Origin: Bacteroidales bacterium
GTDB taxonomy: Bacteria > Bacteroidota > Bacteroidia > Bacteroidales > F082
NCBI GenBank assembly: GCA_017632935.1
Contig: JAGBQJ010000019.1
Span: 1-64,000 of the forward strand
Reading direction: 5' to 3'
DNA: 64,000 bases
The position numbers and the translations under genes are program-made. The notes below the pieces were generated by a model, which was given only the letters and a program-made list of their open reading frames with translations, did not search any database and was not told where the DNA came from. Below are positions 1 to 64,000 of this stretch, one piece after another. How positions within the stretch are numbered: position 1 is the first letter of the stretch; each line of letters begins with the position of its first letter.

Positions 1-895
1 AGGAGGCAGCCAAGTGAGCACTAATGCCAACTATACCTTCACCGTGACGGGCAATCGTACCTTGGTGGCCCATTTCACCTACAATGGCGGTGGCAATGCT
101 CCCCAAGGAGCGATAAACGGCAAGTTCACCATTAACGCCAACGGCGACCAAGTGTACTTCTCGCAAGGCAACTTGCAATACCAAGCCTCAACCAACACTT
201 GGCGTTTTGCCACCAACCAGTACGACTACATTGGCGATGCCAACAGCTACATCTCGCCAACCTACAGCGGTTGGATAGACCTTTTTGGCTGGGGCACAAG
301 CGGCTGGAACTGTGGAAACACCTATTACCGCCCATGGGATTCTAACAAAAGCGACCCCAGTTTGTATGGCCCTCCTGGAAGCAATAACCTGACAGGCAGC
401 TATGCCAACTCCGACTGGGGTTACTACAACGCGATAAGCAACGGCGGCAACCAAAACCACCAGTGGCGGACTTTGACGAGCGGGGAATGGGTATACGTTT
501 TCGACACACGCAGCACCGCATCGGGCATCCGCTATGCCAAGGCCAATGTGAACAACGTGAACGGCGTGATATTGCTGCCCGACGACTGGAGCGCGAGCTA
601 CTACAGCCTGAGCAACACCAACCAAAACGGCGCGAGCTTCGGCAGCAATGTGATAAGCTCCACGCAGTGGAGTACCTTGGAGCAGTATGGCGCGGTCTTC
701 CTGCCTGCCGCTGGCAGCCGCCGCGGGTCTTCGGTCAGCAATGTGGGCAGCTACGGCTACTACTGGTCGGCCTCGTACAACGGTAGCAGCTACGCGTACA
801 ATGTGGGCTTCTACGACGGCGGCCTCATCGTCAGCTACCCCAACGAGCGCTTTTATGGGTTCTCCGTACGCCTTGTCTGCCCCGCCGAGAATTGA
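1..895 (+). CDS. Surface/secreted protein, 3' end only (InlB-like repeat plus FISUMP-like C-terminal domain)
   Basis: The reading frame is open to the left edge, so the true start lies outside the window. The visible part begins with the end of a divergent InlB B-repeat-like segment (YTFTVTGNRTLVAHF). A low-complexity domain rich in Gly, Asn, Tyr and Trp follows, ending in YYWSAS...VRLVCPAEN. That ending is typical of the Fibrobacter succinogenes paralogous domain / DUF1566-like modules common in Bacteroidales cell-surface proteins. There is no T9SS sorting tail; the protein stops shortly after the VRLV motif. The function is unknown and is probably at the cell surface. The 717-residue lipoprotein ending at 46350 has a loosely similar module. 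Confidence 0.75.
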   Translation, partial: GGSQVSTNANYTFTVTGNRTLVAHFTYNGGGNAPQGAINGKFTINANGDQVYFSQGNLQYQASTNTWRFATNQYDYIGDANSYISPTYSGWIDLFGWGTSGWNCGNTYYRPWDSNKSDPSLYGPPGSNNLTGSYANSDWGYYNAISNGGNQNHQWRTLTSGEWVYVFDTRSTASGIRYAKANVNNVNGVILLPDDWSASYYSLSNTNQNGASFGSNVISSTQWSTLEQYGAVFLPAAGSRRGSSVSNVGSYGYYWSASYNGSSYAYNVGFYDGGLIVSYPNERFYGFSVRLVCPAEN

Positions 896-1180
896 TTCCT
901 TGTGGCAAGGCAAGGCAACGCGGCGAGAGGCGTTTGGCGGCGGTGGGGCTGGGGCGCCCTGTTCTCCCGAATTTGCAATTCGGGAGGCGAGAATATCAGC
1001 ATTTGCAATGCGGGCAAAACAACGATAGGAGGCAGCCGCAGATTTGTTTAGGATTCTCCTGCAATTGGAATGTTTTGGACAAAATATTGCGTCATAATCG
1101 TCCATGAAAAGTAAATAATGCGTTTCGTGGATAAATATGGGGATGATTGTGTATCGACTCATTCAGGGGAAGCGGACTGT

Positions 1181-1222
1181 TTTGCGGCGAAAAATTTTCA
1201 TTTACGCCGCAAATTTGCGGCG
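1181..1222. repeat. TTTGCGGCG inverted/direct repeat cluster
   Basis: TTTGCGGCG occurs at 1181-1189 and 1214-1222, with its reverse complement CGCCGCAAA at 1205-1213. Positions 1205-1222 form a perfect 18-bp palindrome (CGCCGCAAATTTGCGGCG). It looks like a protein-binding site or the remnant of a repeat element. There is no U-tract typical of a terminator. Confidence 0.6.
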
Positions 1223-1279
1223 AAAAAATGTCTTTTAGAGTGGTTTTCAAAACTTGTTTTCGGTTATAAAAGGATACAA

Positions 1280-1342
1280 AACCACTAAATTTATGCTAAA
1301 TTTGGTGGTTGTAACCACTCAATTTATCTAAATTTGGCGGTT
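1280..1342. repeat. Two tandem imperfect palindromes (AACCACYAAATTT type)
   Basis: The first copy (1280-1310) has arms AACCACTAAATTT and AAATTTGGTGGTT around a 5-nt loop. The second copy (1313-1342) has arms beginning AACCACTC and ending GGCGGTT around the same AATTTAnCTAAATTT core. Two 30-31-bp units side by side suggest a dimeric operator or a degenerate mobile-element end. Confidence 0.6.
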
Positions 1343-1478
1343 TGAATTTCCCCGTTCTCCTCCCAGCAACCTCAAAAAGGTGGTTTTGGGTGTAGTAGAA
1401 GAAGGTGAGGCTTCCATAGAAATGAAATCGGGCGGAGCCCAATGGGTTTCGCCCGATTCTGTTTTTGTTGATTGGCGA

Positions 1479-2057
1479 TTAGAAAGCCTCTGGGACCTTT
1501 TCGGCACCAGCATCAGCCTCAAAATATGCCCGTTTCTCGAAACCAAACATCTTGGCGAGCAGATTTGTCGGAAAGCGGCGGATGCTTTGGTTGTAGGTCT
1601 TGGCCGCCTCGTTGAAGCGTTCACGTTCGGTCTGGATGCGGTTTTCGCAGCCTTCCAGTTGTGCCTGAAGGGTGAGGTAATTCTCACTCGCTTTCAGGTC
1701 GGGGTAGTTTTCGATGGAAACTAGGAGCCGGTTCATCGATTTGCCCAGTTCCTCTTGGGCTGCGTCAAAGGCCTTCATTTCATTCTCGCTGAAGTTCTCC
1801 GTGTTGACCGTGGTCGCTGCGGCTTTGGCGCGGGCTTCGGTGACGGCGAGGATGGTGCCTTGCTCGTATTCGGTGTAGTTTTTCACCACGGCGACGAGGT
1901 TAGGCACGAGGTCGGCACGTCGTTGGTAGACGTTTTCCACCTGTCCCCAGGCCTTGGTCATGGCTTCTTGCTTGTTGACTAATCCGTTGTAGGTCGACCA
2001 ACCCCAGAGGAGGACGACGCCTACGATGATGGCTAAGATGATTAAAAACTTCTTCAT
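1479..2057 (-). CDS. lemA: LemA family protein
   Basis: This is a 192-residue protein of the normal LemA length. An N-terminal hydrophobic helix (about residues 3-22) anchors it in the membrane. A helical domain follows with the family motifs YNGLV, AWGQVENVYQRRADLVPNLV and a C-terminal YNQSIRRFPTNLLAKMFGF. Family members are small membrane-anchored proteins with a long helical extracytoplasmic bundle; their biochemical role is not settled. The start lies 2 bp beyond the stop of pyrI on the same strand, so it is probably the last gene of the pyrB-pyrI transcript. An ATG directly before a signal-anchor sequence supports the chosen start. Confidence 0.93.
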   Translation of the reverse strand: MKKFLIILAIIVGVVLLWGWSTYNGLVNKQEAMTKAWGQVENVYQRRADLVPNLVAVVKNYTEYEQGTILAVTEARAKAAATTVNTENFSENEMKAFDAAQEELGKSMNRLLVSIENYPDLKASENYLTLQAQLEGCENRIQTERERFNEAAKTYNQSIRRFPTNLLAKMFGFEKRAYFEADAGAEKVPEAF

Positions 2058-2059
2058 GG

Positions 2060-2527
2060 TTAAATAAATTCAAGTTTGTCCTGTGTGGTGTTTTTCTCGC
2101 AATAGTGGCAGTGCAGCTTGATGTTGCCCTGCGCGTCCTTGACGACGGTGAACTTGGTCGGCACGTCGTGCTCCTTGTTGGTGACGCAGTTGGGGTTGAA
2201 GCACTTCACGATGTGCTCGATGCGCTCCGGGATAGTCACAGTCTGCTTGTTGATGACTTCAAAGTCCTTGATTTCGATGATGGAGGCAGTTGGAGCGACA
2301 AGGGCAATCTTGTTGACGTCTTCGGGAGCGAAGTACTTGTCGGATACCTTGATGAAGCCCTTAGTGCCGTATTTCTTGCTCTCCACGTTGGTGCCGAAAT
2401 ATACTGGGGTGCTTACCTTCTCCAAGCCTAAGATCTTTACGACTTGGAATACTTTGTCGGCGGGGATATGGTCGATGACGGTGCCATTCTCAATGGCGGA
2501 AACGGTCAGTTCTTTTTTCTTTTCCAT
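2060..2527 (-). CDS. pyrI: Aspartate carbamoyltransferase regulatory chain
   Basis: This is the 155-residue regulatory subunit of aspartate transcarbamoylase. It binds nucleotides and sets the allosteric response of PyrB, the committed step of pyrimidine synthesis. The N-terminal nucleotide-binding part begins with LTVSAIENGTVIDHIPADK. The C-terminal zinc domain carries the four expected cysteines (about Cys109, Cys114, Cys140 and Cys143, in CFNPNC and CHYC). Length and motifs match the family. It lies downstream of pyrB but is separated from it by a four-helix-bundle gene and AT-rich repeats. lemA follows after 2 bp. Confidence 0.97.
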   Translation of the reverse strand: MEKKKELTVSAIENGTVIDHIPADKVFQVVKILGLEKVSTPVYFGTNVESKKYGTKGFIKVSDKYFAPEDVNKIALVAPTASIIEIKDFEVINKQTVTIPERIEHIVKCFNPNCVTNKEHDVPTKFTVVKDAQGNIKLHCHYCEKNTTQDKLEFI

Positions 2528-2586
2528 AATTGTGAATTTAAAGATTTAAGATTTAAAGATTCAAAGATTTAAAATTCAAGATTCAA
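2528..2586. repeat. AT-rich 7-8-nt periodic repeat (AGATTTAA type)
   Basis: The intergenic sequence is built from short tandem variants such as AAGATTTAAG, ATTCAAAG and AATTCAAG. The same kind of sequence occurs at 2997-3024, 5981-6066, 41485-41525 and 43801-43885. Confidence 0.7.
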
Positions 2587-2994
2587 CTATTTAGATTCGT
2601 CGGGAGATTTGTACTTGGTTCCTTTCATTTCTGAACCTTGCAAATAATCGATGAAACTGCTTATTGATTTGGAGATTTCTTCTGATTGTGTTTTTAATGC
2701 TTCAAATTTTTCTTCTGGCAAGAAACCATAGTCAAAAGCACGGTAGAGTTGGCTTCGTGATTCTCCACAAGAGCCTTTGGCAACATAAAGGAATTGTTTA
2801 AACTCTCCATTGCCGTTTCTCTCGAAGCCTTCAGCGATGTTGTCCATAATCGAGCCTGAAGAGGCACGGATTTGTGAACACAACCGAAACTCTTTTGAAA
2901 ACTCACCTTCTTTGGAAGCCCAAAACACCTTTTTGGAGTAATCACGAGCTTCCTGCCATATAGGTAAATCTTCAAACCTCTTGTAACTTGCCAT
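2587..2994 (-). CDS. Four-helix-bundle protein (23S rRNA intervening-sequence / S23 type)
   Basis: This is a 135-residue protein of the S23/Avd-like four-helix-bundle family. It carries the typical opening RFEDLPIWQEARDYSKKVF, then SSGSIMDNIAEGFERNGNGEFKQFLYVAKGSCGESRSQL. Relatives are encoded inside 23S rRNA intervening sequences, beside retroelements (Avd), or as stand-alone genes common in Bacteroidota. The cellular role of stand-alone members is unclear. Here it interrupts the pyrB-pyrI pair and is flanked on both sides by AT-rich tandem repeats, which suggests a recent insertion. No reverse transcriptase or template repeat lies nearby, so it is not part of a diversity-generating retroelement. 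Confidence 0.92.
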   Translation of the reverse strand: MASYKRFEDLPIWQEARDYSKKVFWASKEGEFSKEFRLCSQIRASSGSIMDNIAEGFERNGNGEFKQFLYVAKGSCGESRSQLYRAFDYGFLPEEKFEALKTQSEEISKSISSFIDYLQGSEMKGTKYKSPDESK

Positions 2995-2996
2995 AA

Positions 2997-3024
2997 TTTT
3001 GAATTTTAAATATTGAATTTTGAA
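2997..3024. repeat. AT-rich repeat (TTTTGAATTTTAAATATTGAA)
   Basis: This short stretch of ATTTTGAAT-type repeats lies between the end of pyrB and the four-helix-bundle start. It matches the repeat class on the other side of that gene. Confidence 0.6.
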
Positions 3025-3945
3025 TTATATTAACCCAAGTATTGATGCGATGAGTGCTTGACGGGCATACACGCCGTTTTGGGCTTGCTGGAAGTAGTAT
3101 GCCTTCGGGTTGGCGTCGACGTCCACATGGATCTCGTTGACGCGCGGCAGCGGGTGCAGCACACGGCAGTTGGGCTTGGAGGCATCCAACATGTAATTGC
3201 GCAGCACGTAGGAGTTCTTTACCTTCTCGTATTCCTCGGGGTCGGGGAAGCGCTCGCGCTGGATACGAGTCATGTAGATGATGTCGGAGTGGGGGATGGC
3301 ATCCTCCAGTTCGGTGTACTGGTGGTATTCGAGGTTGCGATCCTTGATGTGCTGTTTGACCACGCTCGGCAGCTTCAGCTCGACGGGCGAGACAAGGTTG
3401 AACTTCGCGTTGAAGTGGCACATGGCCTCCACGAGGCTGTGGACAGTGCGGCCATATTTCAGGTCGCCAACGAGGGTGATCTCAAGGTTCTCAAGTGTGC
3501 CCTGTGTCTTGCGGATGCTGTAGAGGTCGAGCATGCACTGGGTGGGGTGCTGGTTGGCACCGTCACCTGCGTTGATGACCGGCACCTTCGACACTTCGGA
3601 GGCAAAGCGTGCCGAACCTTCGATGGGGTTACGCATGACGATGAGGTCGGCGTAGCTGGCCACCATGGTGATGGTGTCGGCGAGCGATTCGCCCTTCTGG
3701 ATGCTTGTTCCGGCGGTGCTGCTGAAGCCGATGACGTTGCCGCCCAAGAGTTGGATGGCGGTCTCGAAGCTCAGGCGCGTGCGGGTGGAAGGCTCGAAGA
3801 ACAGCGAGGCGATGATGCGCCCGTTCAGCAGGTTCTGGTGCGGGTTTTTCTCGAAGTCTTCGGCGATGTCGAGGACATGGCAGATTTCTTCTGGCGAGTA
3901 GTCGCTGATGGAAATCAAGCTGCGGTTTTTCAGTGATATTGACAT
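3025..3945 (-). CDS. pyrB: Aspartate carbamoyltransferase catalytic chain
   Basis: This 306-residue enzyme condenses carbamoyl phosphate and aspartate to N-carbamoyl-aspartate in pyrimidine synthesis. Visible motifs are the carbamoyl-phosphate site PSTRTR (about residues 52-57), [12 protein letters not shown] (about 126-136), RIQRERF, and the C-terminal HPLPRVNEI. The ATG at 3945 ([10 protein letters not shown]) is preferred. An in-frame extension of 17 residues would overlap the attenuator and leader peptide and does not resemble the family. The gene is preceded by a U-tract terminator and a translated leader, so it is probably regulated by transcription attenuation. Confidence 0.97.
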
Positions 3946-3949
3946 AGGC

Positions 3950-4093
3950 TTATTTGTTTGATTTGTTGTTATTGGCAAAAAAAAGACGGCCAACAATGTG
4001 ACCGTCAGTATGGGGTAAAAGGGAATTCAATTTGATGGAACCATTTGATTCCGTGCAGATAATCTTTTCCGATGGCTTGTTTTGGTATCTCAT
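3950..4093 (-). CDS. Candidate pyrB leader peptide (47 residues)
   Basis: This short reading frame starts with ATG at 4093, about 7 nt downstream of a TATTTTTG promoter box, and ends with TAA only 4 nt before the pyrB ATG. It reads through an intrinsic terminator hairpin and its U8 tract (the RLFF codons). The layout copies the logic of the enterobacterial pyrBI leader, where ribosomes following RNA polymerase closely prevent termination when UTP is low. The peptide ([19 protein letters not shown]...) shows no similarity that I recognise. It is inferred from arrangement only; translation is unproven. Confidence 0.6.
3977..4006 (-). terminator. Attenuator hairpin in the pyrB leader
   Basis: On the minus strand, a 7-bp stem (GACGGTC / GGCCGTC, one G-U pair) with an 8-nt loop spans 4006-3985. 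Eight consecutive T residues follow (3984-3977). argS is divergent, so no upstream gene needs a terminator here, and the hairpin can only affect pyrB. Confidence 0.8.
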
Positions 4094-4100
4094 CGGATTG

Positions 4101-4108
4101 CAAAAATA
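4101..4108 (-). promoter_or_regulatory. -7 promoter box TATTTTTG for the pyrB leader
   Basis: It exactly matches the Bacteroidota TAnnTTTG element. The predicted transcript start falls at about 4094-4095, almost on the leader ATG (4093), so the leader would be translated from a leaderless or nearly leaderless message. Confidence 0.65.
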
Positions 4109-4141
4109 AGGTTTTTTTTATTCCATGACTAGCTTTTTTAC

Positions 4142-4149
4142 TATTTTTG
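4142..4149 (+). promoter_or_regulatory. -7 promoter box TATTTTTG for argS
   Basis: This exact TAnnTTTG match lies 19 bp before the argS ATG. It is back to back with the pyrB promoter. Confidence 0.65.
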
Positions 4150-4168
4150 TGCAATTAATTCCATCGCT

Positions 4169-5980
4169 ATGTTAGAAGAAGTATTAAGACAATTATTCAT
4201 AAAGTCATTCAAAACTTTATACGGGCAGGAGCCTCCTGTGCAGCAGGTGAATTTCCAAAAGACACGCCCCGAGTTTGAGGGCGACATGACCATCGTGGTG
4301 TTCCCCTTCGTGAAGCTGGCAGGACGCAATCCCGAGCAGCTGGCCAATGAGATGGGTGCCGAGATGATCAAGGAGTCGGACATGATTGCCAAGTTCAATG
4401 TGGTGAAGGGCTTCCTGAACCTTTTGATTTCAGATAAGTTCTGGATGGATTTCTTTAAGGCCAACCACGAGAACCGTGAGTTCGGCCGTAAACCTGTCTC
4501 GGGAAAGAACGTGGTCGTCGAGTACTCCTCGCCTAACACGAACAAGCCCCTGCATTTGGGTCATATCCGCAACAACCTTTTGGGTTGGAGCGTGTCCGAA
4601 ATCATGAAAGCCAATGGCAAGAAGGTGGTGCGTGTTAACCTGGTCAACGACCGAGGCATCCACATCTGCAAAAGCATGCTGGCATGGCTGAAGTGGGGCA
4701 ACGGCTGCACGCCCGAGTCAACGGGCAAGAAGGGCGACCACCTCATTGGCGACTTCTATGTGCTGTTCGACAAGAAATATAAAGAGGAGCTGAAGGCCCT
4801 GCTGCCCGCCGACTTCGACAGCCTTGACGAAAAAGCCAAGGAAGCGGCAAAAGCTAAGGCCGAAGCTGAGTCCACGTTGATGCGGGAAGCCCGTGAGATG
4901 CTCGTGAAATGGGAGGCCAACGACCCTGAAGTGCGCCACCTTTGGGAAATGATGAACCAATGGGTGTATGACGGCTTCGATGTGACTTACAAGCGCTTGG
5001 GCGTGGCCTTCGATAAGATTTACTACGAGTCGCAGACCTATCTTTTGGGCAAGGCATTGGTGCAAGAAGGCCTCGAGAAGGGCGTTCTCTATCGCCGCGA
5101 CGACAACTCCGTTTGGTGCGACCTCCGCGATGAAGGTTTGGATGAGAAGCTTCTGCTTCGCCGTGACGGCACATCCGTCTATATGACTCAAGACCTTGGC
5201 ACGGCCCAACTACGTGTCGATGAATACGACCCCGAAAAACTGATATATGTGGTGGGCAATGAGCAAATTTATCACTTCGATGTGCTGAAGCGCGTTTTGG
5301 TGCGTCTGGGCCGTGAGTGGGGGAATGACATTGAGCACCTTTCTTATGGCATGGTTGAGTTGCCCAACGGCAAGATGAAGTCACGTGAGGGCACGGTGGT
5401 CGACGCCGATGACCTTATGGACGAGATGGTGGCCACTGCTAAGGCTGTCTCTGATGAGCTCGGCAAGGCCAAAGACCTGTCGCCCGAGGAAGCCGACAAG
5501 CTCTATCACACCATCGGCTTGGGCGCCTTGAAGTATTTCATCCTCAAGGTCGACCCGAAGAAGACCATGCTCTTCAACCCTGAGGAGTCCATCGACTTCA
5601 ACGGCAACACGGGACCGTTTGTGCAATACACCCACGCACGTATCTGCTCGGTGCTGCGCAAGGCCGAGGAGCAAGGCATTAAACTCGAAAGAGAGGTGAA
5701 GGCCAGCTACTTGCAGCCTAAGGAAAAGGAAATCATCGTGATGATGTACGGCTGGCCAATGGTCTTGAACCAAGCTGCTGAGAACCGCAGTCCCGCGATG
5801 GTGGCTAACTTCATCTTTGACCTCGCCAAGGAATTCAACCAGTTCTACCAAGAGTGCAGCATCCTCAAAGAACCCGATTCCGACCGTCGTATGTTCCGTC
5901 TGCAGGTCTGCGACATGGTGGCTGCCTTGTTGCGCAACGCATCTGAACTCCTTGGTATTGGTATGCCGAACAGAATGTAA
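4169..5980 (+). CDS. argS: Arginyl-tRNA synthetase
   Basis: This 603-residue class I synthetase charges tRNA-Arg with arginine in the cytoplasm. It has the N-terminal Arg-tRNA additional domain, then the HIGH-type signature in SSPNTNKPLHLGHIRNN (HLGH at about 129-132). A KMSK-like loop GKMKSREGTVVDADDL lies near residue 401, and the C-terminal DALR anticodon-binding domain ends in LGIGMPNRM. The length is standard for Bacteroidales ArgS. The gene stands divergently from pyrB. Downstream are AT-rich repeats, then rsmE. Confidence 0.98.
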   Translation: MLEEVLRQLFIKSFKTLYGQEPPVQQVNFQKTRPEFEGDMTIVVFPFVKLAGRNPEQLANEMGAEMIKESDMIAKFNVVKGFLNLLISDKFWMDFFKANHENREFGRKPVSGKNVVVEYSSPNTNKPLHLGHIRNNLLGWSVSEIMKANGKKVVRVNLVNDRGIHICKSMLAWLKWGNGCTPESTGKKGDHLIGDFYVLFDKKYKEELKALLPADFDSLDEKAKEAAKAKAEAESTLMREAREMLVKWEANDPEVRHLWEMMNQWVYDGFDVTYKRLGVAFDKIYYESQTYLLGKALVQEGLEKGVLYRRDDNSVWCDLRDEGLDEKLLLRRDGTSVYMTQDLGTAQLRVDEYDPEKLIYVVGNEQIYHFDVLKRVLVRLGREWGNDIEHLSYGMVELPNGKMKSREGTVVDADDLMDEMVATAKAVSDELGKAKDLSPEEADKLYHTIGLGALKYFILKVDPKKTMLFNPEESIDFNGNTGPFVQYTHARICSVLRKAEEQGIKLEREVKASYLQPKEKEIIVMMYGWPMVLNQAAENRSPAMVANFIFDLAKEFNQFYQECSILKEPDSDRRMFRLQVCDMVAALLRNASELLGIGMPNRM

Positions 5981-6066
5981 TTCAAAATTCAGAATTCAAA
6001 ATTCAAAATTGAGCAAAGTCCGCGAATCTTAAATCTTTAAATCTTTGAATCTTAAATTTTAAATCC
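5981..6066. repeat. AT-rich 7-nt periodic repeat between argS and rsmE
   Basis: The stretch is made of runs of ATTCAAA/ATTCAGA variants, then AAATCTTTAAATCTTTGAATC. It is the same class as the repeats around the four-helix-bundle gene. Confidence 0.7.
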
Positions 6067-6774
6067 TTGAACGTCTTTTACATACCCAACGCGAAAGAAG
6101 GCCTGACGACCCTGCCCGAGGACGAATCGAAGCACTGCGTCAAGGTGCTGCGCATGACCGAGGGCGAACGTTTTTGCGTCACCAACGGCGAAGGCTTTCT
6201 CTTCGACGCCGAGCTGGTGGAGGCCTTGCCCAAGCGGGCCACCGTCAACTTGACGAACCAGCGCAAAGGGTATGACCATTGGGGCTTCAACCTCGAAATC
6301 GCCATAGCGCCGACCAAACTCAACGAGCGTACGGAGTGGTTTCTCGAGAAAGCCACTGAAATTGGCATCGACAGGGTAAGATTGTTCACCTCCTATCATT
6401 CCGAACGCCGCGCCGCCAATGTGGAACGTTTCCAGAAGGTGATGGTGGCGGCCATGAAGCAGAGCATCAAGTCGCGGCTGCCGAAAGTTGAGGACTTGGT
6501 GCCGTTCGACAAACTTGTGAAGCAACCCTTCGAGGGCCAGAAGTTCATCGCTTGGATTGACGATGACGTGAAAGACTGCCTCTGCGACTTATATCATAAA
6601 GGCGAGAATGTGTTAGTGCTTATCGGTCCTGAGGGCGATTTCAGCCCTGAGGAAGTGGCCTTGGCCAAGGAGAACGGCTTCGTGCCGTGTAGTTTGGGCG
6701 AGGCGCGCCTGCGTACTGAGACTGCGGCCATTGTGGCCTGTCATACCATCCAACTTATCAACCAGATGAAATGA
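6067..6774 (+). CDS. rsmE: 16S rRNA (uracil(1498)-N3)-methyltransferase
   Basis: This 235-residue SPOUT methyltransferase methylates U1498 of 16S rRNA with SAM. The N-terminal PUA-like part begins MNVFYIPNAKEG and has DESKHCVKVLRM. The C-terminal knot carries VLIGPEGDFSPEEVALAKENGF and SLGEARLRTETAAIVA, the family's SAM-binding signature. The start appears to be TTG at 6067, directly after the AT-rich repeat; no in-frame ATG gives a complete PUA domain. The stop overlaps the next gene's ATG by 4 bp, which suggests translational coupling. Confidence 0.96.
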   Translation: MNVFYIPNAKEGLTTLPEDESKHCVKVLRMTEGERFCVTNGEGFLFDAELVEALPKRATVNLTNQRKGYDHWGFNLEIAIAPTKLNERTEWFLEKATEIGIDRVRLFTSYHSERRAANVERFQKVMVAAMKQSIKSRLPKVEDLVPFDKLVKQPFEGQKFIAWIDDDVKDCLCDLYHKGENVLVLIGPEGDFSPEEVALAKENGFVPCSLGEARLRTETAAIVACHTIQLINQMK

Positions 6775-7418
6775 AGAAGCTGTTGGTGGTCATATTGCTG
6801 TCGTTCTCTTTCGTTGCCTCGGCCCAGCAACTTAACATCGCCTTGCTGAAATACCGTGGAGGAGGGGACTGGTACGGCAACCCGACCTCGCTGCCCAACT
6901 TGGTGCGTTTCTGCAACCAAGAGATTGGCACCGACATCAACCCGAATGTGCCCACTGTGGAGCCATCGAGCCCTGACCTGTTCAATTATCCATACGTCTA
7001 CATGACGGGTCACGGCAACGTGGTCTTCGATGCAGCTGAGGCGCAAAACCTACGCAACTATATGCTGGCAGGCGGCTTCCTGCATATCGACGACAACTAC
7101 GGCATTCGCCAATACATTGAGCCTCAGATGAAAAAGGTATTCCCCGAACTGGATTTCGTGGAGTTGCCTTATACGCATGAGATCTTTCAAAAGCCTTATT
7201 CGTTCCCGAACGGTTTGCCGAAGATCCATGAACACGACAACAAGCCACCCCAACTCTTCGCCTTGATTTACGAGGGTAGGGTGGTGTGCATCTTCACCTA
7301 CGAATGCGACCTTGGCGATGGCTGGGAAGACCAGCGCGTACACCACGACTCGCAAGAAACAAGAGAAAAAGCCCTGAAAATGGGTGCGAACATATTACGC
7401 TATGTGTTTACTAAATAA
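6771..7418 (+). CDS. DUF4159 domain-containing secreted protein
   Basis: This 215-residue protein has a signal peptide (MKKLLVVILLSFSFVASAQ). The DUF4159 pattern follows: LLKYRGGGDWYGNPTSLPNLVRFCN, then YVYMTGHGN and LRNYMLAGGFLHIDDNYG, which resembles a glutamine-amidotransferase/Rossmann-like fold. The YRGGGDWY opening is characteristic of Bacteroidota members. The function is not established; relatives elsewhere sit near ATPase/VWA clusters, but that context is absent here. It is translationally coupled to rsmE (ATGA overlap). Confidence 0.88.
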   Translation: MKKLLVVILLSFSFVASAQQLNIALLKYRGGGDWYGNPTSLPNLVRFCNQEIGTDINPNVPTVEPSSPDLFNYPYVYMTGHGNVVFDAAEAQNLRNYMLAGGFLHIDDNYGIRQYIEPQMKKVFPELDFVELPYTHEIFQKPYSFPNGLPKIHEHDNKPPQLFALIYEGRVVCIFTYECDLGDGWEDQRVHHDSQETREKALKMGANILRYVFTK

Positions 7419-7462
7419 CTAATAACTGCAAACTGTTAACTGCAAACTGATAACTGATAACT
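7419..7462. repeat. Short tandem repeat (AACTGATAACTG type)
   Basis: Tandem variants of TAACTGCAAACTG / AACTGATAACTGATAACT fill the gap between two plus-strand genes and run directly into the next ATG. Confidence 0.65.
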
Positions 7463-7822
7463 ATGGAAGAAAGAAAATGCCTCTACTGCGGTGAACCCAT
7501 TATCGGGCGTGTCGACAAGAAGTTTTGTTGCGACTCGTGCCGCAATAGCTACAACTACGAAAAGACTCACAAACAAATCAATGTGGTCAGAAAAATCAAC
7601 GGTATCTTGGCCCGCAATCACAACATCCTGCTGGAACTGAATCCCACAGGGAAAGGTTTTGCCAGCCGGCAGCAACTGACGGATAAAGGATTTGACTTCA
7701 AGTACTTTACGAGTACATATACTACCAAGGCGGGTGCCATCTACCATTTCGTCTACGACCAAGGCTATGTGCCGAAGGAAACCGACAAGGACGCATTCGT
7801 TTTGGTGAAAAACATGGATTGA
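7463..7822 (+). CDS. Small zinc-finger-like protein of unknown function
   Basis: This 119-residue protein opens with a CxxC-x(n)-CCxxC motif (KCLYCGEPIIGRVDKKFCCDSCRNSYNYEK), which probably binds one zinc ion and resembles DUF2116-type treble-clef ribbons. A basic helical segment with VRKINGILARNHNILLELNP follows, then a compact C-terminal part. Similar small proteins occur in Bacteroidales, but I know of no defined role. It stands in line with the C10 protease gene downstream (22-bp gap). Confidence 0.8.
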   Translation: MEERKCLYCGEPIIGRVDKKFCCDSCRNSYNYEKTHKQINVVRKINGILARNHNILLELNPTGKGFASRQQLTDKGFDFKYFTSTYTTKAGAIYHFVYDQGYVPKETDKDAFVLVKNMD

Positions 7823-7844
7823 TAACAATGAAAAGCCATAAACT

Positions 7845-10097
7845 ATGAAAAAGATTGTTTTTACTATTGTGTTTGCCCTGTTGATTTGCAGCCTGCAAGC
7901 CAAACCCGTTGATGTGCAAACGGCTAAGTCGTTGGGCGTCAAGTTTATGAAGGCCAATACCGAGATGAAGTCGGCCACGGCAGAGTTGACGTTTACGGCT
8001 TTTGCCGACAATGGACAGGCGGCATTCTATGTCTTCGCGGTGCAGCCCAAAGGCTTCGTCATCGTGTCAGCCGACGACCGAGCCAAACCCATCTTAGGTT
8101 ACTCTACTGAAAGCAATTTCACGCCCCAACTTCCCGATGGACTGATGACGTTTTTCGAGAATTACAAAGCAGGCTTCAGTCAGATGTTTGCCAACAACGA
8201 CGAACGCACCGCTGAAGCTGTTGCTGATTGGACGAGTATGGAGGCTACAGGTAGACCCGCAGCCAAAAGGACCCGAAATGTTGCGCCGCTGTTGGCTTCC
8301 ATTTGGAATCAGACAGACCTGTACAACAACATGGCTCCAGAAGACCCTTCTTCGGTCTATAGCGGCCATTGCAAGGCTGGCTGCGTGGCTAATGCGATGA
8401 GCCAGATCATGCGTTATTGGGAATGGCCGCGTCACGGCCAGGGCGAGCATGGCTACGTCGCCAACACCCAATACGGCAACTATGGTTGGCAGGAAGCCAA
8501 CTTTGAAAACGCCACCTATCGCTTTGAGCTGATGCCTGATTTCCTAGACTTCGCTAGTCCACAGTCCGAGGTGGATGCCACGGCTTTGCTGGAGCGTCAT
8601 GCCGGTGTGAGTGTCGACATGATGTATGGTCCCAATGCCAGTGGCGCTTATTCACAGGATGTAGGCCCTGCATATCAAGAGTATTTCAGATACAGTAGCG
8701 ATCTCCAACACCGTTATCAGGACGATTCTTACGATTGGGAAGAGGACTTGATGGAAAACCTCGATGCGGGCATGCCGTTGTATTATGCTTCACAGGGCAA
8801 CAACGGTGGCCATGCCTACGTGCTCGATGGCTATGACGACTTTTATATGTTCCACCTCAACTGGGGTTGGGCTGGCTTCGACAACGGCTGGTACGCCATC
8901 GATGGTTTCTACCTCACTTTCTATTCTTTCCCTTGGTATCACAACGCCATTTTTAACCTGCATCCTGTTGAAGAGTATTACGACGCGCCTGAAGCAGTGA
9001 CCGATTTGCATCTTGGTGAGAGCCCTGATTTGCTAGTCGACGTGTTTTTCACCCCCGTGTTTCAAACGAGAGGCGGGGAGCCGTTGAACGCTATCGATAC
9101 CATTGTCCTTATGCGCGATGGTGTGCGGGTGGATGAACTGGTCAATGTGACCAATACGGCGACTTGGTTCCGCGACCAGGTGGAGAAAGCAGGTACCTAT
9201 TATTATACGGTGTATGCCGTCAACGAAGCAGGCATGAGTAAGGTGATGCGTGACACCATCACAGTGGGCAACACTTGCAACCTGCGTTTCGAGTTGGCCG
9301 ACACGGGCGGCGATGGCTGGGACATGTCATTCATCGCCGTACTCGATGAAGATGGCAAGGTGTCGCAGCGTGTAGGCCTTTGGGGTGGTGGATCGGCTTC
9401 GATAACAGTCCCTGCGCCGGACGACCAAACCGCCACTTTCTTCTGGACTTATGACAACACTTGCTATTCTCACGGCAGCCTTTCGGAAGTGTCGTACGAA
9501 ATCTACGATTGGAACGACAACTTGATTGTAGCCTCCAATGGGTATCCCGAGGTGGGCGAGATTGTGGATTATGACATCAACTGTGGCATGGATTGCCATC
9601 CCGCAGAAATCACTTGGAGTGCCTATCAATGGTCTCCAGAGGGTTATTCCGCCACTTTCAGTTGGGAGTGGACAGGGGTCGGCTTTGCGAAATACAATAT
9701 CTACCGTGATGATGAGCTGATTGCCTCAATCGATAATCCTTATGAGATGCAGTACGTTGATGAAAACCCGGAAACGGGTGATTTGACTTATGCTGTGTCG
9801 GTTGTGTATGACTATGATGGTGAAACTTGCGAATCGGAGAAAGCGACTGTGGAGATTGAGGTGACCTCAGTAGAGGAGCATCAAGCGCATGCTGTTTTAT
9901 ATCCCAATCCCGCTTCCCATAGCTTCACAGTGGAAGGCACGGTGAAGGAGGTTAAGGTGTTTGACACGCTTGGACAATTGGTGCATCAAGGCTCGGAGAA
10001 TACCGTTGAAGTGAACACTTGGCCTCAGGGCGTGTACTTTGTCTGTATCACGGATGATCATGATGCCGTCATGACGGTGAAGTTTGTCAAGCAGTAA
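7845..10097 (+). CDS. C10 family (streptopain-like) cysteine protease with T9SS sorting tail
   Basis: This 750-residue secreted protease starts with a signal peptide (about residues 1-19). A Spi-like propeptide region follows, containing VYVFAVQPKGFVIVSADDRAKPILGYS-type sequence (about 50-90). The peptidase C10 domain has the nucleophile in HCKAGCVANAMSQIM (Cys180, with Cys176 nearby) and the histidine in GGHAYVLDGY (His323), followed by LNWGW. Two fibronectin/Ig-like segments precede a C-terminal T9SS type A sorting domain (YPNPASHSFTVEG...GVYFVCITDD). The expected route is Sec export, T9SS translocation and tail removal by PorU, as with P. gingivalis proteases. Its stop overlaps the convergent glycosyltransferase stop by 11 bp. 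Confidence 0.95.
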   Translation: MKKIVFTIVFALLICSLQAKPVDVQTAKSLGVKFMKANTEMKSATAELTFTAFADNGQAAFYVFAVQPKGFVIVSADDRAKPILGYSTESNFTPQLPDGLMTFFENYKAGFSQMFANNDERTAEAVADWTSMEATGRPAAKRTRNVAPLLASIWNQTDLYNNMAPEDPSSVYSGHCKAGCVANAMSQIMRYWEWPRHGQGEHGYVANTQYGNYGWQEANFENATYRFELMPDFLDFASPQSEVDATALLERHAGVSVDMMYGPNASGAYSQDVGPAYQEYFRYSSDLQHRYQDDSYDWEEDLMENLDAGMPLYYASQGNNGGHAYVLDGYDDFYMFHLNWGWAGFDNGWYAIDGFYLTFYSFPWYHNAIFNLHPVEEYYDAPEAVTDLHLGESPDLLVDVFFTPVFQTRGGEPLNAIDTIVLMRDGVRVDELVNVTNTATWFRDQVEKAGTYYYTVYAVNEAGMSKVMRDTITVGNTCNLRFELADTGGDGWDMSFIAVLDEDGKVSQRVGLWGGGSASITVPAPDDQTATFFWTYDNTCYSHGSLSEVSYEIYDWNDNLIVASNGYPEVGEIVDYDINCGMDCHPAEITWSAYQWSPEGYSATFSWEWTGVGFAKYNIYRDDELIASIDNPYEMQYVDENPETGDLTYAVSVVYDYDGETCESEKATVEIEVTSVEEHQAHAVLYPNPASHSFTVEGTVKEVKVFDTLGQLVHQGSENTVEVNTWPQGVYFVCITDDHDAVMTVKFVKQ

Positions 10098-11262
10098 CCA
10101 CTTTCTTGTATTCTTCAAATATTTGCAGTCCAATGTTTTGGGCTGCAAATGTTTTTTTGGCATAGTCGCGAATGGCTTCACGGTCGTACTCCTGACAGTG
10201 GTCGAGCATTGTGTTCATGCCATTCAGTAAGGCGTCTTCATCACCCGAAGGGATGAGGATGCCGCGTTCGGGCGAGAGGATCTCAGCAATGCCGCCCACA
10301 GCGGTGCTCAGCACAGGAACGCCACTCGCGAAGGCCTCCACGATGACGCAGGGCAGATTCTCGAAGTTGGAGAAGAGCACAAAAAAGTCGGCGTTTTGGT
10401 AGGCTTCCGCGACCTCGGCGGAGGTTTTCTTACCATGGAAAATGACGCAATCCTCCAAATGATGCTCTTTTACAAACGCCTTAAATTCTGGGGCTTCGTA
10501 GTCGTGGATGACGTGTAGTTCAAAGTCATCGCGCTGTTGGCGAAGTCGCTCAATAGTGCGCAAAATGCCGCTGAAGTTCTTGGCCTCGTCACGCAAAGTC
10601 GAGATGTGGAGCATTTGCTTCTTCCTGCCGTGCATGTCATTCCCACGCAGGTTCGTGCGCAGGCTGGAATCTATGCACGGCCTCAGCTTAAACATATCCG
10701 TATTTACCAAATTATAAATCACCTTAAACCGATTATGAATCCCATGTCCCTCCATGCACCGCTGCAAATCCAGGCTGACAGGCATGATGAGCGAAGCGTT
10801 GTTCGCAATTTGGACAATCTTTTTCTTCAATTCGCCAACCAGAACATCCTTGTTTTGCGGCTGGTAGATGGTCCAATGCTCGGTAAGGACGTACTTGTAG
10901 CCATAGAGTTTTTTCCAAAGCAAAGCGACTTGTCCGAGCGGGTAAGCCACATGCAAATGGATCAAGTCGGGCTTGAAGAAACGTTTCTTGATGTATTTCA
11001 AGCCATATTGGTACATCCGCAGCATCTTCAGCTTGCGGATGGCGCTGACCTTCGGCGGACGGATGTAAATCTGCACATGTGTATGGTGCGCTCCTTCGAT
11101 CTCCTTGACCTCAAAGGACTTCGTCATGTTCTTGCCGTCGCAGACGGAGAGGATGACGGAGTGGCACTCCTCAGGCAGTGCGTCAATCATGCGCACGCAG
11201 AAATTGCCCAAGGTGGGGTCATCGGGGGTGGGGAACCAACTCAATAAGTGCAGGATGTTCAT
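10087..11262 (-). CDS. Family 4 glycosyltransferase
   Basis: This 391-residue GT-B enzyme has an N-terminal half (MNILHLLSWFPTPDDPTLGNFC) typical of glycosyltransferase subfamily 4 and a C-terminal Glycos_transf_1 domain. The latter carries NADFFVLFSNFENLPCVIVEAFASGVPVLSTAVGGIAEIL, whose E-x7-E type donor-binding motif is intact. It probably adds a sugar to a surface polysaccharide or lipid-linked glycan in the cytoplasm. It is the last of three same-strand genes (flippase, methyltransferase, glycosyltransferase) with a 3-bp gap to the methyltransferase, so the three probably form an operon. Confidence 0.93.
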   Translation of the reverse strand: MNILHLLSWFPTPDDPTLGNFCVRMIDALPEECHSVILSVCDGKNMTKSFEVKEIEGAHHTHVQIYIRPPKVSAIRKLKMLRMYQYGLKYIKKRFFKPDLIHLHVAYPLGQVALLWKKLYGYKYVLTEHWTIYQPQNKDVLVGELKKKIVQIANNASLIMPVSLDLQRCMEGHGIHNRFKVIYNLVNTDMFKLRPCIDSSLRTNLRGNDMHGRKKQMLHISTLRDEAKNFSGILRTIERLRQQRDDFELHVIHDYEAPEFKAFVKEHHLEDCVIFHGKKTSAEVAEAYQNADFFVLFSNFENLPCVIVEAFASGVPVLSTAVGGIAEILSPERGILIPSGDEDALLNGMNTMLDHCQEYDREAIRDYAKKTFAAQNIGLQIFEEYKKVVTA

Positions 11263-11265
11263 GGC

Positions 11266-12072
11266 TCAGCAGGTATGCGTTTTGATGTTGATTTCAAAGT
11301 ATTTGTGCGGTGTCTCGTAAGGCACGAGCTTATGGGTGGGGAAGTCCTCGGGCAGATAAACGGCGCAGAGGGTGTTGGAAATATGATAGATATGCTTGCG
11401 CTTCTCGGCGGGCGCACCATTCAGGATAGCGCCCATCACATCCCAGCGGATGGTCTCAGGATCGAGGCCGTAGTCGTGCCACACGATGATGCTGCGCTCG
11501 CCTCTTAACAGTTTGAAGGCGGTCTCGGTGTCTTTCTTCACGCTCTCGTAATGGTGGTCGCCATCGACGAAAACCATGTCGTATTTGCCAAAATGAGGTG
11601 CAAAGTCAAAGGTTTGAGAATCGCCGTAGAGTTGCTCCACGTTGTTCAGACTTTTGCTGAAGAAACTGTGCAAGTCGGCATATAACTGGTTGTTCGTTAG
11701 TTTGATAATGTCCTCTTTCGGGAGGTTAAAGGTGACGCAATGCTCGGCCACCTCGGCCAAATTAGCCACGCTCTCGCCGCGCCAGGTGCCGATTTCAAAG
11801 TAATCCTTTACCGCATAGCGTTTGGCCAAAGCCCGAAGCAGGGCGATGTCGATGGGCATGGTAGCACCCGAAAGGTAGGCGTATGGCTTAGCAACTTCCT
11901 CAAAATCAGGGAAAAGCTCGTTGATTTCGATGACAGGCAGACCGTCTTTGAGGCCGTGTTTGCGGATGACATCCTCCTTGTTGCTGCCTTCGTCTTGCAG
12001 GACGAGGTTGAGCAGATAAGGATGGCGGATGATGCGCCCGACGGCTTTCGTGAGTTTATGAAGCTTATTCAT
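11266..12072 (-). CDS. Class I SAM-dependent methyltransferase (Methyltransf_24 type)
   Basis: This 268-residue protein shows a Rossmann-type methyltransferase core. KDYFEIGTWRGESVANLAE is motif I (unusually GTWRG), and KYDMVFVDGDHHYESVKKDTETAFKLLRGERSIIVWHDYG covers the acidic and post-motif regions. The VDGDHHYE motif is characteristic of the Methyltransf_24 family, often found in surface glycan clusters. The substrate is unknown, plausibly a sugar or glycan terminus. Its ATG overlaps the flippase stop by 4 bp, supporting co-expression with its neighbours. Confidence 0.88.
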   Translation of the reverse strand: MNKLHKLTKAVGRIIRHPYLLNLVLQDEGSNKEDVIRKHGLKDGLPVIEINELFPDFEEVAKPYAYLSGATMPIDIALLRALAKRYAVKDYFEIGTWRGESVANLAEVAEHCVTFNLPKEDIIKLTNNQLYADLHSFFSKSLNNVEQLYGDSQTFDFAPHFGKYDMVFVDGDHHYESVKKDTETAFKLLRGERSIIVWHDYGLDPETIRWDVMGAILNGAPAEKRKHIYHISNTLCAVYLPEDFPTHKLVPYETPHKYFEINIKTHTC

Positions 12073-13358
12073 TTAGTAGGTTGTTTCAAGAATTGTTGTT
12101 TCAGTTCGGCGATGTAGTTCTGTATCTCGCTTTTGGTCAGCAGGAAGTCTCTGCCTTTGAAACGCGACTCCTTGACAAAGAACACGAACAGAAACACCGC
12201 ATTGACCGTATAAGACACCGCTGAGGTGATGGCCGCGCCGGTGACGTCATACTTGGGAATCAGTGTGAAGCCGCAGACGAATGTTGCCACCAGTCCGCAG
12301 AGGGCTGCGAAAGTGTTCATCTGATAACGTCCGATGCCCGAATAATAGTGTCCAAGGATGAGGAAAACGCAGTAGAACAGGATGCCTGGTGCGAGGATGC
12401 GGATGAGATGCGCCATCGCGCCGAATTCCTTGCCGAAGACAAAGACATAAAACTGTGGCGGCAGCAAGCACAGCACCACGATAGCCAGAGCCGAGACGAG
12501 CAGGCAGATTTTACTTAAGTCAAGGGTGAGCTTTTGCGCGTAGGTGCGGTCGTCGGCATTGGCGATACGGGCATATTGCACCAAGGCGATGCTGTTGCTG
12601 ATGATCCAGATGGCTTCGGCGAGCGAGAGGGCATTGGAGAACACGCCCACACGTCCCACGTTGATGTATTTGTCCAGTAGATAGTAACTTAAGCGCAGGT
12701 TGAAGAACTGCACGAAGTGGCCCGTCTGGTTGAGGAAACCGTATTTGAAGAGGTCTTTCAAGACGGGTTTGTAATCCTTGTCCGTGTCTTGACGCAGGTT
12801 AGCATATTCCTTGCGCAACATCCAGACACCCAGCAGGAAAGTACCACCGTATGCGGCATACAGCCCGATGACATAGCCGTAGATGGCGGTTTTCTTCAGC
12901 ACGATGTAATATATGACTAGTGTTGCAACAAGTAGCACGGGTTGTAGCAGCGTGTTGTAGTTGGCCTTTTTGATTTCCTCCTTGCCGACCAGGAATCGGA
13001 AGTTGATGTTGCTGAGCGATGAGATGAACGACAGAATGGCCACGTGTGCGACCAAGTCGGGCGCCAGCTTCGGATAAAACAACCAGATGGCAAAACCCAT
13101 GATCACAGCGATGAGGGCTGCCCATACCGTGGAGGCTACCAGTATTTTCTTGAACGAATGGCGCGGGGCGAGGTAGATGATGCTTGCGCCACAGATGATA
13201 TCAGAGAAGATAAGAATGAAGGAAATGGTGGTCAAGAGTAGGGCTTGCGTACCTTTGCCCGTATCGCCCAGCGTTTGGGAAATGATAATGGCAATGGCGA
13301 AGTTAAGGACTGCTGCCAGTATCTTGGTGCCAAAGGTATTTAGGATTTTCTTGAACAC
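12069..13358 (-). CDS. Polysaccharide flippase (Wzx/MATE-like oligosaccharide transporter)
   Basis: This 429-residue multispanning membrane protein has an N-terminal FGTKILAAVLNFAIAIIISQTLGDTGKG motif. About 12 hydrophobic segments follow, as expected for the polysaccharide biosynthesis / MVF-type flippase superfamily. It would move lipid-linked glycan units across the inner membrane, and the downstream methyltransferase and glycosyltransferase fit that role. A TACTTTTG promoter box (13385-13392) lies 26 bp upstream of the ATG. The fold and context are clear; the transported glycan is unknown. Confidence 0.92.
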   Translation of the reverse strand: MFKKILNTFGTKILAAVLNFAIAIIISQTLGDTGKGTQALLLTTISFILIFSDIICGASIIYLAPRHSFKKILVASTVWAALIAVIMGFAIWLFYPKLAPDLVAHVAILSFISSLSNINFRFLVGKEEIKKANYNTLLQPVLLVATLVIYYIVLKKTAIYGYVIGLYAAYGGTFLLGVWMLRKEYANLRQDTDKDYKPVLKDLFKYGFLNQTGHFVQFFNLRLSYYLLDKYINVGRVGVFSNALSLAEAIWIISNSIALVQYARIANADDRTYAQKLTLDLSKICLLVSALAIVVLCLLPPQFYVFVFGKEFGAMAHLIRILAPGILFYCVFLILGHYYSGIGRYQMNTFAALCGLVATFVCGFTLIPKYDVTGAAITSAVSYTVNAVFLFVFFVKESRFKGRDFLLTKSEIQNYIAELKQQFLKQPTK

Positions 13359-13384
13359 GGGTGTTTGATATATGAATCAAACGA

Positions 13385-13392
13385 CAAAAGTA
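13385..13392 (-). promoter_or_regulatory. -7 promoter box TACTTTTG for the glycan operon
   Basis: This exact TAnnTTTG match on the minus strand lies 26 bp before the flippase ATG. Confidence 0.6.
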
Positions 13393-13507
13393 CGGAAATA
13401 GTTTTTTGGAAACGCAATACGGCGGAAAAAGCCCTTGTAAATGTAGTAAAATGTGCTTAAATCAGTGGAATCGCGAAAATTTAGATAGATTCCGCTGGGT
13501 TACTGCA

Positions 13508-13545
13508 AAAAAACCACCCTCAATGTTGGAGATTGAGAGTGATTC
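13508..13545 (-). terminator. Intrinsic terminator downstream of the T9SS cargo gene
   Basis: On the minus strand, arms ACTCTCAAT and ATTGAGGGT flank a short loop, followed by GGTTTTTTT. It lies about 40 bp after the stop at 13586, with a REP-like palindrome between. Confidence 0.7.
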
Positions 13546-13553
13546 TATGGTCA

Positions 13554-13581
13554 GTAGAGACGGTGTGCACACCATCTCTAC
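13554..13581. repeat. REP-like palindrome (GTAGAGACGgtgtgcacaccATCTCTAC)
   Basis: This is a 28-bp inverted repeat with GTAGAGA/TCTCTAC arms. It is a divergent member of the GTAGAGACG family clustered around the REP-associated transposase at 35.8 kb and found again at 55084. Confidence 0.7.
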
Positions 13582-13585
13582 AATG

Positions 13586-14776
13586 TCATTTCACAATTAC
13601 AAACCGCGAATAACCGATTGTTCCATCGTTATTCTCAACTTTCAAAATGTAGGTTCCTTGGGATAGATTGCATGTACTGATAATGGTATGATCATCATTT
13701 ACATCCTTGCTTTCTATCTGAACGCCCAACAGATTAAACACGGCAATATGTTTCATTTTCGGACTTTCGATAGTGATTTTGTCCTGTGTAGGATTGGGAT
13801 AAACACTTAACTCAGTGATGGAATTTTCGTCTACTCCCTCAGGATTGCAGTTTGTGCCACCTAAGCCCTCGGTTTTGTAAAAGCGAACATAACAAGGCTC
13901 ATTAGAATAGCTGGTAATCATCAAAATGTAATACTCCCCCGTTTGCGGCACATGGTAGTTCACCGTGCCATGACCCATGTTACCATGGACATGTTCTTCT
14001 TCAGGATAGCCGATGTAAACGTCCTCTGAACCAACATTAAAGCTACAGTCGATGATTTTATCGGAAGTCAAGTTGTTGCAAATCCAAGAAAAAACATCAT
14101 ACCATTGTTCACCAGTGTAAGGACCCCATAAACAGAAGTCAACATCTTTAAGTGTAGAATCATACGTAGAAAATCCTTCTATATGGATAACAAACGGGCC
14201 AGCATATCCAATTTTCATCGTAAACCAAGCAGGATTACGAGGTGATGTGACACAGCCATAGTTAGCATCCTCATCAGGCAATTCTCCAGTATAGTTAGCA
14301 GGATATTGACAGTACCCCCAATCCGTGCAAAATGGAATAGCATTGACACAATGATCATTAACGACTCTTGACCTACGGAGCGTAATGTCCATTATGATAG
14401 ACGCAAAATATCGTGGGTCAACTTGGGCTTTCCATATAGGAGACAGATTAGCAATATCCATCTTCGACAGTTGATGAAAATCGGTATAGGTGTTTTGGTA
14501 AAGCGACTCAAAAGCGTCGAAAAAGTCTTCTCGTGATAGATTGTCGTTTGAGCTGAGACTGAAAACACCGTTTTCATCTTCAGGAATCAAGACAAACCTA
14601 TCGTCTAAAGTGAGGTTATACAATAGGAATGCCCTAAAATCAATGTTCTGAATTTCAGTAAAGTTCAGTTCTATTCCGTCATTGGCATATTGCCTGTAAG
14701 GAGTTTGTGCCCAATGTTTCAAGGGCATGGAGGTTAGTGCTAAAGCGACCAACAGTACTTTTGTAATTTTTCGCAT
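13586..14776 (-). CDS. Secreted protein with T9SS type A sorting domain
   Basis: This 396-residue protein has a signal peptide (MRKITKVLLVALALTSMPLKHWAQ). The central region, rich in Asp, Tyr and Cys, has no fold that I recognise; a segment GYAGPFVIHIEGFSTYDSTLKDVDFCLWGPYTGEQW resembles PPC-like / proprotein-convertase P-like beta domains often found before sorting tails. The C-terminus is a clear T9SS type A domain (LSVYPNPTQDKITIES...LSQGTYILKVE...YSRFVIVK). It is predicted to be secreted through T9SS, with unknown activity. It is preceded by an unusually long structured leader of about 290 nt. Confidence 0.88.
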   Translation of the reverse strand: MRKITKVLLVALALTSMPLKHWAQTPYRQYANDGIELNFTEIQNIDFRAFLLYNLTLDDRFVLIPEDENGVFSLSSNDNLSREDFFDAFESLYQNTYTDFHQLSKMDIANLSPIWKAQVDPRYFASIIMDITLRRSRVVNDHCVNAIPFCTDWGYCQYPANYTGELPDEDANYGCVTSPRNPAWFTMKIGYAGPFVIHIEGFSTYDSTLKDVDFCLWGPYTGEQWYDVFSWICNNLTSDKIIDCSFNVGSEDVYIGYPEEEHVHGNMGHGTVNYHVPQTGEYYILMITSYSNEPCYVRFYKTEGLGGTNCNPEGVDENSITELSVYPNPTQDKITIESPKMKHIAVFNLLGVQIESKDVNDDHTIISTCNLSQGTYILKVENNDGTIGYSRFVIVK

Positions 14777-15066
14777 GGTGTTTTTGTTTAATAGTTTATA
14801 CCGATAAAAAACACAAAAGAAAAACGCGGGAGTCTGTACTATTGCCTATCCCACACCTTAGGCCTTCGCATTGCCCATCGTCCGAGGATAAGCAATGCCG
14901 AGGCCCCCGCAATTCGCTATACAAAAAAGGTATATACGAACAAAGGGACGTCAAGCTTTGCTTTACCGTGCGGACGATTTGAGTTTGCGAAGTTCAAGGT
15001 GTCGCAGATAAAACGTTAGTTCAACGTCTTTCCATTATGTCTGTCAACCATACTATGACGTGGATG
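14777..15066 (-). ncRNA. Candidate structured 5' leader RNA of the T9SS cargo gene
   Basis: This gene-free stretch lies between a TACCTTTG promoter box and the ATG at 14776. The predicted RNA holds a compound hairpin with arms GGCCT + GCATTGC and GCAATGC + AGGCC. It is enclosed by a wider GCGGGGG / CTCCCGC helix, then GTTTTTCTTTTG, which looks like a terminator. A smaller ACGTT-GAACT-AACGT hairpin lies upstream. The leader at 32.28 kb ends similarly (CACGCTTCTTTTGTG). No known riboswitch class was recognised. Confidence 0.5.
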
Positions 15067-15072
15067 ACGAAG

Positions 15073-15080
15073 CAAAGGTA
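15073..15080 (-). promoter_or_regulatory. -7 promoter box TACCTTTG upstream of the structured leader
   Basis: This exact TAnnTTTG match on the minus strand lies 297 bp before the ATG of the T9SS cargo gene. It makes the intervening sequence a transcribed leader. Confidence 0.6.
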
Positions 15081-15120
15081 AGAAGTTTTTGGATAAGGTG
15101 TATGTTTTAGTTATTTTTTT

Positions 15121-16071
15121 TCACTTCACCAACCCCAAAATCACTTCCGACGCAGTGGCCATTTCAGTAACCGCGCAAAGTCCTGTGCCCATGTCCTTCA
15201 GGCTGGCACCTAACAGATAGACTTTGTCATCGATGATTAGGAAACGATCGTGGTTGCGGTGTGGCAGTTGGATGAATTCAATTTCTGGGTATTGGGCATT
15301 GTGCTTCTTCAGGTCGGTGAGGAATTGCTCATTGTAACGGGTATGGATGGTTGCTGTTACTCCAGCAGCCCGCTTTGTAAGCATCGAGAGCACTCGGTCG
15401 TCAACGAAGTTGTCAATCAGGACGATTCTTTGACGGGCACTTCGAACTAGGTCAGAGATATAGGTCCATGCATCCCAGACACAACCTGTTGTGAAAACCT
15501 GCTCGGGGAGGAGTTTTGGAGAGATTTCTTCTATTCTTTCAAGAATAACACCTATCTTTTCGTCAGTTTCATTCTGGTGCTGCTCGATGTTAAAGATGCG
15601 CTGGATAATCTGCGTGTTGTGATTGACGAGTTGCGGAATCATGGTAAATGCGCGCATGATGCGAATATTGACAGCCACAGCAGTGTCAGACCTTAATACA
15701 CTGCTGAGCATCGCGATGCCATTGCGGGTGAAGGCATAGGGAAGTTTTCGAGTGCCTCCCCAACTTGATGTCACAAATTGTGATTTCAAGTTGTCTACTA
15801 GATTGTTCAAGGTCACAAATTGTGATCTTGAATGAGATGCCTCATCCTGAGTAAGTTGAAACATGAAATCCTCTGGAAAACGTTTGTTGTTACGTTTAAC
15901 AGCTTGGTTAAGCGTCCTTGTTTCAACGCCATACAACATCGCCAAATCAGAATCAATCATTACCTGTTGGCCTCTTATTACACGGATTAGCGATTCTATT
16001 TTGATACTGTCAATGCTTTTGAAGTCGCAATTCGCGACTTCAAGTTTTGTGTTGGTTTCTTTCTTTGCCAT
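15121..16071 (-). CDS. ORF6N-domain DNA-binding protein with PLD-like C-terminal domain
   Basis: This 316-residue protein has an N-terminal ORF6N domain (about residues 24-110: IESLIRVIRGQQVMIDSDLA, MLYGVETRTLNQAVKRN, FPEDFMFQLT), a DNA-binding module of phages and mobile elements. A short coiled linker follows (HNTQIIQRIFNIEQHQNETDEKIG). The C-terminal half (about 195-316) resembles one phospholipase D-like half: WTYISDLVRSARQRIVLIDNFVD, then HDRFLIIDDKVYLLGASLKD (His274), with the HxK Lys replaced by Arg. It may be a nuclease or an inactive binding domain. Four 10-bp CGACAACAAA-type repeats precede its promoter, suggesting control by itself or by another factor. Confidence 0.85.
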   Translation of the reverse strand: MAKKETNTKLEVANCDFKSIDSIKIESLIRVIRGQQVMIDSDLAMLYGVETRTLNQAVKRNNKRFPEDFMFQLTQDEASHSRSQFVTLNNLVDNLKSQFVTSSWGGTRKLPYAFTRNGIAMLSSVLRSDTAVAVNIRIMRAFTMIPQLVNHNTQIIQRIFNIEQHQNETDEKIGVILERIEEISPKLLPEQVFTTGCVWDAWTYISDLVRSARQRIVLIDNFVDDRVLSMLTKRAAGVTATIHTRYNEQFLTDLKKHNAQYPEIEFIQLPHRNHDRFLIIDDKVYLLGASLKDMGTGLCAVTEMATASEVILGLVK

Positions 16072-16140
16072 ATTCTTATTGTTTTACTGATTATGCCGCA
16101 AAGAAACACCTTTTGTCAAGACAAAGCCGTTGAACAAGCG

Positions 16141-16180
16141 TTTGTAGTCGACAGTAGTCGTTTGTTGTCGTTTACTGTCG
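16141..16180 (-). repeat. Four tandem 10-bp iterons (CGACAnnAAA) upstream of the ORF6N gene
   Basis: Read on the minus strand, the units are CGACAGTAAA, CGACAACAAA, CGACTACTGT and CGACTACAAA, in perfect 10-bp phase. GACAGTA and TACTGTC also form an inverted repeat across the set. A TTGACA / CTTTGC promoter-like pair follows. A near copy of the whole arrangement occurs at 46441-46545. Confidence 0.75.
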
Positions 16181-16219
16181 GATATATTGCTGTAAATGAA
16201 TAAGAAGCGTAATGATTTA

Positions 16220-17272
16220 TCAGGGCTTCCAAATCCTCCCGCTGCAACTGTCGCTCTCGGCACCGGTCACCGAGGCCAAGACATTGGTTTTCCCTTCCAT
16301 GCGGAGCAGGCCGAGGAAAGCAAAAATCAGTGCTTCCTTGTAGTCGATAATTTGTTTTTCGGGCACGACCACCTCGTGCTTGGTGCGGGCTTGCAGGCGT
16401 TCGATGAGGAACTTGTTCCTGGCGCCGCCACCCGTGCAGAGGATCTTGCCTTTGGGCAGGAAACTGATGGGTAAGGCGATTTGCAAGGCGATATGCTCCA
16501 CGAAGGTGGCGAGCATGTCCTCAACAGACAAATCTTTCAGCACATCTATTTGGTTGGCTTCAAAAAACTCCCTTCCCAAGGACTTGGACGGCAACTGACC
16601 ATAGAACGGATGCCTGTTCAGTTTCTTCAGTAGGTCCATGTCAACCTCGCCGCTGCGGGCCAGTGTACCGTCTTTGTCGTAGTTGAGGCCGTTCATATTG
16701 GCCAAATAATTCAAGGCTTGGTTGGCGATACAGAGGTCATAGGCGATGCGTTTGCCGTCCTCATCGTAGGATAGGTTGGCGATGCCTCCGATGTTAAGGC
16801 AGATCTCATAGTCGCTGAAGAGCAGTTTGTCGCCGATGGGAACCAGCGGCGCGCCTTGACCGCCTTTACTGACATCTTCACTACGGAAATCGTTGACAAC
16901 GGTGAAACCACAGGCTTTAGCCAACTCCTGTCCATCGCCGATTTGCAAGGTGTAATGCTCCTCGGGACGGTGGAAGATGGTGTGGCCGTGCGAAGCGACA
17001 AAGTCGGGAGTGGCGTTGTGCTTCTTGGCAAAAGCCAGCACTTGTTCGCCGAGGTATTTGCCATAGTCCTTGTCTAACTGCCTCAGGTCTTCAGGCTGCT
17101 TGTGGAAGGCTTCGGCAAGTTGAACTTTCCAAAAGTCAGGATAGGGTAGGGTCTCGGCTTCAAGGATCTGGAAACGGTAGCTGTCGTTTTCTTCCTGGAA
17201 GCGCACAAGGGCTATATCCAGCCCGTCCAACGAGCTGCCCGACATGAGTCCTATGGCTGTCGTAGTTCTCAT
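16220..17272 (-). CDS. anmK: Anhydro-N-acetylmuramic acid kinase
   Basis: This 350-residue ASKHA-fold kinase phosphorylates and opens 1,6-anhydro-MurNAc during cell-wall recycling. It has the N-terminal phosphate-binding loop AIGLMSGSSLDGLDIALV, GHTIFHRPEEHYTLQIGDGQELA, NIGGIANLSY, and the C-terminal adenosine-site GGGARNKFLIERLQ. The length fits the family, although the C-terminal tail (VTGAESDSCSGRIWKP) is the short Bacteroidota form. Its start overlaps the murF stop by 4 bp, so recycling and synthesis of the wall precursor appear coupled. Confidence 0.95.
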   Translation of the reverse strand: MRTTTAIGLMSGSSLDGLDIALVRFQEENDSYRFQILEAETLPYPDFWKVQLAEAFHKQPEDLRQLDKDYGKYLGEQVLAFAKKHNATPDFVASHGHTIFHRPEEHYTLQIGDGQELAKACGFTVVNDFRSEDVSKGGQGAPLVPIGDKLLFSDYEICLNIGGIANLSYDEDGKRIAYDLCIANQALNYLANMNGLNYDKDGTLARSGEVDMDLLKKLNRHPFYGQLPSKSLGREFFEANQIDVLKDLSVEDMLATFVEHIALQIALPISFLPKGKILCTGGGARNKFLIERLQARTKHEVVVPEKQIIDYKEALIFAFLGLLRMEGKTNVLASVTGAESDSCSGRIWKP

Positions 17273-18546
17273 AACAGAGGTAATACCTTCCCCAGTTGTA
17301 TGCTATTCGATCCCTTGACGAGTATCGTCTTCCCACTGACAGGATGGGTCTCAAGATATTGGCACAAGTCTTCGACTTTTTCGAAGGTCTTCCAATCGGG
17401 ATTCTCGTTGTAAGCGCAGAAGTTCTGCCCAACGAGTATAGCTTCCTTGAATCTCAATTCCTTCATCAATCCGAGGATGTTGCGGTGCTCTTCCTCGGAG
17501 GCCGTGCCCAACTCGCGCATGTCGCCCATGATCAGCAGACTGTTCTCGCTGCAGATGCTGGCGAAGTTAATCAACGCGGCACGCATGGAGGTCGGGTTGG
17601 CATTGTAGGCATCCATGATGACACGGTTTTTCTGCGTTTCAATCACTTGCGAGCGGCTGTTGGTGGGTGTGTAGGCTTCCAAGGCTTCAATGATGGCATT
17701 CTCATCTACCCCGAAATACTGTCCCACGCCAATGGCGGCAGCCACGTTTTCAAAGTTGTAGCTACCCACGAGATGCGTCTGGATGAGACGTTTCTTCCAC
17801 ACGACACTCAGATAGGGGTTGCAGGCTCCAGGCGCCACAGGTGCATCGGCGGCACAATGGCGACCGTAGGTGATGCGGTTTTGTCCCTCGGATTGTTCCC
17901 AAAGCAAGGGATTGCCTTGGTTGACGAACACAGCCTTGCCATGACTCTTGATGTGCCGATACAGCTCTGTTTTGGTCTTGATGACGCCTTCAAAGCTGCC
18001 GAAACCTTCCAGATGGGCCTTGCCGATGTTGGTAATGAGACCGTAATCGGGGTCGGCTATCTTGCAGAGGAAATCAATCTCACTGGGATGGTTGGCACCC
18101 ATCTCCACGACGGCAATCTCGGTCTCGGGCTGGATGCTCAATAGAGTGAGCGGCACGCCGATGTGGTTGTTAAGGTTGCCCATGGTGTGGATGATGCTGT
18201 ATTTCTTGGCCAAGACTGCGGAGACGAGTTCCTTGGTGGTCGTCTTGCCGTTGGTGCCCGTGATGGAAAGCACGATGGCTTTGCTTTGGGCGCGGTGGTA
18301 GGCAGCCAAGTCCTGCAGCGTCTTCAGTGTATCGTCCACAATGAGGATGCGTTCGTGCTTGGGCAGGTCTTTGCGATCGGCGACGACGAGGCTGGCTACG
18401 CCTTGCTCGGCCACCTGCAGGGCGAAGTCGTTAGCATCGAAGTTCTCGCCTTTCAAGGCGAAGAACACAGCATCTTTCTCGATTTTGCGGCTGTCGGTGG
18501 AGACTTTGTAGGCTTTCGTGAAATGTTGGTATATCGTTTCAATCAT
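17269..18546 (-). CDS. murF: UDP-N-acetylmuramoyl-tripeptide--D-alanyl-D-alanine ligase
   Basis: This 425-residue Mur ligase adds D-Ala-D-Ala to the UDP-MurNAc tripeptide in the cytoplasm, the last cytoplasmic step of peptidoglycan precursor assembly. An N-terminal substrate domain starts at DSRKIEKDAVFFALKGENFD. The ATP P-loop GTNGKTTTKE sits at about residues 97-106. The central part has EMGANHPSEI, TNIGKAHLEGFGS and DAYNANPTSM, and the C-terminal domain has LLIMGDMRELG. Length and motifs are complete. It lies downstream of gldJ, a neighbourhood familiar in Bacteroidota. Confidence 0.97.
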   Translation of the reverse strand: MIETIYQHFTKAYKVSTDSRKIEKDAVFFALKGENFDANDFALQVAEQGVASLVVADRKDLPKHERILIVDDTLKTLQDLAAYHRAQSKAIVLSITGTNGKTTTKELVSAVLAKKYSIIHTMGNLNNHIGVPLTLLSIQPETEIAVVEMGANHPSEIDFLCKIADPDYGLITNIGKAHLEGFGSFEGVIKTKTELYRHIKSHGKAVFVNQGNPLLWEQSEGQNRITYGRHCAADAPVAPGACNPYLSVVWKKRLIQTHLVGSYNFENVAAAIGVGQYFGVDENAIIEALEAYTPTNSRSQVIETQKNRVIMDAYNANPTSMRAALINFASICSENSLLIMGDMRELGTASEEEHRNILGLMKELRFKEAILVGQNFCAYNENPDWKTFEKVEDLCQYLETHPVSGKTILVKGSNSIQLGKVLPLL

Positions 18547-18562
18547 GGTGTTTTCGGATTCG

Positions 18563-18588
18563 GGCCCTTCGACAGGCTCAGGGACCCT
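18563..18588. repeat. REP-like element, family 3 (CCCTTCGACAGGCTCAGGGA)
   Basis: This short sequence, of the CCTTCGACAGGCTCAGG class common in many bacterial genomes, lies between gldJ and murF. An inverted, expanded relative follows the second porU gene at 27696. Confidence 0.7.
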
Positions 18589-18602
18589 TGGCTGTTAATG
18601 AA

Positions 18603-18632
18603 AGAAGCCGCCTGACGGATCAAACGGCTTCT
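18603..18632 (-). terminator. Intrinsic terminator after gldJ
   Basis: On the minus strand, arms AGAAGCCG and CGGCTTCT flank a 14-nt loop, followed by TTCATT. It lies 30 bp beyond the gldJ stop; the U-tract is short, so termination may be partial. Confidence 0.55.
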
Positions 18633-18661
18633 TACTATCATGAAAAAGAATCTATTACTAT

Positions 18662-20152
18662 TTACTTGGCAAAAGAGCTGCCCACCTTGTTCATCGCACA
18701 GCGGAAGCCGATGGTGGAGGCAGATTGGTTTTGGTTGAGATAACGGCGCGTGCCGGGGCTCAGGTAGTAAGGACCGTCGGCCCAAGAGCCGCCTTTGTAC
18801 ACTCTCGATTCGTCGCTGATGAGGGTCGTACCGGGAGAGTCGTTGGTGGCAGCTTCATACATCTCTTTGGTGAAGACGCTCTGGTCGTCTTGAGGATCGC
18901 TCCAGCGGTTGCGGATGGCTGACATATAGTCACCATCGTCATAGTTGGAGTTGAAGCTTGTACGGTAGTTCTGACGCTTGGCTGCTTCTTCCTGAGGGAT
19001 GGGCTCTCTGCGGATACGGCCGAGGGAGTCTTTCTGCAGCAGGAAGCCTTCATCGTCGACGGCCTTGCGGGTGAACACGTTACCACGGAAGGGGCTATAG
19101 TCGGCCACATCTTCAAAGGTCAGAGGACGGTAAACGTCTTGGCACCATTCGGCCACGTTGCCAGCCATGTTGTACAGGCCGTAGTCGTTGGGCCAATAAG
19201 AGCCGACAGGAGCGGGCAGGGCGGCACCGTCGTTCAGGTTGCCGGCAACACCCATGTAGTCACCAGGGCCTCTCTTGAAGTTGGCCATGAAGCTACCCAT
19301 ATATCTCTTGTTGTCGGTGCGCAGACCGTCGCCGTTCCATGGATACACCTTGCGTTCGCTGACGAGCTCGTTGCTGGTGTTGCCCACCAGACCGACAGCG
19401 GCATATTCCCATTCAGCTTCCGTAGGCAGACGGTAGGACGGCAACAGGATACCATCGTCCATTCTGACATTACGCATGCCATCGCCGCCTTTGGAGAGGT
19501 CTTTCTTGCCGTTCTTCACCTTGCCGGTGTATTGGCCAGCCAGATAAGCATCGGTGTTGAAGTTTTCCTCGTCCTGCTGCGACGGGTCCCAATCAAGGAT
19601 GCCAGCTTCAACGAGCATCAACTCGTTGACACGGTCGGTACGCCAAGCGCAATAGTCGTTGGCCTGCACCCAAGTCACGCCCACCACAGGATAGTCGTTA
19701 TAGGAAGGATGGCGGAAGTAAATCTCCACCATGGGTTCATTGTATGACAAGCGGTCACGCCAAACCAAAGTGTCGGGCGCAGCGTTGCGCACCACTTGAG
19801 GATAGTTTTGCCCATAAACGCGGTTCAACCAATAGATGTACTCACGGTAGTCCACGTTGCTGACCTCGGTGCGGTCCATCAGGAAGGACGGCACGGTGAC
19901 CTTGCGGGGCGAGTTGTCCCAAGAATAGGTCAGGTTGTCGGTCGTGGCACCCATCACGAAGGTACCACCTTCGATGGCAATCAGGCCGGGACCGATTTCC
20001 TGGTCATTCACTTCTGTAACTTCAAAGCCTCCGTTGTTGGCATCATTGTAAGCCCAACCCGTCGTGCGAGAAGATTTCTTGGAGCACGAAACGGCAAGCA
20101 GTCCTGCCAATACGATGATAGCTAGTGTCTTGAATCCTTGTTTTCTATACAT
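18662..20152 (-). CDS. gldJ: GldJ-family lipoprotein of the type IX secretion/gliding machinery
   Basis: This 496-residue protein has a lipoprotein signal peptide with lipobox LAVSC (Cys23). An FGE-sulfatase/SUMF1-like domain follows: PGLIAIEGGTFVMGATTDNL, PRKVTVPSFLMDRTEVSNVDYREYIYWL, PVVGVTWVQANDYCAWRTDRVNE, YRLPTEAEWEYAA, MAGNVAEWCQDVYRP, and a final YKGGSWADGPYYLSPGTRRYLNQ...IGFRCAM. This is the domain order of GldJ/GldK lipoproteins, which form a periplasmic ring with GldN under the T9SS translocon. The divergent porU-porV genes make GldJ the better assignment; GldK/PorK would normally sit with porLMN. A TAAATTTG box (20233-20240) is a likely promoter. Confidence 0.88.
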   Translation of the reverse strand: MYRKQGFKTLAIIVLAGLLAVSCSKKSSRTTGWAYNDANNGGFEVTEVNDQEIGPGLIAIEGGTFVMGATTDNLTYSWDNSPRKVTVPSFLMDRTEVSNVDYREYIYWLNRVYGQNYPQVVRNAAPDTLVWRDRLSYNEPMVEIYFRHPSYNDYPVVGVTWVQANDYCAWRTDRVNELMLVEAGILDWDPSQQDEENFNTDAYLAGQYTGKVKNGKKDLSKGGDGMRNVRMDDGILLPSYRLPTEAEWEYAAVGLVGNTSNELVSERKVYPWNGDGLRTDNKRYMGSFMANFKRGPGDYMGVAGNLNDGAALPAPVGSYWPNDYGLYNMAGNVAEWCQDVYRPLTFEDVADYSPFRGNVFTRKAVDDEGFLLQKDSLGRIRREPIPQEEAAKRQNYRTSFNSNYDDGDYMSAIRNRWSDPQDDQSVFTKEMYEAATNDSPGTTLISDESRVYKGGSWADGPYYLSPGTRRYLNQNQSASTIGFRCAMNKVGSSFAK

Positions 20153-20232
20153 TGTTGTGCAAATTTGTTATCTATTAACTCAATTGAGAGGCTTTTATTG
20201 TATGCTTCTCACAAATTTTCAAAAAAATCACG

Positions 20233-20240
20233 CAAATTTA
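20233..20240 (-). promoter_or_regulatory. -7 promoter box TAAATTTG for gldJ
   Basis: This exact TAnnTTTG match on the minus strand lies 80 bp before the gldJ ATG. Confidence 0.5.
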
Positions 20241-20324
20241 GGGACTTTTTTTGAATCCGACACCATTTTTTTTGAAAAAAACTTTTTTGTGACCGGAAAC
20301 CGTCTTTTTGCAATAAAAAAGTTG

Positions 20325-20332
20325 TATTTTCG
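20325..20332 (+). promoter_or_regulatory. Near-consensus -7 box TATTTTCG for porU
   Basis: It has one mismatch to TAnnTTTG and a TTTTTG about 15-20 bp upstream. The predicted leader is about 70 nt. Confidence 0.4.
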
Positions 20333-20409
20333 TTCCCTTATAAATAAGGTGTGCCTTATTGGTGTGCTTTTATTGTAATAAATTGAATATCAATTAATAG
20401 AGATAGATA

Positions 20410-23400
20410 ATGCGTCATAAGATACGGTTGAATCTGCTGCTTTTTCTGATGGCTTTTACCTCTTTCGTCCCCACCGCTCTTTTTGGACAGGTGAAGATGA
20501 GCCATCCTATCCGACTACAATGGAAGGGTGTAGCCGAGCAACGTCTGTCAGCAGACACCTTATTATATATGGATTTGGAGTCTGGGGTCTATGAAGGTCT
20601 CATGCCGGTGTACTACCAGTCGTTTCCTATCTATGACGACGCTGTGAAAGTGGATGTGGAACTACAAAATGTCAAGGCCGAAGCCCTCACGGAAGCCGAG
20701 AAGAAGGTGATACGTAATACTACGTATGGGGCTGATTTTGAGGTGACAGCGATACCGTTACGCTCCCGCGACGAGGCTCTGCTCTCAGTACGTATCGTGC
20801 CTTTCCGGCAACACGGAGACCAATACGAGAAATTGGTTTCCGCTATTCTATCAGTGACGCTCACTCCCGATTTCAGTGCCGCGAAATCAAATCCGACCTA
20901 TGCCACCCGTTCGGCAATGGCATCGGGTGATTGGTATAAAATCGCTCTTCCTGAAACGGGCATCTATAAGTTGACGACTTCCGACCTCACCGAATTGGGC
21001 ATCGATGTGGCCAACCTCGACCCGCGCCAAATCCGCATCTATCACAATGGCGGTGGCGTGCTGCCTGAGAGGAACGCAGCCTCTCGTCCCGATGACTTGG
21101 TGGAAGTACCCATCTATGTGGCAGGCGAGGCCGATGGCCGTTTCGATAGTAACGACTATATCCTTTTCTATGGTCGAGGACCTGTTGTCTGGTCGCTTGA
21201 GACCAACCGCTTGGCTTATACCCATGCGCAAAACTTGTATGATGACTATGCCTATGCTTTTGTCGTCGTGGGTTTGGGTCAAGGCAAGCGTATTGCCGAG
21301 GCTGGCCAGCCTTCAGGGGATGCCAGCGAGATAATCAACAGATTCCTTGATTACCAAGTACATGAAAAAGACCTCTACAATTTGAATTGTATGGGTCGCA
21401 CCTATTATGGCGATAAGATGGAGTACACTTCGACCCAGAGCTTTGGTTTTACTTTCCCCAATGTGGTCACCACAATCCCATGTTCCGTGAAAACGGCTCT
21501 GGCAGGACGCAATTACCAGGCGGCCAGTTTTGCAGTGCTGGTCGATAATGTGGAGCAGGCATCTTATTCCATCTCAACCACCACTTCTTCTACCGAGAAT
21601 CCATACGGCTACAATGTGGGGGGATGGGTCGGTGCAAAGCCTGCCAGCGAGACGGTGCGCATCACACTGAAACACAATTCGTTTGGCTCCACCACCACCT
21701 CAGAGGGCTATGTGGATTATATCCTCGTCAACGCTTGGCGTCAACTGACGTTTACAGGTGGACAGATGCTGTTCCGAAATCCGGAGGCTTCCATCATTAA
21801 TAAGACCTATCAGTACCAATTGGCTGGTGCCACGCAGCAGACCCAGATTTGGGATGTGAGCAATCCGATGAATCCTACTGTCTTGAAGGGGCAACTCAAC
21901 GGATCCACCTTAAGTTTCAAGACACTTGGTAAACGCGAAAACGAGTTTGTGGCCCACAATGGCAGCAAGTATTGTTCGGCAAAGGCTGTCGGCAAGGTCG
22001 ACAACCAGAATCTGCACGGCATCCGTGACGTGGATTTCGTCATCCTGACCTATGACGGCTTTATGGAACAGGCCGAGCGTCTGCAAGCGCTCCACAATCG
22101 CATCGACTCTGATTTGAATGTTTATGTCACTACCCCGGAGAAGATATACAATGAGTTTTCGTGTGGTGCCAAAGACGTTTCTGCCATCCGCGATTTCTGC
22201 CGTATGCTCTATCTCGACAGTAACCCAGGTCGCAAAATCAAGTATCTTCTTTTGTTGGGTGATTGCTCTTATGACTATAAGAACCGTGATGGCATCGTCG
22301 ATTTCGTACCATCCTATGAGTCGGTGGAATCACTGAAACCAACGGAAACCTTTGTCACCGATGATTATTTCGGTTGTATGGACGAAAGCGAGGGCAATAT
22401 CAGCCTTTCTTTGTCCGATATTGGTGTAGGTCGTTTTCCAGTTCAGACTTTGGAGCAAGCCACCCAGATGGTCGACAAGATTGAACGTTATGTTGCAAAA
22501 GACGAGACCACTATGCAGCCTTGGCGCAATACGGTCACGTTCTTCACGGACGACGATGGAGCCTTTGCCACTAGCGCTGAGGAGTTGGAAAGCATGTTTA
22601 AAGATGTTGGCGGTGAGGCCGTTGTGGTGGACAAAATCTATCTTGATGCCTATCAGCAAATCAGTGCACCTGGTGGCGAGATAGCTCCTGAAGTGAATGC
22701 GGCCATTAATAGTCGGATGGAAAAAGGCACCTTGGTGCTCAATTATATCGGCCATGGCGGCGAAGTGCAGCTTTCGACGGAGAAGATCATGCAAAGGAAA
22801 GACGTCGACTCTTGGCGCAACGCCCCGATGTATCCGCTGATGATTACGGGTACTTGTGAGTTCAGTCGCTACGATGACCATGTCCGCACTTCTCTGGGTG
22901 AGTATTCCTTCCTTAACCAGTATGGTGGCATGATTGCCATGTTTACCACTTCAAGACTAACTTACGGACCTCATAACCAGGCTTTTGCAAAAGGTATCTA
23001 TAGCAACCTGTTCCGAATCTACGGTGGCGAGCACTATCGTTTGGGAGATGTTTACCGCATGGCAAAGACCAACGGAGGTTTGGCTGAAAAACGCTATGTC
23101 TTCTTCGGGGATCCTGCCCTCCGTCTGGCCTATCCGAAATGGAAGATCGAGACGGTGAGTATCAACGGGCAATATCCGGGTTACGACTTGGATTCCATCG
23201 CCATCAATGACAGCATGTGGCAGACTTATCCTCTCTATCATGATACAATCAGTGCCTTGCAACCTGTTGAGATTGAAGGTGTGGTGAAGGACTTGGACGG
23301 TAATGTGGCCTCTGGTTTCAATGGCGTGGTGAACGTGATTGTGTACGATAAGGCAGCGGAATTGTCCACCTTGGGGACCGAGGCTGCTGTTGTCAACTTT

Positions 23401-24264
23401 AAGTTGCGCAATAGCATGATTTTCAATGGGAAGGCAGAGGCTGTCAATGGAAGATTCAAAATCAACTTCATCGTGCCGCGCGACATCTCTTATCGTTACG
23501 GACAGGGTTTGATCAATTATTACGCAACCGATTACGAGATTGATGCCAATGGCAGTTGTGATGCTTTCATCATCGGTGGCTTCTATGACGAGGCTACTGA
23601 GGATGTTGAAGGCCCTGAAATCAAACTGTTTATCGATGACACGCTTTTTGTGAACGGCGGCCTGACGGGACAAAATCCGATGCTCTTGGCCTATGTGGAG
23701 GACGAAAGCGGCATCAACACGACGGGAGCCGGCATCGGTCACGACATCATGGCCACGCTGACAGGTCCGTCCAAGAATACCTATTGTCTCAACGACTACT
23801 TCTCCGCTGAACTCGACCAGCCAGGCAAAGGCTCCATTGGTTATAAGATGCAAGACCTCGCCGATGGTGACTATACTCTGACCCTCAAGGTGTGGGATAT
23901 CTACAACAATTCTGGTACGGCCACGATTGACTTCACCGTGGTGAACAATAGCGGCATAGTCATTGAGAATGCCTTCAATGCGCCCAATCCGGTGACGGAC
24001 GAGACGCATTTCGTGTTCGACCACAACCAGGTGGGCAACAACGTGAAAGTTGACATCTACATCTACGACATCATGGGCCGCTGGGTGACCACGATCTCTG
24101 AGACGGTGTCGGGCACCTCGACGCGCATCACACCTGTTCGCTGGAACGGTCGTGGCTCACGTGGCGAGAATCTGCGCAACGGGGTTTATGTCTACCGTAT
24201 TGTGGCCACCAACGATAATGGCGAAACGGCCACCTTGGTCTCAAAACTAGTGTTAAGCAAATGA
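20410..24264 (+). CDS. porU: Type IX secretion system sortase PorU (C25 gingipain-type)
   Basis: This 1284-residue exported protein has a signal peptide (about residues 1-26), a gingipain propeptide-like N-terminal region and a peptidase C25 domain. His782 lies in NYIGHGGEVQ and Cys816 in MITGTCEFSRYDD, the expected catalytic dyad. The C-terminal third has beta-sandwich segments ending in an FlgD-like/CTD-like domain (NAPNPVTDETHFVF...LRNGVYVYRIVATN...VSKLVLSK). In P. gingivalis, PorU cleaves sorting tails from cargo and attaches them to A-LPS at the cell surface. It lies divergently from gldJ and in an apparent operon with a second PorU-like gene (4-bp overlap) and porV. Confidence 0.95.
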   Translation: MRHKIRLNLLLFLMAFTSFVPTALFGQVKMSHPIRLQWKGVAEQRLSADTLLYMDLESGVYEGLMPVYYQSFPIYDDAVKVDVELQNVKAEALTEAEKKVIRNTTYGADFEVTAIPLRSRDEALLSVRIVPFRQHGDQYEKLVSAILSVTLTPDFSAAKSNPTYATRSAMASGDWYKIALPETGIYKLTTSDLTELGIDVANLDPRQIRIYHNGGGVLPERNAASRPDDLVEVPIYVAGEADGRFDSNDYILFYGRGPVVWSLETNRLAYTHAQNLYDDYAYAFVVVGLGQGKRIAEAGQPSGDASEIINRFLDYQVHEKDLYNLNCMGRTYYGDKMEYTSTQSFGFTFPNVVTTIPCSVKTALAGRNYQAASFAVLVDNVEQASYSISTTTSSTENPYGYNVGGWVGAKPASETVRITLKHNSFGSTTTSEGYVDYILVNAWRQLTFTGGQMLFRNPEASIINKTYQYQLAGATQQTQIWDVSNPMNPTVLKGQLNGSTLSFKTLGKRENEFVAHNGSKYCSAKAVGKVDNQNLHGIRDVDFVILTYDGFMEQAERLQALHNRIDSDLNVYVTTPEKIYNEFSCGAKDVSAIRDFCRMLYLDSNPGRKIKYLLLLGDCSYDYKNRDGIVDFVPSYESVESLKPTETFVTDDYFGCMDESEGNISLSLSDIGVGRFPVQTLEQATQMVDKIERYVAKDETTMQPWRNTVTFFTDDDGAFATSAEELESMFKDVGGEAVVVDKIYLDAYQQISAPGGEIAPEVNAAINSRMEKGTLVLNYIGHGGEVQLSTEKIMQRKDVDSWRNAPMYPLMITGTCEFSRYDDHVRTSLGEYSFLNQYGGMIAMFTTSRLTYGPHNQAFAKGIYSNLFRIYGGEHYRLGDVYRMAKTNGGLAEKRYVFFGDPALRLAYPKWKIETVSINGQYPGYDLDSIAINDSMWQTYPLYHDTISALQPVEIEGVVKDLDGNVASGFNGVVNVIVYDKAAELSTLGTEAAVVNFKLRNSMIFNGKAEAVNGRFKINFIVPRDISYRYGQGLINYYATDYEIDANGSCDAFIIGGFYDEATEDVEGPEIKLFIDDTLFVNGGLTGQNPMLLAYVEDESGINTTGAGIGHDIMATLTGPSKNTYCLNDYFSAELDQPGKGSIGYKMQDLADGDYTLTLKVWDIYNNSGTATIDFTVVNNSGIVIENAFNAPNPVTDETHFVFDHNQVGNNVKVDIYIYDIMGRWVTTISETVSGTSTRITPVRWNGRGSRGENLRNGVYVYRIVATNDNGETATLVSKLVLSK

Positions 24265-27200
24265 AAATGAGTATGAAATATAGGAAAACAATTGTTTTTA
24301 CGGTTGCCTTGTTGCTGTTTGGCAGTACAATAGGCTGGGCGCAAACCAACACTTATCAGTCGGTGCTGAGCGAGCACACTTGGTATCGTCTCTCAGTGAC
24401 GCAAGAAGGTGCCTACCAATTGGATTACACCACTTTGCAAGGCATGGGCGTCGATATGAGCGCGCTGAATCCTAACCAGATACGTTTGTTTGGTAATCCC
24501 TCTGGCGCTTTGCCGGAGAAGAACGCGGAAAGCCGCCCCGATGATTTGACCGAGATGGCCATCTGTGTGACGGGTGCTGAAGACGGTCGCTTCGATGCCG
24601 GCGATAAGGTGTTGTTCTATGGTCAGGAGCCTGCACGTTGGGTGCTGGTCGACAATGGCAATAAGACTTATCAACGCGAACGCAACTATTATTCCGACAC
24701 CACCTATTATTATTTATGTGTCGATAGCGGTGTTGACGGCTTGAGAGTGGGAGAGAAGCCAACGCTTTCAGTCGAGAATACGACAACTGTCATCTCCGAG
24801 TTCCCTGATTTTGTCTGGCATGAGGAAGAGTTGTTTTCGCCTTATTCCATAGGACAAAACTGGTTCGGCGAGTTGGTTTCGGCAGAAGACAAGGAGCTTT
24901 CCTTGGCATTCGTGTTTCCCAACTTGGTGAAAAATAAGGCTTTGCGTGTGAAATCCCAAGTGCTTGGCCGCACCAAGAACGATAAGATGTATTTTGATGC
25001 TTGGGTCAATGACAATCACGTTGCCGTCAATACTTCGATTAATACGATTAGTGGAAAAGATCATTATTATGGTTGGCCATCGGCATTCGACAAACAAATC
25101 ATGTTGGGTAGCGATACGGCTGTGTTCCAGCTGACTTGTGATGCCGACAAGAAGACTTTCCTGTACCTTGATTACGTTGAGATTTATGGTTGGCGTCAGC
25201 TGAAGCGGACTAACGACAACTTCCTTTTCCGCTTGATGCCGAGCCAGTTTGGCAATGATAGAAGTGCCGTTTGGGTGCAGAATGTCAGTGCCGACTATTG
25301 GCTTTGGGAGGTGACTTCGCCCTTGCAACCTGTATTGCAGGATGCCGTGTTGAGTGCCAATAACCTTGTCTTTGCTACCAACGAGAGGATAGAGAAACGT
25401 TACGTGTTGTTCAAGCCCGAGGCGGCACGACAGGTTGTGACCTGGACCGCTTTGCCCAATCAAAATCTTCATGCCATCGCCGATGCCGACAACTTGATCA
25501 TTGCGCCGGCCGATTTCCTTGAGCAGGCGCAAGCCTTGGCCGACTATCATTCCGCAAAGGATGGCCTGACCAGCGTGGTGGTGGATGTGGACCAAATCTA
25601 CAACGAGTTTTCGACGGGCACGCCCGACCCCACGGGCATCCGTGATTTCGTCCGGATGGTGTATCGTCGTAGATCGGGTCAGCTGAAATATTTGACTTTG
25701 TTCGGCAGGGCTTCTTATGATTTTCGGGACATCAATGGTTATGGACAGCGTTTTGTCCCAACCTACGAGACTTTTGAGAACCCGCATCATGAACTAAGCT
25801 TTTGTACAGACGATTATTTTGCCTTGATGGATAACAACGAGGGCGTTAACAGCAATGGACGTGTTGACATTGGTGTGGGACGCATCTCGGTCTCTACTGT
25901 GGAAGAGGCGGAAACCATGCTGCGCAAGATTAAGCAATACGATGACCTGACTGCTTCACATGGCGAATGGAAGGCCGATTTGCTGTTAGTGGCCGATGAC
26001 GAGAGCACGAGTTATGTAAGTAATATTGAAAGTGCCAGTGTTATATTTGATACCATTTGCCCCGCTTTGACGGCGAAAAAGGTGTATTGTGGAGCCTATC
26101 CTTTGACGAATACCTCGGCGGGTTATGTCAACCAAGGGGCCAATGCAGATTTGATGCAGGCTTTGGACCAAGGCGTGTTAGCCTTTTTCTATAATGGGCA
26201 TGGTGGCGTGAAGGGACTGACGGGCGAGAGCGTGTTTGACAACGCCGATATCAATGCGCTTAACAACTATGACCGCATGCCTTTTGTTTATACCGCCACC
26301 TGCGAGTTTACCAAATATGACAATCCGCTATTGGTTTCGGCAGGTGAACAGCTGGTCTTAAATCCTCATGGCGGATGTGTGGCTTTGTTTACGGCTTGCC
26401 GTCCAACGTTAGGACCACATAACCATCTTCAGACCCGGTCGCTTATTCCTGCACTTTTACAGCGTGATGCCGATGGCAAGCCCTTGCGTTTTGGCGACAT
26501 TGTCAGGCAGGCGAAAAGCAATCTGCTCAACTTCAATAGCCAAACCAATCCTACCAACAACATTAACATTCGTTTCCTGTTCCTGGGTGACCCCGTCATG
26601 CGCTTTCCAATGCCGGAAAAGAACATCGCCCTGACTAAGATCAATGGTATGGCGGTGGATGCTTCTGATGACATCGAGCTTCATGCCATGAGTATGGTGA
26701 CGATGGAAGGTGAGGTGCAGAATGCCAATGGACATCTGGATGCCGGTTTCAACGGCACGCTGTGGGTGAGGTTCTACGACCAGAAGTCAAAGGTGAAGGT
26801 GAAGTTTACTGGTGACACCTCGAAAAATGTTTACTACCATAAGGATGTGCTCTATCAGGGACAAGTGAGCGTGACGGCGGGTAAGTTCAACGTCTCCTTC
26901 CAAGTGCCTAAAGATATCAAGTCGGGGACGGGCAAGCCGCGTTTCAGCTTTTATGCCTACGATTCGCTCCGTGTCGTCGATGCCATGGGCAAATTCGATG
27001 GACTGGCGCTAGGCGGCATTGACCCATCCATGGTGCCCGACGACGAGGGGCCGAAGATCACCTTCTATTGGAATACGCCGGAGTTTGAAAACGGTCAGTC
27101 GGTGGAGCGGCAGGGCGTGCTTTATGCTGACCTATATGACGCCCAAGGCATCTATCATTATGGCTATAGTCTGGGTCGTGACATTGTCATGAACAGTAAC

Positions 27201-27695
27201 TTGTCTGCTTGCAACCGCTTGGTGCTGAATGACCGTTACGAGCCGGCCATGAACGACTTCAGGCGCGGCCGCATCGCGCTCCCCATCAGCGATCTTGTGC
27301 CAGGCACTTACGAATTTAGTTTGAAGGTGTGGGATACACAGGACAATGCCTCCGAGGCCAGCCTCTGGTTTGTCGTCGACGACGACCTCTTCCTATCGCA
27401 GGTGCACAACTACCCTAATCCATTCAACGACGAGACACGCATTACGTTGCGTCACGACGGCGAGGACGGCAATTTCGATGTCAACATCGAGATTTTCGAC
27501 ATTATGGGACGATCTGTGCAGCATCTATTTAAAAAGGTGTCGGCTACCGATGGCGTCATCGAGCCTATCATTTGGAATGGCTGCGGATACTCTGGAAGTC
27601 CTTTGCGCTCAGGTGTTTATCTCTATCGTCTCACCTTGACCGACGAAACAGGCTACTTCCGCACCGTCAGCCAACGCATGGTCATCCAGCGCTAA
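24261..27695 (+). CDS. Second PorU-type C25 peptidase (tandem PorU paralogue)
   Basis: This 1144-residue protein shares its whole architecture with the preceding PorU. It has a signal peptide, the same SVTQEGAYQLDYTTLQGMGVDM...NPNQIRLFG opening, a C25 domain and an FlgD-like C-terminus (YPNPFNDETRITLRH...LRSGVYLYRLTLTDE). His647 in FFYNGHGGVKG and Cys681 in YTATCEFTKYDN keep the exact 34-residue spacing seen in PorU (His782/Cys816), so it should be active. One PorU per genome is usual in T9SS organisms. It may process a different set of sorting tails or differ in linkage chemistry. It overlaps porU by 4 bp. Confidence 0.9.
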   Translation: MKMSMKYRKTIVFTVALLLFGSTIGWAQTNTYQSVLSEHTWYRLSVTQEGAYQLDYTTLQGMGVDMSALNPNQIRLFGNPSGALPEKNAESRPDDLTEMAICVTGAEDGRFDAGDKVLFYGQEPARWVLVDNGNKTYQRERNYYSDTTYYYLCVDSGVDGLRVGEKPTLSVENTTTVISEFPDFVWHEEELFSPYSIGQNWFGELVSAEDKELSLAFVFPNLVKNKALRVKSQVLGRTKNDKMYFDAWVNDNHVAVNTSINTISGKDHYYGWPSAFDKQIMLGSDTAVFQLTCDADKKTFLYLDYVEIYGWRQLKRTNDNFLFRLMPSQFGNDRSAVWVQNVSADYWLWEVTSPLQPVLQDAVLSANNLVFATNERIEKRYVLFKPEAARQVVTWTALPNQNLHAIADADNLIIAPADFLEQAQALADYHSAKDGLTSVVVDVDQIYNEFSTGTPDPTGIRDFVRMVYRRRSGQLKYLTLFGRASYDFRDINGYGQRFVPTYETFENPHHELSFCTDDYFALMDNNEGVNSNGRVDIGVGRISVSTVEEAETMLRKIKQYDDLTASHGEWKADLLLVADDESTSYVSNIESASVIFDTICPALTAKKVYCGAYPLTNTSAGYVNQGANADLMQALDQGVLAFFYNGHGGVKGLTGESVFDNADINALNNYDRMPFVYTATCEFTKYDNPLLVSAGEQLVLNPHGGCVALFTACRPTLGPHNHLQTRSLIPALLQRDADGKPLRFGDIVRQAKSNLLNFNSQTNPTNNINIRFLFLGDPVMRFPMPEKNIALTKINGMAVDASDDIELHAMSMVTMEGEVQNANGHLDAGFNGTLWVRFYDQKSKVKVKFTGDTSKNVYYHKDVLYQGQVSVTAGKFNVSFQVPKDIKSGTGKPRFSFYAYDSLRVVDAMGKFDGLALGGIDPSMVPDDEGPKITFYWNTPEFENGQSVERQGVLYADLYDAQGIYHYGYSLGRDIVMNSNLSACNRLVLNDRYEPAMNDFRRGRIALPISDLVPGTYEFSLKVWDTQDNASEASLWFVVDDDLFLSQVHNYPNPFNDETRITLRHDGEDGNFDVNIEIFDIMGRSVQHLFKKVSATDGVIEPIIWNGCGYSGSPLRSGVYLYRLTLTDETGYFRTVSQRMVIQR

Positions 27696-27743
27696 GGTCC
27701 CTGAGCCCTCGGCTCCTGAGTTTGTCGAAGGAGTCGAAGGACC
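27696..27743. repeat. REP-like element, family 3 (GGTCCCTGAGCC...GTCGAAGGACC)
   Basis: GGTCCCTGAG and CCTGAGTTTGTCGAAGGA units form an imperfect inverted repeat directly after the stop of the second porU. It is related to the element at 18563. Confidence 0.7.
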
Positions 27744-27793
27744 GACCTAACAAATATTTTTTATCATATACAATATGCGAACTGAATAAACGT

Positions 27794-27801
27794 TATTTTT
27801 G
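27794..27801 (+). promoter_or_regulatory. -7 promoter box TATTTTTG for porV
   Basis: This exact TAnnTTTG match lies 24 bp before the porV ATG at 27826. It gives porV its own promoter in addition to possible read-through. Confidence 0.65.
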
Positions 27802-27825
27802 CAATTTCAAATACTAAAACCGAAT

Positions 27826-29067
27826 ATGAAAGTAAAGAGACTCCTCCTTGCCGCTTTTCTGTTGGTTGCGGCTACTTCTTTTGGACAAAACATTATCGGC
27901 CAGGATTACACCGTGTCGCCCAATGTGATTACGACGGCTGTGCCTTTCGTTTCCATTTCCCCTGATGCACGCGGTGGCGCCATGGGCGACTGTGGCGTGG
28001 CTACTACACCTGATGTCTATTCCATGCATTACAATCCCGCCAAGTACGTCTATCTTGAGGATAAGTTCGCTGGCGGTTTGGGCTATAGCCCTTGGCTGCG
28101 TAATCTGGTTCCCGACATGAATCTGGCCTATTTGGCTTTGGCCTATAAAATCAACGAACGTTCTGCCGTGGCAGGTACCTTGCGCTATTTCAGCTGCGGT
28201 GAGATTGAGTTCCGTGATGTCAACAATATCTCTCAAGGCAAATACAGCCCCAATGAATGGGCTATCGACGCCACTTATTCACGTATGCTCGGCGACTACC
28301 TTTCCGGTGCTGTGGCAGGCCGTTTCATCTATTCCGACCTGACGCAAAACCAGTCTGATTACGGTCGTCCGGGTATCTCCGTGGCTGCCGACGTGTCGGT
28401 GTATTACAAGCGTCCTGTCGAGTGGTTCAGCAACATGGATGCCGACTTTGCATGGGGTGCCGCCATCACCAACATCGGTAGTAAGATCAGCTACAACGGA
28501 CAGTCCGATCGTCGTGACTTTATCCCGACCACCCTTCGCTTGGGCGCTGGTTTGAAGCTTGATCTTGATGAGTACAACTCCTTGGCTTTCAATGTGGATT
28601 TCAGTAAACTAATGGTGCCTACGCCGCCCGTTATCGAACGTGACGAGCAAGGCAACCCCATGTATAACGATGACGGTACGTATAAGATTAAGTACGGTTT
28701 GGACAACAATGTATCAGTCGTGCAAGGTATGATTCAGTCGTTCTACGATGCTCCAGGTTGGGGCTACAACCAGAAGCACGAACTGGTTCACTACGGCTCC
28801 TTCTATGAGGAACTTTGTGAAATCAATATCGGTGGGGGTATTGAATATTGGTACAACAATACCTTCGCTGTGCGTGGCGGTTATTTCAACGAGACCGCGC
28901 TGAAGGGCAACCGTAAATATGTCACCTTGGGTGCTGCTTTGAAATACAGCGTGTTCGGCCTCGATGTTTCCTACCTGATTCCCGTCAACACGGTGGCAGG
29001 CAGCAATCCTTTGGAGAATACCTTACGTTTCAACCTCACCTATAGCATGGGTGGAAAGAAGGGTTGA
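27826..29067 (+). CDS. porV: Type IX secretion outer-membrane shuttle PorV (LptO)
   Basis: This 413-residue FadL-like outer-membrane barrel starts at MKVKRLLLAAFLLVAATSFGQ (signal peptide). The ATG at 27826 is chosen because it lies 24 bp after the promoter box and begins the signal peptide. Family motifs include NVITTAVPFVSISPDARGGAMGDCGVATTPDVYSMHYNPAKY and the C-terminal AALKYSVFGLDVSYLIP. PorV takes cargo from the SprA/Sov translocon and delivers it to PorU for tail removal and surface attachment. Its position after two porU genes supports this role. A second PorV-type gene lies at 32529. Confidence 0.95.
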   Translation: MKVKRLLLAAFLLVAATSFGQNIIGQDYTVSPNVITTAVPFVSISPDARGGAMGDCGVATTPDVYSMHYNPAKYVYLEDKFAGGLGYSPWLRNLVPDMNLAYLALAYKINERSAVAGTLRYFSCGEIEFRDVNNISQGKYSPNEWAIDATYSRMLGDYLSGAVAGRFIYSDLTQNQSDYGRPGISVAADVSVYYKRPVEWFSNMDADFAWGAAITNIGSKISYNGQSDRRDFIPTTLRLGAGLKLDLDEYNSLAFNVDFSKLMVPTPPVIERDEQGNPMYNDDGTYKIKYGLDNNVSVVQGMIQSFYDAPGWGYNQKHELVHYGSFYEELCEINIGGGIEYWYNNTFAVRGGYFNETALKGNRKYVTLGAALKYSVFGLDVSYLIPVNTVAGSNPLENTLRFNLTYSMGGKKG

Positions 29068-29074
29068 TCTTTTT

Positions 29075-29115
29075 AGCAAAAAAAAGTGGCGGCTTGGCCG
29101 CCATTTTTTTTTGCT
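29075..29115. terminator. Bidirectional terminator between porV and the convergent Gate-domain gene
   Basis: A long inverted repeat (AGCAAAAAAAAGTGGCGGC, TTGG, CCGCCATTTTTTTTTGCT) gives a GC-rich stem with U-tracts on both strands. It serves convergent genes. Confidence 0.85.
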
Positions 29116-30355
29116 AAAAAATCAACGCCAGCAAGACGTATAACCAGTGTGCCGCAATGCCAGCCACAAGGCCGCCGATGGTGTGTGCCCCAATGGCCTT
29201 GCCGATGAGTTTGCGGTAGCCTAGGCTGTCGAGCATGGCAGTGTGGGTGCTGAGGTATCCGCTCCAGCACATGCCCATCGCGGTGAACACGGCAATGGCG
29301 TTGTTGTTGATGATGATGTCCGGATTCTCGATGAAGGTGGGTACCAGACCTAAGGCAGCACCCACTGCACCTAGGGCGGTGATGGGGAAGGAGATGAGCG
29401 CACCGGATTCAAAACCGAAGAGCCATTTGAAAATGATGTTGATCTTGTCGGCCAGCATGGTGATGATGGGTACGCCTTCGTAGGCCACGCCTTCGTAGGT
29501 GCCGTCGGCACCAGAAGGGCCGAAGGTGAGCATCATGACGATGGTGGAGATGCAGAGCACGCCGGGGATGATGGCGAGGCCAATGCCGACGCCGTCTTTT
29601 CCGCCGTCAAGCAGCGAGTTGAGGAAACGCTGGAAGACACCGCCTTCGCTCTTGAAGCTAATTTGTTGCTCGTCGCCACCAGTGTCCTCATCGACGGGAG
29701 TGTCTAATTCAGGATACGTCTTCAAGGTGGAACGCTGCATCAGACGGGTGGAGATGATGCTGCCGATGATGGCGCCTGCCACACCCACCAAGGCACCTTT
29801 GCCGAAGCCTTTACCGGTCATGAAAGCGATGACCACCAAACCCATGCCGAAAGCCGTGCCGAAGTTGGTGAGCGACACCAATTGGTACTTCTTGAAATAG
29901 CGTGAGAAGTTTTTGTCTTTGGCCAATGAGATGATGGCGGGATTGTCGGACAGGAAGGTCATCACTGCACCCAAGGCCGCCACGCCAGGTAGGTTGTAGA
30001 GCGGCTTCATCAAGGGGCGGAGCAGGTTTTCCAACAGACGCACCACGCCGAATTCGGTGAGCAGTTTGCTGATGGCGCCCATGAGCACGCAGATGGCCAT
30101 GATGTAAAACACGGTCTCAAGCAGCAGGTGATAAGCCGTCTGCATGAAGGTGTTCAGCATCTTCGGAAGCGTCATCTTCCAAGCCAGAAGCCCGAAGAAG
30201 GCGAAGAAAAGGATCAGGAAGATGATGGCTTCCACGCTTCGTTTGGTGGTAAATTTCAGTGGCGAATTGCGCTCAAAGATCTTGAAGAACTTTTCCACCA
30301 GATGGTGGTAGGATAGCGTGCTTCGCTTTTCAGTGTCGTATTTTGTCTTTGCCAT
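29114..30355 (-). CDS. Nucleoside-recognition (Gate) domain membrane protein
   Basis: This 413-residue protein has about 9-10 transmembrane segments and the internal repeats of Gate/nucleoside-recognition domain proteins (related to SpmA/SpmB and YjiH). Examples are MGAISKLLTEFGVVRLLENLLRPLMKPLYNLPG with SDNPAIISLAKD, and later MLADKINIIFKWLFGFESGALISFPITALGAVGAALGL. The transported solute is unknown; nucleosides or ions have been proposed for the family. It starts 6 bp after the stop of the porin gene on the same strand, so the two probably act as an outer- and inner-membrane uptake pair. Confidence 0.83.
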   Translation of the reverse strand: MAKTKYDTEKRSTLSYHHLVEKFFKIFERNSPLKFTTKRSVEAIIFLILFFAFFGLLAWKMTLPKMLNTFMQTAYHLLLETVFYIMAICVLMGAISKLLTEFGVVRLLENLLRPLMKPLYNLPGVAALGAVMTFLSDNPAIISLAKDKNFSRYFKKYQLVSLTNFGTAFGMGLVVIAFMTGKGFGKGALVGVAGAIIGSIISTRLMQRSTLKTYPELDTPVDEDTGGDEQQISFKSEGGVFQRFLNSLLDGGKDGVGIGLAIIPGVLCISTIVMMLTFGPSGADGTYEGVAYEGVPIITMLADKINIIFKWLFGFESGALISFPITALGAVGAALGLVPTFIENPDIIINNNAIAVFTAMGMCWSGYLSTHTAMLDSLGYRKLIGKAIGAHTIGGLVAGIAAHWLYVLLALIF

Positions 30356-30361
30356 AAGGGA

Positions 30362-31399
30362 TTATTTTTTCAGGTTGAGCAGGTCGATTTTCCAGGTGAG
30401 GCCGAGGTTGGCCTGGTACTTGCTGACGCCGTCCACGCTGGTGTGGGAACCGCAGAGGTGCAGGCGGATGTTACGGTCGCCCAAGGGATAGTATTCGAAG
30501 CCGAGGCTCTCGAAGTCAACTTTCTTGCCTGGAGTGACATATTGGTCGTAGGCTTCCGTATTGGGCAGTTGGGCTTGGTTGAAGTCGTAGCCGGCCTTGG
30601 CGAATACGATCCATTTCTTGCCGATGTCGACGCCAACGCCATAGATGGCCGTGAGGTCCTGGCCGAAGAACTGCTCCTGCTCGAAAGAAGCGCGGTTCAA
30701 AACGTCGAGATACATCTCCACGCCCTTGAATTGCAACTTGTTACCTAATGAGATATAGTTGATGAAGTGGCCTTTTTCATACTCGATCATATTCACCGAG
30801 TAAGCCGTCTTGAAAACACCGAAGTCGCCGTACCACATCAGGTTGTATGCGTAGATGCTTTGCATGGCTTGGTTGATGAAGGGCGAGTTGCAGACTTGGA
30901 AGAGCACTTGGTTTTTGCGTGCGTTGTCAACGTAATTAAGCGAGGCGCCCACTTCGTAGCAACATACGTTGTTCCAAAACTCGGTGCCATAATAGATGTC
31001 AATAGGGTTGGAGTCGTATTCCCATCCTCCGATAGCCACGACTTGCTTACCGGCCGAAAGGAAGAAATTGTCGGTGAAGTTCCAGTTGAGGTAGGCCCAG
31101 TCGGTGCCTTGGAAGAAGGTGTTGGCGAAGCCGATGTTGGGCGCGTTGATGCGTTGGCGCAGGTGATAGCTGAACTTGTTGCCAAGGGTGCCGTCCAAGG
31201 CCACGACGAGGTATTTGCCTGCAAAGCCATGGTCGGTGCTCGGCGCGATGGTGTCGTAACCGGGATGGTAGTCTAGAGTGTAGTCAACGCGGGTGTTCAG
31301 GCGCAGGTTGTCCAAGGTGACAAAGGGCTTCTTGTCTTGCGAGAAGGCCTGAAGGCAACAGAATAAGCTTAAAACGGTGAAGAGTAACGCTTTTCTCAT
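30362..31399 (-). CDS. Outer-membrane porin (OprO/OprP-like)
   Basis: This 345-residue protein has a signal peptide (MRKALLFTVLSLFCCLQAFSQ) and alternating aromatic beta-strands typical of phosphate-selective porin O/P barrels. Examples are LDGTLGNKFSYHLRQRIN, DWAYLNWNFTDNFFLSAGKQVVAIGG and a C-terminal ANLGLTWKIDLLNLKK. The second ATG (31399) is preferred because it begins the signal peptide; the ATG at 31405 adds two residues and cannot be excluded. A TAATTTTG box (31419-31426) lies just upstream. It appears to be the first gene of an operon with the Gate-domain protein. Substrate selectivity is unknown. Confidence 0.85.
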   Translation of the reverse strand: MRKALLFTVLSLFCCLQAFSQDKKPFVTLDNLRLNTRVDYTLDYHPGYDTIAPSTDHGFAGKYLVVALDGTLGNKFSYHLRQRINAPNIGFANTFFQGTDWAYLNWNFTDNFFLSAGKQVVAIGGWEYDSNPIDIYYGTEFWNNVCCYEVGASLNYVDNARKNQVLFQVCNSPFINQAMQSIYAYNLMWYGDFGVFKTAYSVNMIEYEKGHFINYISLGNKLQFKGVEMYLDVLNRASFEQEQFFGQDLTAIYGVGVDIGKKWIVFAKAGYDFNQAQLPNTEAYDQYVTPGKKVDFESLGFEYYPLGDRNIRLHLCGSHTSVDGVSKYQANLGLTWKIDLLNLKK

Positions 31400-31418
31400 A
31401 GGCATTTTAATTTGCCGA

Positions 31419-31426
31419 CAAAATTA
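31419..31426 (-). promoter_or_regulatory. -7 promoter box TAATTTTG for the porin/Gate operon
   Basis: This exact TAnnTTTG match lies about 20 bp before the porin start, so the 5' untranslated region would be very short. Confidence 0.55.
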
Positions 31427-31464
31427 CGAATTAAAAGTATCGGAAATGGAATTTTCGGCAACAA

Positions 31465-31495
31465 AAAAACGGGGCGGATGACTCCGTCCCGTTGT
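31465..31495 (-). terminator. Intrinsic terminator after the Hsp20 gene
   Basis: On the minus strand, ACGGGACGG and CCGCCCCGT arms flank AGTCAT and are followed by TTTTTTTG, about 20 bp beyond the stop. Confidence 0.75.
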
Positions 31496-31516
31496 GGGGT
31501 TGGTTTTGGGAAGACT

Positions 31517-31942
31517 TTAGCAGACTTCGATGGTCTGTATGGCCTGCTTTTTCTCTTCGACGGTCACCTTGGGGATGACGATGTCGAGGATGCCGTTTTC
31601 GACCTTGGCGCTAATCTGTTCCTTGTGGATATCCTCAGGCAACATCACCGTCTGGCGGAAGTGTTCGACCGAGAACTCGTGACGCAGGTAGCGCATCTCT
31701 TCTTTGTTCTCTTTCTTCTCGCTCTTGTTCTCTTTGACCATCTCGACGACGAGGTTGCCTTCGGCATCGATGCTCAACTTGACATCTTCCTTGGTGAGAC
31801 CAGGGATGCAGAGTTCGAGTTTGTAGTTGTCTTTCGTCTCCATGATGTTCATGCGAGGGGTTGAATAAGTTGTGTCGTTCCAGTTCATCAGTTCGTTGAA
31901 CAGTGTAGGCATGAAGTCTTGGTTTCTTCTAGTTACTAACAT
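31517..31942 (-). CDS. Hsp20/alpha-crystallin small heat-shock protein
   Basis: This 141-residue protein has the alpha-crystallin domain from about residue 35: MNIMETKDNYKLELCIPGLTKEDVKLSIDAEGNLVVEM. The conserved VMLPEDIHKEQISAKVENGILDIVIPK carries the A-x-x-x-n-G-I-L signature, and IQTIEVC is the C-terminal IXI-like tail. It is an ATP-independent holdase of the cytoplasm. The N-terminal MLVTRRNQDFMPTLFNELMNW is normal for Bacteroidales members. A terminator follows. No heat-shock operator was recognised. Confidence 0.95.
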   Translation of the reverse strand: MLVTRRNQDFMPTLFNELMNWNDTTYSTPRMNIMETKDNYKLELCIPGLTKEDVKLSIDAEGNLVVEMVKENKSEKKENKEEMRYLRHEFSVEHFRQTVMLPEDIHKEQISAKVENGILDIVIPKVTVEEKKQAIQTIEVC

Positions 31943-32004
31943 GGTTTTGATCTCCTATTTTTTTATTGTTGATTGTTTAATTGTTTAATCGTTTAATTGT
32001 TTGT

Positions 32005-32041
32005 CGCTTCGCGTCATTGCGAGGAACGAAGCAATCCAGAA
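32005..32041. repeat. REP element, family 2 (CATTGCGAGGAACGAAGCAATCCAGA)
   Basis: This has an imperfect dyad CATTGCGAGG / CGAAGCAATCC. Related copies lie at 37579-37622, 37636-37674 and 60323-60357, with a degenerate one near 43530-43610. Translated, it gives the familiar HCEERSDEAIQ string. Confidence 0.8.
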
Positions 32042-32268
32042 TAACCATCTTTCTTTTCTTCGTCCCTTTACTTTCGTTCGGACGACTCCATCTAGTCAAA
32101 TTCTTTGCCAAGGCCAAAAATGGGTCTAAAACACTATTTTTACTGACAATATTTCCGATTTTAGGTAATTTTGTGCAAATTATTATGACAAAATTTCCGA
32201 AATCACTATTTTTTTGGTGTCTTTTTGATGAAACTCCAATTATATGGTTTGCATTTAATGATATTGTT

Positions 32269-32276
32269 TATCTTTG
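32269..32276 (+). promoter_or_regulatory. -7 promoter box TATCTTTG upstream of the PorV-paralogue leader
   Basis: This exact TAnnTTTG match has a TTTG about 20 bp upstream, fitting the -33 element. The predicted leader to the ATG at 32529 is about 245 nt. Confidence 0.6.
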
Positions 32277-32282
32277 CAAATG

Positions 32283-32528
32283 ATTTGGTTCGCCGAGTCG
32301 AAATCATTATTGAAGCGTTATGCTCGTTAAGATTGGAAATGTAGGAGTTTTCAAAAAAGCAACGAACTTGCATAGCGGCTTTCGCGCATTATGCGTGGGC
32401 TGCTGTTCCACAAGTTGCTTTAGGTATCCTACAACCTCCAGTCTTCGTGGCCTTCAGTTCCACGCTTCTTTTGTGTATGGAAGTAGCATGAAATAGTAAT
32501 TATCAACAATCCTCAAATACAGTTTATT
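32283..32528 (+). ncRNA. Candidate structured 5' leader RNA of the PorV paralogue
   Basis: The predicted RNA starts with an AAATGATTT / AAATCATT hairpin. It continues with a nested hairpin built on GCAAC...GTTGC, ACTTG/CAAGT, AGCGGC/GCTGCT and CGCGCATTATGCGTG, and ends with CGTGG-CCTTCAGTT-CCACG followed by CTTCTTTTGTG. GTAGGAG and CCTCC near the ends could form an outer helix. No known riboswitch was recognised. The 3' end resembles that of the leader at 14.8-15.07 kb. Confidence 0.5.
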
Positions 32529-33740
32529 ATGAAAACACGAAGAATTCTTATTGTAGCCCTGCTTCTTTTAGGGGCTTTGCCTGTTTCTGTTGCACAGACT
32601 TACTCCCCAAATGTCATCACGACGACTGTGCCTTTTTTGACAAATGCTTTTGATGCCCGTGGGACAGCCTTGGGTTTTGGTGGTGTGGCTACTAGCCCTG
32701 ATGCTTTCAGTATGTTCTACAATCCAGCCAAGTATGCTTTCATGAAAAACGACCATACCATGATTGCTTCTGGATTCAATGCAATTAACTTTGTGGTTCC
32801 TGACCAATACGCATTGTTTGATGCTTTTGCGCAGAAGATTGGTCGCTCGGCTATTGCTGCAACGGCACGATATCAGCAGAGTAACGATGTGACGCTTATT
32901 GATGCATTCGGCCAAATCATGGGATATTACAATCCGCAGGAGTTTGCCATTGACTTGGCCTATTCCCGTCGTTTTGGCGATTACTTATCGGCTGGTTTGG
33001 CTGGTCGTTTTATCTATTCTGGTTTGACGGTCGAATCACTGGGATACAGCGCCAAGTCATATTCAGTCGCATGTGATGTCTCAGCCTACTACCAACGTCC
33101 GTTAGGCAGTCTGGTTGACTTGTCTGCAGGTGCCGCCATTACCAATATCGGTACAAAAATGACTTATGTAACCTCGGAAGATCAAAAAGGGTTTATTCCG
33201 ACGACCCTGAGACTTGGCACGGCCTTCAAATTTAATTTCCATCCCAAGAATACGCTTACCCTCAATGTTGAGTTCAATAAGTTGCTGGTTCCCACGCCAC
33301 CCATCATCGAATTGAATGGGAATGGTTATCCTTGCTATAATGAAGATGGTACCTATAAGATTAAGTATGGATACGACAATAATGTGTCGGTGCTTTGCGG
33401 CATGTTCCAATCTTTCTATGATGCTCCTGGATATGCTCTTAATAAAATGGGAGAATATGAACGCGTCGGTCCATTTTACGAAGAAATGTGTGAAATCAAC
33501 ACGGGCATAGGATTGGAGTATAATTTGGCAGACCACTTCTTTGTCAGGACGGGGTATTACCATGTGCCTAGTCTGAAAGGTGGTGTGAATTGCTTGACCG
33601 AAGGTGTAGGTATGTATTTCGGAATATTTGGTATGGATCTCTCATATTCGTGGTACATCTTCAATAGGACAGGTGTTGTAACGAATAGTCAATTCGCAGC
33701 TACTAGCCGCCTTCGTTGGGACATGTATTTCGCATTCTAG
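32529..33740 (+). CDS. PorV/PorQ-family outer-membrane protein (PorV paralogue)
   Basis: This 403-residue protein is strongly similar to the PorV encoded at 27826. It shares the NVITTTVPFLTNAFDARGTALGFGGVATSPDAFSMFYNPAKY block. It also shares INKLLVPTPPxIE-like, YNEDGTYKIKYGYDNNVSV and QSFYDAPGYALNK segments, and GPFYEEMCEINTGIGLEY. A signal peptide (MKTRRILIVALLLLGALPVSVAQ) and a final aromatic residue fit a FadL-type barrel. It may be an alternative cargo shuttle beside PorV. It is separated from the porU-porV cluster by a convergent operon and has its own promoter and long leader. Confidence 0.88.
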   Translation: MKTRRILIVALLLLGALPVSVAQTYSPNVITTTVPFLTNAFDARGTALGFGGVATSPDAFSMFYNPAKYAFMKNDHTMIASGFNAINFVVPDQYALFDAFAQKIGRSAIAATARYQQSNDVTLIDAFGQIMGYYNPQEFAIDLAYSRRFGDYLSAGLAGRFIYSGLTVESLGYSAKSYSVACDVSAYYQRPLGSLVDLSAGAAITNIGTKMTYVTSEDQKGFIPTTLRLGTAFKFNFHPKNTLTLNVEFNKLLVPTPPIIELNGNGYPCYNEDGTYKIKYGYDNNVSVLCGMFQSFYDAPGYALNKMGEYERVGPFYEEMCEINTGIGLEYNLADHFFVRTGYYHVPSLKGGVNCLTEGVGMYFGIFGMDLSYSWYIFNRTGVVTNSQFAATSRLRWDMYFAF

Positions 33741-33792
33741 GCAGTCGATTGTTTTTCCTTGTTGTTTCGGCTCGTTGTCTGGCTTAATTCCG

Positions 33793-33800
33793 TATTTTTG
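33793..33800 (+). promoter_or_regulatory. -7 promoter box TATTTTTG for the MFS/GNAT pair
   Basis: This exact TAnnTTTG match lies 23 bp before the MFS ATG. Confidence 0.65.
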
Positions 33801-33823
33801 CCGCCCGATAACGAGCCGAAATC

Positions 33824-35017
33824 ATGGAAGAAAAACTGTTTAATAAGAATTATCTCTGCCTTTGTGCAGCTAATTTCCTGTTTTTCTTCTCGTTCTATCT
33901 GCTGTTGCCCGTGTTGCCTTTCTTTATCATGGAGAAATACCAGGCAGGCAATGCGGTCATCGGCACAGTCATCTCCTGTTATACGCTGGCTACCTTGGTG
34001 GTGCGTCCTTTTTCAGGCTATATGATGGACACCTTCAAGCGTAAGCCATTGTATCTGCAGGCATTGTCCATCTTCACGGCGGTGTTTGTCGGCTATCTTT
34101 TTGCCGCTACCATCACCATATTAATAATAATCCGCATTGTTCATGGCTTGGCTTTTGGGCTAACCTCGGTGGGCGGTAACACCTTGGTCATAGATGTGGT
34201 GCCGTCGGAGCATAGGGGAGAGGGCATCGGCTATTACGGGGTGGCCAACAACATCGCCATGGCGGTCGGCCCGATGACGGGACTGTTCGTCTACGAGCAT
34301 TTCAGCTTCAACGCTATCTTTATGGGATGCATGGGTTGTAGTTTGTTGGCCGCTTTGTTTGCCTCAAGGATTCAGACAAAGGTAAGGCCGCCCGTCAAGC
34401 GTCCTCCCATTTCCTTTGACCGTTTCATCTTGTTGAAAGGCTTGTTGGCCGGCATCTCATTCACCTTGTTGGCCTTCGCATATGGGCAGATTTCCAATTA
34501 CATCGCTCTCTATGCCAAGGAGATGGGCTTGACCATTAGTAGCGGCTTGTTCTTCTCTGTATATGCTGTCGGTTTGATTGCCTCGCGCTTGTTTGCCGGC
34601 AAGATGGTCGATAAGGGCAAGGTGACGCAAACCATCGCCTTGGGCTTAGGCATCGTCGTTTTGGCCATGTTCGGATTGGGCATGTGCCATCATTGTAACG
34701 CCTTGGGCACGGACTACACGGCAGCGGCTTTCCTGTTGATTGCCTTGTGTTGTGGCTTGGGCTTCGGGGCGGCTTTTCCATCGTTTAATGCCTTGTTTAT
34801 CAACCTTGGCACCAACGCCCAAAGAGGCACAGCGACATCTACCTATCTAACGACTTGGGACCTGGGACTCGGCATCGGTATCTTTTCGGGAGGTATGTTG
34901 GCCGAGCATTTTTCGTTCTCTGCAGCCTATCTGGTGGCTTCGGCTTCGGTGCTGGTGTCGCTCGTCTTTTTTGTTATCGTTGTTACACCTCATTATCAGA
35001 GAAATAAACTTCGCTAA
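33824..35017 (+). CDS. MFS transporter
   Basis: This 397-residue protein has 12 predicted membrane segments in two halves. It carries the MFS signature-like RPFSGYMMDTFKRKPLYL between segments 2 and 3, GNTLVIDVVPSEHRGEGIGYYG, and an equivalent second-half loop ASRLFAGKMVDKGK. It resembles YfcJ/arabinose-efflux-type drug/metabolite exporters of Bacteroidales. The substrate is unknown. Its stop overlaps the next gene's ATG by one base (TAATG), indicating co-translation with a GNAT acetyltransferase; the pair may modify and export a compound. Confidence 0.93.
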   Translation: MEEKLFNKNYLCLCAANFLFFFSFYLLLPVLPFFIMEKYQAGNAVIGTVISCYTLATLVVRPFSGYMMDTFKRKPLYLQALSIFTAVFVGYLFAATITILIIIRIVHGLAFGLTSVGGNTLVIDVVPSEHRGEGIGYYGVANNIAMAVGPMTGLFVYEHFSFNAIFMGCMGCSLLAALFASRIQTKVRPPVKRPPISFDRFILLKGLLAGISFTLLAFAYGQISNYIALYAKEMGLTISSGLFFSVYAVGLIASRLFAGKMVDKGKVTQTIALGLGIVVLAMFGLGMCHHCNALGTDYTAAAFLLIALCCGLGFGAAFPSFNALFINLGTNAQRGTATSTYLTTWDLGLGIGIFSGGMLAEHFSFSAAYLVASASVLVSLVFFVIVVTPHYQRNKLR

Positions 35018-35601
35018 TGCAGCCCGTCCTTCCCATAGTCCAGCTTCGTGATGCCACATTAGATGACGCGCCTTTCATTGCACGTGTTGTGTTGGCAGGC
35101 ATCGATATGATGGACATAGATGCTGTCCTTCCAGATGAGCAGCGTGCCATCTATGAGCACTTGATAGAAATTTGCCGCATGGATGACACCTTATATAGTT
35201 ACCTCAACACACGCATAGCCGAGGTCGATGGGAATAGGGTGGGCGCCTTGGTGGCTTACGATGGAGCTCGCTACGCTTCTTTGCGTGCCAAGACCTTTGG
35301 TCTCGTGCAACAAACTTCAGATATGGATTTGAGTCGCAATGCGATGGAAACCGTTCCAGGTGAATTCTATCTCGACAGCATGGCCGTTCTGTCAGGCTAT
35401 AGAGGCCTTGGCATTGGTAAAATGCTGATAAGCGACCGAATGGATTATGCCTTGCGCAATAGTTTTAAAAAGGTTACATTGCTTGTCGACAAAGACAAAC
35501 CGCGTTTGCAACGGTATTATGAAAGCGATGGGTTCGCTTTCGATGAGGAGATGTTTGTGTTTGGCGCGTGGTATAATAAAATGGTTTGTCCGCTGTTGTA
35601 G
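35017..35601 (+). CDS. GNAT family N-acetyltransferase
   Basis: This 194-residue protein has the GNAT fold: an N-terminal IVQLRDATLDDAPFIARVV, then FYLDSMAVLSGYRGLGIGKMLISDRMDYAL, with the acetyl-CoA-binding R/Q-x-x-G-x-G/A pattern (YRGLGIGKML), and a C-terminal YYESDGFAFDEE. The acceptor substrate is unknown. The TAG stop lies inside the REP palindrome at 35598, so the last codon was set by the insertion of that element. It is coupled to the MFS transporter through a 1-bp overlap. Confidence 0.92.
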   Translation: MQPVLPIVQLRDATLDDAPFIARVVLAGIDMMDIDAVLPDEQRAIYEHLIEICRMDDTLYSYLNTRIAEVDGNRVGALVAYDGARYASLRAKTFGLVQQTSDMDLSRNAMETVPGEFYLDSMAVLSGYRGLGIGKMLISDRMDYALRNSFKKVTLLVDKDKPRLQRYYESDGFAFDEEMFVFGAWYNKMVCPLL

Positions 35602-35624
35602 AGACGCATTGAATGCGTCTCTAC
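35598..35624. repeat. REP element, family 1 (GTAGAGACGCATtgaATGCGTCTCTAC)
   Basis: This is a 27-bp near-perfect palindrome overlapping the GNAT stop codon. It is the nearest full copy upstream of the REP-associated transposase. Confidence 0.88.
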
Positions 35625-35690
35625 ACGGCAATGATTGTTGATATTCGAGATGCAATTAATTCGTCTAATTATTGAAAAACATCGTTATTT

Positions 35691-35714
35691 GAGACGCATG
35701 CAATGCGTCTCTAC
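35691..35714. repeat. REP element, family 1 (GAGACGCATGCAATGCGTCTCTAC)
   Basis: This palindrome of the same family lacks the left GTA. It lies 76 bp upstream of the transposase start. Confidence 0.85.
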
Positions 35715-35758
35715 AGAATAATCCGATTAATAATATCGCAATGAATAGAAATAACACC

Positions 35759-35766
35759 TATATTTG
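35759..35766 (+). promoter_or_regulatory. -7 promoter box TATATTTG for the REP-associated transposase
   Basis: This exact TAnnTTTG match places the transcript start near 35773, which excludes the ATG at 35766 and supports the ATG at 35790. Confidence 0.6.
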
Positions 35767-35789
35767 TGGTCATAAACTCGTTGTGGATT

Positions 35790-36356
35790 ATGGAAGAAAC
35801 AAAATATAAAGGCCGTTATCGCATTCCATCAGCCCGAGCATGGTGGCACCAATACAATGGTGGGACCTATTTTGTCACGATTTGCACGAAGAATCGTGAG
35901 CATTTCTTTGGTGAGATAAAAGATGGCGTTGTGACTTTGTCGAAGGTTGGAGAATATCTGAATCAGCAGATTCTATCAACCCCACAGGTGCGACCTGATA
36001 TGAACCTTGAGATTCCTACATTCACGATTATGCCTAATCATGTACATCTTTTGGTTGTCATCGGTGAAAATGTTTATAATACGCCCGTGGATTATGTGAG
36101 CGAACAGAAATGCATGGATAGCCTCGACGCATTGGAGAATTCATTTTCTCCTCAAAGGAAGAATTTGGCTTCTGTTATTAGAGGTATCAAAACGTCAACC
36201 ACCTCATTCGCTCTGAAAAATGACATTTGGTTTGGTTGGCAAGCCCGTTATCATGACCATATTGTTCGCGACATTGACGAATTGAATGCAATTTCCTGTT
36301 ATATTGAGAATAACGTTGCCAAATGGAAAGAGGATGAATTCTATGACGGGAAATAG
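35790..36356 (+). CDS. REP-associated tyrosine transposase (RAYT, IS200-like HUH)
   Basis: This 188-residue single-strand DNA transposase domain has the IS200/IS605 HUH motif in TIMPNHVHLLVVI (His84 and His86). The candidate catalytic tyrosine is in QARYHDHIVRD (Tyr154). The opening RRYRIPSARAWWHQYNGGTYFVTICTKNR is typical of Bacteroidota RAYTs. Such enzymes bind and probably mobilise REP palindromes. Two REP elements lie upstream and a duplicated pair of REPINs directly downstream. The chosen ATG follows the promoter box; the ATG 8 codons upstream overlaps that box. Confidence 0.93.
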   Translation: MEETKYKGRYRIPSARAWWHQYNGGTYFVTICTKNREHFFGEIKDGVVTLSKVGEYLNQQILSTPQVRPDMNLEIPTFTIMPNHVHLLVVIGENVYNTPVDYVSEQKCMDSLDALENSFSPQRKNLASVIRGIKTSTTSFALKNDIWFGWQARYHDHIVRDIDELNAISCYIENNVAKWKEDEFYDGK

Positions 36357-36366
36357 GATTCCCCTT

Positions 36367-36440
36367 GTAGAGACGCATTGAATGCGTCTCAATGGTTATA
36401 TGGTTTCCCGATTTGTCCGAGACGCATTCAATGCGTCTCT
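36367..36440. repeat. REPIN copy 1 (two inverted REP palindromes with spacer)
   Basis: REP palindrome GTAGAGACGCATtgaATGCGTCTC (36367-36390), spacer AATGGTTATATGGTTTCCCG..., then a second REP (36419-36440). It begins 10 bp after the transposase stop. Confidence 0.88.
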
Positions 36441-36458
36441 AAAGGTAATCGTCCGTCT

Positions 36459-36533
36459 GTAGAGACGCAATGCTTGCGTCTCAATGGTTTATGGTTTCCC
36501 GTTTTATCCGAGACGCATTCAATGCGTCTCTAC
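36459..36533. repeat. REPIN copy 2 (tandem duplicate)
   Basis: REP (36459-36482, centre altered to GCAATGCTTGCG), a nearly identical spacer with TATGGTTTCCCG, and a second REP (36510-36533). It shows that the ~75-bp REPIN was duplicated in tandem and then diverged. Confidence 0.88.
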
Positions 36534-36588
36534 AGAATCCGATTTGTTCGTGTTTTCTAAAAAAAGGAAATACAAACAATTATTTTTC

Positions 36589-36596
36589 TATTTTTG
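36589..36596 (+). promoter_or_regulatory. -7 promoter box TATTTTTG for the phosphatase-family gene
   Basis: This exact TAnnTTTG match lies 21 bp before the ATG at 36618. Confidence 0.65.
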
Positions 36597-36617
36597 TGCC
36601 TATAAAAACAAAATCTC

Positions 36618-37571
36618 ATGAAAAAACTCCTCTTCTTTGCCCTCATCATAGTGGCATCCCTACAACTTTCCGCCCAAGATATGTTGGTCGGCACATATAA
36701 TATCCGATACAAAGCATGGAACGACAGTGTTCAAGGTGAAATTTGGCAGAAGCGTTGCCAAGTCATCTGCGACCAGGTCAACTTCATGGCTCCCGACATC
36801 TTCGGGACTCAGGAAGTGCTCTATGTCCAACTTCAGGATATGCTGAAAGCTTTGGACGGCTATGATTACATAGGTATTGGCCGAGATGACGGCGAACATG
36901 GCGGAGAACATGAGGCCATCTTTTATAAAACGAACAAACTTCAGCTCCTCGACCACGGCGACTTTTGGCTCAGCGAGACGCCCAACAAGCCTGGCTTAGG
37001 CTGGGACGCTGTCTGCATCCGCATCTGCACGTGGGGCAAGTTTGCCGTGAAAGAAGGGCAACAACAACACGGCATGCTCAACCGCAAAACAACGGCAACA
37101 GGGAAAGAGTTCTTTTTCTTCAACCTTCACATGGACCATGTGGGCGTGGTGGCACGTCACGAGGCGGCCAAGCTCGTGGTGCAGCGTGTTCGTGAGATTG
37201 CTCAAGGTGCGCCCGTGTTCATCACCGGCGACTTCAACGTGGACCAAAATGATGAAATCTATACCATTTTCACGGAATCAGGGTTGTTGAAGGACTCCTA
37301 CGATGCCGCCCGTATCCGCTTTGCGGAGAATGGTACCTTCAACGCTTTCAAGACGAATTACTTCACCACGAGCCGCATCGACCATGTGTTTGTGTCGCCG
37401 AGCACAACGGTTGAAGCATACGGCGTGTTCACCAACAGCTATTGGACACCCGACGACGACCCTAACGACAACCTCAAGGCCAATGACGCGCCGCTGCAGA
37501 TTTCATTTGACACCTACATCCGGCACAATCCCTCGGACCATTATCCAGTATTCGTGAAAGTGAAACTGTGA
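36618..37571 (+). CDS. Secreted endonuclease/exonuclease/phosphatase family protein
   Basis: This 317-residue protein has a signal peptide (MKKLLFFALIIVASLQLSAQ) and the complete DNase I-like catalytic set. TYNIRY holds the metal-site Asn, DIFGTQEVL the metal-site Glu, and FNLHMDHVG a His. ITGDFNVDQND supplies the Asp and Asn, and NPSDHYPVFVKV holds the terminal Asp-His. Secreted Bacteroidales relatives act as phosphodiesterases or DNases; the substrate cannot be told from sequence. It has its own promoter box and ends just before a REP family 2 pair. Confidence 0.93.
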   Translation: MKKLLFFALIIVASLQLSAQDMLVGTYNIRYKAWNDSVQGEIWQKRCQVICDQVNFMAPDIFGTQEVLYVQLQDMLKALDGYDYIGIGRDDGEHGGEHEAIFYKTNKLQLLDHGDFWLSETPNKPGLGWDAVCIRICTWGKFAVKEGQQQHGMLNRKTTATGKEFFFFNLHMDHVGVVARHEAAKLVVQRVREIAQGAPVFITGDFNVDQNDEIYTIFTESGLLKDSYDAARIRFAENGTFNAFKTNYFTTSRIDHVFVSPSTTVEAYGVFTNSYWTPDDDPNDNLKANDAPLQISFDTYIRHNPSDHYPVFVKVKL

Positions 37572-37578
37572 TAACAAT

Positions 37579-37674
37579 GTCGCTTTGCGTCATTGCGAGG
37601 AGGTACGACGAAGCAATCCAGAAAATCATGTTTTGCTCTGGATTGCTTCGTCACTGCGTTCCTCGCAATGACGT
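37579..37674. repeat. Inverted pair of REP family 2 elements (REPIN)
   Basis: A forward copy (37579-37622) and an inverted copy (37636-37674) lie between convergent genes. The inverted copy forms the last codons and stop of the EamA transporter gene. Confidence 0.85.
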
Positions 37675-38540
37675 TTACTACTTCTTATCGAGAAAACTGT
37701 TTGCAGTATAACCGATAATATTATCAACGCGATACCTGCAACGAACGAGAAATTCAGTTCCTTATACTCTTTGAAGATGAACATGGAGAGGATGATGCTG
37801 TACACTGGCTCCAGGTTGTAAGTGAGGTTGACGGTGAAGGCCGGAATCTTTTGTAGCACAATGATTTGCAGCAGGCATAAGCCGATGGTGCAAACGACCA
37901 CCATAAAGGCCAGATAGGCGTAATCCATGCCGACAGGGTAGAGCCGCTCGATGGGGAAGAACACATTATATAAAGGTATGAGGCAGGTCAAGCCGATAAG
38001 ACCGCCGACCATTTCCCAAAGCAGCATGTTTTTGGCTTCGTAGTGCTTGCCCACCCTTTGGTTGGTAATGGCAAACAAGGCATAGAGTGCAGATGAAATC
38101 ACGCCCAAGGCGATGCCCAAACGGTAGCGCGAGTCAAATTGGAAGATAAGGTAAATGCCAAGGATGGTGAGCAGGCTGAAGAGGAATTCACGTCCCGAGA
38201 AGCGGTGTCTGTTGATGATAGGCTCCAACAAGGCTGTGAAAAATCCTACCAATGAAAAACACACCACGCCAATGCTGACATTGGACGCCTTGATGCTGGC
38301 ATAGAAAAACACCCAGTGCAGACATAATAACATGCCGACGCCGCCCATCTGTAGAATATCCTTGATTTGGTATCGGTTCAAATTCTTTTTAATCGCCAAA
38401 AACGCCAACATGATAATCGCTGCCGCAGCCATGCGCCACCACACCAGAATGGCGGAATCCAAGGTGATGAGTCGCCCCAGCACGCCGGTGAAACCCGCGA
38501 TGAACACGGAGAGATGCAGCAGGAAATAGTCCTTTTTCAT
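37626..38540 (-). CDS. EamA/DMT family transporter
   Basis: This 304-residue protein has ten predicted membrane helices in two EamA repeats (FLLHLSVFIAGFTGVLGRLI at the start; LTYNLEPVYSIILSMFIFKEY in the second half). The substrate is unknown. The last ~16 residues (RHCEERSDEAIQSKT) are the translation of a REP family 2 element, so the native C-terminus, near VFSIRSSK, was overrun by the repeat. The start overlaps the SpoU methyltransferase stop by 4 bp. Confidence 0.92.
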   Translation of the reverse strand: MKKDYFLLHLSVFIAGFTGVLGRLITLDSAILVWWRMAAAAIIMLAFLAIKKNLNRYQIKDILQMGGVGMLLCLHWVFFYASIKASNVSIGVVCFSLVGFFTALLEPIINRHRFSGREFLFSLLTILGIYLIFQFDSRYRLGIALGVISSALYALFAITNQRVGKHYEAKNMLLWEMVGGLIGLTCLIPLYNVFFPIERLYPVGMDYAYLAFMVVVCTIGLCLLQIIVLQKIPAFTVNLTYNLEPVYSIILSMFIFKEYKELNFSFVAGIALIILSVILQTVFSIRSSKRHCEERSDEAIQSKT

Positions 38541-39307
38541 TGTTTTCTCCTTTGGCGAATGGCTTCAAAGGTGACAATGGCAGTAGTGACCGACACGTTG
38601 AGCGAGTCGGCGATGCCGTTCATGGGGATGATGATGTTTTGGTCGGCGGCCTCGACCCAGGCATCGGAGATGCCCGTGGCCTCGGTGCCCATTACAAGGG
38701 CGGAGGCTTTGCGGAAGTCGGCGTCGAGGTAGTCGATGGAGGCCTTGAGGTAGGTGCAGTAGATGGTGATGCCGTTCTTTTTCAGCCACTGGATGCATTC
38801 CTCGGTGGAACAAGCATAGACGGGCACACTGAAGATGCAGCCGATGCTGGCGCGGATGGCGTTGGGGTTGTAGAGGTCGGTGGCGGGGTCGGCCACGATG
38901 ACGGCGTCCACACCCGCCGCGTCGGCGGTACGCATCACGGCGCCAAGGTTGCCGGGTTTTTCCACGGTCTCGAGCACGATAATCAAAGCGTCTTTCCGTG
39001 GCTTGAACTCGCTGAGGTTCTTGTATTTGGGTATGGCCACAGCCAACAGCCCGTCGCTGCCTTCACGGTAGGCGATTTTGTCGAACACCTCTTCCATCAC
39101 GGTCTCGGTGAACTCGGCCTTGATGGACAGAGGCTTGCGCAGTAAGGGCTCGCACACATACAGCTGCTCAATCTCGAAGCCACAAGCTTGTGCCCGCTCA
39201 ATCTCGCGCTGCCCTTCAATGAGGATGCGGTTCTGCTCGCGGCGCTCGGATGCTTTTTGCAGCCGTACGAGGTTCTTTATCTTGGGGTTGGTCTTGCTGG
39301 TAATCAT
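38537..39307 (-). CDS. TrmH/SpoU family RNA 2'-O-methyltransferase
   Basis: This 256-residue SPOUT enzyme has an N-terminal L30e-like substrate-binding part (KIKNLVRLQKASERREQNRILIEGQREIERA). The C-terminal knot contains LETVEKPGNLGAVMRTADAAGVDAVIV, ALVMGTEATGIS and IPMNGIADSLNVSVTTAIVTFEAIRQR, the three SpoU motifs. It methylates ribose 2'-O of tRNA or rRNA; the exact site cannot be told (TrmH/RlmB type). A TAATTTTG box (39327-39334) precedes it, divergent from the AraC gene promoter. Confidence 0.94.
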   Translation of the reverse strand: MITSKTNPKIKNLVRLQKASERREQNRILIEGQREIERAQACGFEIEQLYVCEPLLRKPLSIKAEFTETVMEEVFDKIAYREGSDGLLAVAIPKYKNLSEFKPRKDALIIVLETVEKPGNLGAVMRTADAAGVDAVIVADPATDLYNPNAIRASIGCIFSVPVYACSTEECIQWLKKNGITIYCTYLKASIDYLDADFRKASALVMGTEATGISDAWVEAADQNIIIPMNGIADSLNVSVTTAIVTFEAIRQRRKQ

Positions 39308-39326
39308 TATTTATCGTTTGTGGGCG

Positions 39327-39334
39327 CAAAATTA
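39327..39334 (-). promoter_or_regulatory. -7 promoter box TAATTTTG for the SpoU/EamA operon
   Basis: This exact TAnnTTTG match on the minus strand lies 20 bp before the ATG. Confidence 0.6.
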
Positions 39335-39345
39335 AGAAAAATTCC

Positions 39346-39353
39346 TATTTTTG
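39346..39353 (+). promoter_or_regulatory. -7 promoter box TATTTTTG for the membrane AraC regulator
   Basis: This exact TAnnTTTG match has a predicted transcript start near 39360. It excludes a TTG start at 39351 and leaves ATG 39363 (nearly leaderless) or ATG 39381. Confidence 0.65.
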
Positions 39354-39380
39354 CGCCTCTCAATGGTAAGCTGTTCCGAA

Positions 39381-41102
39381 ATGAAAGCATCACGCATCAT
39401 CATATCATTCTTTGTTCTGGCTTTCATGCTGTTAGGCTGCACGGGCGGTGGTTCTTCCGACTCGGGTGGAGGTCGCGTCGCGCAACCTTCCGACACGCTC
39501 TACACCCAGGAAGCGGCTATGGAAGCCTACGCCTTCGACCCCGACAGAGCCCTGCTGATTATCGACTCGGCTGAAATCGTGGGTAACATGTCGGCTGTTG
39601 ATGCCGACGTGCTGCGGGCCAAGGTGTATTCATGGACGTGCGAGGAGATGAACTACGACACCGCCATCCTGATTGGCGAAAGGCTGATGCAGCATAAAAC
39701 TGTTGTGGAGAATGCTGATTTGCAGGAAGATGTGCTTGAAATCCTGCTGAATGCCTGTCGGTTGAGGAAAGACTATGAGCAGGCTCTGCATTGGGCTTCC
39801 GAATTGGAAGACATCTATCTCAGCCGAGGCGAGACGACGGAAGCCCTGCGCAACGATGCCGAGATAGGCACGTTGCTCATCCGTATCGGTCAGCAGGAGG
39901 AAGGCTTTGCAAAGGTCGACTCTGTGGTTGGGCAGCTTGAAGGCAAACGGAAATTCAACGAAATGGATGCCATGATTGTCGCCTTGAAGCGCAAGGCAGA
40001 GATTTGCATCGGAAAAGAACGCTTCGCCGAGGTGATTCCTGCCGCCCAGCGTATGCTCGACCTGCTTGACGACTATGAACATCACGCCGACAGCTACCAC
40101 GACGGCACCATACGCGAGCCTGTGGAGGCCGAACGCCCCGAATACATCGGTTTCTACCGAGGCAAAGCATACGGCTACTTGGCGGCAGCCTACGCTATGT
40201 TGGACGAAAGCGCAGAGGCGCGGGAATATCTTGCCCTCTACGACCAGACGGTTGCCGGACAAAGCCTCACCGGTCGTTTCATGATAGCCCCGACGTTGAG
40301 AAAACTCGGAGAGTATGACCGCGTTTGGGCCATCTACGATGAAGTGGAACGACAGTTGGGCACCGACACGGTGAACGCGAATTACGTTGAGATTCTCCGT
40401 GGCCGAGCCGAGATCCTTGATGCGGAAGGCCGCCGCGATGCATCGAAAGCCTATTGGAAGCGATATGCCGCGCTTAACACGCAACTCAATGAAAACGTGT
40501 TGCAGGGCAAAGCCCACCTTTACGCCGCACGATACCATTCCTTGGAGCAGCAGCGCGAGATTGAACGGAAGACCGCCCACATCCGCACCATACACCGCCT
40601 AATGATGGCCGTGGTTTTGGTCTTGCTGATTACGATGGCCTTTTCCGTCTATATCTTATACCAAAAGCGCAAGCTGGCCGAGAAAAACGCCGCAATGGTG
40701 AAGTTGATTGACGAAAGGGAGGAACAAAACCAGCAAAAGGCCAGTCGTATGGAGGATAATGGAGACGAGTTCGCCTTGTTCGCTCAGATGGAAAACCGCA
40801 TCCGAGCGGAACGCCTCTATGCCGACCAGGGCATCCAACGGGACGAAATCGCCGAGGTGCTTGGCATGAAGCGCGAAACCATCAACCAGCTTCTCAACAG
40901 ATTTGCCGGGGGCATCTCCATTCCTGCCTATCTCAACAACATCCGTCTCTCCGAGGCTTGCAAGATGCTCCGCGAGCAGCCCGAGGCCACCGTGTCTTCC
41001 GTGGCCGACCAGGTGGGGCTTACCCCACGCAACCTGCAGCGGCTTTTCCGCGAACAATACGGCATGAGTCCCTCCGAATACCGGATTTCCCACAAACCCT
41101 AG
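39381..41102 (+). CDS. Membrane-spanning TPR-containing AraC-family regulator with lipoprotein-type signal
   Basis: This 573-residue protein begins with a lipobox signal (MKASRIIISFFVLAFMLLGC, Cys20). A helical TPR-like region follows (about 40-400; repeats such as ALHWASELEDIYLSRGE and GKAYGYLAAAYAMLDESAEAREYL). One membrane helix lies at about 408-428 (AVVLVLLITMAFSVYIL), then a short coiled coil. The C-terminal AraC HTH (about 480-573) has IAEVLGMKRETINQLLNRF and SVADQVGLTPRNLQRLFREQYGMSPSEYR. The likely topology puts the TPR sensor in the periplasm and the DNA-binding domain in the cytoplasm, with no kinase. Repeated half-sites at its 3' end and again at 43.66 kb are its probable targets. 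ATG 39363 would add six residues. Confidence 0.85.
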   Translation: MKASRIIISFFVLAFMLLGCTGGGSSDSGGGRVAQPSDTLYTQEAAMEAYAFDPDRALLIIDSAEIVGNMSAVDADVLRAKVYSWTCEEMNYDTAILIGERLMQHKTVVENADLQEDVLEILLNACRLRKDYEQALHWASELEDIYLSRGETTEALRNDAEIGTLLIRIGQQEEGFAKVDSVVGQLEGKRKFNEMDAMIVALKRKAEICIGKERFAEVIPAAQRMLDLLDDYEHHADSYHDGTIREPVEAERPEYIGFYRGKAYGYLAAAYAMLDESAEAREYLALYDQTVAGQSLTGRFMIAPTLRKLGEYDRVWAIYDEVERQLGTDTVNANYVEILRGRAEILDAEGRRDASKAYWKRYAALNTQLNENVLQGKAHLYAARYHSLEQQREIERKTAHIRTIHRLMMAVVLVLLITMAFSVYILYQKRKLAEKNAAMVKLIDEREEQNQQKASRMEDNGDEFALFAQMENRIRAERLYADQGIQRDEIAEVLGMKRETINQLLNRFAGGISIPAYLNNIRLSEACKMLREQPEATVSSVADQVGLTPRNLQRLFREQYGMSPSEYRISHKP

Positions 41103-41111
41103 TACACACCT

Positions 41112-41168
41112 GCGACAAAACGGCCTGCGCATAGCGACAATTTGGCGAAAAGCCAAATTGTCGCTATG
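41112..41168 (+). promoter_or_regulatory. Putative AraC operator array, copy 1
   Basis: Half-site GCGACAAAACGGC (41112-41124) is followed 22 bp later by GCGACAATTTGGC (41134-41146). The latter forms a 17-bp-arm palindrome (41130-41168, loop GAAAA). The palindrome core ends 34 bp before the TACTTTTG box. It lies 10 bp after the regulator's stop codon. Confidence 0.7.
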
Positions 41169-41197
41169 CTTTTATTATATAAATGTGTGCTATAGCG

Positions 41198-41205
41198 TAC
41201 TTTTG
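41198..41205 (+). promoter_or_regulatory. -7 promoter box TACTTTTG, module 1
   Basis: This exact TAnnTTTG match at a fixed 34-bp distance from the operator palindrome drives the 70-residue protein, the 48-residue peptide and the fimbrillin-like lipoprotein. Confidence 0.7.
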
Positions 41206-41230
41206 CGCCTCGATTTTTTAAGTATAGCGT

Positions 41231-41443
41231 ATGTCTCTATCATCCTTTTTTCGCAAGTTGAGGTATGGTTCCTACAATGGTTCCAGCAATGCAGCGATTT
41301 ATGAACAAATCGCACAAAGCAAAAATGTGTTGCCGCAGCATGTCTATGAAATCGCACATGGGAAAAAGCCGCAGACGCGAGAAGACGAAACCATCTTTGA
41401 GGAATTGATGGCATTGGGCATCATCGTAAACACGTATGTTTAA
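41231..41443 (+). CDS. Small conserved-looking protein, 70 residues, unknown function
   Basis: MSLSSFFRKLRYGSYNGSSN begins a short soluble protein without signal peptide. Residues 22-60 look like a helical bundle with YEQIAQSKNVLPQHVYEIAHGKKPQTRED and end in LMALGIIVNTYV. The VYEIAHGK motif gives the impression of a small HTH-like or adaptor fold, but no family is recognised. It is the first gene after the operator-controlled promoter, 25 bp downstream of the -7 box, and no equivalent occurs in module 2. It may serve regulation of the downstream surface genes. Confidence 0.7.
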   Translation: MSLSSFFRKLRYGSYNGSSNAAIYEQIAQSKNVLPQHVYEIAHGKKPQTREDETIFEELMALGIIVNTYV

Positions 41444-41456
41444 ATCATAAATCCCG

Positions 41457-41529
41457 AAATGCAAAGCATTAGACGAAGTCAAATCTTGAATTTTGAATTT
41501 TAAATCTTTAAATCTTTAAATCTAACTCT
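41457..41529. repeat. Dispersed intergenic repeat (CGAAATGCAAAGCATTAGACGAAGTC + AAATCTTT tract)
   Basis: GAAATGCAAAGCATTAGACG followed by AAGTCAAATCTTGAA and AT-rich 8-mers recurs almost identically at 43790-43885, before the other module's first gene. Confidence 0.75.
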
Positions 41530-41532
41530 CAA

Positions 41533-41679
41533 ATGATGAAAAACACAAACAAACGCTATGAGGCTCCCAAGGCGGAAGTCATAGTCATCGAAAGCCAAGG
41601 CGTGCTCTGCGCGTCGGGCGGCAGTGCTTCAGGCGCGGGAATTAACGGAATGAACAGCGGTAGCACCTACGGCTGGTAA
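41533..41679 (+). CDS. 48-residue peptide with conserved YEAPKAEVIVIESQGVLCASGG-type sequence
   Basis: This short gene encodes MMKNTNKRYEAPKAEVIVIE, then SQGVLCASGG (one Cys, residue 26) and a Gly/Ser/Asn-rich tail ending YGW. No classical signal peptide is present. Peptides of this layout (YE-P-AEV...VLCASG...W) are, to my knowledge, common but uncharacterised in Bacteroidales, often beside fimbrillin-type genes. The leader-like first half and Gly/Ser-rich second half recall RiPP precursors, but no modifying enzyme lies nearby. Start codons at 41533 and 41536 are both possible. It is followed 5-23 bp later by the lipoprotein gene. Confidence 0.75.
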   Translation: MMKNTNKRYEAPKAEVIVIESQGVLCASGGSASGAGINGMNSGSTYGW

Positions 41680-41702
41680 AACAAATGAAAAGAGAACAAA
41701 CC

Positions 41703-43361
41703 ATGAAGAAATCATTCGCGATCATCGCGCTGGCGGCATTGGTGATGCTGGCCGGCTGCAAGAAGAACGACCCCAAACCGAACGGCACCAGACTGATTGC
41801 CGGCATCGAGAAACACAAGAGCGACAGCAAGACCTCGCTTGACGGCACCATCATCAAATGGAGCGAGAGCGACAAGCTGTACGTCAACAACGGCACCACT
41901 CCGGCCACCTTCACCCTCGTTTCGGGCGCAGGGACAACCACGGGCGAGTTTGCCACCACGGGCGAATACACCTTCGCCGCCGAGAACAACGTGGCCGTGT
42001 ATCCCAACAATTACGTCAGCGGCCTCGACAACACCACGGTGACGATGACGCTTCCCGCCGTGCAGACGGCCTCGGGCGCGGGCACCTTCGGCAACGGCGC
42101 CAACCCGATGATGGGCACCTTCAGCGACATGGACAACCTTACGCTCACCAGCCTTTGCGGCGTGCTGTGCCTGCAGCTGACGGGTAATGCTCACATCACC
42201 GCCATCGAGATTGTGGGCGGCCCGGACGACAAGCTGAACGGCACGTTCACGGTGGACTACATGAATCCTGAGCCCACCTATCCAACAGAAGGCACGAACA
42301 CCGTGAGACTGAACTTCACGGAAACGGTCACGCTGACCCTTGAGGCCCAGAAGTTCTACGTGGTGGTTCCCGCCGGCACCCTCCACGGCTTCACGATGAA
42401 GGTGTATGACGGCGACAACGAGATCTTCAGCAAATCGACCGCCAACGAGGTTCCCGTGTATGTCAACACATTGAGCACGATGGTTCCTGTTGAGGTCAAT
42501 CCTTACGCCGTCCCGCTCACCCTTGAGGCCCTCTCGGGCGGCACTATCGTGGTGTATGATCCGCAGTCGGGCATGCAGTACACACTGAACGGTGGTGCTA
42601 AGCAGACCATGAGCGGCAACACAGAAATCAACGTATCCCTGGGCGACAAGGTGCAATTCTACGGCAACGGCACCTCCATCGCCTCCTATCTAGGTACAAT
42701 GATTACTGGCGGTACGGCTGATGTGAAGGTGTACGGCAACATCATGAGCCTGGTGGATGAGGAAAATTTCGCCACGGCCACCACACTGCTGGAGACTTAT
42801 ACTTTCTATAGGCTTTTCAATAACTACGACCACCTCACCGATGCGAGCGGACTGCTGCTGCCTGCTACAACGCTGGCTTCTGCTAATTATTGCTATGCTG
42901 AAATGTTCAGCTACTGCGACAACCTGGTTGCTGGACCTTCCGAGTTGCCCGCCACGACGTTGTCCCCCAGGTGTTACCAAGCAATGTTCTTATACTGCTC
43001 TTCCCTTACCGTTGCCCCTATTCTGCCAGCCACAACGCTGGAAGGTTATTGTTATTTTCAGATGTTCAGATTCTGCACAAGCTTGACAGAGGCCCCCGTG
43101 CTGCCCGCCCCTGAGCTGACTAGTAATTGCTATCGTGAAATGTTTTCAAGCTGCAGCAGCCTGAACAGCATCACCTGCCTCGCCACTTCTGCAATCAATT
43201 CAAGTAACAGCACCTTCAACTGGGTGATTGGTGTGGCCTCTGGCGGCACCTTCACCAAAGCCAGCGGCGCAAATGTTTCAACCGACGCAGGTGGCAGTGG
43301 CTCAACCTGGCCCAGGGGCATCCGCGGCATCCCCGAAGGCTGGATGGTCAACGATCAATAA
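41703..43361 (+). CDS. Fimbrillin-like lipoprotein with BspA-like cysteine/leucine repeats
   Basis: This 552-residue exported lipoprotein has the lipobox MLAGC (Cys19). Residues 20-270 resemble fimbrillin (Mfa-like/FimA) domains: KTSLDGTIIKWSESDKLYVNNGT, NNVAVYPNNYVSG, MGTFSDMDNLTLTSLCGVLCLQL. The C-terminal third holds repeats of about 24-27 residues (LLPATTLAS-YCYAEMFSYCDNLVAGP, ELPATTLSPRCYQAMFLYCSSLTVAPILPATTLEGYCYFQMF), the BspA/surface LRR type. It is predicted to be displayed on the surface or form a filament tip. ATG 41703 begins the signal; ATG 41685 adds six residues. A strong terminator follows. Confidence 0.85.
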   Translation: MKKSFAIIALAALVMLAGCKKNDPKPNGTRLIAGIEKHKSDSKTSLDGTIIKWSESDKLYVNNGTTPATFTLVSGAGTTTGEFATTGEYTFAAENNVAVYPNNYVSGLDNTTVTMTLPAVQTASGAGTFGNGANPMMGTFSDMDNLTLTSLCGVLCLQLTGNAHITAIEIVGGPDDKLNGTFTVDYMNPEPTYPTEGTNTVRLNFTETVTLTLEAQKFYVVVPAGTLHGFTMKVYDGDNEIFSKSTANEVPVYVNTLSTMVPVEVNPYAVPLTLEALSGGTIVVYDPQSGMQYTLNGGAKQTMSGNTEINVSLGDKVQFYGNGTSIASYLGTMITGGTADVKVYGNIMSLVDEENFATATTLLETYTFYRLFNNYDHLTDASGLLLPATTLASANYCYAEMFSYCDNLVAGPSELPATTLSPRCYQAMFLYCSSLTVAPILPATTLEGYCYFQMFRFCTSLTEAPVLPAPELTSNCYREMFSSCSSLNSITCLATSAINSSNSTFNWVIGVASGGTFTKASGANVSTDAGGSGSTWPRGIRGIPEGWMVNDQ

Positions 43362-43393
43362 CCTGACGACCATCGTCTAAAACTCAAAACCAA

Positions 43394-43426
43394 GGGCGGC
43401 CATCATCCGATGGTCGCCTTTTTTTC
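43394..43426 (+). terminator. Intrinsic terminator after module 1
   Basis: GGGCGGCCATC-ATCC-GATGGTCGCC followed by TTTTTTT. The same hairpin sequence is repeated at 46912-46945. Confidence 0.85.
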
Positions 43427-43439
43427 TGTTGCAAGCCCG

Positions 43440-43625
43440 TTACCGCTTCGCGCCATCCCCCTCCGAGAGGGAGTGCCCGCAGGGCGGGGGAGTCCTACAG
43501 CCGCTTGGCGCCTGACTGCCGCTTCGCGTCATCGCGAGGGACGTCATTGACTACGTCGAATCAGAGATTTGCGAGGCACGAAGCAAAACGAAGCGATCCA
43601 GGCATGGAAGTTTTTGACTTGGCTT
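43440..43625. repeat. Degenerate REP-like cluster
   Basis: It contains CATCCCCCTCCGAGAGGGAG / GGGCGGGGGAG dyads, then a decayed family 2 REP (GCGTCATCGCGAGGGACG ... GCGAAGCGATCCAGG variants). No gene was found between 43362 and 43893. Confidence 0.6.
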
Positions 43626-43659
43626 GACCGCTTTCCCTTCAAACTACAGTCCCCACATC

Positions 43660-43733
43660 TGCGACAAAACGGCTTTTTCATGCGATAATTTGGCTTTTTA
43701 TATGCGACAATTTGGCTTTTCGCCAAATTGTCG
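43660..43733 (+). promoter_or_regulatory. Putative AraC operator array, copy 2
   Basis: Half-sites GCGACAAAACGGC (43660), GCGATAATTTGGC (43681) and GCGACAATTTGGC (43703) lie 21 and 22 bp apart. The last is paired with GCCAAATTGTCGC (43721-43733) around TTTTC. The array ends 34 bp before the TACTTTTG box, as in copy 1. Confidence 0.72.
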
Positions 43734-43766
43734 CTATGCTATTATTATAATAATGTGTGCTTTACC

Positions 43767-43774
43767 GTACTTTT
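43767..43774 (+). promoter_or_regulatory. -7 promoter box TACTTTTG, module 2
   Basis: This is an exact TAnnTTTG match at the same operator distance as in module 1. The two cassettes also share the ATAATGTGTGCT-like sequence between operator and box. Confidence 0.7.
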
Positions 43775-43893
43775 GCGGCTCATTTCTTGAAGACGAAGTC
43801 AAATCTTGAAATGCAAAGCATTAGACGAAGTCAAATCTTGAAATTTTGAAATCTTGAAATCATAAATCTTTAATCTTTAAATCACTTAAACTA

Positions 43894-44193
43894 ATGACCA
43901 ACAAAAAAACAATGAAAACCATCGTGTTTTCACTCGGGCTGGCAGCCATGACGCTGACAGCCACCAACCTGAACGCACAAAACCGTCCCGGTGGCATGTT
44001 TGGCAGCAACCAATCCAAAGAAGCTTCCCAAGGCGGACTGATGAAAAACAGCACCCGTGGTGTCGTTACTATCAATGACGATGGCTACATCAACAACCAA
44101 GGCATCGGCCAAGAAGCCCCGTTGGGCAGCGGCCTTTTGATTCTGCTGGGCGCTGGCCTCGGCTATGTTGCACTTAAAAAGAAGGAGGACTAA
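43894..44193 (+). CDS. Small exported protein with C-terminal anchor-like tail
   Basis: This 99-residue protein has an N-terminal signal peptide (MKTIVFSLGLAAMTLTATNLNAQ from the second ATG at 43912). A short Gly/Asn/Ser-rich middle (RPGGMFGSNQSKEASQGG; INDDGYINNQGIGQ) follows. The C-terminus is tripartite: EAPLGSG, a hydrophobic helix LLILLGAGLGYVAL and a KKKED end. That layout recalls sortase/exosortase-like sorting signals, but no such enzyme is in the window. It may instead be a simple C-terminal membrane anchor. It is the first gene of module 2 and lies 3 bp before the lipoprotein gene. Confidence 0.78.
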   Translation: MTNKKTMKTIVFSLGLAAMTLTATNLNAQNRPGGMFGSNQSKEASQGGLMKNSTRGVVTINDDGYINNQGIGQEAPLGSGLLILLGAGLGYVALKKKED

Positions 44194-44196
44194 GCC

Positions 44197-46350
44197 ATGA
44201 GAAGAATGACCTATTTTGTGATGGCATTGGCTTTGGTCTTTGGCCTTACGCAGTGCAAAAAAGAGCAACCTGCTTCCCAAAACGAACCTGATGGCGTATA
44301 CATCACCCTCACCTTGGATGGTGGCAACAGCAATTCAAGGGTAAATGTTGACCCGACTGGTGACAACGGACAGTATAACTATGCCCCCGTTGTGTTTGAG
44401 GAAGGCGACGTGATTTATGTAGGCTACGGCGGCAGTTATGTTGGCCAGTTGACCTGTCAAAGCGACAACACTACATTCAGCGGTAACATTAATGTCACTG
44501 AAGAACAGGCAACCCAACCTTTGGATTTATACTTCCTCGGTGGAACACGTTTCGCTAACCCGGCAATTGATGGTAATACAGCCACATTGTCGATTACTGA
44601 CCAAACCGCTTCATATCCCGTGATTTCATACGCACGCTCAACATATAAAAACGGTTCGCATCATGCCATGCTGAAGAACAAATGTTCCATCATGAAGTTT
44701 GATGTGACTACGCCTTCCGAGGCAGCCATATGCATTACGGGTATGAATAATAAGGTGACCGTTGATTTCACCAACCCGACTGGCGCCGACAATGGCTTCA
44801 GCTACGACCAAGTTGAGGGTGGTTTGATTAAGATGCCAGGTCAGGCTGGCAGCGGCGAGAAGACTTATTGGGCCATCGTCCTGCCACAAGACGAATTGGA
44901 AGCAGGCCCATACGGCACGGCCTACAGCGAAGACCACAGCTATACCGGCCAACGCCCCGCATTGTCGGCCATTGGGCTTAACGAGTATCACTCCGAAAGT
45001 GTCGCCATGACTGTGAACAACACCGTGATTTGGGACAACTCTGTCATCAGCGGTATCGATATCCATTCCTACGATGGACAACCGGTAACCATGGACGGCA
45101 TATCTGTGAGAGGGGAAGGGGAGCCTATTGCCGAATTTAATTGGAGCAGTATAACACTTGACGGTGGCCGTCTCATTTTCTCCGCCCCCAGCGGGTATGG
45201 CTTCACGAGGATTGAAATCGCCAGCAATGATGAAATATATGGTGACCCCGATGGTTGGAATATAGAAAGCGTAGAGGAATGGTGGGATCAAACGTTTTTA
45301 TTGGTATGGAGCGACGACACGCCGGCTTCAACAGTAACGCTGCCTGCATATGTTCATATCAACGTTTCTGGGATTACATTCACTTTGGGAAAAGTCGCCG
45401 CGCCTACGCCACCCACTCCTACTCCACCGACGGAAGGTGTTGGCAGTTTGATTTACGACAACGATAATTACCCCATTGCCATGGTTGCCTATGTGGGCGA
45501 AGATTATACCTTGGCCATCAGACTTTATGACTGGGTGACTATGTATGATCCGGAATCTGAACCCATAACCAACTTTTCTTGGGGTGATGCGAATTCTATG
45601 ATTCAAAGTTACAATAATCATACAGGTGAAGCATGGCGTCTGCCCACCGAGGCAGAGTGGACAAAAATGTTTCTTGCTTGCGGATGCAGCTTTGATGAAT
45701 GGTCAGAAAGATGGAATTGCGATGAGTTAATGACAAAGTTAAATATTGCTGGCGGTGAGCCTTTGTATAAGGATTTGGATAATGATTATATACATTTTTA
45801 TTATTGGACAGGTACGGAAGGCGATTTTTCATCTTTGGCAAAGGCAGTAGATTTCCATAAAAGTGACGGGCATAAAATAGCAAGTTTTGTGAATCAAAGC
45901 ACATGGGATGAATACCTTGTCCGCCCCGTTATCCAAATTGGAGGCACAGCACCAGTAACCCCTGACGTGACATGGAATACTGCCTACAACTTTAATTGTA
46001 ATTCACCTTATGAAAATGGTGGCATTACAGCAACGCTCACTGCTGGCACTGGAAACGGTAAGGCTACTTGGAATTCCCAACGTGGTTTGGAGTTAAAGAG
46101 TGGAGTGGATTATTATGATACGTACTATCCTTCTACATTAACCTTCTCTTACAATTCTGGTAATATAACGAAGATTGAGATTACATACGACAATAATTAT
46201 ACTGGTTTAATCCCTTCTGGCTGGAGTGATGACGGGTCTAAACTTACATGGAACGGTACCGCTTCATCTGTAACAATAATGTCCCCTGATAACACTGATC
46301 AACAATGGATTTGGCTTAATATTAGAAAGGTCGAGTTCTACGTGGAATAA
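44197..46350 (+). CDS. Fimbrillin-like multidomain surface lipoprotein
   Basis: This 717-residue lipoprotein has lipobox FGLTQC (Cys20). The N-terminal half resembles a fimbrillin-type domain: VYITLTLDGGNSNSRVNVDP, VFEEGDVIYVGYGG, HHAMLKNKCSIMKFDVTTPSEAAICITGMNNKVTVDF. A Pro/Thr linker (PTPPTPTPPTEGVG, near residue 405) leads to a FISUMP/DUF1566-like module with AWRLPTEAEWTKMFLACGCSFDEW. A final beta domain follows, with ITKIEITYDNNYTGLIP and IWLNIRKVEFYVE. It is probably surface-exposed and possibly adhesive. It is the main product of operator module 2, and a strong terminator follows. Confidence 0.85.
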   Translation: MRRMTYFVMALALVFGLTQCKKEQPASQNEPDGVYITLTLDGGNSNSRVNVDPTGDNGQYNYAPVVFEEGDVIYVGYGGSYVGQLTCQSDNTTFSGNINVTEEQATQPLDLYFLGGTRFANPAIDGNTATLSITDQTASYPVISYARSTYKNGSHHAMLKNKCSIMKFDVTTPSEAAICITGMNNKVTVDFTNPTGADNGFSYDQVEGGLIKMPGQAGSGEKTYWAIVLPQDELEAGPYGTAYSEDHSYTGQRPALSAIGLNEYHSESVAMTVNNTVIWDNSVISGIDIHSYDGQPVTMDGISVRGEGEPIAEFNWSSITLDGGRLIFSAPSGYGFTRIEIASNDEIYGDPDGWNIESVEEWWDQTFLLVWSDDTPASTVTLPAYVHINVSGITFTLGKVAAPTPPTPTPPTEGVGSLIYDNDNYPIAMVAYVGEDYTLAIRLYDWVTMYDPESEPITNFSWGDANSMIQSYNNHTGEAWRLPTEAEWTKMFLACGCSFDEWSERWNCDELMTKLNIAGGEPLYKDLDNDYIHFYYWTGTEGDFSSLAKAVDFHKSDGHKIASFVNQSTWDEYLVRPVIQIGGTAPVTPDVTWNTAYNFNCNSPYENGGITATLTAGTGNGKATWNSQRGLELKSGVDYYDTYYPSTLTFSYNSGNITKIEITYDNNYTGLIPSGWSDDGSKLTWNGTASSVTIMSPDNTDQQWIWLNIRKVEFYVE

Positions 46351-46388
46351 AACGAAAAATGACATAACCCCAATCTGTAAAAAGACGA

Positions 46389-46431
46389 TACGACAGGCGG
46401 CCTTCGTTTTTGAGGGTCGCCTGTTTTTTTA
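46389..46431 (+). terminator. Intrinsic terminator after module 2
   Basis: ACAGGCGGCC and GGTCGCCTGT arms around a TTCGTTTTTGAG-type loop, followed by TTTTTT. Confidence 0.8.
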
Positions 46432-46440
46432 TCCATCACG

Positions 46441-46545
46441 TTTTCAGTAATATATCCGACAGCAAACGACAACAAACGACTACTGTCGACAACAAACGTT
46501 TAATCAACGGATAATTCTTGACAAGGGTTGTTACTTTGCAGGGTA
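46441..46545 (+). repeat. Orphan copy of the ORF6N-gene iteron/promoter region
   Basis: Units CGACAGCAAA, CGACAACAAA, CGACTACTGT and CGACAACAAA (46457-46496) are in 10-bp phase, followed by CTTGACA and TTACTTTGC. About 100 bp align with the reverse complement of 16085-16190. No ORF6N coding sequence follows; the next ATG (46566) opens only 25 codons. Confidence 0.75.
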
Positions 46546-46612
46546 AAACTAAACCCCATAAAAGTATGACAGACAAAAGATGTTTGGCATTCCAAACTCT
46601 GTACAAGCGAGC

Positions 46613-46640
46613 AATAAAAAACCCCTCTGACGAGGGGTTA
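46613..46640 (-). terminator. Terminator of the candidate small RNA
   Basis: Minus-strand AACCCCTC-GTCAG-AGGGGTT followed by TTTTATT; the U-tract exists only in this direction. Confidence 0.8.
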
Positions 46641-46729
46641 TAGGTGTTATCGCGGAGGGTGCATCCTTTTGGCCGCCCCTTTACGTCTTGATAATCAATT
46701 CATTTTTCATTCCGTTTCCGCGACCAACT
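46613..46729 (-). ncRNA. Candidate small structured RNA, about 115 nt
   Basis: On the minus strand, a TAATTTTG box precedes a stretch with no reading frame. An 8-bp helix GUCGCGGA / UCCGCGAU encloses about 60 nt, with smaller hairpins UUGA-UUA-UCAA and GGGGC / GCACCC. A strong terminator then follows (CCCCTC-GTCA-GAGGGG, TTTTTT). Promoter, closed structure and terminator together look like an independent ncRNA gene. I do not recognise the family; it lacks the 4.5S RNA GGAAG tetraloop region and is short for 6S RNA. Confidence 0.6.
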
Positions 46730-46734
46730 GCCTG

Positions 46735-46742
46735 CAAAATTA
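46735..46742 (-). promoter_or_regulatory. -7 promoter box TAATTTTG for the candidate small RNA
   Basis: This exact TAnnTTTG match lies 6-7 bp before the predicted RNA 5' end. Confidence 0.6.
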
Positions 46743-46804
46743 CAACTTTTTCCGCAACCCGCAAGGGGTGGAAGGAAAAATGTTGGGGTGTCGGTGGAAA
46801 TGAT

Positions 46805-46812
46805 TATTTTTG
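46805..46812 (+). promoter_or_regulatory. -7 promoter box TATTTTTG for a mini-transcript
   Basis: This exact TAnnTTTG match has an ATG 19 bp downstream, the same geometry as argS and other real genes in this window. Confidence 0.55.
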
Positions 46813-46830
46813 CGGCTCGAATCAAAAAAC

Positions 46831-46878
46831 ATGGGCGACTTCATAACATACGAAAACTTAGTCCGCTTCGTGCGATAA
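46831..46878 (+). CDS. Possible 15-residue micropeptide or gene remnant
   Basis: ATG...TAA encodes MGDFITYENLVRFVR. It has a good promoter box upstream and a terminator 34 bp downstream, forming a transcript of about 130 nt. It may be a micropeptide, an ncRNA, or the 5' stub left by deletion of a larger gene. The duplicated terminator supports a past rearrangement. Confidence 0.3.
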   Translation: MGDFITYENLVRFVR

Positions 46879-46911
46879 ACAGAATCATTTGACGATATAA
46901 CCCACAAACCC

Positions 46912-46945
46912 CAAGGGCGGCCATCATCCGATGGTCGCCTTTTTA
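46912..46945 (+). terminator. Duplicate of the module 1 terminator
   Basis: CCAAGGGCGGCCATCATCCG, then ATGGTCGCCTTTTT, matches 43391-43422 base for base through the hairpin. It also lies at the end of the convergent EamA gene. Confidence 0.8.
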
Positions 46946-47827
46946 TTTGTGTGATTTCATCTGCGACAGCACCAATCCCACCACGACCACCAGAATGCCG
47001 ACAATCTTATTCATCGTCAAGGCTTCGATGGCGAGGAGATAACTGAAGATGGCCGTGAAGACGGGAATCAGGTTGGAATAGACATTGGCTTTTGAGGCGC
47101 CCAGCTTGCTGAAAGCGAATGCCCATAGGGCGTAGGCTCCGGCACTGCATAAGATGCCTAAACATACCAAAGGAACGATGTAAGCACCCACGTTGGCGAA
47201 GTTTGAAGGCTCGTAGCGCTCCATAATGAAGACCATGGGAATGAAGTAGATCATTCCAACGATGTTCTGCATCCAAGTGATGGTCAAAGGCTTATAGAGT
47301 TTGGTAAGTCGTATCAAAGCGATGGAATAGCCTACTGCTACAATCACTGACCCGCAAAGGAACAGGATGCCTTTGGGTGAGGCTGTGAGTTCGAGGTTCT
47401 TGTTGAGCAGCATAACAATGACGCCGACAAAGGAGATGATGAAGCCTACGATATTCATAGGGGTGAGCCGCTCCTTGAGGAAAATGCGTGCCGCGATAGG
47501 TGTCACTAAGGGTATTAGGGCGATAATGCCGGCCCCGATGACGGGGGAGGAATTCTTCAGTCCATAGCCCTCAAAAATGAAGTAGAGGAAAGGCTCAAAT
47601 AGAGCTGCTATGGCGAACAGGCTGAGGTGTTTCCGCTGTATTTTCTCGTTGAGACGGAAAACAAACAGGATGGTTGTCAGGAAGATGGTTGCAATTACAA
47701 GACGTAGGAAGATGGTCGCCGTGGGGTTGAGGCTTTGGTAGACCTGTGTCGACCATACAAACGACATGCCCCAGAAAACCATGGCGACTACACCAGCCAG
47801 ATGAACGATGAAACCTCTGTTTTTCAT
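46943..47827 (-). CDS. EamA/DMT family transporter
   Basis: This 294-residue protein has ten predicted helices and two EamA repeats: GVVAMVFWGMSFVWSTQVYQSLNPTATIFLRLVIA in the first half, LGILCSAGAYALWAFAFSKLGASKANVYSNLIPVFTAIFSYLLAIEALTMNKIVGILVVVVGLVLSQ in the second. The start MKNRGFIVHLAG at 47827 is chosen because a CAAAAATA/TATTTTTG promoter box lies at 47832-47839, inside the longer in-frame extension, and the domain begins there. The substrate is unknown. It is distinct from the EamA gene at 37626. Confidence 0.92.
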   Translation of the reverse strand: MKNRGFIVHLAGVVAMVFWGMSFVWSTQVYQSLNPTATIFLRLVIATIFLTTILFVFRLNEKIQRKHLSLFAIAALFEPFLYFIFEGYGLKNSSPVIGAGIIALIPLVTPIAARIFLKERLTPMNIVGFIISFVGVIVMLLNKNLELTASPKGILFLCGSVIVAVGYSIALIRLTKLYKPLTITWMQNIVGMIYFIPMVFIMERYEPSNFANVGAYIVPLVCLGILCSAGAYALWAFAFSKLGASKANVYSNLIPVFTAIFSYLLAIEALTMNKIVGILVVVVGLVLSQMKSHK

Positions 47828-47831
47828 GGCG

Positions 47832-47839
47832 CAAAAATA
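47832..47839 (-). promoter_or_regulatory. -7 promoter box TATTTTTG, EamA gene
   Basis: This exact match lies only 5 bp before the ATG, so the message would be leaderless or nearly so. Confidence 0.5.
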
Positions 47840-47900
47840 CAAAATCTGCCAAAATTTCCGACCTTTGCCCGCGGAATGATTCTTGAACGACCTCGTAATC

Positions 47901-48611
47901 ATGGATAACAAAGCGGAAAGACGGAAGTTTTTGGGTAGCCTCATCGTACCCTTGCTCATCGTGGCGGTCATGTGGGTGGTGAAGATTATTGAGGTGTCGT
48001 ATGGCGTCAGCTTCAGCCGTTACGGTGTCGCGCCGCGTTCCTTGCATGGTCTCGTCGGCATCCTGACCTTGCCTTTTTTACATGCCAATTGGGAGCACCT
48101 GCTTTCCAATACCGTCCCCATCTTGGTTTTGGGAACGGCTTTGTATTATTGTTATCCCACGCTTGCCAACCGCGTGCTGCTCATCACTTATCTCGCCAGC
48201 GGTCTGTTTACTTGGTGCATCGGCCAGCCGGAATCGACGCACATCGGGGCGAGCGCACTCGTCTATGGACTCAACCTCTTCCTCATCGCGAGCGGGTTCA
48301 TCCGCGGCAACCGTTTGCTCATTGTCATCTCTTTAATCATGGTGTTCCTTTATGGCGGTTTCATCTGGGACATGATTCCCTCGTTGGCCATACCGCAAAA
48401 AATCTCCTGGGAAGGTCATCTCAGCGGAGCCATCATAGGTATGTTGTTGGCCGTGTTCCTGCGTAATGAAGGCCCGCAGAAAGAGGTGTATCATTGGGAC
48501 GAGGATGATGAGGATTCTTCAGATGATGATGAAAATGATGGGAATCCCTATTGGGATGTGCCTACGCCAAGCGACGACGAACTCACCGTGCGCTACCGAT
48601 TCAGGCATTAA
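47901..48611 (+). CDS. Rhomboid family intramembrane serine protease
   Basis: This 236-residue protein has six membrane segments with the rhomboid hallmarks. HANWEHLLSNTVPILVLG (His61, Asn70) is the loop 1/TM2 motif, THIGASALVYGL holds the catalytic Ser118, and EGHLSGAIIGMLLA the catalytic His173. The C-terminal tail after residue 190 is soluble and very acidic (DEDDEDSSDDDEND), an unusual extension. It cleaves transmembrane substrates within the inner membrane. The ATG at 47901 is preferred to a TTG six codons upstream. Confidence 0.95.
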   Translation: MDNKAERRKFLGSLIVPLLIVAVMWVVKIIEVSYGVSFSRYGVAPRSLHGLVGILTLPFLHANWEHLLSNTVPILVLGTALYYCYPTLANRVLLITYLASGLFTWCIGQPESTHIGASALVYGLNLFLIASGFIRGNRLLIVISLIMVFLYGGFIWDMIPSLAIPQKISWEGHLSGAIIGMLLAVFLRNEGPQKEVYHWDEDDEDSSDDDENDGNPYWDVPTPSDDELTVRYRFRH

Positions 48612-48632
48612 TGGCTTTCTGCTGCAAAAGAC

Positions 48633-50285
48633 TCAATTAGTTACAACCATTTCCGTTCTGCGATTCAAGGCACGATGCTCGTCGGTGTCATTGGGCGTCA
48701 AGGGTTTTGTGGCTCCATAACCTTTGGCTGTGAGGCGGTTTTCATCGATGCCGTTGGCAATCAATGCTTTCCGGACGGATTCGGCACGATCGGAGGAAAG
48801 TTTTAGGTTATAGCTCTCGCTGCCCACATTATCCGTGTGTCCGGCCAGTTCCACCTTTAGGTCGGGATTGCGCTTGAGAAACTCAGTCAGTATTTGTATG
48901 CCCGATTCTGAATCGGCTGTCAGAGCCGAGCTGTTGAACTCGAATTGTATGTTTTGCAACACCACGGCATCGCCTGGAGCAAGTTCCACCACGTCGACGG
49001 TGGCGAGGTAGTTGGCTGAGTCGGGGCGGATTTCTTCGGGCAATTCAAAGGTGTAGATGTCATAGCCGCCCATGCCGCCCTCACGTTGCGAGGAGATAAA
49101 AGCGGTCTTGCCGTCGGCGTCCACGAAAAAGTTGATTTCGTCGCCGCTCGTGTTGATGGGGAAGCCCAAATTGACAGGCTTTTGCCATTGTCCGTCCTCG
49201 CCACGACGGCTCATGAAGAGGTCGAAACCGCCCATGCCGATGTGCTTGTCAGACGAGAAATAAAGCGTGCGCCCGTCGGGATGCAGGAAAGGAGCCATCT
49301 CGGTGCCTTTCGTGTTGATGGGCTCGCCCACATTCTGCGGCTCGCCCCAAGTGCCGTCGGCGTTGCGTTTGGCGCAATAGATGTCGGCTTGACCTGAGCG
49401 GCGCGAGACGAAGTAGAGCTCTTTGCCGTCGCTGCTCACACAAGGTTGCGACTCCCAGCTCCTCGTATTGATGCCTTCCGACAACCGTTTTGGCATAGCC
49501 CATCGTCCGTCTTTCCATTCCGACACGTAAAGGTCGCAGCTGCTGTCGCGGCTCCAGCCGCAACCCGTCAGATAGAGTTTTTTGCCGTCGGCGGAGATGA
49601 AGGCCGCGCCTGGGTCGACATTCTCGGGAAAATCAGAGAAAGCAAGCTGTTGAGGCTCAGACCATTGCTCGTCATTCTGTTGCGAGACAAAAAGGAAATC
49701 CTTTTGAAAGCCGTTGCCTACGGGCATTTTGCGTGTAAACAACAGTTGCGAGCCGTCAAACGCCAGCATGTTCACATATTCGTCATCGTTGGTGTTGACA
49801 GCCGCTCCAATGCTTTCAGGCTCGAAAGCGACAGGGTGGGTGAGGGCGTAGTCTCGGAAAGTGGCCAAGTCAAGCAGCTCAGCCACGGTGGCGTTGTTGG
49901 CCGCGTGATTGAAGTTTTTCGACTGGTACCAGCGCAACAAGGCGATTTCGCGTTTGTAAGCCCCTTGTTTGTCGTAAAGCCGCGCCAAGGTGATGGCTGC
50001 GGGCGGAAAGGCCATGGAATCGGAAGCCAAAGCCTTCTCGTAGCCCAGTATCGCAAGATCAGAGTCTTGTGTCTCCATCCCGATTTCGCCTTCCAAGAGC
50101 CAGGCTTCTGCGTAGTCGGGGTCTTCGATGACGGCTTTAAGCGCCTGCTGATGCGCTTTCTTGTAGTCGCGTTTCATAAAGGCCTCTTCTGCCGCCTCGT
50201 AGGCCTTCACTGCCTTTTTGGGATGTTGGGCAAAAGCCGAGGAAGCCAGGGCGAAAAACAATACTATGAGGACAAATCGCTTCAT
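48633..50285 (-). CDS. OmpA-family protein with TPR and PD40 propeller domains
   Basis: This 550-residue exported protein has a signal peptide (MKRFVLIVLFFALASSAFAQ), a TPR region (about 25-130, KAVKAYEAAEEAFMKRDYKKAHQQALKA), and a WD40-like PD40 propeller (about 165-420). The propeller has repeated blocks such as PGAAFISADGKKLYLTGCGW, QPCVSSDGKELYFVSRRSGQADIY and PFLHPDGRTLYFSSD. The C-terminal OmpA domain (about 440-550) has ELAGHTDNVGSESYNLKLSSDRAESVRKAL for peptidoglycan binding. The layout resembles T9SS PorE but without an obvious carboxypeptidase-regulatory domain. A TAGTTTTG box at 50293-50300 sits just before the ATG. Confidence 0.9.
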   Translation of the reverse strand: MKRFVLIVLFFALASSAFAQHPKKAVKAYEAAEEAFMKRDYKKAHQQALKAVIEDPDYAEAWLLEGEIGMETQDSDLAILGYEKALASDSMAFPPAAITLARLYDKQGAYKREIALLRWYQSKNFNHAANNATVAELLDLATFRDYALTHPVAFEPESIGAAVNTNDDEYVNMLAFDGSQLLFTRKMPVGNGFQKDFLFVSQQNDEQWSEPQQLAFSDFPENVDPGAAFISADGKKLYLTGCGWSRDSSCDLYVSEWKDGRWAMPKRLSEGINTRSWESQPCVSSDGKELYFVSRRSGQADIYCAKRNADGTWGEPQNVGEPINTKGTEMAPFLHPDGRTLYFSSDKHIGMGGFDLFMSRRGEDGQWQKPVNLGFPINTSGDEINFFVDADGKTAFISSQREGGMGGYDIYTFELPEEIRPDSANYLATVDVVELAPGDAVVLQNIQFEFNSSALTADSESGIQILTEFLKRNPDLKVELAGHTDNVGSESYNLKLSSDRAESVRKALIANGIDENRLTAKGYGATKPLTPNDTDEHRALNRRTEMVVTN

Positions 50286-50292
50286 AATGATG

Positions 50293-50300
50293 CAAAACTA
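50293..50300 (-). promoter_or_regulatory. -7 promoter box TAGTTTTG for the OmpA/PD40 gene
   Basis: This exact TAnnTTTG match lies 7 bp from the ATG at 50285, predicting a leaderless transcript. Confidence 0.5.
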
Positions 50301-50327
50301 AGCAAAAATCTTGGATTAGGGGCAACG

Positions 50328-50361
50328 AAAAACGGGATTGCCTTGAAAAAGCAATCCCGCA
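50328..50361 (-). terminator. Intrinsic terminator after folD
   Basis: Minus-strand GCGGGATTGC and GCAATCCCGT arms followed by TTTTTCG, about 22 bp beyond the folD stop. Confidence 0.8.
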
Positions 50362-50382
50362 ATTACAAAATCCATGAAAAAA

Positions 50383-51267
50383 TTATTTCGGATAGACCTC
50401 GCCCTTGGCTGCCTTCAAGGTGTTTTGCAACAGCGAGACGATGGTCATGGGGCCAACACCACCCGGGACGGGCGTGATTTTGGAAGCCACTTTGTAGACT
50501 TCGTCGTAATCCACATCGCCCAAGATCTTGTAACCTTTCGGGCTGGTCGGGTCGTCAATGCGGTGGATGCCCACGTCGATGACCACGGCACCGGGTTTCA
50601 CCATGTCAGCGGTCACAAAGCCCTGCTTGCCGATGGCGGCCACGAGGATGTCGGCATTGCGGCAAATCTCAGGCAAATTCTTTGTGCGGCTGTGGCAAAG
50701 CGTAACGGTCGAGTCGATGCCCTTGCGCGACATGAGGATGGCCATGGGCGTGCCTACGATGTTGGAGCGACCCAACACCACCACGTTCTTGCCAACGGTC
50801 TCGATGCCAGAGCGTTTGATGAGTTCCATGATGCCATTGGGCGTGGCAGGGATGTAGCAGGGATGACCCAGCTGCATGCGTCCCGCGTTGATGCTGGTAA
50901 AGCCGTCCACGTCCTTCTGGGGTTTGATGGCGTTGATGACCTTGTTTTCGTCGATGTGTTTGGGCAAGGGCAATTGGATGATGTAGCCATCAATCTCAGG
51001 GTCGTTGTTGAGGAATTCGACCATATCGAGCATCTCTTTCTCAGTGGTGGTTACGGGCAGACGATACACCGAGGAGGTCATACCCACCGAGTGGCAGGCC
51101 TTTTCTTTCGAGGCCACGTAGGTTTTGCTGGCACCGTCCTCGCCCACAATGACCGCTGCCAAATGTGGGGCAGCAATGCCTTTGTCAATCATTTCCGCGA
51201 CTTCGGCCGCGATTTCTTTTTTAATCTGTTCGGAAATAAGCTTTCCGTCTATTATCTTGTTATCCAT
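50383..51267 (-). CDS. folD: Methylenetetrahydrofolate dehydrogenase/cyclohydrolase
   Basis: This 294-residue bifunctional enzyme interconverts 5,10-methylene-, 5,10-methenyl- and 10-formyl-tetrahydrofolate in the cytoplasm. Visible motifs are the catalytic-lysine region GASKTYVASKEKACHSVGM, DGYIIQLPLPKHI, and KDVDGFTSINAGRM. The NADP-binding VVVLGRSNIVGTPMAILM and the C-terminal PGGVGPMTIVSLLQNTL are also present. The length is standard. It lies 11 bp after ffh on the same strand and is probably co-transcribed with it. Confidence 0.97.
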   Translation of the reverse strand: MDNKIIDGKLISEQIKKEIAAEVAEMIDKGIAAPHLAAVIVGEDGASKTYVASKEKACHSVGMTSSVYRLPVTTTEKEMLDMVEFLNNDPEIDGYIIQLPLPKHIDENKVINAIKPQKDVDGFTSINAGRMQLGHPCYIPATPNGIMELIKRSGIETVGKNVVVLGRSNIVGTPMAILMSRKGIDSTVTLCHSRTKNLPEICRNADILVAAIGKQGFVTADMVKPGAVVIDVGIHRIDDPTSPKGYKILGDVDYDEVYKVASKITPVPGGVGPMTIVSLLQNTLKAAKGEVYPK

Positions 51268-51278
51268 AGTGTTGGTGT

Positions 51279-52613
51279 TTATCTTCTTCTCATTGCATTA
51301 GCCGCACGCATCAGCTTCTTACCACCGCCAGTGGTCATCATGCGCATCATCTTGGAGGTTTCCTCAAACTGCTTCACGAGACGGTTGACTTCGACAATCG
51401 AGGTGCCGCTGCCGTCGGCGATGCGCTTACGGCGCGTACCGTTGAGCAACTTCGGGTTTTCGCGTTCGGCGGGCGTCATCGAATAGATGATGGCCTCGAT
51501 GCTCTTGAAAGCGTCGTCATCAATCTCTTCGCCCTTCATGGCTTTGTCCATGCCAGGAATCATGCTGGCGAGGTCTTTCAGGTTACCCATCTTCTTGATT
51601 TGCTGGATCTGTTTCAGGAAGTCGTTGTAGTTGAACTCGTTCTTGGCGAGTTTCTTCTGCAGCTTGCGGGCTTCCTCTTCGTCGAACTGTTCCTGAGCAC
51701 GCTCCACGAGGGAGACGATGTCGCCCATGCCGAGGATACGGTCTGCCATGCGCTTGGGGTGGAACACATCCAAGGCATCCATTTTCTCGCCGATACCGAC
51801 GAACTTGATAGGCTTCTCCACCACCGTGCGGATGGTGAGGGCCGCACCACCACGGGTGTCGCCGTCGAGCTTAGTCAGTACCACACCGTCAAAGTCTAAA
51901 CGGTCGTTGAAGGCCTTCGCTGTGTTAACGGCATCCTGACCTGTCATTGCATCCACCACAAACAAGGTCTCATGCGGCTTCACGGCTTCCTTGATGTTGG
52001 CGATTTCGTTCATCATCTCCTCATCGACGGCCAGACGACCAGCGGTATCGATGATAACCACATTCTTGCCTTGACTTTTGGCGTGGTTGATGGCGTTTTG
52101 TGCGATTTGCACGGGATTCTTGTTGCCGTCTTCGCTATAGACTTCAACCTCAACTTGCTGGCCCAAGACCTTCAGCTGCTCGATGGCAGCGGGACGGTAC
52201 ACGTCGCCCGCCACCAGCAACACTTGCTTGCTGCGCTTGCGTTTCAGATAAGAGGCCAACTTGGCGGAGAAAGTGGTCTTACCGGAACCTTGCAGACCTG
52301 CGATGAGGATGATGCTCGGCTGACCTTTCAGGTTGATGTCGACAGCCTCGCCGCCCATCAGTTCGGCCAATTCGTCGTGGACGATCTTGACCATCATGTC
52401 GCCAGGCTTCACCGAGGTGAGAATCTCTTGGCCAAGGGCCTTCTCCTTGATGTTGTTGGTGACATCCTTGGCAATCTTATAGCTGACGTCGGCGTCCAAC
52501 AGGGCGCGACGAATCTCCTTCATTGTGTCGGCAATATTGACTTCCGTGATAAAAGCCTGTCCTCTAAGGACTTTAAAAGAGCGTTCTAGTTTTTCGCTTA
52601 AACCTTCAAACAT
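51279..52613 (-). CDS. ffh: Signal recognition particle protein Ffh
   Basis: This 444-residue GTPase binds signal peptides and 4.5S RNA and targets inner-membrane proteins to FtsY/Sec. An N domain (about 1-90) precedes the G domain with P-loop GLQGSGKTT (about 106-114), VAGDVYRPAAIEQL, DTAGRLAVDEEMM and TKLDGDTRGGAAL. The C-terminal methionine-rich M domain has MIPGMDKAMKGEE and GSGTSIVEVNRLVKQFEETSKMMRMM. The promoter box TACCTTTG (52632-52639) lies upstream. folD follows. Confidence 0.98.
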   Translation of the reverse strand: MFEGLSEKLERSFKVLRGQAFITEVNIADTMKEIRRALLDADVSYKIAKDVTNNIKEKALGQEILTSVKPGDMMVKIVHDELAELMGGEAVDINLKGQPSIILIAGLQGSGKTTFSAKLASYLKRKRSKQVLLVAGDVYRPAAIEQLKVLGQQVEVEVYSEDGNKNPVQIAQNAINHAKSQGKNVVIIDTAGRLAVDEEMMNEIANIKEAVKPHETLFVVDAMTGQDAVNTAKAFNDRLDFDGVVLTKLDGDTRGGAALTIRTVVEKPIKFVGIGEKMDALDVFHPKRMADRILGMGDIVSLVERAQEQFDEEEARKLQKKLAKNEFNYNDFLKQIQQIKKMGNLKDLASMIPGMDKAMKGEEIDDDAFKSIEAIIYSMTPAERENPKLLNGTRRKRIADGSGTSIVEVNRLVKQFEETSKMMRMMTTGGGKKLMRAANAMRRR

Positions 52614-52631
52614 AATTCAAAAATTTGGGTG

Positions 52632-52639
52632 CAAAGGTA
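52632..52639 (-). promoter_or_regulatory. -7 promoter box TACCTTTG for ffh-folD
   Basis: This exact TAnnTTTG match lies 18 bp before the ffh ATG. Confidence 0.65.
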
Positions 52640-52689
52640 AGAATTATTGTTTAATTGTTGAAATGTTTAATTGTTGAATTGATAAAAAC

Positions 52690-52728
52690 AACGAAGCCAC
52701 GCTGTTTGGGCGCGGCTTCGGTTTTTAA
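52690..52728. terminator. Bidirectional-looking terminator
   Basis: GAAGCCACGC and GCGCGGCTTC arms around TGTTTGG, with TTTTT on the plus side and a T-rich tract on the minus side. It serves the lipoprotein gene that ends at 52759 on the minus strand. Confidence 0.65.
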
Positions 52729-52758
52729 TCATCCAGTGTTAAATACACCATCAGCGTT

Positions 52759-53211
52759 TCAATATACCGCGTGGTCGAGGATAAGTTGTATTTCCAACTT
52801 TTCGTTTGAATTGATTGTAAAGGAATTGATGCCACCGTAGGCATCGCCTCCGCATGCATATAGTTCCCCGTCCTCTAATAAAAATATCGAGTATGAGCCA
52901 GGAGCGAGATTGATTTCGTAAAAGCCTTTGGAATCCGACGTGGTCTTGGCCACAAGCGGCTTGGGCATTGCGTCAATGGGATAATGAACGGAATAAAAAC
53001 CGTCGAAGTCCGAAAGCATAGTGTATTCGTACACATACACATCACATGCGACGGGCCTCTCACCATGGTCAGCGGTTGAGCCAGGCATCCAGTCACCGTA
53101 ACGTTCTATTACTGTGCCATACACGCCTTGCGTGATAGATGGTTCTTTTTTGCAGGCGGTCATCAAAGTGATGACACTCAATAACGCGAGGATAAAAACT
53201 GATTTTTTCAT
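52759..53211 (-). CDS. Small lipoprotein with carboxypeptidase-regulatory-like fold
   Basis: This 150-residue protein has lipobox LMTAC (Cys20). The sequence ITQGVYGTVIERYGDWMPG, then TTSDSKGFYEINLAPGSYSIFLLEDGELYACGG, is the pattern of carboxypeptidase-regulatory / CarboxypepD_reg-like beta-sandwich domains, widely used in Bacteroidales envelope proteins. No catalytic residues are visible. It stands alone with a TATTTTTG promoter box at 53247-53254 and a terminator. The role is unknown; the protein is membrane-anchored by lipid. Confidence 0.8.
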   Translation of the reverse strand: MKKSVFILALLSVITLMTACKKEPSITQGVYGTVIERYGDWMPGSTADHGERPVACDVYVYEYTMLSDFDGFYSVHYPIDAMPKPLVAKTTSDSKGFYEINLAPGSYSIFLLEDGELYACGGDAYGGINSFTINSNEKLEIQLILDHAVY

Positions 53212-53246
53212 TTCGTTTTAGATTAAACTTTCACCGTTTTAAACCG

Positions 53247-53254
53247 CAAAAATA
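53247..53254 (-). promoter_or_regulatory. -7 promoter box TATTTTTG for the small lipoprotein
   Basis: This exact TAnnTTTG match lies 36 bp before the ATG. Confidence 0.6.
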
Positions 53255-53419
53255 CGGAATTATTTTGAACTTTGCACATAATAATCTACTTTTTTTGCAA
53301 TTGTTGAACTATGGAAGCGGGAGGGGTTAATGTAGTATCAGAGTGGCAATGGCTGCGATCCCCGTTCTTTGGGGTGATGGTGTGATGAAAAAAATGTATA
53401 CTAGAAATAGGAAAATCAG

Positions 53420-53427
53420 TATTTTTG
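53420..53427 (+). promoter_or_regulatory. -7 promoter box TATTTTTG for yggS and the CaCA exchanger
   Basis: This exact TAnnTTTG match lies 23 bp before the ATG at 53451 and shows that an in-frame start at 53343 is too far upstream. Confidence 0.65.
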
Positions 53428-53450
53428 CACGATTATTAATTCTTGGAATC

Positions 53451-54122
53451 ATGATCAAAGAAAACCTTCAGAAAATCAAAGCGACATTGCCCGAGTCGGT
53501 GACTTTGGTGGCTGTCAGCAAGACCAAGCCCGTCAGCGATATACAAGAGGCTTACGATGCCGGCCATCGCGCTTTCGGGGAGAACTACCCCCAAGAGATG
53601 CGCGACAAGCACGAAGTGCTGCCACAAGACATCCAATGGCATTTCATAGGCCACCTGCAAACCAATAAAATTAAATACATCATCCCCTTTGTCACGCTGA
53701 TCCACAGCATCGACTCGGCCAACCTGCTCGAAGCCGTCAACAAAGAAGCCAAGAAGCATGACCGCGTTGTCGACTGCCTGTTGCAGTTCCACATCGCGAT
53801 GGAAGAAACCAAATTCGGCCTCGACATGGACGAAGCGCGCCAGCTGCTTGATTCAGAGGCCTTCAAGGCAATGGAAAACGTTCGCATCTGCGGCGTGATG
53901 GGCATGGCCACTTTCACCAATGATGAAGTTGAAGTCCGCAAGGAGTTCAAGCATCTGAAAGACATTTTTGACACTTTGAAGACCGACTATTTCGCTGACC
54001 AGCCGCAGTTCAAGGAGATTTCGATGGGCATGTCGGAAGACTATCCGATTGCCGTCGAGGAAGGGGCGACGATGGTGCGGGTTGGTAGTAAGATTTTTGG
54101 CGCTAGAAACTACAATATCTAA
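53451..54122 (+). CDS. yggS: PLP homeostasis protein, YggS/PROSC family
   Basis: This 223-residue alanine-racemase-like TIM barrel binds pyridoxal phosphate through Lys24 in LVAVSKTKPVSDI. Other family motifs are FGENYPQEM, WHFIGHLQTNKIKYI, IHSIDSANL, GVMGMATFTND and the C-terminal ISMGMSEDYPIAVEEGATMVRVGSKIFG. It balances the cellular PLP pool and has no known enzymatic activity. The ATG at 53451 is chosen from homology and the promoter box. The stop overlaps the exchanger's ATG by one base (TAATG). Confidence 0.96.
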   Translation: MIKENLQKIKATLPESVTLVAVSKTKPVSDIQEAYDAGHRAFGENYPQEMRDKHEVLPQDIQWHFIGHLQTNKIKYIIPFVTLIHSIDSANLLEAVNKEAKKHDRVVDCLLQFHIAMEETKFGLDMDEARQLLDSEAFKAMENVRICGVMGMATFTNDEVEVRKEFKHLKDIFDTLKTDYFADQPQFKEISMGMSEDYPIAVEEGATMVRVGSKIFGARNYNI

Positions 54123-55078
54123 TGGAATCCTTAATACCTATATTATTACTTGCAGCAGGTTTTGTGGCTCTTATCTTAGGCGCGAACTGGCTCGTCAACG
54201 GTGCCACCAGCGTGGGCGTGCGTGCCAAGCTGTCGCCGCTCATCATCGGCTTGACCATCGTGGCCTTCGGCACCTCGTTGCCAGAGATGATCGTCAACGT
54301 GTTTTCGTGCGCGAAAGGCAGCCCTGGCTTGGCCATCGGTAACATCATCGGGAGCAACACAATGAACATCCTGCTTATCCTTGGCGTGAGTGCTCTCGTG
54401 TGGCCCATCGACGTGAGCCGCGTCTCCGTCCGCCGCGACATCCCCGTGGGCTTCGTCGCCACGCTCGCCATCACCTTGATGGCCAACTTTTTTTTCACAG
54501 AACAGGCACACACCATCAACTGGATTGAGGGCATCGTCCTGCTCATGATGGGCGTGGGCTATTTGTTGCTGACCATCTTGAAGAAGGACCCGCAAGAAGA
54601 GAGCGAAGAGACACAACAAGTCATGCCATGGGGCAAGACTATCCTTTCGCTGCTGTTCGGTATTGGCGGGTTGTACCTCGGCGGTGAACTTGTCTCAAGC
54701 AACGCACAGATTTTGGCCCGCAACTGGGGCATGAGCGAGAGTACCATCGGCCTGACGGTTGTTGCCACAGCCACTTCGCTTCCCGAACTCATCACTTCCA
54801 TTGTTGCTGCGTTAAAGAAGAACTCGGCCATCGCCATAGGCAATGTGCTAGGTTCAAACATATTGAATATCTTCATGGTGTTGGGCATCAGCGCACTCAT
54901 CACCCCATTGCCGTTTGAACCTATGATGAACAAGCAACTCCTCATCTTGTTTGGAGCCAACGCTTTGATGCTTTTGTTCGTCTTCACGGGCAAAGGGCGC
55001 AAGATTTCCCGTTGGGAAGGCGCCTTGCTGACGTTGGGCTATGTCGGTTTCATGTGGTTTTCGTTGGCCATGCAATAA
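54122..55078 (+). CDS. Calcium/sodium antiporter (CaCA family, YrbG-like)
   Basis: This 318-residue inner-membrane exchanger has two inverted repeats. Each carries the alpha-motif: IVAFGTSLPEMIVNVFSCAKGSPGLAIGNIIGSNTMNI in the first half and VVATATSLPELITSIVAALKKNSAIAIGNVLGSNILNI in the second. Ten helices are predicted. The conserved acidic residue of each GTSLPE motif is intact, so cation binding should be functional. It is translationally coupled to yggS. A REP palindrome follows the stop by 5 bp. Confidence 0.95.
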   Translation: MESLIPILLLAAGFVALILGANWLVNGATSVGVRAKLSPLIIGLTIVAFGTSLPEMIVNVFSCAKGSPGLAIGNIIGSNTMNILLILGVSALVWPIDVSRVSVRRDIPVGFVATLAITLMANFFFTEQAHTINWIEGIVLLMMGVGYLLLTILKKDPQEESEETQQVMPWGKTILSLLFGIGGLYLGGELVSSNAQILARNWGMSESTIGLTVVATATSLPELITSIVAALKKNSAIAIGNVLGSNILNIFMVLGISALITPLPFEPMMNKQLLILFGANALMLLFVFTGKGRKISRWEGALLTLGYVGFMWFSLAMQ

Positions 55079-55083
55079 AAAAT

Positions 55084-55111
55084 GTAGAGACGCGCCATGG
55101 CACGTCTCTAC
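55084..55111. repeat. REP element, family 1 variant (GTAGAGACGcgccatggcaCGTCTCTAC)
   Basis: This 28-bp palindrome has family 1 outer arms and a different centre. It lies 20 kb from the transposase cluster. Confidence 0.82.
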
Positions 55112-55137
55112 ATTTATGATTCATTTTCATGTTTTTA

Positions 55138-55671
55138 TCAATCATCAGCCAGCTGGAAGGCCTTCTTCACAGCCTCGTAGCTACTGTAGTCCACATCGCT
55201 GCGGTTGCTGTAGACCGTGGCTTCGATGGCCACAATCTTGAAATCGTGGGTGTCGGGGCGCATGCCGTCGAAGAAATCGCTCTCCGTCCAGTAGAGACGC
55301 ACGCCGCCGTCGTTCAAGGTGGCTACTTCGATGGATGCAGCGCAGTTGATAACTTCCTGTGTGCCATCATCGTATGTGATCATGTCTTGATAGTAATAGG
55401 TCAACGGCACTTGGTTCCATGAGCCATTTACATCCATGTAGACGAGGACGGCGCCATGGTTGAAAACATTGTTGTTGATGGCAGGATAGTCGATTTCAAC
55501 CATCCATTGACAGTTATGGTTAGACCATTCCCAGTCATTGGAGTAGACGGTCACCGTCGATGAAGCCACGTTGGCGTTGCCGTCTTGTCCGGCAGGACCT
55601 TGTGGGCCGCGGCAGGAAGCCATAAAAGCGACGGCTAAAATCGTCATGCAGATTACACTTAACTTTTTCAT
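55138..55671 (-). CDS. Lipoprotein of unknown function with short collagen-like motif
   Basis: This 177-residue protein has lipobox FMASC (Cys20), followed directly by GPQGPAGQDGNANV, a short Gly-X-Y tract. The rest is a beta-rich domain (TVTVYSNDWEWSNHNCQWMVEIDYPAINNNVF; VLVYMDVNGSWNQVPLTYYY) without recognised family. Bacteroidota have many such lipoproteins. A TAGTTTTG promoter box lies at 55733-55740. It is placed between the CaCA exchanger and the CotH protein, with no clear functional link to either. Confidence 0.78.
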   Translation of the reverse strand: MKKLSVICMTILAVAFMASCRGPQGPAGQDGNANVASSTVTVYSNDWEWSNHNCQWMVEIDYPAINNNVFNHGAVLVYMDVNGSWNQVPLTYYYQDMITYDDGTQEVINCAASIEVATLNDGGVRLYWTESDFFDGMRPDTHDFKIVAIEATVYSNRSDVDYSSYEAVKKAFQLADD

Positions 55672-55732
55672 TTTGATAGGTTTTTAATTATTAGAATTGA
55701 TTTTGTTTTCTATTTTACGCTGCAAAACTACA

Positions 55733-55740
55733 AAAATCCT
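55733..55740 (-). promoter_or_regulatory. -7 promoter box TAGTTTTG
   Basis: This exact TAnnTTTG match lies 62 bp before the ATG of the collagen-motif lipoprotein. Confidence 0.5.
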
Positions 55741-55789
55741 GCCAAAAAACAAACCGTTTGAGAAAAATCCGGACATGGTCGCGGTGGAT

Positions 55790-57613
55790 TCAGTTGACCA
55801 CAACAAACTTTCGGGCTTTATCACCTATTCTCAGGACATAGACGCCCGATGGCAAATGGATGGGTATCGTGACCTCTGTCTCTTCCGTGCCGAAAGCGCA
55901 GCTCTGGCTGTAATATAGCCTTCCGGTAAGGTCGAAGATTTGGATGTCAGTCAAGGCAATCTTGTCGAGTTTCATCTGGATGTGTATCTCGGTCTGGGCC
56001 GGCGAGGGATATAGGGCTTCGACCGTAAGGCGATAGTCGTCGTGGAGGAAATAATCGTGCATTTGCGCCTCGACAAAGCCTTTCCTTTCCGACAAAAACT
56101 CATCAATGCCTCTCATGTGGCGTTCCCATATCGGGACACTTTCCGGAATGTTGAAACGTGCCGCTTGGTTGGGGATCTCTCCTTCGAGTGCCTCGAAAAT
56201 CTGATCATGGAATCGGCCTGTCGTTTCGTAGGCAAATGACGTATGTAACAACAAGTTGAAACGGTTGATGAACTTCACCTTGAAGGTCTCGTTTTCCAAC
56301 AGCTTCCTGAGAAACAAGGTCGACCTCGAGCTTGCCGGATATCCACTTGGGCCATCATAGGTGGCATTGGCGAAGGCGTCGAAGTCCTTCTGTATTAGAC
56401 ATATGTCGCCGTCGAAGAAGATCCAACGCCACTTGCCGTCGCCTTCCTGCCAGCAGCGCATGTTGTTGGCAGGCCAGTCATAGTTGGCGGTGAAGATTTC
56501 AAGTATCTGATAATCAATAAAGTTGTCAATATCGATATGGTTTTCCACGTAGGCGTAGGCCTCGGGCTCGGCGAGGTCGTGGTTGGCAATGTAGTCGTAA
56601 AGCGCGAGGAAACTGCTGTTGCTTCCCGCTTCGCAGTTCCCGCGCCAACCTTCGATGAGGTTGATGTCGTCAATGTCAACGTGGCAATGGGTTTCTAGAT
56701 AGCGTTCGTCGGGTCTTTCATGGATGTAATAGATGCCCCAGTATTCTCCGTTGAGATAAAGCGCAATGGGTCGCGAGGCCAAGGTTTCCAGATTCAGCGG
56801 GGCTGCGATTTGGTTGCTGATATGGTTGTTCACGCCCGCCACAAACCAAGTGGCGATAAAAGGCTTGAGTACCAAGTGTTTGAAGCTGGTGTCGGCGATG
56901 GATTCGAAGAATCTGTGTTTGAACTTTTTCTTGCCGTACTCCTCGCGGGCATAGAGTTTTACGCATTTTTGCGGAATCTTGCGCCCGTTGCCTCCATGCG
57001 TCCTCAAGCCTGCTTGTTGGTTGACGCCCGTGTTGTCCAACTCATAAAACTCGAAGTTCGTCGGTCTTTCCCATTCTCTTCCTGACAGATAGTAATTGCC
57101 GGTCTCGCCTGGATTTGCTGGGTCAAACGAGGCTCCAGGAACGAAGATACCGAGCTCATAATCAAACAAATCCAACGAGTCGGAGCAGATGGATACCACA
57201 GGCAACCCGTGTGTGTCGCAACCCATCGATTTGATGAAATAGGACTGCGTCGTCACTTGGCCTACACGGTTTCCGGCATCATCGAAAGCCGCCGCGCGGA
57301 TGACGATGCACTTTTTGACCGATTCGGGCTGAAACCAAAGGTCGTCGGGGCAGTTCTGGATAGTGTAGATGTCGGAGCGTGAATATAGGTTTTCGTTCAA
57401 CAGCAGCGGCGCCTGATAGACTGGATCGTCGGCTGTCGGCCTGTTGCCGTTGGTCGTATAATGAATGACCTTGTCGTGCTGGTTGCACGACAAGGTCAGT
57501 TCAAAAGGCTCTTTGTAAAATCCACCCTTGGTGGAGAAGGACACCTCTTGAGCGCTTGCCGAAGCAAGGCATAGTAACAGGATTGCCGTTACGAGGTGAC
57601 TCAAGCGCATCAT
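55790..57613 (-). CDS. CotH kinase family protein with T9SS sorting tail
   Basis: This 607-residue secreted protein has a signal peptide (MMRLSHLVTAILLLCLASASAQ). An N-terminal chitobiase/beta-hexosaminidase-like segment follows (HYTTNGNRPTADDPVYQAPLLL). The CotH domain (about 190-480) has AGLRTHGGNGRKIPQKCVKLYAR, PIALYLNGEYWGIYYIHERPDERYLE and the kinase-like WRWIFFDGDICL. The C-terminus is a T9SS type A domain (LYPSPAQTEIHIQMKLDKI...LPSGVYVLRIGDKARKFVVVN). CotH proteins phosphorylate spore-coat proteins in Bacillus; Bacteroidota homologues are uncharacterised. Its start overlaps the gcvT stop by 4 bp, an odd pairing. Confidence 0.92.
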   Translation of the reverse strand: MMRLSHLVTAILLLCLASASAQEVSFSTKGGFYKEPFELTLSCNQHDKVIHYTTNGNRPTADDPVYQAPLLLNENLYSRSDIYTIQNCPDDLWFQPESVKKCIVIRAAAFDDAGNRVGQVTTQSYFIKSMGCDTHGLPVVSICSDSLDLFDYELGIFVPGASFDPANPGETGNYYLSGREWERPTNFEFYELDNTGVNQQAGLRTHGGNGRKIPQKCVKLYAREEYGKKKFKHRFFESIADTSFKHLVLKPFIATWFVAGVNNHISNQIAAPLNLETLASRPIALYLNGEYWGIYYIHERPDERYLETHCHVDIDDINLIEGWRGNCEAGSNSSFLALYDYIANHDLAEPEAYAYVENHIDIDNFIDYQILEIFTANYDWPANNMRCWQEGDGKWRWIFFDGDICLIQKDFDAFANATYDGPSGYPASSRSTLFLRKLLENETFKVKFINRFNLLLHTSFAYETTGRFHDQIFEALEGEIPNQAARFNIPESVPIWERHMRGIDEFLSERKGFVEAQMHDYFLHDDYRLTVEALYPSPAQTEIHIQMKLDKIALTDIQIFDLTGRLYYSQSCAFGTEETEVTIPIHLPSGVYVLRIGDKARKFVVVN

Positions 57614-58725
57614 GGCAGGAACGGCATCTTAACCACGACAGCCTTGATGAGCTTGTTGCGGATCTTGATGAAGATTTCGGTGTCCTTCTTGCTGAAGGCC
57701 TTCTGTACCAAGGCGGTACCGATGTTCTTGCCAGTCGAGGGCGACGGGCTGCCCGAGCGCACCATGCCGATGACATTGCCTTCGGCATCGCACACCTCGT
57801 AGCCGTTACGCGGGATGCCACGATCAATCATCTCGAAGCCGACGATCTTCTGGCTCACGCCATTGGCCTTCTGTGTAGCAAAGATTTCGCGGTTGAGGAA
57901 GTCGTTGCCATCCACGAACTTGGTGATCCAGCCGAGACCAGCCTCAATGGGGCTGATGGTGTCGTCTATTTCGTGACCGTAGAGGCAGAAGCCCTTCTCG
58001 AGACGGAGGGTGTCGCGGCAGCCCAGACCTGCGGGCATGATGCCGAACTCCTTGCCAGCCTCAAAGACGGCGTCCCAAACCTGCTTGGCGTAGGCGACGG
58101 GGATGTAGATCTCGCAGCCACCCGAGCCGGTGTAACCCGTGGTCGAGAAGATGATGTTGTCGACACCGGCGAAGTTGATGATCTGGAAGGTATAGTATTC
58201 CATATCCACCACATTGGCCTTGGTGAGTTTCTGCATGGCTTTCAGGGCGTTGGGGCCTTGCACGGCCAGCTGAGCCCATTCTTCGCTCTCGTTCTTGAAG
58301 TCTTCGCCGAGCTTCATGCCGAACTTTTCGGCAATCTGGCTCATCCAAGCCCAGTCCTTGTCGATATTGGCGGCGTTGGGCACCATGAAGTAGTGGTCAT
58401 TGGCAATGCGGTAGACGAGCATGTCGTCCACGATGCCGCCCTTGCCGTTAGGCAGGCAGGTGTATTGCACCTTGCCGTCGCTCAAAGCGGCCACGTCGTT
58501 GACAGTGCAGTATTGCATGAATTGCTTGGCCATCGGGCCTTTGGCGCGGAACTCGCCCATGTGGCTCACGTCGAACACGCCGACGTTGTTGCGGACGTTG
58601 TTGTGCTCTTCGACGAGGCCGGTGTATTGGATCGGCATGTCGTAACCGGCGAATTCAGCCATCTTGGCGCCCAGGTCGTGATGGATCTGGTTGTAAGGGG
58701 TTTTCTTTAATTCGATGTTTTCCAT
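57610..58725 (-). CDS. gcvT: Glycine cleavage system T protein (aminomethyltransferase)
   Basis: This 371-residue tetrahydrofolate-dependent enzyme takes the methylene from lipoyl-H protein, producing 5,10-methylene-THF and ammonia. Motifs include NNVGVFDVSHMGEFRAKGPMAKQF, the folate-site region CTVNDVAALSDGKVQYTCLPNGKGGIVDDMLVYR, GYTGSGGCEIYIP, PAGLGCRDTLRLEKGFCLYGHEID and the C-terminal SPSTGKNIGTALVQ. The length is normal. gcvH and gcvP are not in the window, and no glycine riboswitch was seen upstream. Its product feeds the same folate pool as folD. Confidence 0.97.
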   Translation of the reverse strand: MENIELKKTPYNQIHHDLGAKMAEFAGYDMPIQYTGLVEEHNNVRNNVGVFDVSHMGEFRAKGPMAKQFMQYCTVNDVAALSDGKVQYTCLPNGKGGIVDDMLVYRIANDHYFMVPNAANIDKDWAWMSQIAEKFGMKLGEDFKNESEEWAQLAVQGPNALKAMQKLTKANVVDMEYYTFQIINFAGVDNIIFSTTGYTGSGGCEIYIPVAYAKQVWDAVFEAGKEFGIMPAGLGCRDTLRLEKGFCLYGHEIDDTISPIEAGLGWITKFVDGNDFLNREIFATQKANGVSQKIVGFEMIDRGIPRNGYEVCDAEGNVIGMVRSGSPSPSTGKNIGTALVQKAFSKKDTEIFIKIRNKLIKAVVVKMPFLP

Positions 58726-58752
58726 TGTATTATGTTTGGTTTGATATAAAGA

Positions 58753-59643
58753 TTATCTCCTAGTGTCATGCAGCCCTTTTTTGAAGCTGGGACCGAAGTG
58801 CAGTTTTGTGTATTTGAGGTCGTAGACTGTAACTATCTTGGCGGGGTCGGCGTTCATTTGGCGTTTCAGCGTGCAGCCGTTGGAGGGGTCGACCCAGTAT
58901 TGGATGACGTTGCCGTCGGGGAAGTCGACGAAGAACTTCCAGCATTCGATGTCGAAGGGTTTATCGGAACCGCCGACCGTGAGTGTTTCGTTACCGACAT
59001 AGTAGTTAGAGAGGTTGTCCTTTTCCACCTCGTTGGCAAAGGCATTGAGGATGGGGAAGCTCTCGGTGAGAGGTTCGAACTCCCAGTCGACGTCGTCGGT
59101 CCAGCCTTGGGCGTCGGGACGATAGTACCAGTTCTTACCCGTCTTGATGTTCCAGAAGCGGTCGATGCCTTGGCCATCATTGTAGGCCTCGTCGTCGCCG
59201 TGTTTCATGTAGGTTTCGTTGAACTTGCTGCCTATGTCGTTGATGGTGACGAAGTAATTATCGGTGGGCGGGGCGAACTTATAGGTGCCCGTGAAGGTTT
59301 TTGTAGCAGGTTTTACTGGCTTTTCGATGACGACGGGAACTTCATTCGGGTCGTAAACGATGAAGTTGGCCACAGCTTCGGTGTCGTTGTCTTGGCAAGT
59401 GGCGATGATGCTGCTGTTGCCGATTTTCTTGGCGATGACTTGGATTTTCTCGCCGAAGTGCAGCGGCTTGAAGTTGATGACTTTAGGCCCTTTGATGTTG
59501 TAGCCTATGGCGTCGCATTTCTCGAAAGGCTCCCAGACGACGGTGTCGCCGAGGGCCATTTTGAATTCGGTCTCGTTAGCTTCTTGGGCTATGGCAAGGC
59601 CGGCGAAGCAAAGAATCATAAGGGTAAACAGTATCTTTTTCAT
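58753..59643 (-). CDS. Secreted protein of unknown function
   Basis: This 296-residue protein has a signal peptide (MKKILFTLMILCFAGLAIAQ), starting at the ATG at 59643; the ATG at 59703 would lie upstream of the TATTTTTG promoter box at 59667-59674. The N-terminal part resembles an Ig-like/BACON segment (FKMALGDTVVWEPFEKCDAIGYNIKGPKVINF). The central part with GTYKFAPPTDNYFVTINDIG and WVDPSNGCTLKRQMNADPAKIVTVYDLKYTKLHFGP has no recognised family. It lies 27 bp upstream of gcvT and may be co-transcribed with it. Confidence 0.78.
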   Translation of the reverse strand: MKKILFTLMILCFAGLAIAQEANETEFKMALGDTVVWEPFEKCDAIGYNIKGPKVINFKPLHFGEKIQVIAKKIGNSSIIATCQDNDTEAVANFIVYDPNEVPVVIEKPVKPATKTFTGTYKFAPPTDNYFVTINDIGSKFNETYMKHGDDEAYNDGQGIDRFWNIKTGKNWYYRPDAQGWTDDVDWEFEPLTESFPILNAFANEVEKDNLSNYYVGNETLTVGGSDKPFDIECWKFFVDFPDGNVIQYWVDPSNGCTLKRQMNADPAKIVTVYDLKYTKLHFGPSFKKGLHDTRR

Positions 59644-59666
59644 ATCGATTTGAGTTAAATAGGTCG

Positions 59667-59674
59667 CAAAAATA
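59667..59674 (-). promoter_or_regulatory. -7 promoter box TATTTTTG
   Basis: This exact TAnnTTTG match lies 23 bp before the ATG at 59643 and fixes the start of the unknown secreted protein. Confidence 0.6.
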
Positions 59675-59699
59675 CAAAATATCTGTTTTCCGTGAATCA

Positions 59700-60320
59700 T
59701 CAATGTGGAAATAGTTGTTCAAAAGCCTCGCGCATCTTGTTTTCGTCTCGGATGATTATCCGTAATTCTTCTAACCGCGCCGCGTTGTCGGATTCGGGAA
59801 TCCATAGCTTGAGATAACCCGTGTCAGAGTATTTCTCCATCAGATGTTCGCGAAAACGCTGGTATTGCTGTTCCTTGTTGTAGTTGGGGAAATGGTCTTG
59901 GGTGAACTGTATGGTGCGACGTATGACTTTTTCGGGCGAGATGAGGCGGTCGGCTTCAGCCACGATTTTGCCGTAGATGCTGCGAGGCTCGTGACCCGAT
60001 GAGGCTCGGTGGTCTTCGGCAGCTTGGGCCATGGTCTCGATTTGGGTTTCATCGAACCATTCGCGTAGTTTCATGTCTTCTCGGATGATGCGTCCCGAGA
60101 CGAGATGATGCGTGTCGCGGCCCTCGCAGAGGCCCGTGTCGTGGTAGGCGGCTATGGCGTAGACCATGTTTTCGTCTAAGTCATAGTGCTGGGCTAAGGC
60201 CAAGCTGCGTTCTATAACTTCCTCGGCGTGGTTGCGTTGATGTGCCGCATCGAAAAAAGCGTAGCGGGGCAAAATGCCCCGCTGGATATAAGTGACTAGA
60301 GATTTGCTTAGCTTATTCAT
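59700..60320 (-). CDS. HD domain-containing phosphohydrolase
   Basis: This 206-residue protein has the HD metal-binding pattern: HQRNHAEEVIERSLALA (His31 region), AAYHDTGL (His60-Asp61), HHLVSGRIIRED, and a distal EDHRASSG and EADRLI. Such proteins hydrolyse phosphoesters, often nucleotides; the substrate cannot be told. The ATG at 60320 is chosen. A longer frame reaching 60347 would begin inside a REP family 2 element and encode REP-derived residues (MRGTKQSR). No operon partner is obvious. Confidence 0.85.
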   Translation of the reverse strand: MNKLSKSLVTYIQRGILPRYAFFDAAHQRNHAEEVIERSLALAQHYDLDENMVYAIAAYHDTGLCEGRDTHHLVSGRIIREDMKLREWFDETQIETMAQAAEDHRASSGHEPRSIYGKIVAEADRLISPEKVIRRTIQFTQDHFPNYNKEQQYQRFREHLMEKYSDTGYLKLWIPESDNAARLEELRIIIRDENKMREAFEQLFPH

Positions 60321-60322
60321 CA

Positions 60323-60357
60323 CTCTGGATTGCTTCGTTCCTCGCAATGACGTTTAC
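60323..60357. repeat. REP element, family 2
   Basis: CTCTGGATTGCTTCGTTCCT, then CGCAATGACG. It lies between the HD gene and the DUF4353 gene and supplies the TAA stop (60354-60356) of the latter. Confidence 0.82.
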
Positions 60358-62645
60358 CATCCGCCGCCGCCTCCTGCACTCACTGTGGTGACCATGGAGT
60401 TGACGTTGACAGTGGTCTGGTTGCCGCCTGAATAGGTGACGTTGCCCGTGTAGTAGCCGTTCCAGTTGGTGCCGCCGCTGATGGTGCCGCCGTATTTGAC
60501 AGTGTAGCTCTGGCCGGTCTGGAGTTGCGGGTCGGTGAAGAGCATGACCATGCTGTTGCCACCGCCACCACCTCCGGTGAAGGTTGGACATTGGTAAGTG
60601 CAAATCACGGTGCCGTCCGATTTCAGAATTTGTATAGCGTAGCCCTGCTGTGTGTTGATCTTCAGTGAGGGCTGGGTGCAGACGTTTTGTGTGGGATTGC
60701 TAGTGCCACCTCCTGTGCCGATGCTGGTGCTACCCGTAATCTTGAATTGGTTGTTGTCGCAGTCGAAGCCTTCCTCGGGCGAGCGGGCGCCGTTGGAGAT
60801 GTTGAGGCCACCGTTCAAGAACATGTTGCCGTTGGAGTCGGTGCCGTCGTTGGCATCGCTGTGGGCATAATAGATGCCGCCGTTGATGGTGAGGTTTTGT
60901 GCCGCGTTGACGGCGTCGTCCTTCACAGAATAGGCCTCAATGATGCCACCGTTGATGGTCAGCGTGGCTTTGCTCTCGATGCATTCACCGCCTTCATTTT
61001 GCGATTGTGTGCAGTTGACGGTGATGTTGCCGCTATTGATGGTCAAGTTGCCTTGCGCCTTGATGCCCTTCGGGTTGGCATAGTCGCCGCCTTGGCCAGG
61101 TCCGGGAGGCCAACCGCCGCCGCCACCGCCGGAAGAGACGGTGATGCGTTCGCCCGATGTGGTGACGTTGAGGACGAGGTCATCGTTGTCGGCATTGGGT
61201 ACGCCTATCGTCAGGGTGGCGTCATTGCTCGTCGTGCCGACCTTGATGCCCTTACCGCCCGTACCCGAGCTGCTGAGGGTGAGGTTGCCCGAGAGGATGC
61301 TCATGTTGCTGTTGGAGCGCAGGCAACAAGAGGTGTAGGCGTCTTTGGTCGAGCCGCTGACGGTGTACGAGGCTCCGTTGCCTTGCGTGGTGATGTTGAA
61401 CGTCCCGCCGTCGATGGTCATGGCGCCGTCGGCGCTGATGGCCTTGCCGCCGTGGTTGGAGGTGGGCAGGGTGATAGTGAAGTTGCCGCCCGTAATGTTG
61501 ATGTCGGTGTCGCACTTGATGGCGGTGCAGTAGGCGGGCTCGTTCTGGTTGTTCACCACCTGCATGACGGTGCTGCCCGACGCGGTGATGTTGATGGTGC
61601 CGCCTGTGATGCTGATGTCGTTGTCGGCCTTGATGCCTTTCGACATGTCGCCGGAGTGCTCAATGGTGAGCTGACCGCCGTGGATGTTGACGGTGCTGTC
61701 GGCCTTGATGCCCTTGCTGTCCTCGCCGCTGGCGTTGAGGGTGAGGGTGCCGTTGCTCATGGTGAAAATGCCCGACACCTTGATGCATCTTTGGGCCTCC
61801 GCTGTTGTATGGATGGAGAGGTCGCCGTTTTGGATGGTCACGTTGCCGGAGATGTCCAAACCATCTGAACCTGGCGAGACAATGTTGAGTGTGCCGCCGT
61901 TCCATGTCAAGTTGCCGCCGCAGTGGATGCCGTCGCTGTCGGTTTCGACAATGCGGATGGCACCTGAAAGGACGGTCATTGAGCCATCTACCGCGATGCC
62001 ATGCTTGGCGTTGCCCGTCACACGCATCAAACCTGTGCCGTTCACCGTGAGGTTGCCTGCTGCATAGAGGGTTGCATTGAGGCTGCTGTTGGCGTTGTCG
62101 GCAAGGTCTGAATCGCCTCTCAAGGTCAGCGCTGCACCGACATTGGAGGCCAAATTGATGGCAGCCGTGCTGCCGCTGGTCAGCGATAACGAACTGAGAA
62201 CTAAATAGAATGAAGAAGTGCTGTATATCGTCAAGGAACCATTGGCTGAGCTGCCTGATACGACGTAAGGCACGTTGGCCATGGTGGCGTTTACCGTGAC
62301 GTTGGCGCTGTTGGTGCTCACCGTCACGCCGTCGTTAGCGAACGGGTTGACGACAATCACGCTTGAGCCGCTGTAGGTGATGTAGACCGTGTCACCCACA
62401 GGTGGCGCCGACTGTTTTACGAAGGTGATGCTGTCGAAAGATGAGATGGGGAAGGTGGTGGTTCCAAACTCATTGTTAATGAGTATATTGGCAGGGTGTT
62501 GACCTTGGAAACGGATGTCGTTGATGGCGTTTACGTCGTCGTCGTACACCACCGCGCCGTTATTGTGCAGGTTGATGTGGTAGTTTTGCGCGTTGAGGCC
62601 CAGACAAGCCAGCAGAAGGGCCATAATTAATAAGGTCTTTCTCAT
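60354..62645 (-). CDS. DUF4353 carbohydrate-binding-domain secreted protein
   Basis: This 763-residue protein has a signal peptide (about 1-20). A long beta-solenoid-like region of short repeats follows, alternating 'N-L-T-x-N-G-G-T' strands: GAIRIVETDSDGIHCGGNLTWNGG, SPGSDGLDISGNVTIQNGDL, SGEDSKGIKADSTVNIHGGQLTIEHSGDMSKGIKADNDISITGG. This is the pattern of DUF4353/carbohydrate-binding-domain proteins. The C-terminus is Gly-rich (GGGGGGNSMV; VSAGGGGGW) and carries no T9SS tail. It overlaps by 4 bp with a 161-residue T9SS-tail protein upstream, so the two may act together at the surface. Confidence 0.88.
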   Translation of the reverse strand: MRKTLLIMALLLACLGLNAQNYHINLHNNGAVVYDDDVNAINDIRFQGQHPANILINNEFGTTTFPISSFDSITFVKQSAPPVGDTVYITYSGSSVIVVNPFANDGVTVSTNSANVTVNATMANVPYVVSGSSANGSLTIYSTSSFYLVLSSLSLTSGSTAAINLASNVGAALTLRGDSDLADNANSSLNATLYAAGNLTVNGTGLMRVTGNAKHGIAVDGSMTVLSGAIRIVETDSDGIHCGGNLTWNGGTLNIVSPGSDGLDISGNVTIQNGDLSIHTTAEAQRCIKVSGIFTMSNGTLTLNASGEDSKGIKADSTVNIHGGQLTIEHSGDMSKGIKADNDISITGGTINITASGSTVMQVVNNQNEPAYCTAIKCDTDINITGGNFTITLPTSNHGGKAISADGAMTIDGGTFNITTQGNGASYTVSGSTKDAYTSCCLRSNSNMSILSGNLTLSSSGTGGKGIKVGTTSNDATLTIGVPNADNDDLVLNVTTSGERITVSSGGGGGGWPPGPGQGGDYANPKGIKAQGNLTINSGNITVNCTQSQNEGGECIESKATLTINGGIIEAYSVKDDAVNAAQNLTINGGIYYAHSDANDGTDSNGNMFLNGGLNISNGARSPEEGFDCDNNQFKITGSTSIGTGGGTSNPTQNVCTQPSLKINTQQGYAIQILKSDGTVICTYQCPTFTGGGGGGNSMVMLFTDPQLQTGQSYTVKYGGTISGGTNWNGYYTGNVTYSGGNQTTVNVNSMVTTVSAGGGGGW

Positions 62646-63127
62646 AGCTTGATCATTTTAAGGGTTTGGCTTCCGGTTTTGACAAGGTAAAGCCCGATGG
62701 GGAGGTCGGAGATGTCGACGCATTGCCCTTCGACGGCTTCCAACGACTTCATCAATCGGCCGTCAAGGGTATAGATGTGAAGGGTCTCTTTGCCGTTGAG
62801 GTTGCGCAGCACGAAGGCGTCGTGAACGGGGTTGGGAGAGATACAGAGAGAGGTCGCATTCCCTTCGGTTACGTTTTCCGTCTCGGTGCAAGTGATTTTG
62901 CGGATGTCGGCAAGGTTGTATCTGTGCGCTTTTGCATTGATGACAAATTCGACGACTAGAGTCTCGTTGTCTTCAAAATAGACGCGGTCGCTCTCCGTCA
63001 TGTAATAGGTGTTCTCGGTGCCATCGTTCATGTGGATGGTCATCTGTGTGGATTGTGCAGAAAGATGGAATGCCAGTCCTAAAGCCAGGATGACAAGCAG
63101 CAGTCCGCGTTGGATTAATCGTTTCAT
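62642..63127 (-). CDS. Small secreted protein with T9SS type A sorting domain
   Basis: This 161-residue protein has a signal peptide (about 1-25, QRGLLLVILALGLAFHLSAQ). A short beta segment (MTIHMNDGTENTYYMTESDRVYFEDNETLVVE) resembles the start of the DUF4353 neighbour. A complete T9SS sorting domain follows (CISPNPVHDAFVLRNL, LHIYTLDGRLMKSLE, LPIGLYLVKTGSQTLKMIKL). It is little more than an export tail, perhaps a stabilising partner or remnant. The promoter box TATCTTTG lies at 63157-63164. It overlaps the DUF4353 gene by 4 bp. Confidence 0.87.
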   Translation of the reverse strand: MKRLIQRGLLLVILALGLAFHLSAQSTQMTIHMNDGTENTYYMTESDRVYFEDNETLVVEFVINAKAHRYNLADIRKITCTETENVTEGNATSLCISPNPVHDAFVLRNLNGKETLHIYTLDGRLMKSLEAVEGQCVDISDLPIGLYLVKTGSQTLKMIKL

Positions 63128-63156
63128 TTTTTGAATTGAGTTTAATTATAAAGTGC

Positions 63157-63164
63157 AAAGATAC
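63157..63164 (-). promoter_or_regulatory. -7 promoter box TATCTTTG
   Basis: This exact TAnnTTTG match lies 30 bp before the ATG of the small T9SS-tail protein, and so before the DUF4353 operon. Confidence 0.6.
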
Positions 63165-63261
63165 ATATTATAATTATGACATTTGCGTCTTTGAGGTTGA
63201 TTTGGTCAAAAATTAATCTGAATTAATGCACTTTTTTTCGCGTTGCAAAGGTAAAAATTAT

Positions 63262-63269
63262 TATTTTTG
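63262..63269 (+). promoter_or_regulatory. -7 promoter box TATTTTTG for the NlpC/P60 gene
   Basis: This exact TAnnTTTG match places the transcript start near 63276, so the ATG at 63277 would be leaderless; the next ATG is 63310. Confidence 0.6.
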
Positions 63270-63276
63270 CAGCCCA

Positions 63277-63924
63277 ATGAAAGACGAAAACAGGACATTT
63301 GTATATAAAATGTCGTTTCCCTTTGTATTTATTTTACTTGTATTCCTTGGTGGTTGCACCTTGGTATCGAAAATGGTACGTGGAAATGACGATTGGACCG
63401 ACTGCGACGACACGAAGGTGCATGAGCTGCCCGCCGTGGATTATTGTGACGGCGTGTTCATGACGCAATGGGATTCCATCAAGTTTGACCTGCCCGACCC
63501 ATCGAAGTATTGCATCAATCACACCTTGGCCGACAGCATCATCGACTATGCCATGAGGTTTATGCGTGTTCCGTATGTGCCTGCCGGACATGGTCCCGAC
63601 AAGTTTGACTGTTCGGGCTTCACCCACTTCGTTTTCAGCCGTTTCGGCTATAACTTGAGTTATTACGCTCCCGATCAGTTGCTTAGTGGATACGTGATTC
63701 ATAGACCGGAAGACCTGAAACGTGGCGATCTGGTGTTTTACGGCGGCAGAAAGAACAAAAGACAGATTGGCCATGTAGCCATCGTTGTGAACAATGATCC
63801 TGAAAATCATAGCTTTACTTTCATTCATGCTACCGTGCATCAGGGTGTGACCGTTTCCACCTCCACTGAAGCATACTATGTCCAGCGATACATCACGGCT
63901 TGTAGAGTATTACCCGATATTTGA
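63277..63924 (+). CDS. NlpC/P60 family peptidoglycan endopeptidase lipoprotein
   Basis: This 215-residue protein has lipobox FLGGC (Cys27). The NlpC/P60 papain-like domain (about 85-210) carries Cys112 in DKFDCSGFTHFVF, His166 in QIGHVAIVV and a third polar His184 in TFIHATVHQG. It cleaves cell-wall peptide bonds, typically gamma-D-Glu to diamino acid. The start at 63277 follows the promoter box; 63310 (MSFPFVFIL...) also gives a complete signal and may be the real start. A TGA stop lies 1 bp before the next gene's start codon. Confidence 0.93.
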   Translation: MKDENRTFVYKMSFPFVFILLVFLGGCTLVSKMVRGNDDWTDCDDTKVHELPAVDYCDGVFMTQWDSIKFDLPDPSKYCINHTLADSIIDYAMRFMRVPYVPAGHGPDKFDCSGFTHFVFSRFGYNLSYYAPDQLLSGYVIHRPEDLKRGDLVFYGGRKNKRQIGHVAIVVNNDPENHSFTFIHATVHQGVTVSTSTEAYYVQRYITACRVLPDI

Positions 63925-63925
63925 T

Positions 63926-64000
63926 ATGAAAACCAGACTCTTCCTGTTTGTTCTTCTGGCTTTGGCTTTTCCTTTCGGCGCCATAGCCCAATTCGTGCAT
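63926..64000 (+). CDS. Exported protein, 5' end only
   Basis: ATG at 63926 opens a frame that runs off the right edge. The 25 visible residues (MKTRLFLFVLLALAFPFGAIAQFVH) are a signal peptide with a likely cleavage after AIAQ or AIA. It follows the NlpC/P60 stop by one base and is probably co-transcribed. Nothing can be said of its function. Confidence 0.8.
   Translation, partial: MKTRLFLFVLLALAFPFGAIAQFVH

Follow-up and report, generated by a model that had tools for sequence, protein, structure and literature searches.

An AraC-type membrane regulator and two matching direct-repeat cassettes in an uncultured Bacteroidales bacterium: a putative one-component envelope sensor

Organization of the locus

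In this study, we revisited a stretch of 64 000 nucleotides from a Bacteroidales bacterium (assembly GCA_017632935.1, contig JAGBQJ010000019.1; hereafter the window), in which an earlier note had described a membrane AraC-type regulator and two matching operator–promoter cassettes. The features of this locus are as follows.

39346–39353, forward strand: promoter-like box TATTTTTG before the regulator gene
39381–41102, forward strand: regulator, 573 aa, with lipobox, sensor region, membrane helix and AraC-type helix–turn–helix (HTH) pair
41112–41124, forward strand: cassette 1, outer half-site (GCGACAAAACGGC), position −88; poor score with the relatives' matrix (see below)
41134–41146, forward strand: cassette 1, half-site (GCGACAATTTGGC), slot −66
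41152–41164, reverse strand: cassette 1, inverted half-site, within a palindrome with 18-bp arms (41129–41169)
41198–41205, forward strand: cassette 1, promoter-like box TACTTTTG
41231–41443, forward strand: 70-aa gene, the first one past cassette 1, with a homologue at the corresponding position in genome G171 (69 %)
41533–41679, forward strand: 48-aa peptide gene
41685–43361, forward strand: 558-aa putative lipoprotein (LAGC by eye)
43661–43673, forward strand: cassette 2, half-site, position −109
43682–43694, forward strand: cassette 2, half-site with one mismatch, position −88
43704–43716, forward strand: cassette 2, half-site, slot −66
43722–43734, reverse strand: cassette 2, inverted half-site, loop TTTTC
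43768–43775, forward strand: cassette 2, promoter-like box TACTTTTG
43894–44193, forward strand: 99-aa protein, judged by eye to be secreted; its C-terminal segment (APLGSG...KKKED) is hydrophobic
44197–46350, forward strand: 717-aa protein with a signal-like N terminus; LTQC, no canonical lipobox

The 13-mer GCGACAAnnnGGC is found exactly at 41112, 41134, 43661 and 43704 and with one mismatch at 43682, always on the forward strand, and the half-sites start 22 bp apart in cassette 1 and 21 and 22 bp apart in cassette 2. In both cassettes the inverted copy starts 18 bp past the start of the last direct half-site, and its last base lies 34 before the first base of TACTTTTG (41198 and 43768). The arms of cassette 1 form a perfect 18-bp inverted repeat around a 5-base loop, and the loops of the two palindromes, GAAAA in cassette 1 and TTTTC in cassette 2, are mutual reverse complements. 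The stop codon of the regulator gene ends at 41102 and the first half-site starts 10 bp on, at 41112. The half-site spacings, the constant distance between palindrome and box and the offset from the regulator's stop are thus all as the earlier note had given them, and it is confirmed that the two cassettes match each other. The lipobox, the phase of the arrays in relatives and the mosaic make-up of the regulator, described below, go beyond that note. By eye, no TTTG-type −33 element was seen at the promoter of either cassette and no half-site was recognised at the regulator's own box.

The genes behind the cassettes had been proposed to form two surface-protein modules. In the window this description fits the putative lipoproteins and secreted proteins listed above. 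The 70-aa gene has a partial homologue in the same place in genome G162 (98 % over residues 26–70), and homologues of the 99-aa protein follow the second cassette of G171 and a palindrome in genome G111. Among six proteins encoded beside the arrays of relatives, three had a Pfam match at E≤0.001, namely a cytidylate-kinase-like domain (locus L055), a GLUG motif (L046) and a beta-helix repeat (L078), and three had none; with a cytidylate-kinase-like protein as the target in one branch, the description does not cover the whole family.

The regulator protein

The regulator has an N-terminal lipobox (LLGC, with Cys20), followed by a sensor region (approximately residues 34–400), a helix from about residue 408, where the strongest hydrophobic stretch of the protein starts, and an HTH pair at approximately 470–568. 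With 49.8 bits for HTH_18 (cut-off 33.6) and 32.2 bits for HTH_AraC (cut-off 26.6), the protein is a member of the AraC/XylS family by the Pfam cut-offs. Sites at the spacing of about 21 bp at which this family binds are present in the window and in relatives. It had been proposed that this is an AraC-type regulator with one membrane helix which acts without a kinase, and both points agree with our results: neither a histidine kinase nor a receiver domain was among the Pfam hits at E≤0.01. The lipobox cysteine is invariant in all eight aligned regulator proteins, and among 38 homologues a lipobox was found in 26 by script and in six more by eye; none was seen in L002, L039 or L021, and L006, L007 and L023 could be assigned neither way.

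The sensor had also been described as a periplasmic TPR domain. The name TPR, however, rests on weak matches, as no TPR model exceeded its cut-off in the window protein and the TPR-like ANAPC3 model reached 17.2 bits against a cut-off of 27.2. Across the eight aligned proteins, each of five TPR models matched one protein and ANAPC3 matched three at E≤0.01. A further weak match, to the NCBIfam model NF053520 for FimS, covers residues 310–445 with 28 bits against a cut-off of 600. The genome encodes one other large AraC-type protein, on contig 10; its sensor is different, and no array was seen there by eye.

Rarity of the half-sites and nature of the palindrome

The window's own genome comprises 2.86 Mb and is 92 % complete. 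With at most one mismatch, GCCAAATTGTCGC is found at 11 places in these 2.86 Mb, and a reversed control pattern at two. Five of the 11 places lie in the two cassettes, four of them exact, and the other six are single copies elsewhere, each with one mismatch. The search for further arrays that the earlier note had called for therefore returned, outside the two cassettes, six single copies and no paired ones. In the genus (99 genomes), exact copies of the 13-mer occur 27 times, spread over 20 genomes, and the reversed control never occurs; paired copies are confined to G000, G162 and G111, and no second copy was seen around the single 13-mers in the genus genomes. When cassettes were compared with themselves at a lag of 20–23, the self-match gave P=0.001 for cassette 2 and P=0.058 for cassette 1, so that cassette 1, taken by itself, gives a weak repeat signal.

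When 13 loci were scanned for perfect arms of at least 12, the palindrome appeared solely at the window's own locus, and the idea of a palindrome common to the orthologues was given up. The large palindrome is lineage-specific and was not found outside the window, G162 and G111. It could be argued that it ends transcription of the regulator gene as an intrinsic terminator, or is a dispersed repeat, and lies near a promoter by chance. Consistent with a terminator, the perfect 18-bp stem of cassette 1 is followed by TTTT, and the RNA folds with −32.9 kcal/mol in cassette 1 and −23.0 kcal/mol in cassette 2. However, the palindrome is also present before cassette 2 and in G162 and G111, places at which the regulator is not the preceding gene; in three cassettes the box lies 34 bases from it, and a hairpin with a T-run near 43390, seen by eye, already terminates module 1 before cassette 2. 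The dispersed repeat was rejected, since the paired copies in the window's own genome are confined to the two cassettes. Moreover, the direct sites of relatives occur without the palindrome, and this explanation would leave the direct half-sites untouched. We consider it quite unlikely.

Arrays in related genomes

Regulator matches were found at E≤1e-20 in 24 of 149 family genomes, all of them in the window's genus, at E≤1e-60 in 23 of the 99 genus genomes, and at E≤1e-15 in 9 of 393 genomes of an order-wide sample. Related regulators with two HTH motifs are followed by a direct-repeat array past the stop codon and then by a TAnnTTTG box, which has the variant TATTATTG in L006 and was not found by script for L019 and L022. 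A self-match at lag 20–23 past the stop (P≤0.05, compared with dinucleotide shuffles) was present for 16 of 21 two-HTH regulators versus 2 of 16 other homologues, counts that are non-independent as the 21 include near-identical pairs (L003/L006, L035/L037). The five two-HTH regulators without the signal are L006, L019, L022, L030 and L042; the 16 other homologues comprise 14 in which the first HTH is lost and two partial proteins, and the positives among them are L033 and L041. These control stretches lie largely in coding DNA.

From 16 of the 21 relatives we derived a half-site matrix of 60 sites, with seeds modelled by eye, which left out the window and the more distant regulators L019, L021, L022, L023 and L043. 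In these relatives the site nearest the box begins at −44/−45 in all 16 and the second site at −65 to −67 in 15, while further sites lie at −86/−87 in six and at −106 to −108 in ten; 31 of 44 neighbouring sites are 20–23 bp apart. Applied to the more distant regulators, the matrix found one site in L043 and none in L021 or L023, and L021 has a repeat with other letters.

The window cassettes have sites at −66 and −88, and cassette 2 also at −109, as does G162 (−66, −88 and −109); the outer sites of the window are 1–2 bp off the relatives' positions. In both window cassettes the slot at −44 is occupied by the inverted arm and holds no direct site. Scored with the relatives-only matrix at slot −66 (±1), cassettes 2 and 1 rank first (12.6 bits) and third (3.4 bits) among the 50 TAnnTTTG boxes of the window, whereas slot −44 gives them ranks 50 and 49. 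Their ranks of 22 and 28 at −86/−87 are low because the window's outer sites are at −88. For −66 and −44 summed the ranks are 4 and 14, and for −66 and −88 summed 1 and 3, the latter a non-independent result as −88 was taken from the window itself. Among all 16-mers of the window on both strands, the −66 and −88 sites of cassette 2 hold matrix ranks 2 and 4. The regulator's own box ranks 9 at slot −66 and 3, with a score of −3.2, at slot −44. Slot −66 is therefore common to the window and its relatives, but the promoter-nearest slot −44 is not.

Taken from the sequences of relatives, these arrays support the pairing of regulator and array. A lack of operators beside orthologous regulators had been named as an observation that would speak against the proposed switch; instead, arrays with letters of their own follow the stops of related two-HTH regulators. 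As regards the form of the operator, the two matching cassettes stood, whereas the palindrome is not general, the 16 relatives in the matrix having direct repeats.

An order-wide profile search matched 23 of 247 genomes at E≤1e-30. Of the 28 loci from this search, some of which were in the profile or are truncated, four had a repeat signal at P≤0.05, so that the array as a general trait of the regulator architecture is unsupported. Repeats were seen by eye at L060, L061 and L066, and the same loci, as L136, L115 and L135, missed P≤0.05; for L135 the 180 bases tested stop short of most of the repeat.

Cassettes in other genomes and the origin of cassette 2

About 5 kb downstream, G171 carries a second cassette with a remnant of the regulator's sensor (78 % over residues 285–325), one half-site together with the same stretch of promoter (both by eye), and a second copy of its 71-aa gene together with a homologue of the window's 99-aa protein. 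This arrangement points to a tandem duplication, and cassette 2 of the window most likely arose in this way from a duplication of regulator, operator and targets after which the second regulator was lost. G171 has two more genes homologous to the 70-aa gene, on contigs 63 and 69, and inspection by eye showed no array ahead of either. In G165 a second array lies on the far side of the regulator, facing away from it, ahead of the gene for a 183-aa protein whose N terminus is signal-like.

In G162 the cassette is intact, and no regulator match was found at E≤1e-3 in an assembly that is 79 % complete. The contig with the flanking transporter gene ends 28 bases past the match, inside that gene, and together with the incomplete assembly this indicates that the stretch where the regulator would lie is probably missing from the assembly. 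In G111, which is 98 % complete, no gene matches the regulator at E≤1e-60; the flanking genes are present, with other genes at the regulator's syntenic place. A single palindrome precedes a 101-aa protein which is 51 % identical to the window's 99-aa protein. In the 130 bases upstream of this palindrome the best half-site has three mismatches in 10 set positions, and no box follows it. This one case would fit a cassette that decayed after loss of the regulator.

Discussion

We propose that the regulator is a one-component envelope sensor which acts through two direct-repeat arrays on lipoprotein modules, a reading to which we give a probability of roughly 70 %. It builds on the parts of the locus, their spacing, the common −66 site and the arrays past the stop in relatives, all as they appear in the sequence. 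Against it count the weak repeat signal of cassette 1, the mismatch with the relatives at slots −44 and −86/−87, the intact cassette of G162 with no regulator match, and the small share of order-wide loci with a repeat signal. We infer lipidation, membrane topology, the signal, DNA binding and activation by the regulator. In such a mechanism, a periplasmic signal, perhaps a peptide or protein, would alter the regulator dimer, the AraC domains would bind direct half-sites approximately 21–22 bp apart upstream of the two promoters, and the bound regulator would recruit RNA polymerase to the lipoprotein modules. It is also conceivable that the regulator binds the arrays yet represses, or that it requires a partner protein. 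Some AraC-type proteins act as repressors, and the regulator gene has its own promoter-like box. Against repression, the direct sites lie upstream of the promoter and not over the start site, and the TTTG-type −33 element was not seen by eye, though neither point is decisive. We regard repression or a partner as unlikely and favour activation.

Regulators of related design have been described. The hybrid two-component systems (HTCS) of Bacteroides join a periplasmic sensor to a cytoplasmic AraC-type domain, and the operators predicted for them are direct repeats spaced 21 bp on average (PMC3878776). The window regulator resembles them in its sensor and AraC-type domain and in its direct repeats at 21–22 bp, with 31 of 44 spacings at 20–23 bp in relatives. 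It differs in that the Pfam hits include neither a histidine kinase nor a receiver, its targets were not recognised as polysaccharide-utilisation genes, and many of the arrays contain three or more half-sites and lie after the stop of the regulator. Because Bacteroides HTCS also have 21-bp direct-repeat operators, the window regulator is a kinase-less variant of a known, HTCS-like direct-repeat type.

That study also describes SusR-like Bacteroides regulators, membrane one-component proteins with a periplasmic sensor and direct-repeat operators, whose sites are 67 or 77 bp apart and whose DNA-binding domain, as presented there, resembles no other known (PMC3878776). The window regulator, in contrast, is of the AraC type, with sites mostly 20–23 bp apart. 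FimS of Porphyromonas gingivalis has a periplasmic sensor with TPR motifs and governs surface fimbriae, but is a histidine kinase that works with a separate response regulator and spans the membrane with two helices (PMC11053733). The output of the window regulator is a fused AraC domain, unlike that of FimS, and its match to the FimS model is far below the 600-bit cut-off.

CadC/ToxR-type proteins are alike in broad outline, as they too unite a sensor, a membrane helix and a DNA-binding domain in a single polypeptide. In these proteins the DNA-binding part is N-terminal and belongs to the winged-helix type, whereas that of the window protein is C-terminal and of the AraC type. A literature search of titles and abstract beginnings of openly licensed papers returned no description of TPR–AraC membrane regulators with operator arrays. 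For membrane regulators of this little-studied class in uncultured Bacteroidales, the locus offers a readable map from regulator to operator. It also provides a kinase-less counterpart to the control of surface proteins by HTCS and FimS–FimR.

The comparison with G171, the nearest relative, bears on which protein binds the arrays. The regulators of the window and G171 (L031) are 74 % identical over residues 34–200 and 75 % over 201–400, but 20 % over 401–446, 19 % over 447–519 and 34 % over 520–573, and residues 520–573 are 56–59 % identical to three truncated relatives. The array of G171 repeats ATCCGATAATTTGTCC, for which the window counterpart is GCGACAATTTGGC. The two genes upstream of the regulator share 81 % DNA identity between window and G171, and the first target gene is 69 % identical; in G171 a 92-aa ORF that appears toxin-like by eye lies between the two upstream genes and the regulator. 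This suggests that the DNA-binding half of the regulator and its binding sites changed together, and we read the differences as a probable joint replacement of output half and operators in the lineage of either the window or G171. With three other HTH_18 matches in the genome, another AraC-type protein might instead bind the arrays; however, in the relatives the arrays come directly after the stop of the regulator, and between window and G171 the letters of the sites differ jointly with the HTH half; we hold binding by a protein other than the adjacent membrane regulator to be very unlikely.

Output domain and operator differ jointly while the rest of the locus is conserved, which amounts to a natural domain-swap experiment. 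A broader and more tentative proposal, which we rate as doubtful, is that these regulators form a class of transcription factors in Bacteroidales which are anchored in the envelope twice, by an acylated N terminus and by a membrane helix. At the window's locus, sensor and targets would have been kept and the membrane/DNA-binding half and half-sites replaced together, such that the DNA code of the whole local circuit would have changed and its job would not.

Truncated and helix-less forms of the regulator

Among the relatives of the AraC-type membrane regulator there is a truncated class, in which the sensor and the membrane helix are kept and, of the HTH pair, only the second HTH is retained. 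It comprises the following loci:

L008–L013, L015, L017, L018, L025–L027, L029 and L041: truncated regulator

When 13 of these loci were inspected by eye, a small conserved gene (MEKRIGTVIIGIENRE-like) was seen directly 3' of the truncated regulator in 11, and it did not directly follow the regulator in L009 and L017. In a further homologue, L007 (genome G115), the sensor runs into the HTH part within a 461-residue frame from which the membrane-helix stretch is absent; despite this, the frame is followed by a half-site array.

Inverted repeats and palindrome loops

A short inverted repeat, which differs in sequence from locus to locus, was found by eye between the last half-site and the TAnnTTTG box:

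L004, L021, L035 and L039: downstream array (GTACTCTAGTGAGTAC in L035)
L046: divergent array

In each of the window's two cassettes the palindrome has a 5-base loop. The two loops are reverse complements of each other, as would be seen if one cassette carried the spacer in flipped orientation:

41147–41151: loop, cassette 1
43717–43721: loop, cassette 2

Small secreted proteins and a dispersed repeat

Several small secreted proteins end in PLGSG or PIGSG followed by a hydrophobic stretch and then a basic tail, a C-terminal layout that resembles a sorting signal; the LPXTG_anchor model gave no more than one sub-threshold match:

43894–44193: small secreted PLGSG/PIGSG protein, window
L044, L047, L049 and L088: small secreted PLGSG/PIGSG proteins, relatives

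Positions 37600–37674 of the window are a dispersed repeat, and a stretch that looks similar lies upstream of cassette 2, near 43525–43610. A query from the flank of the regulator locus gave 51 matches in G111 and 20 in G162, two related genomes, and almost every match fell in the first ~75 bases of the query.
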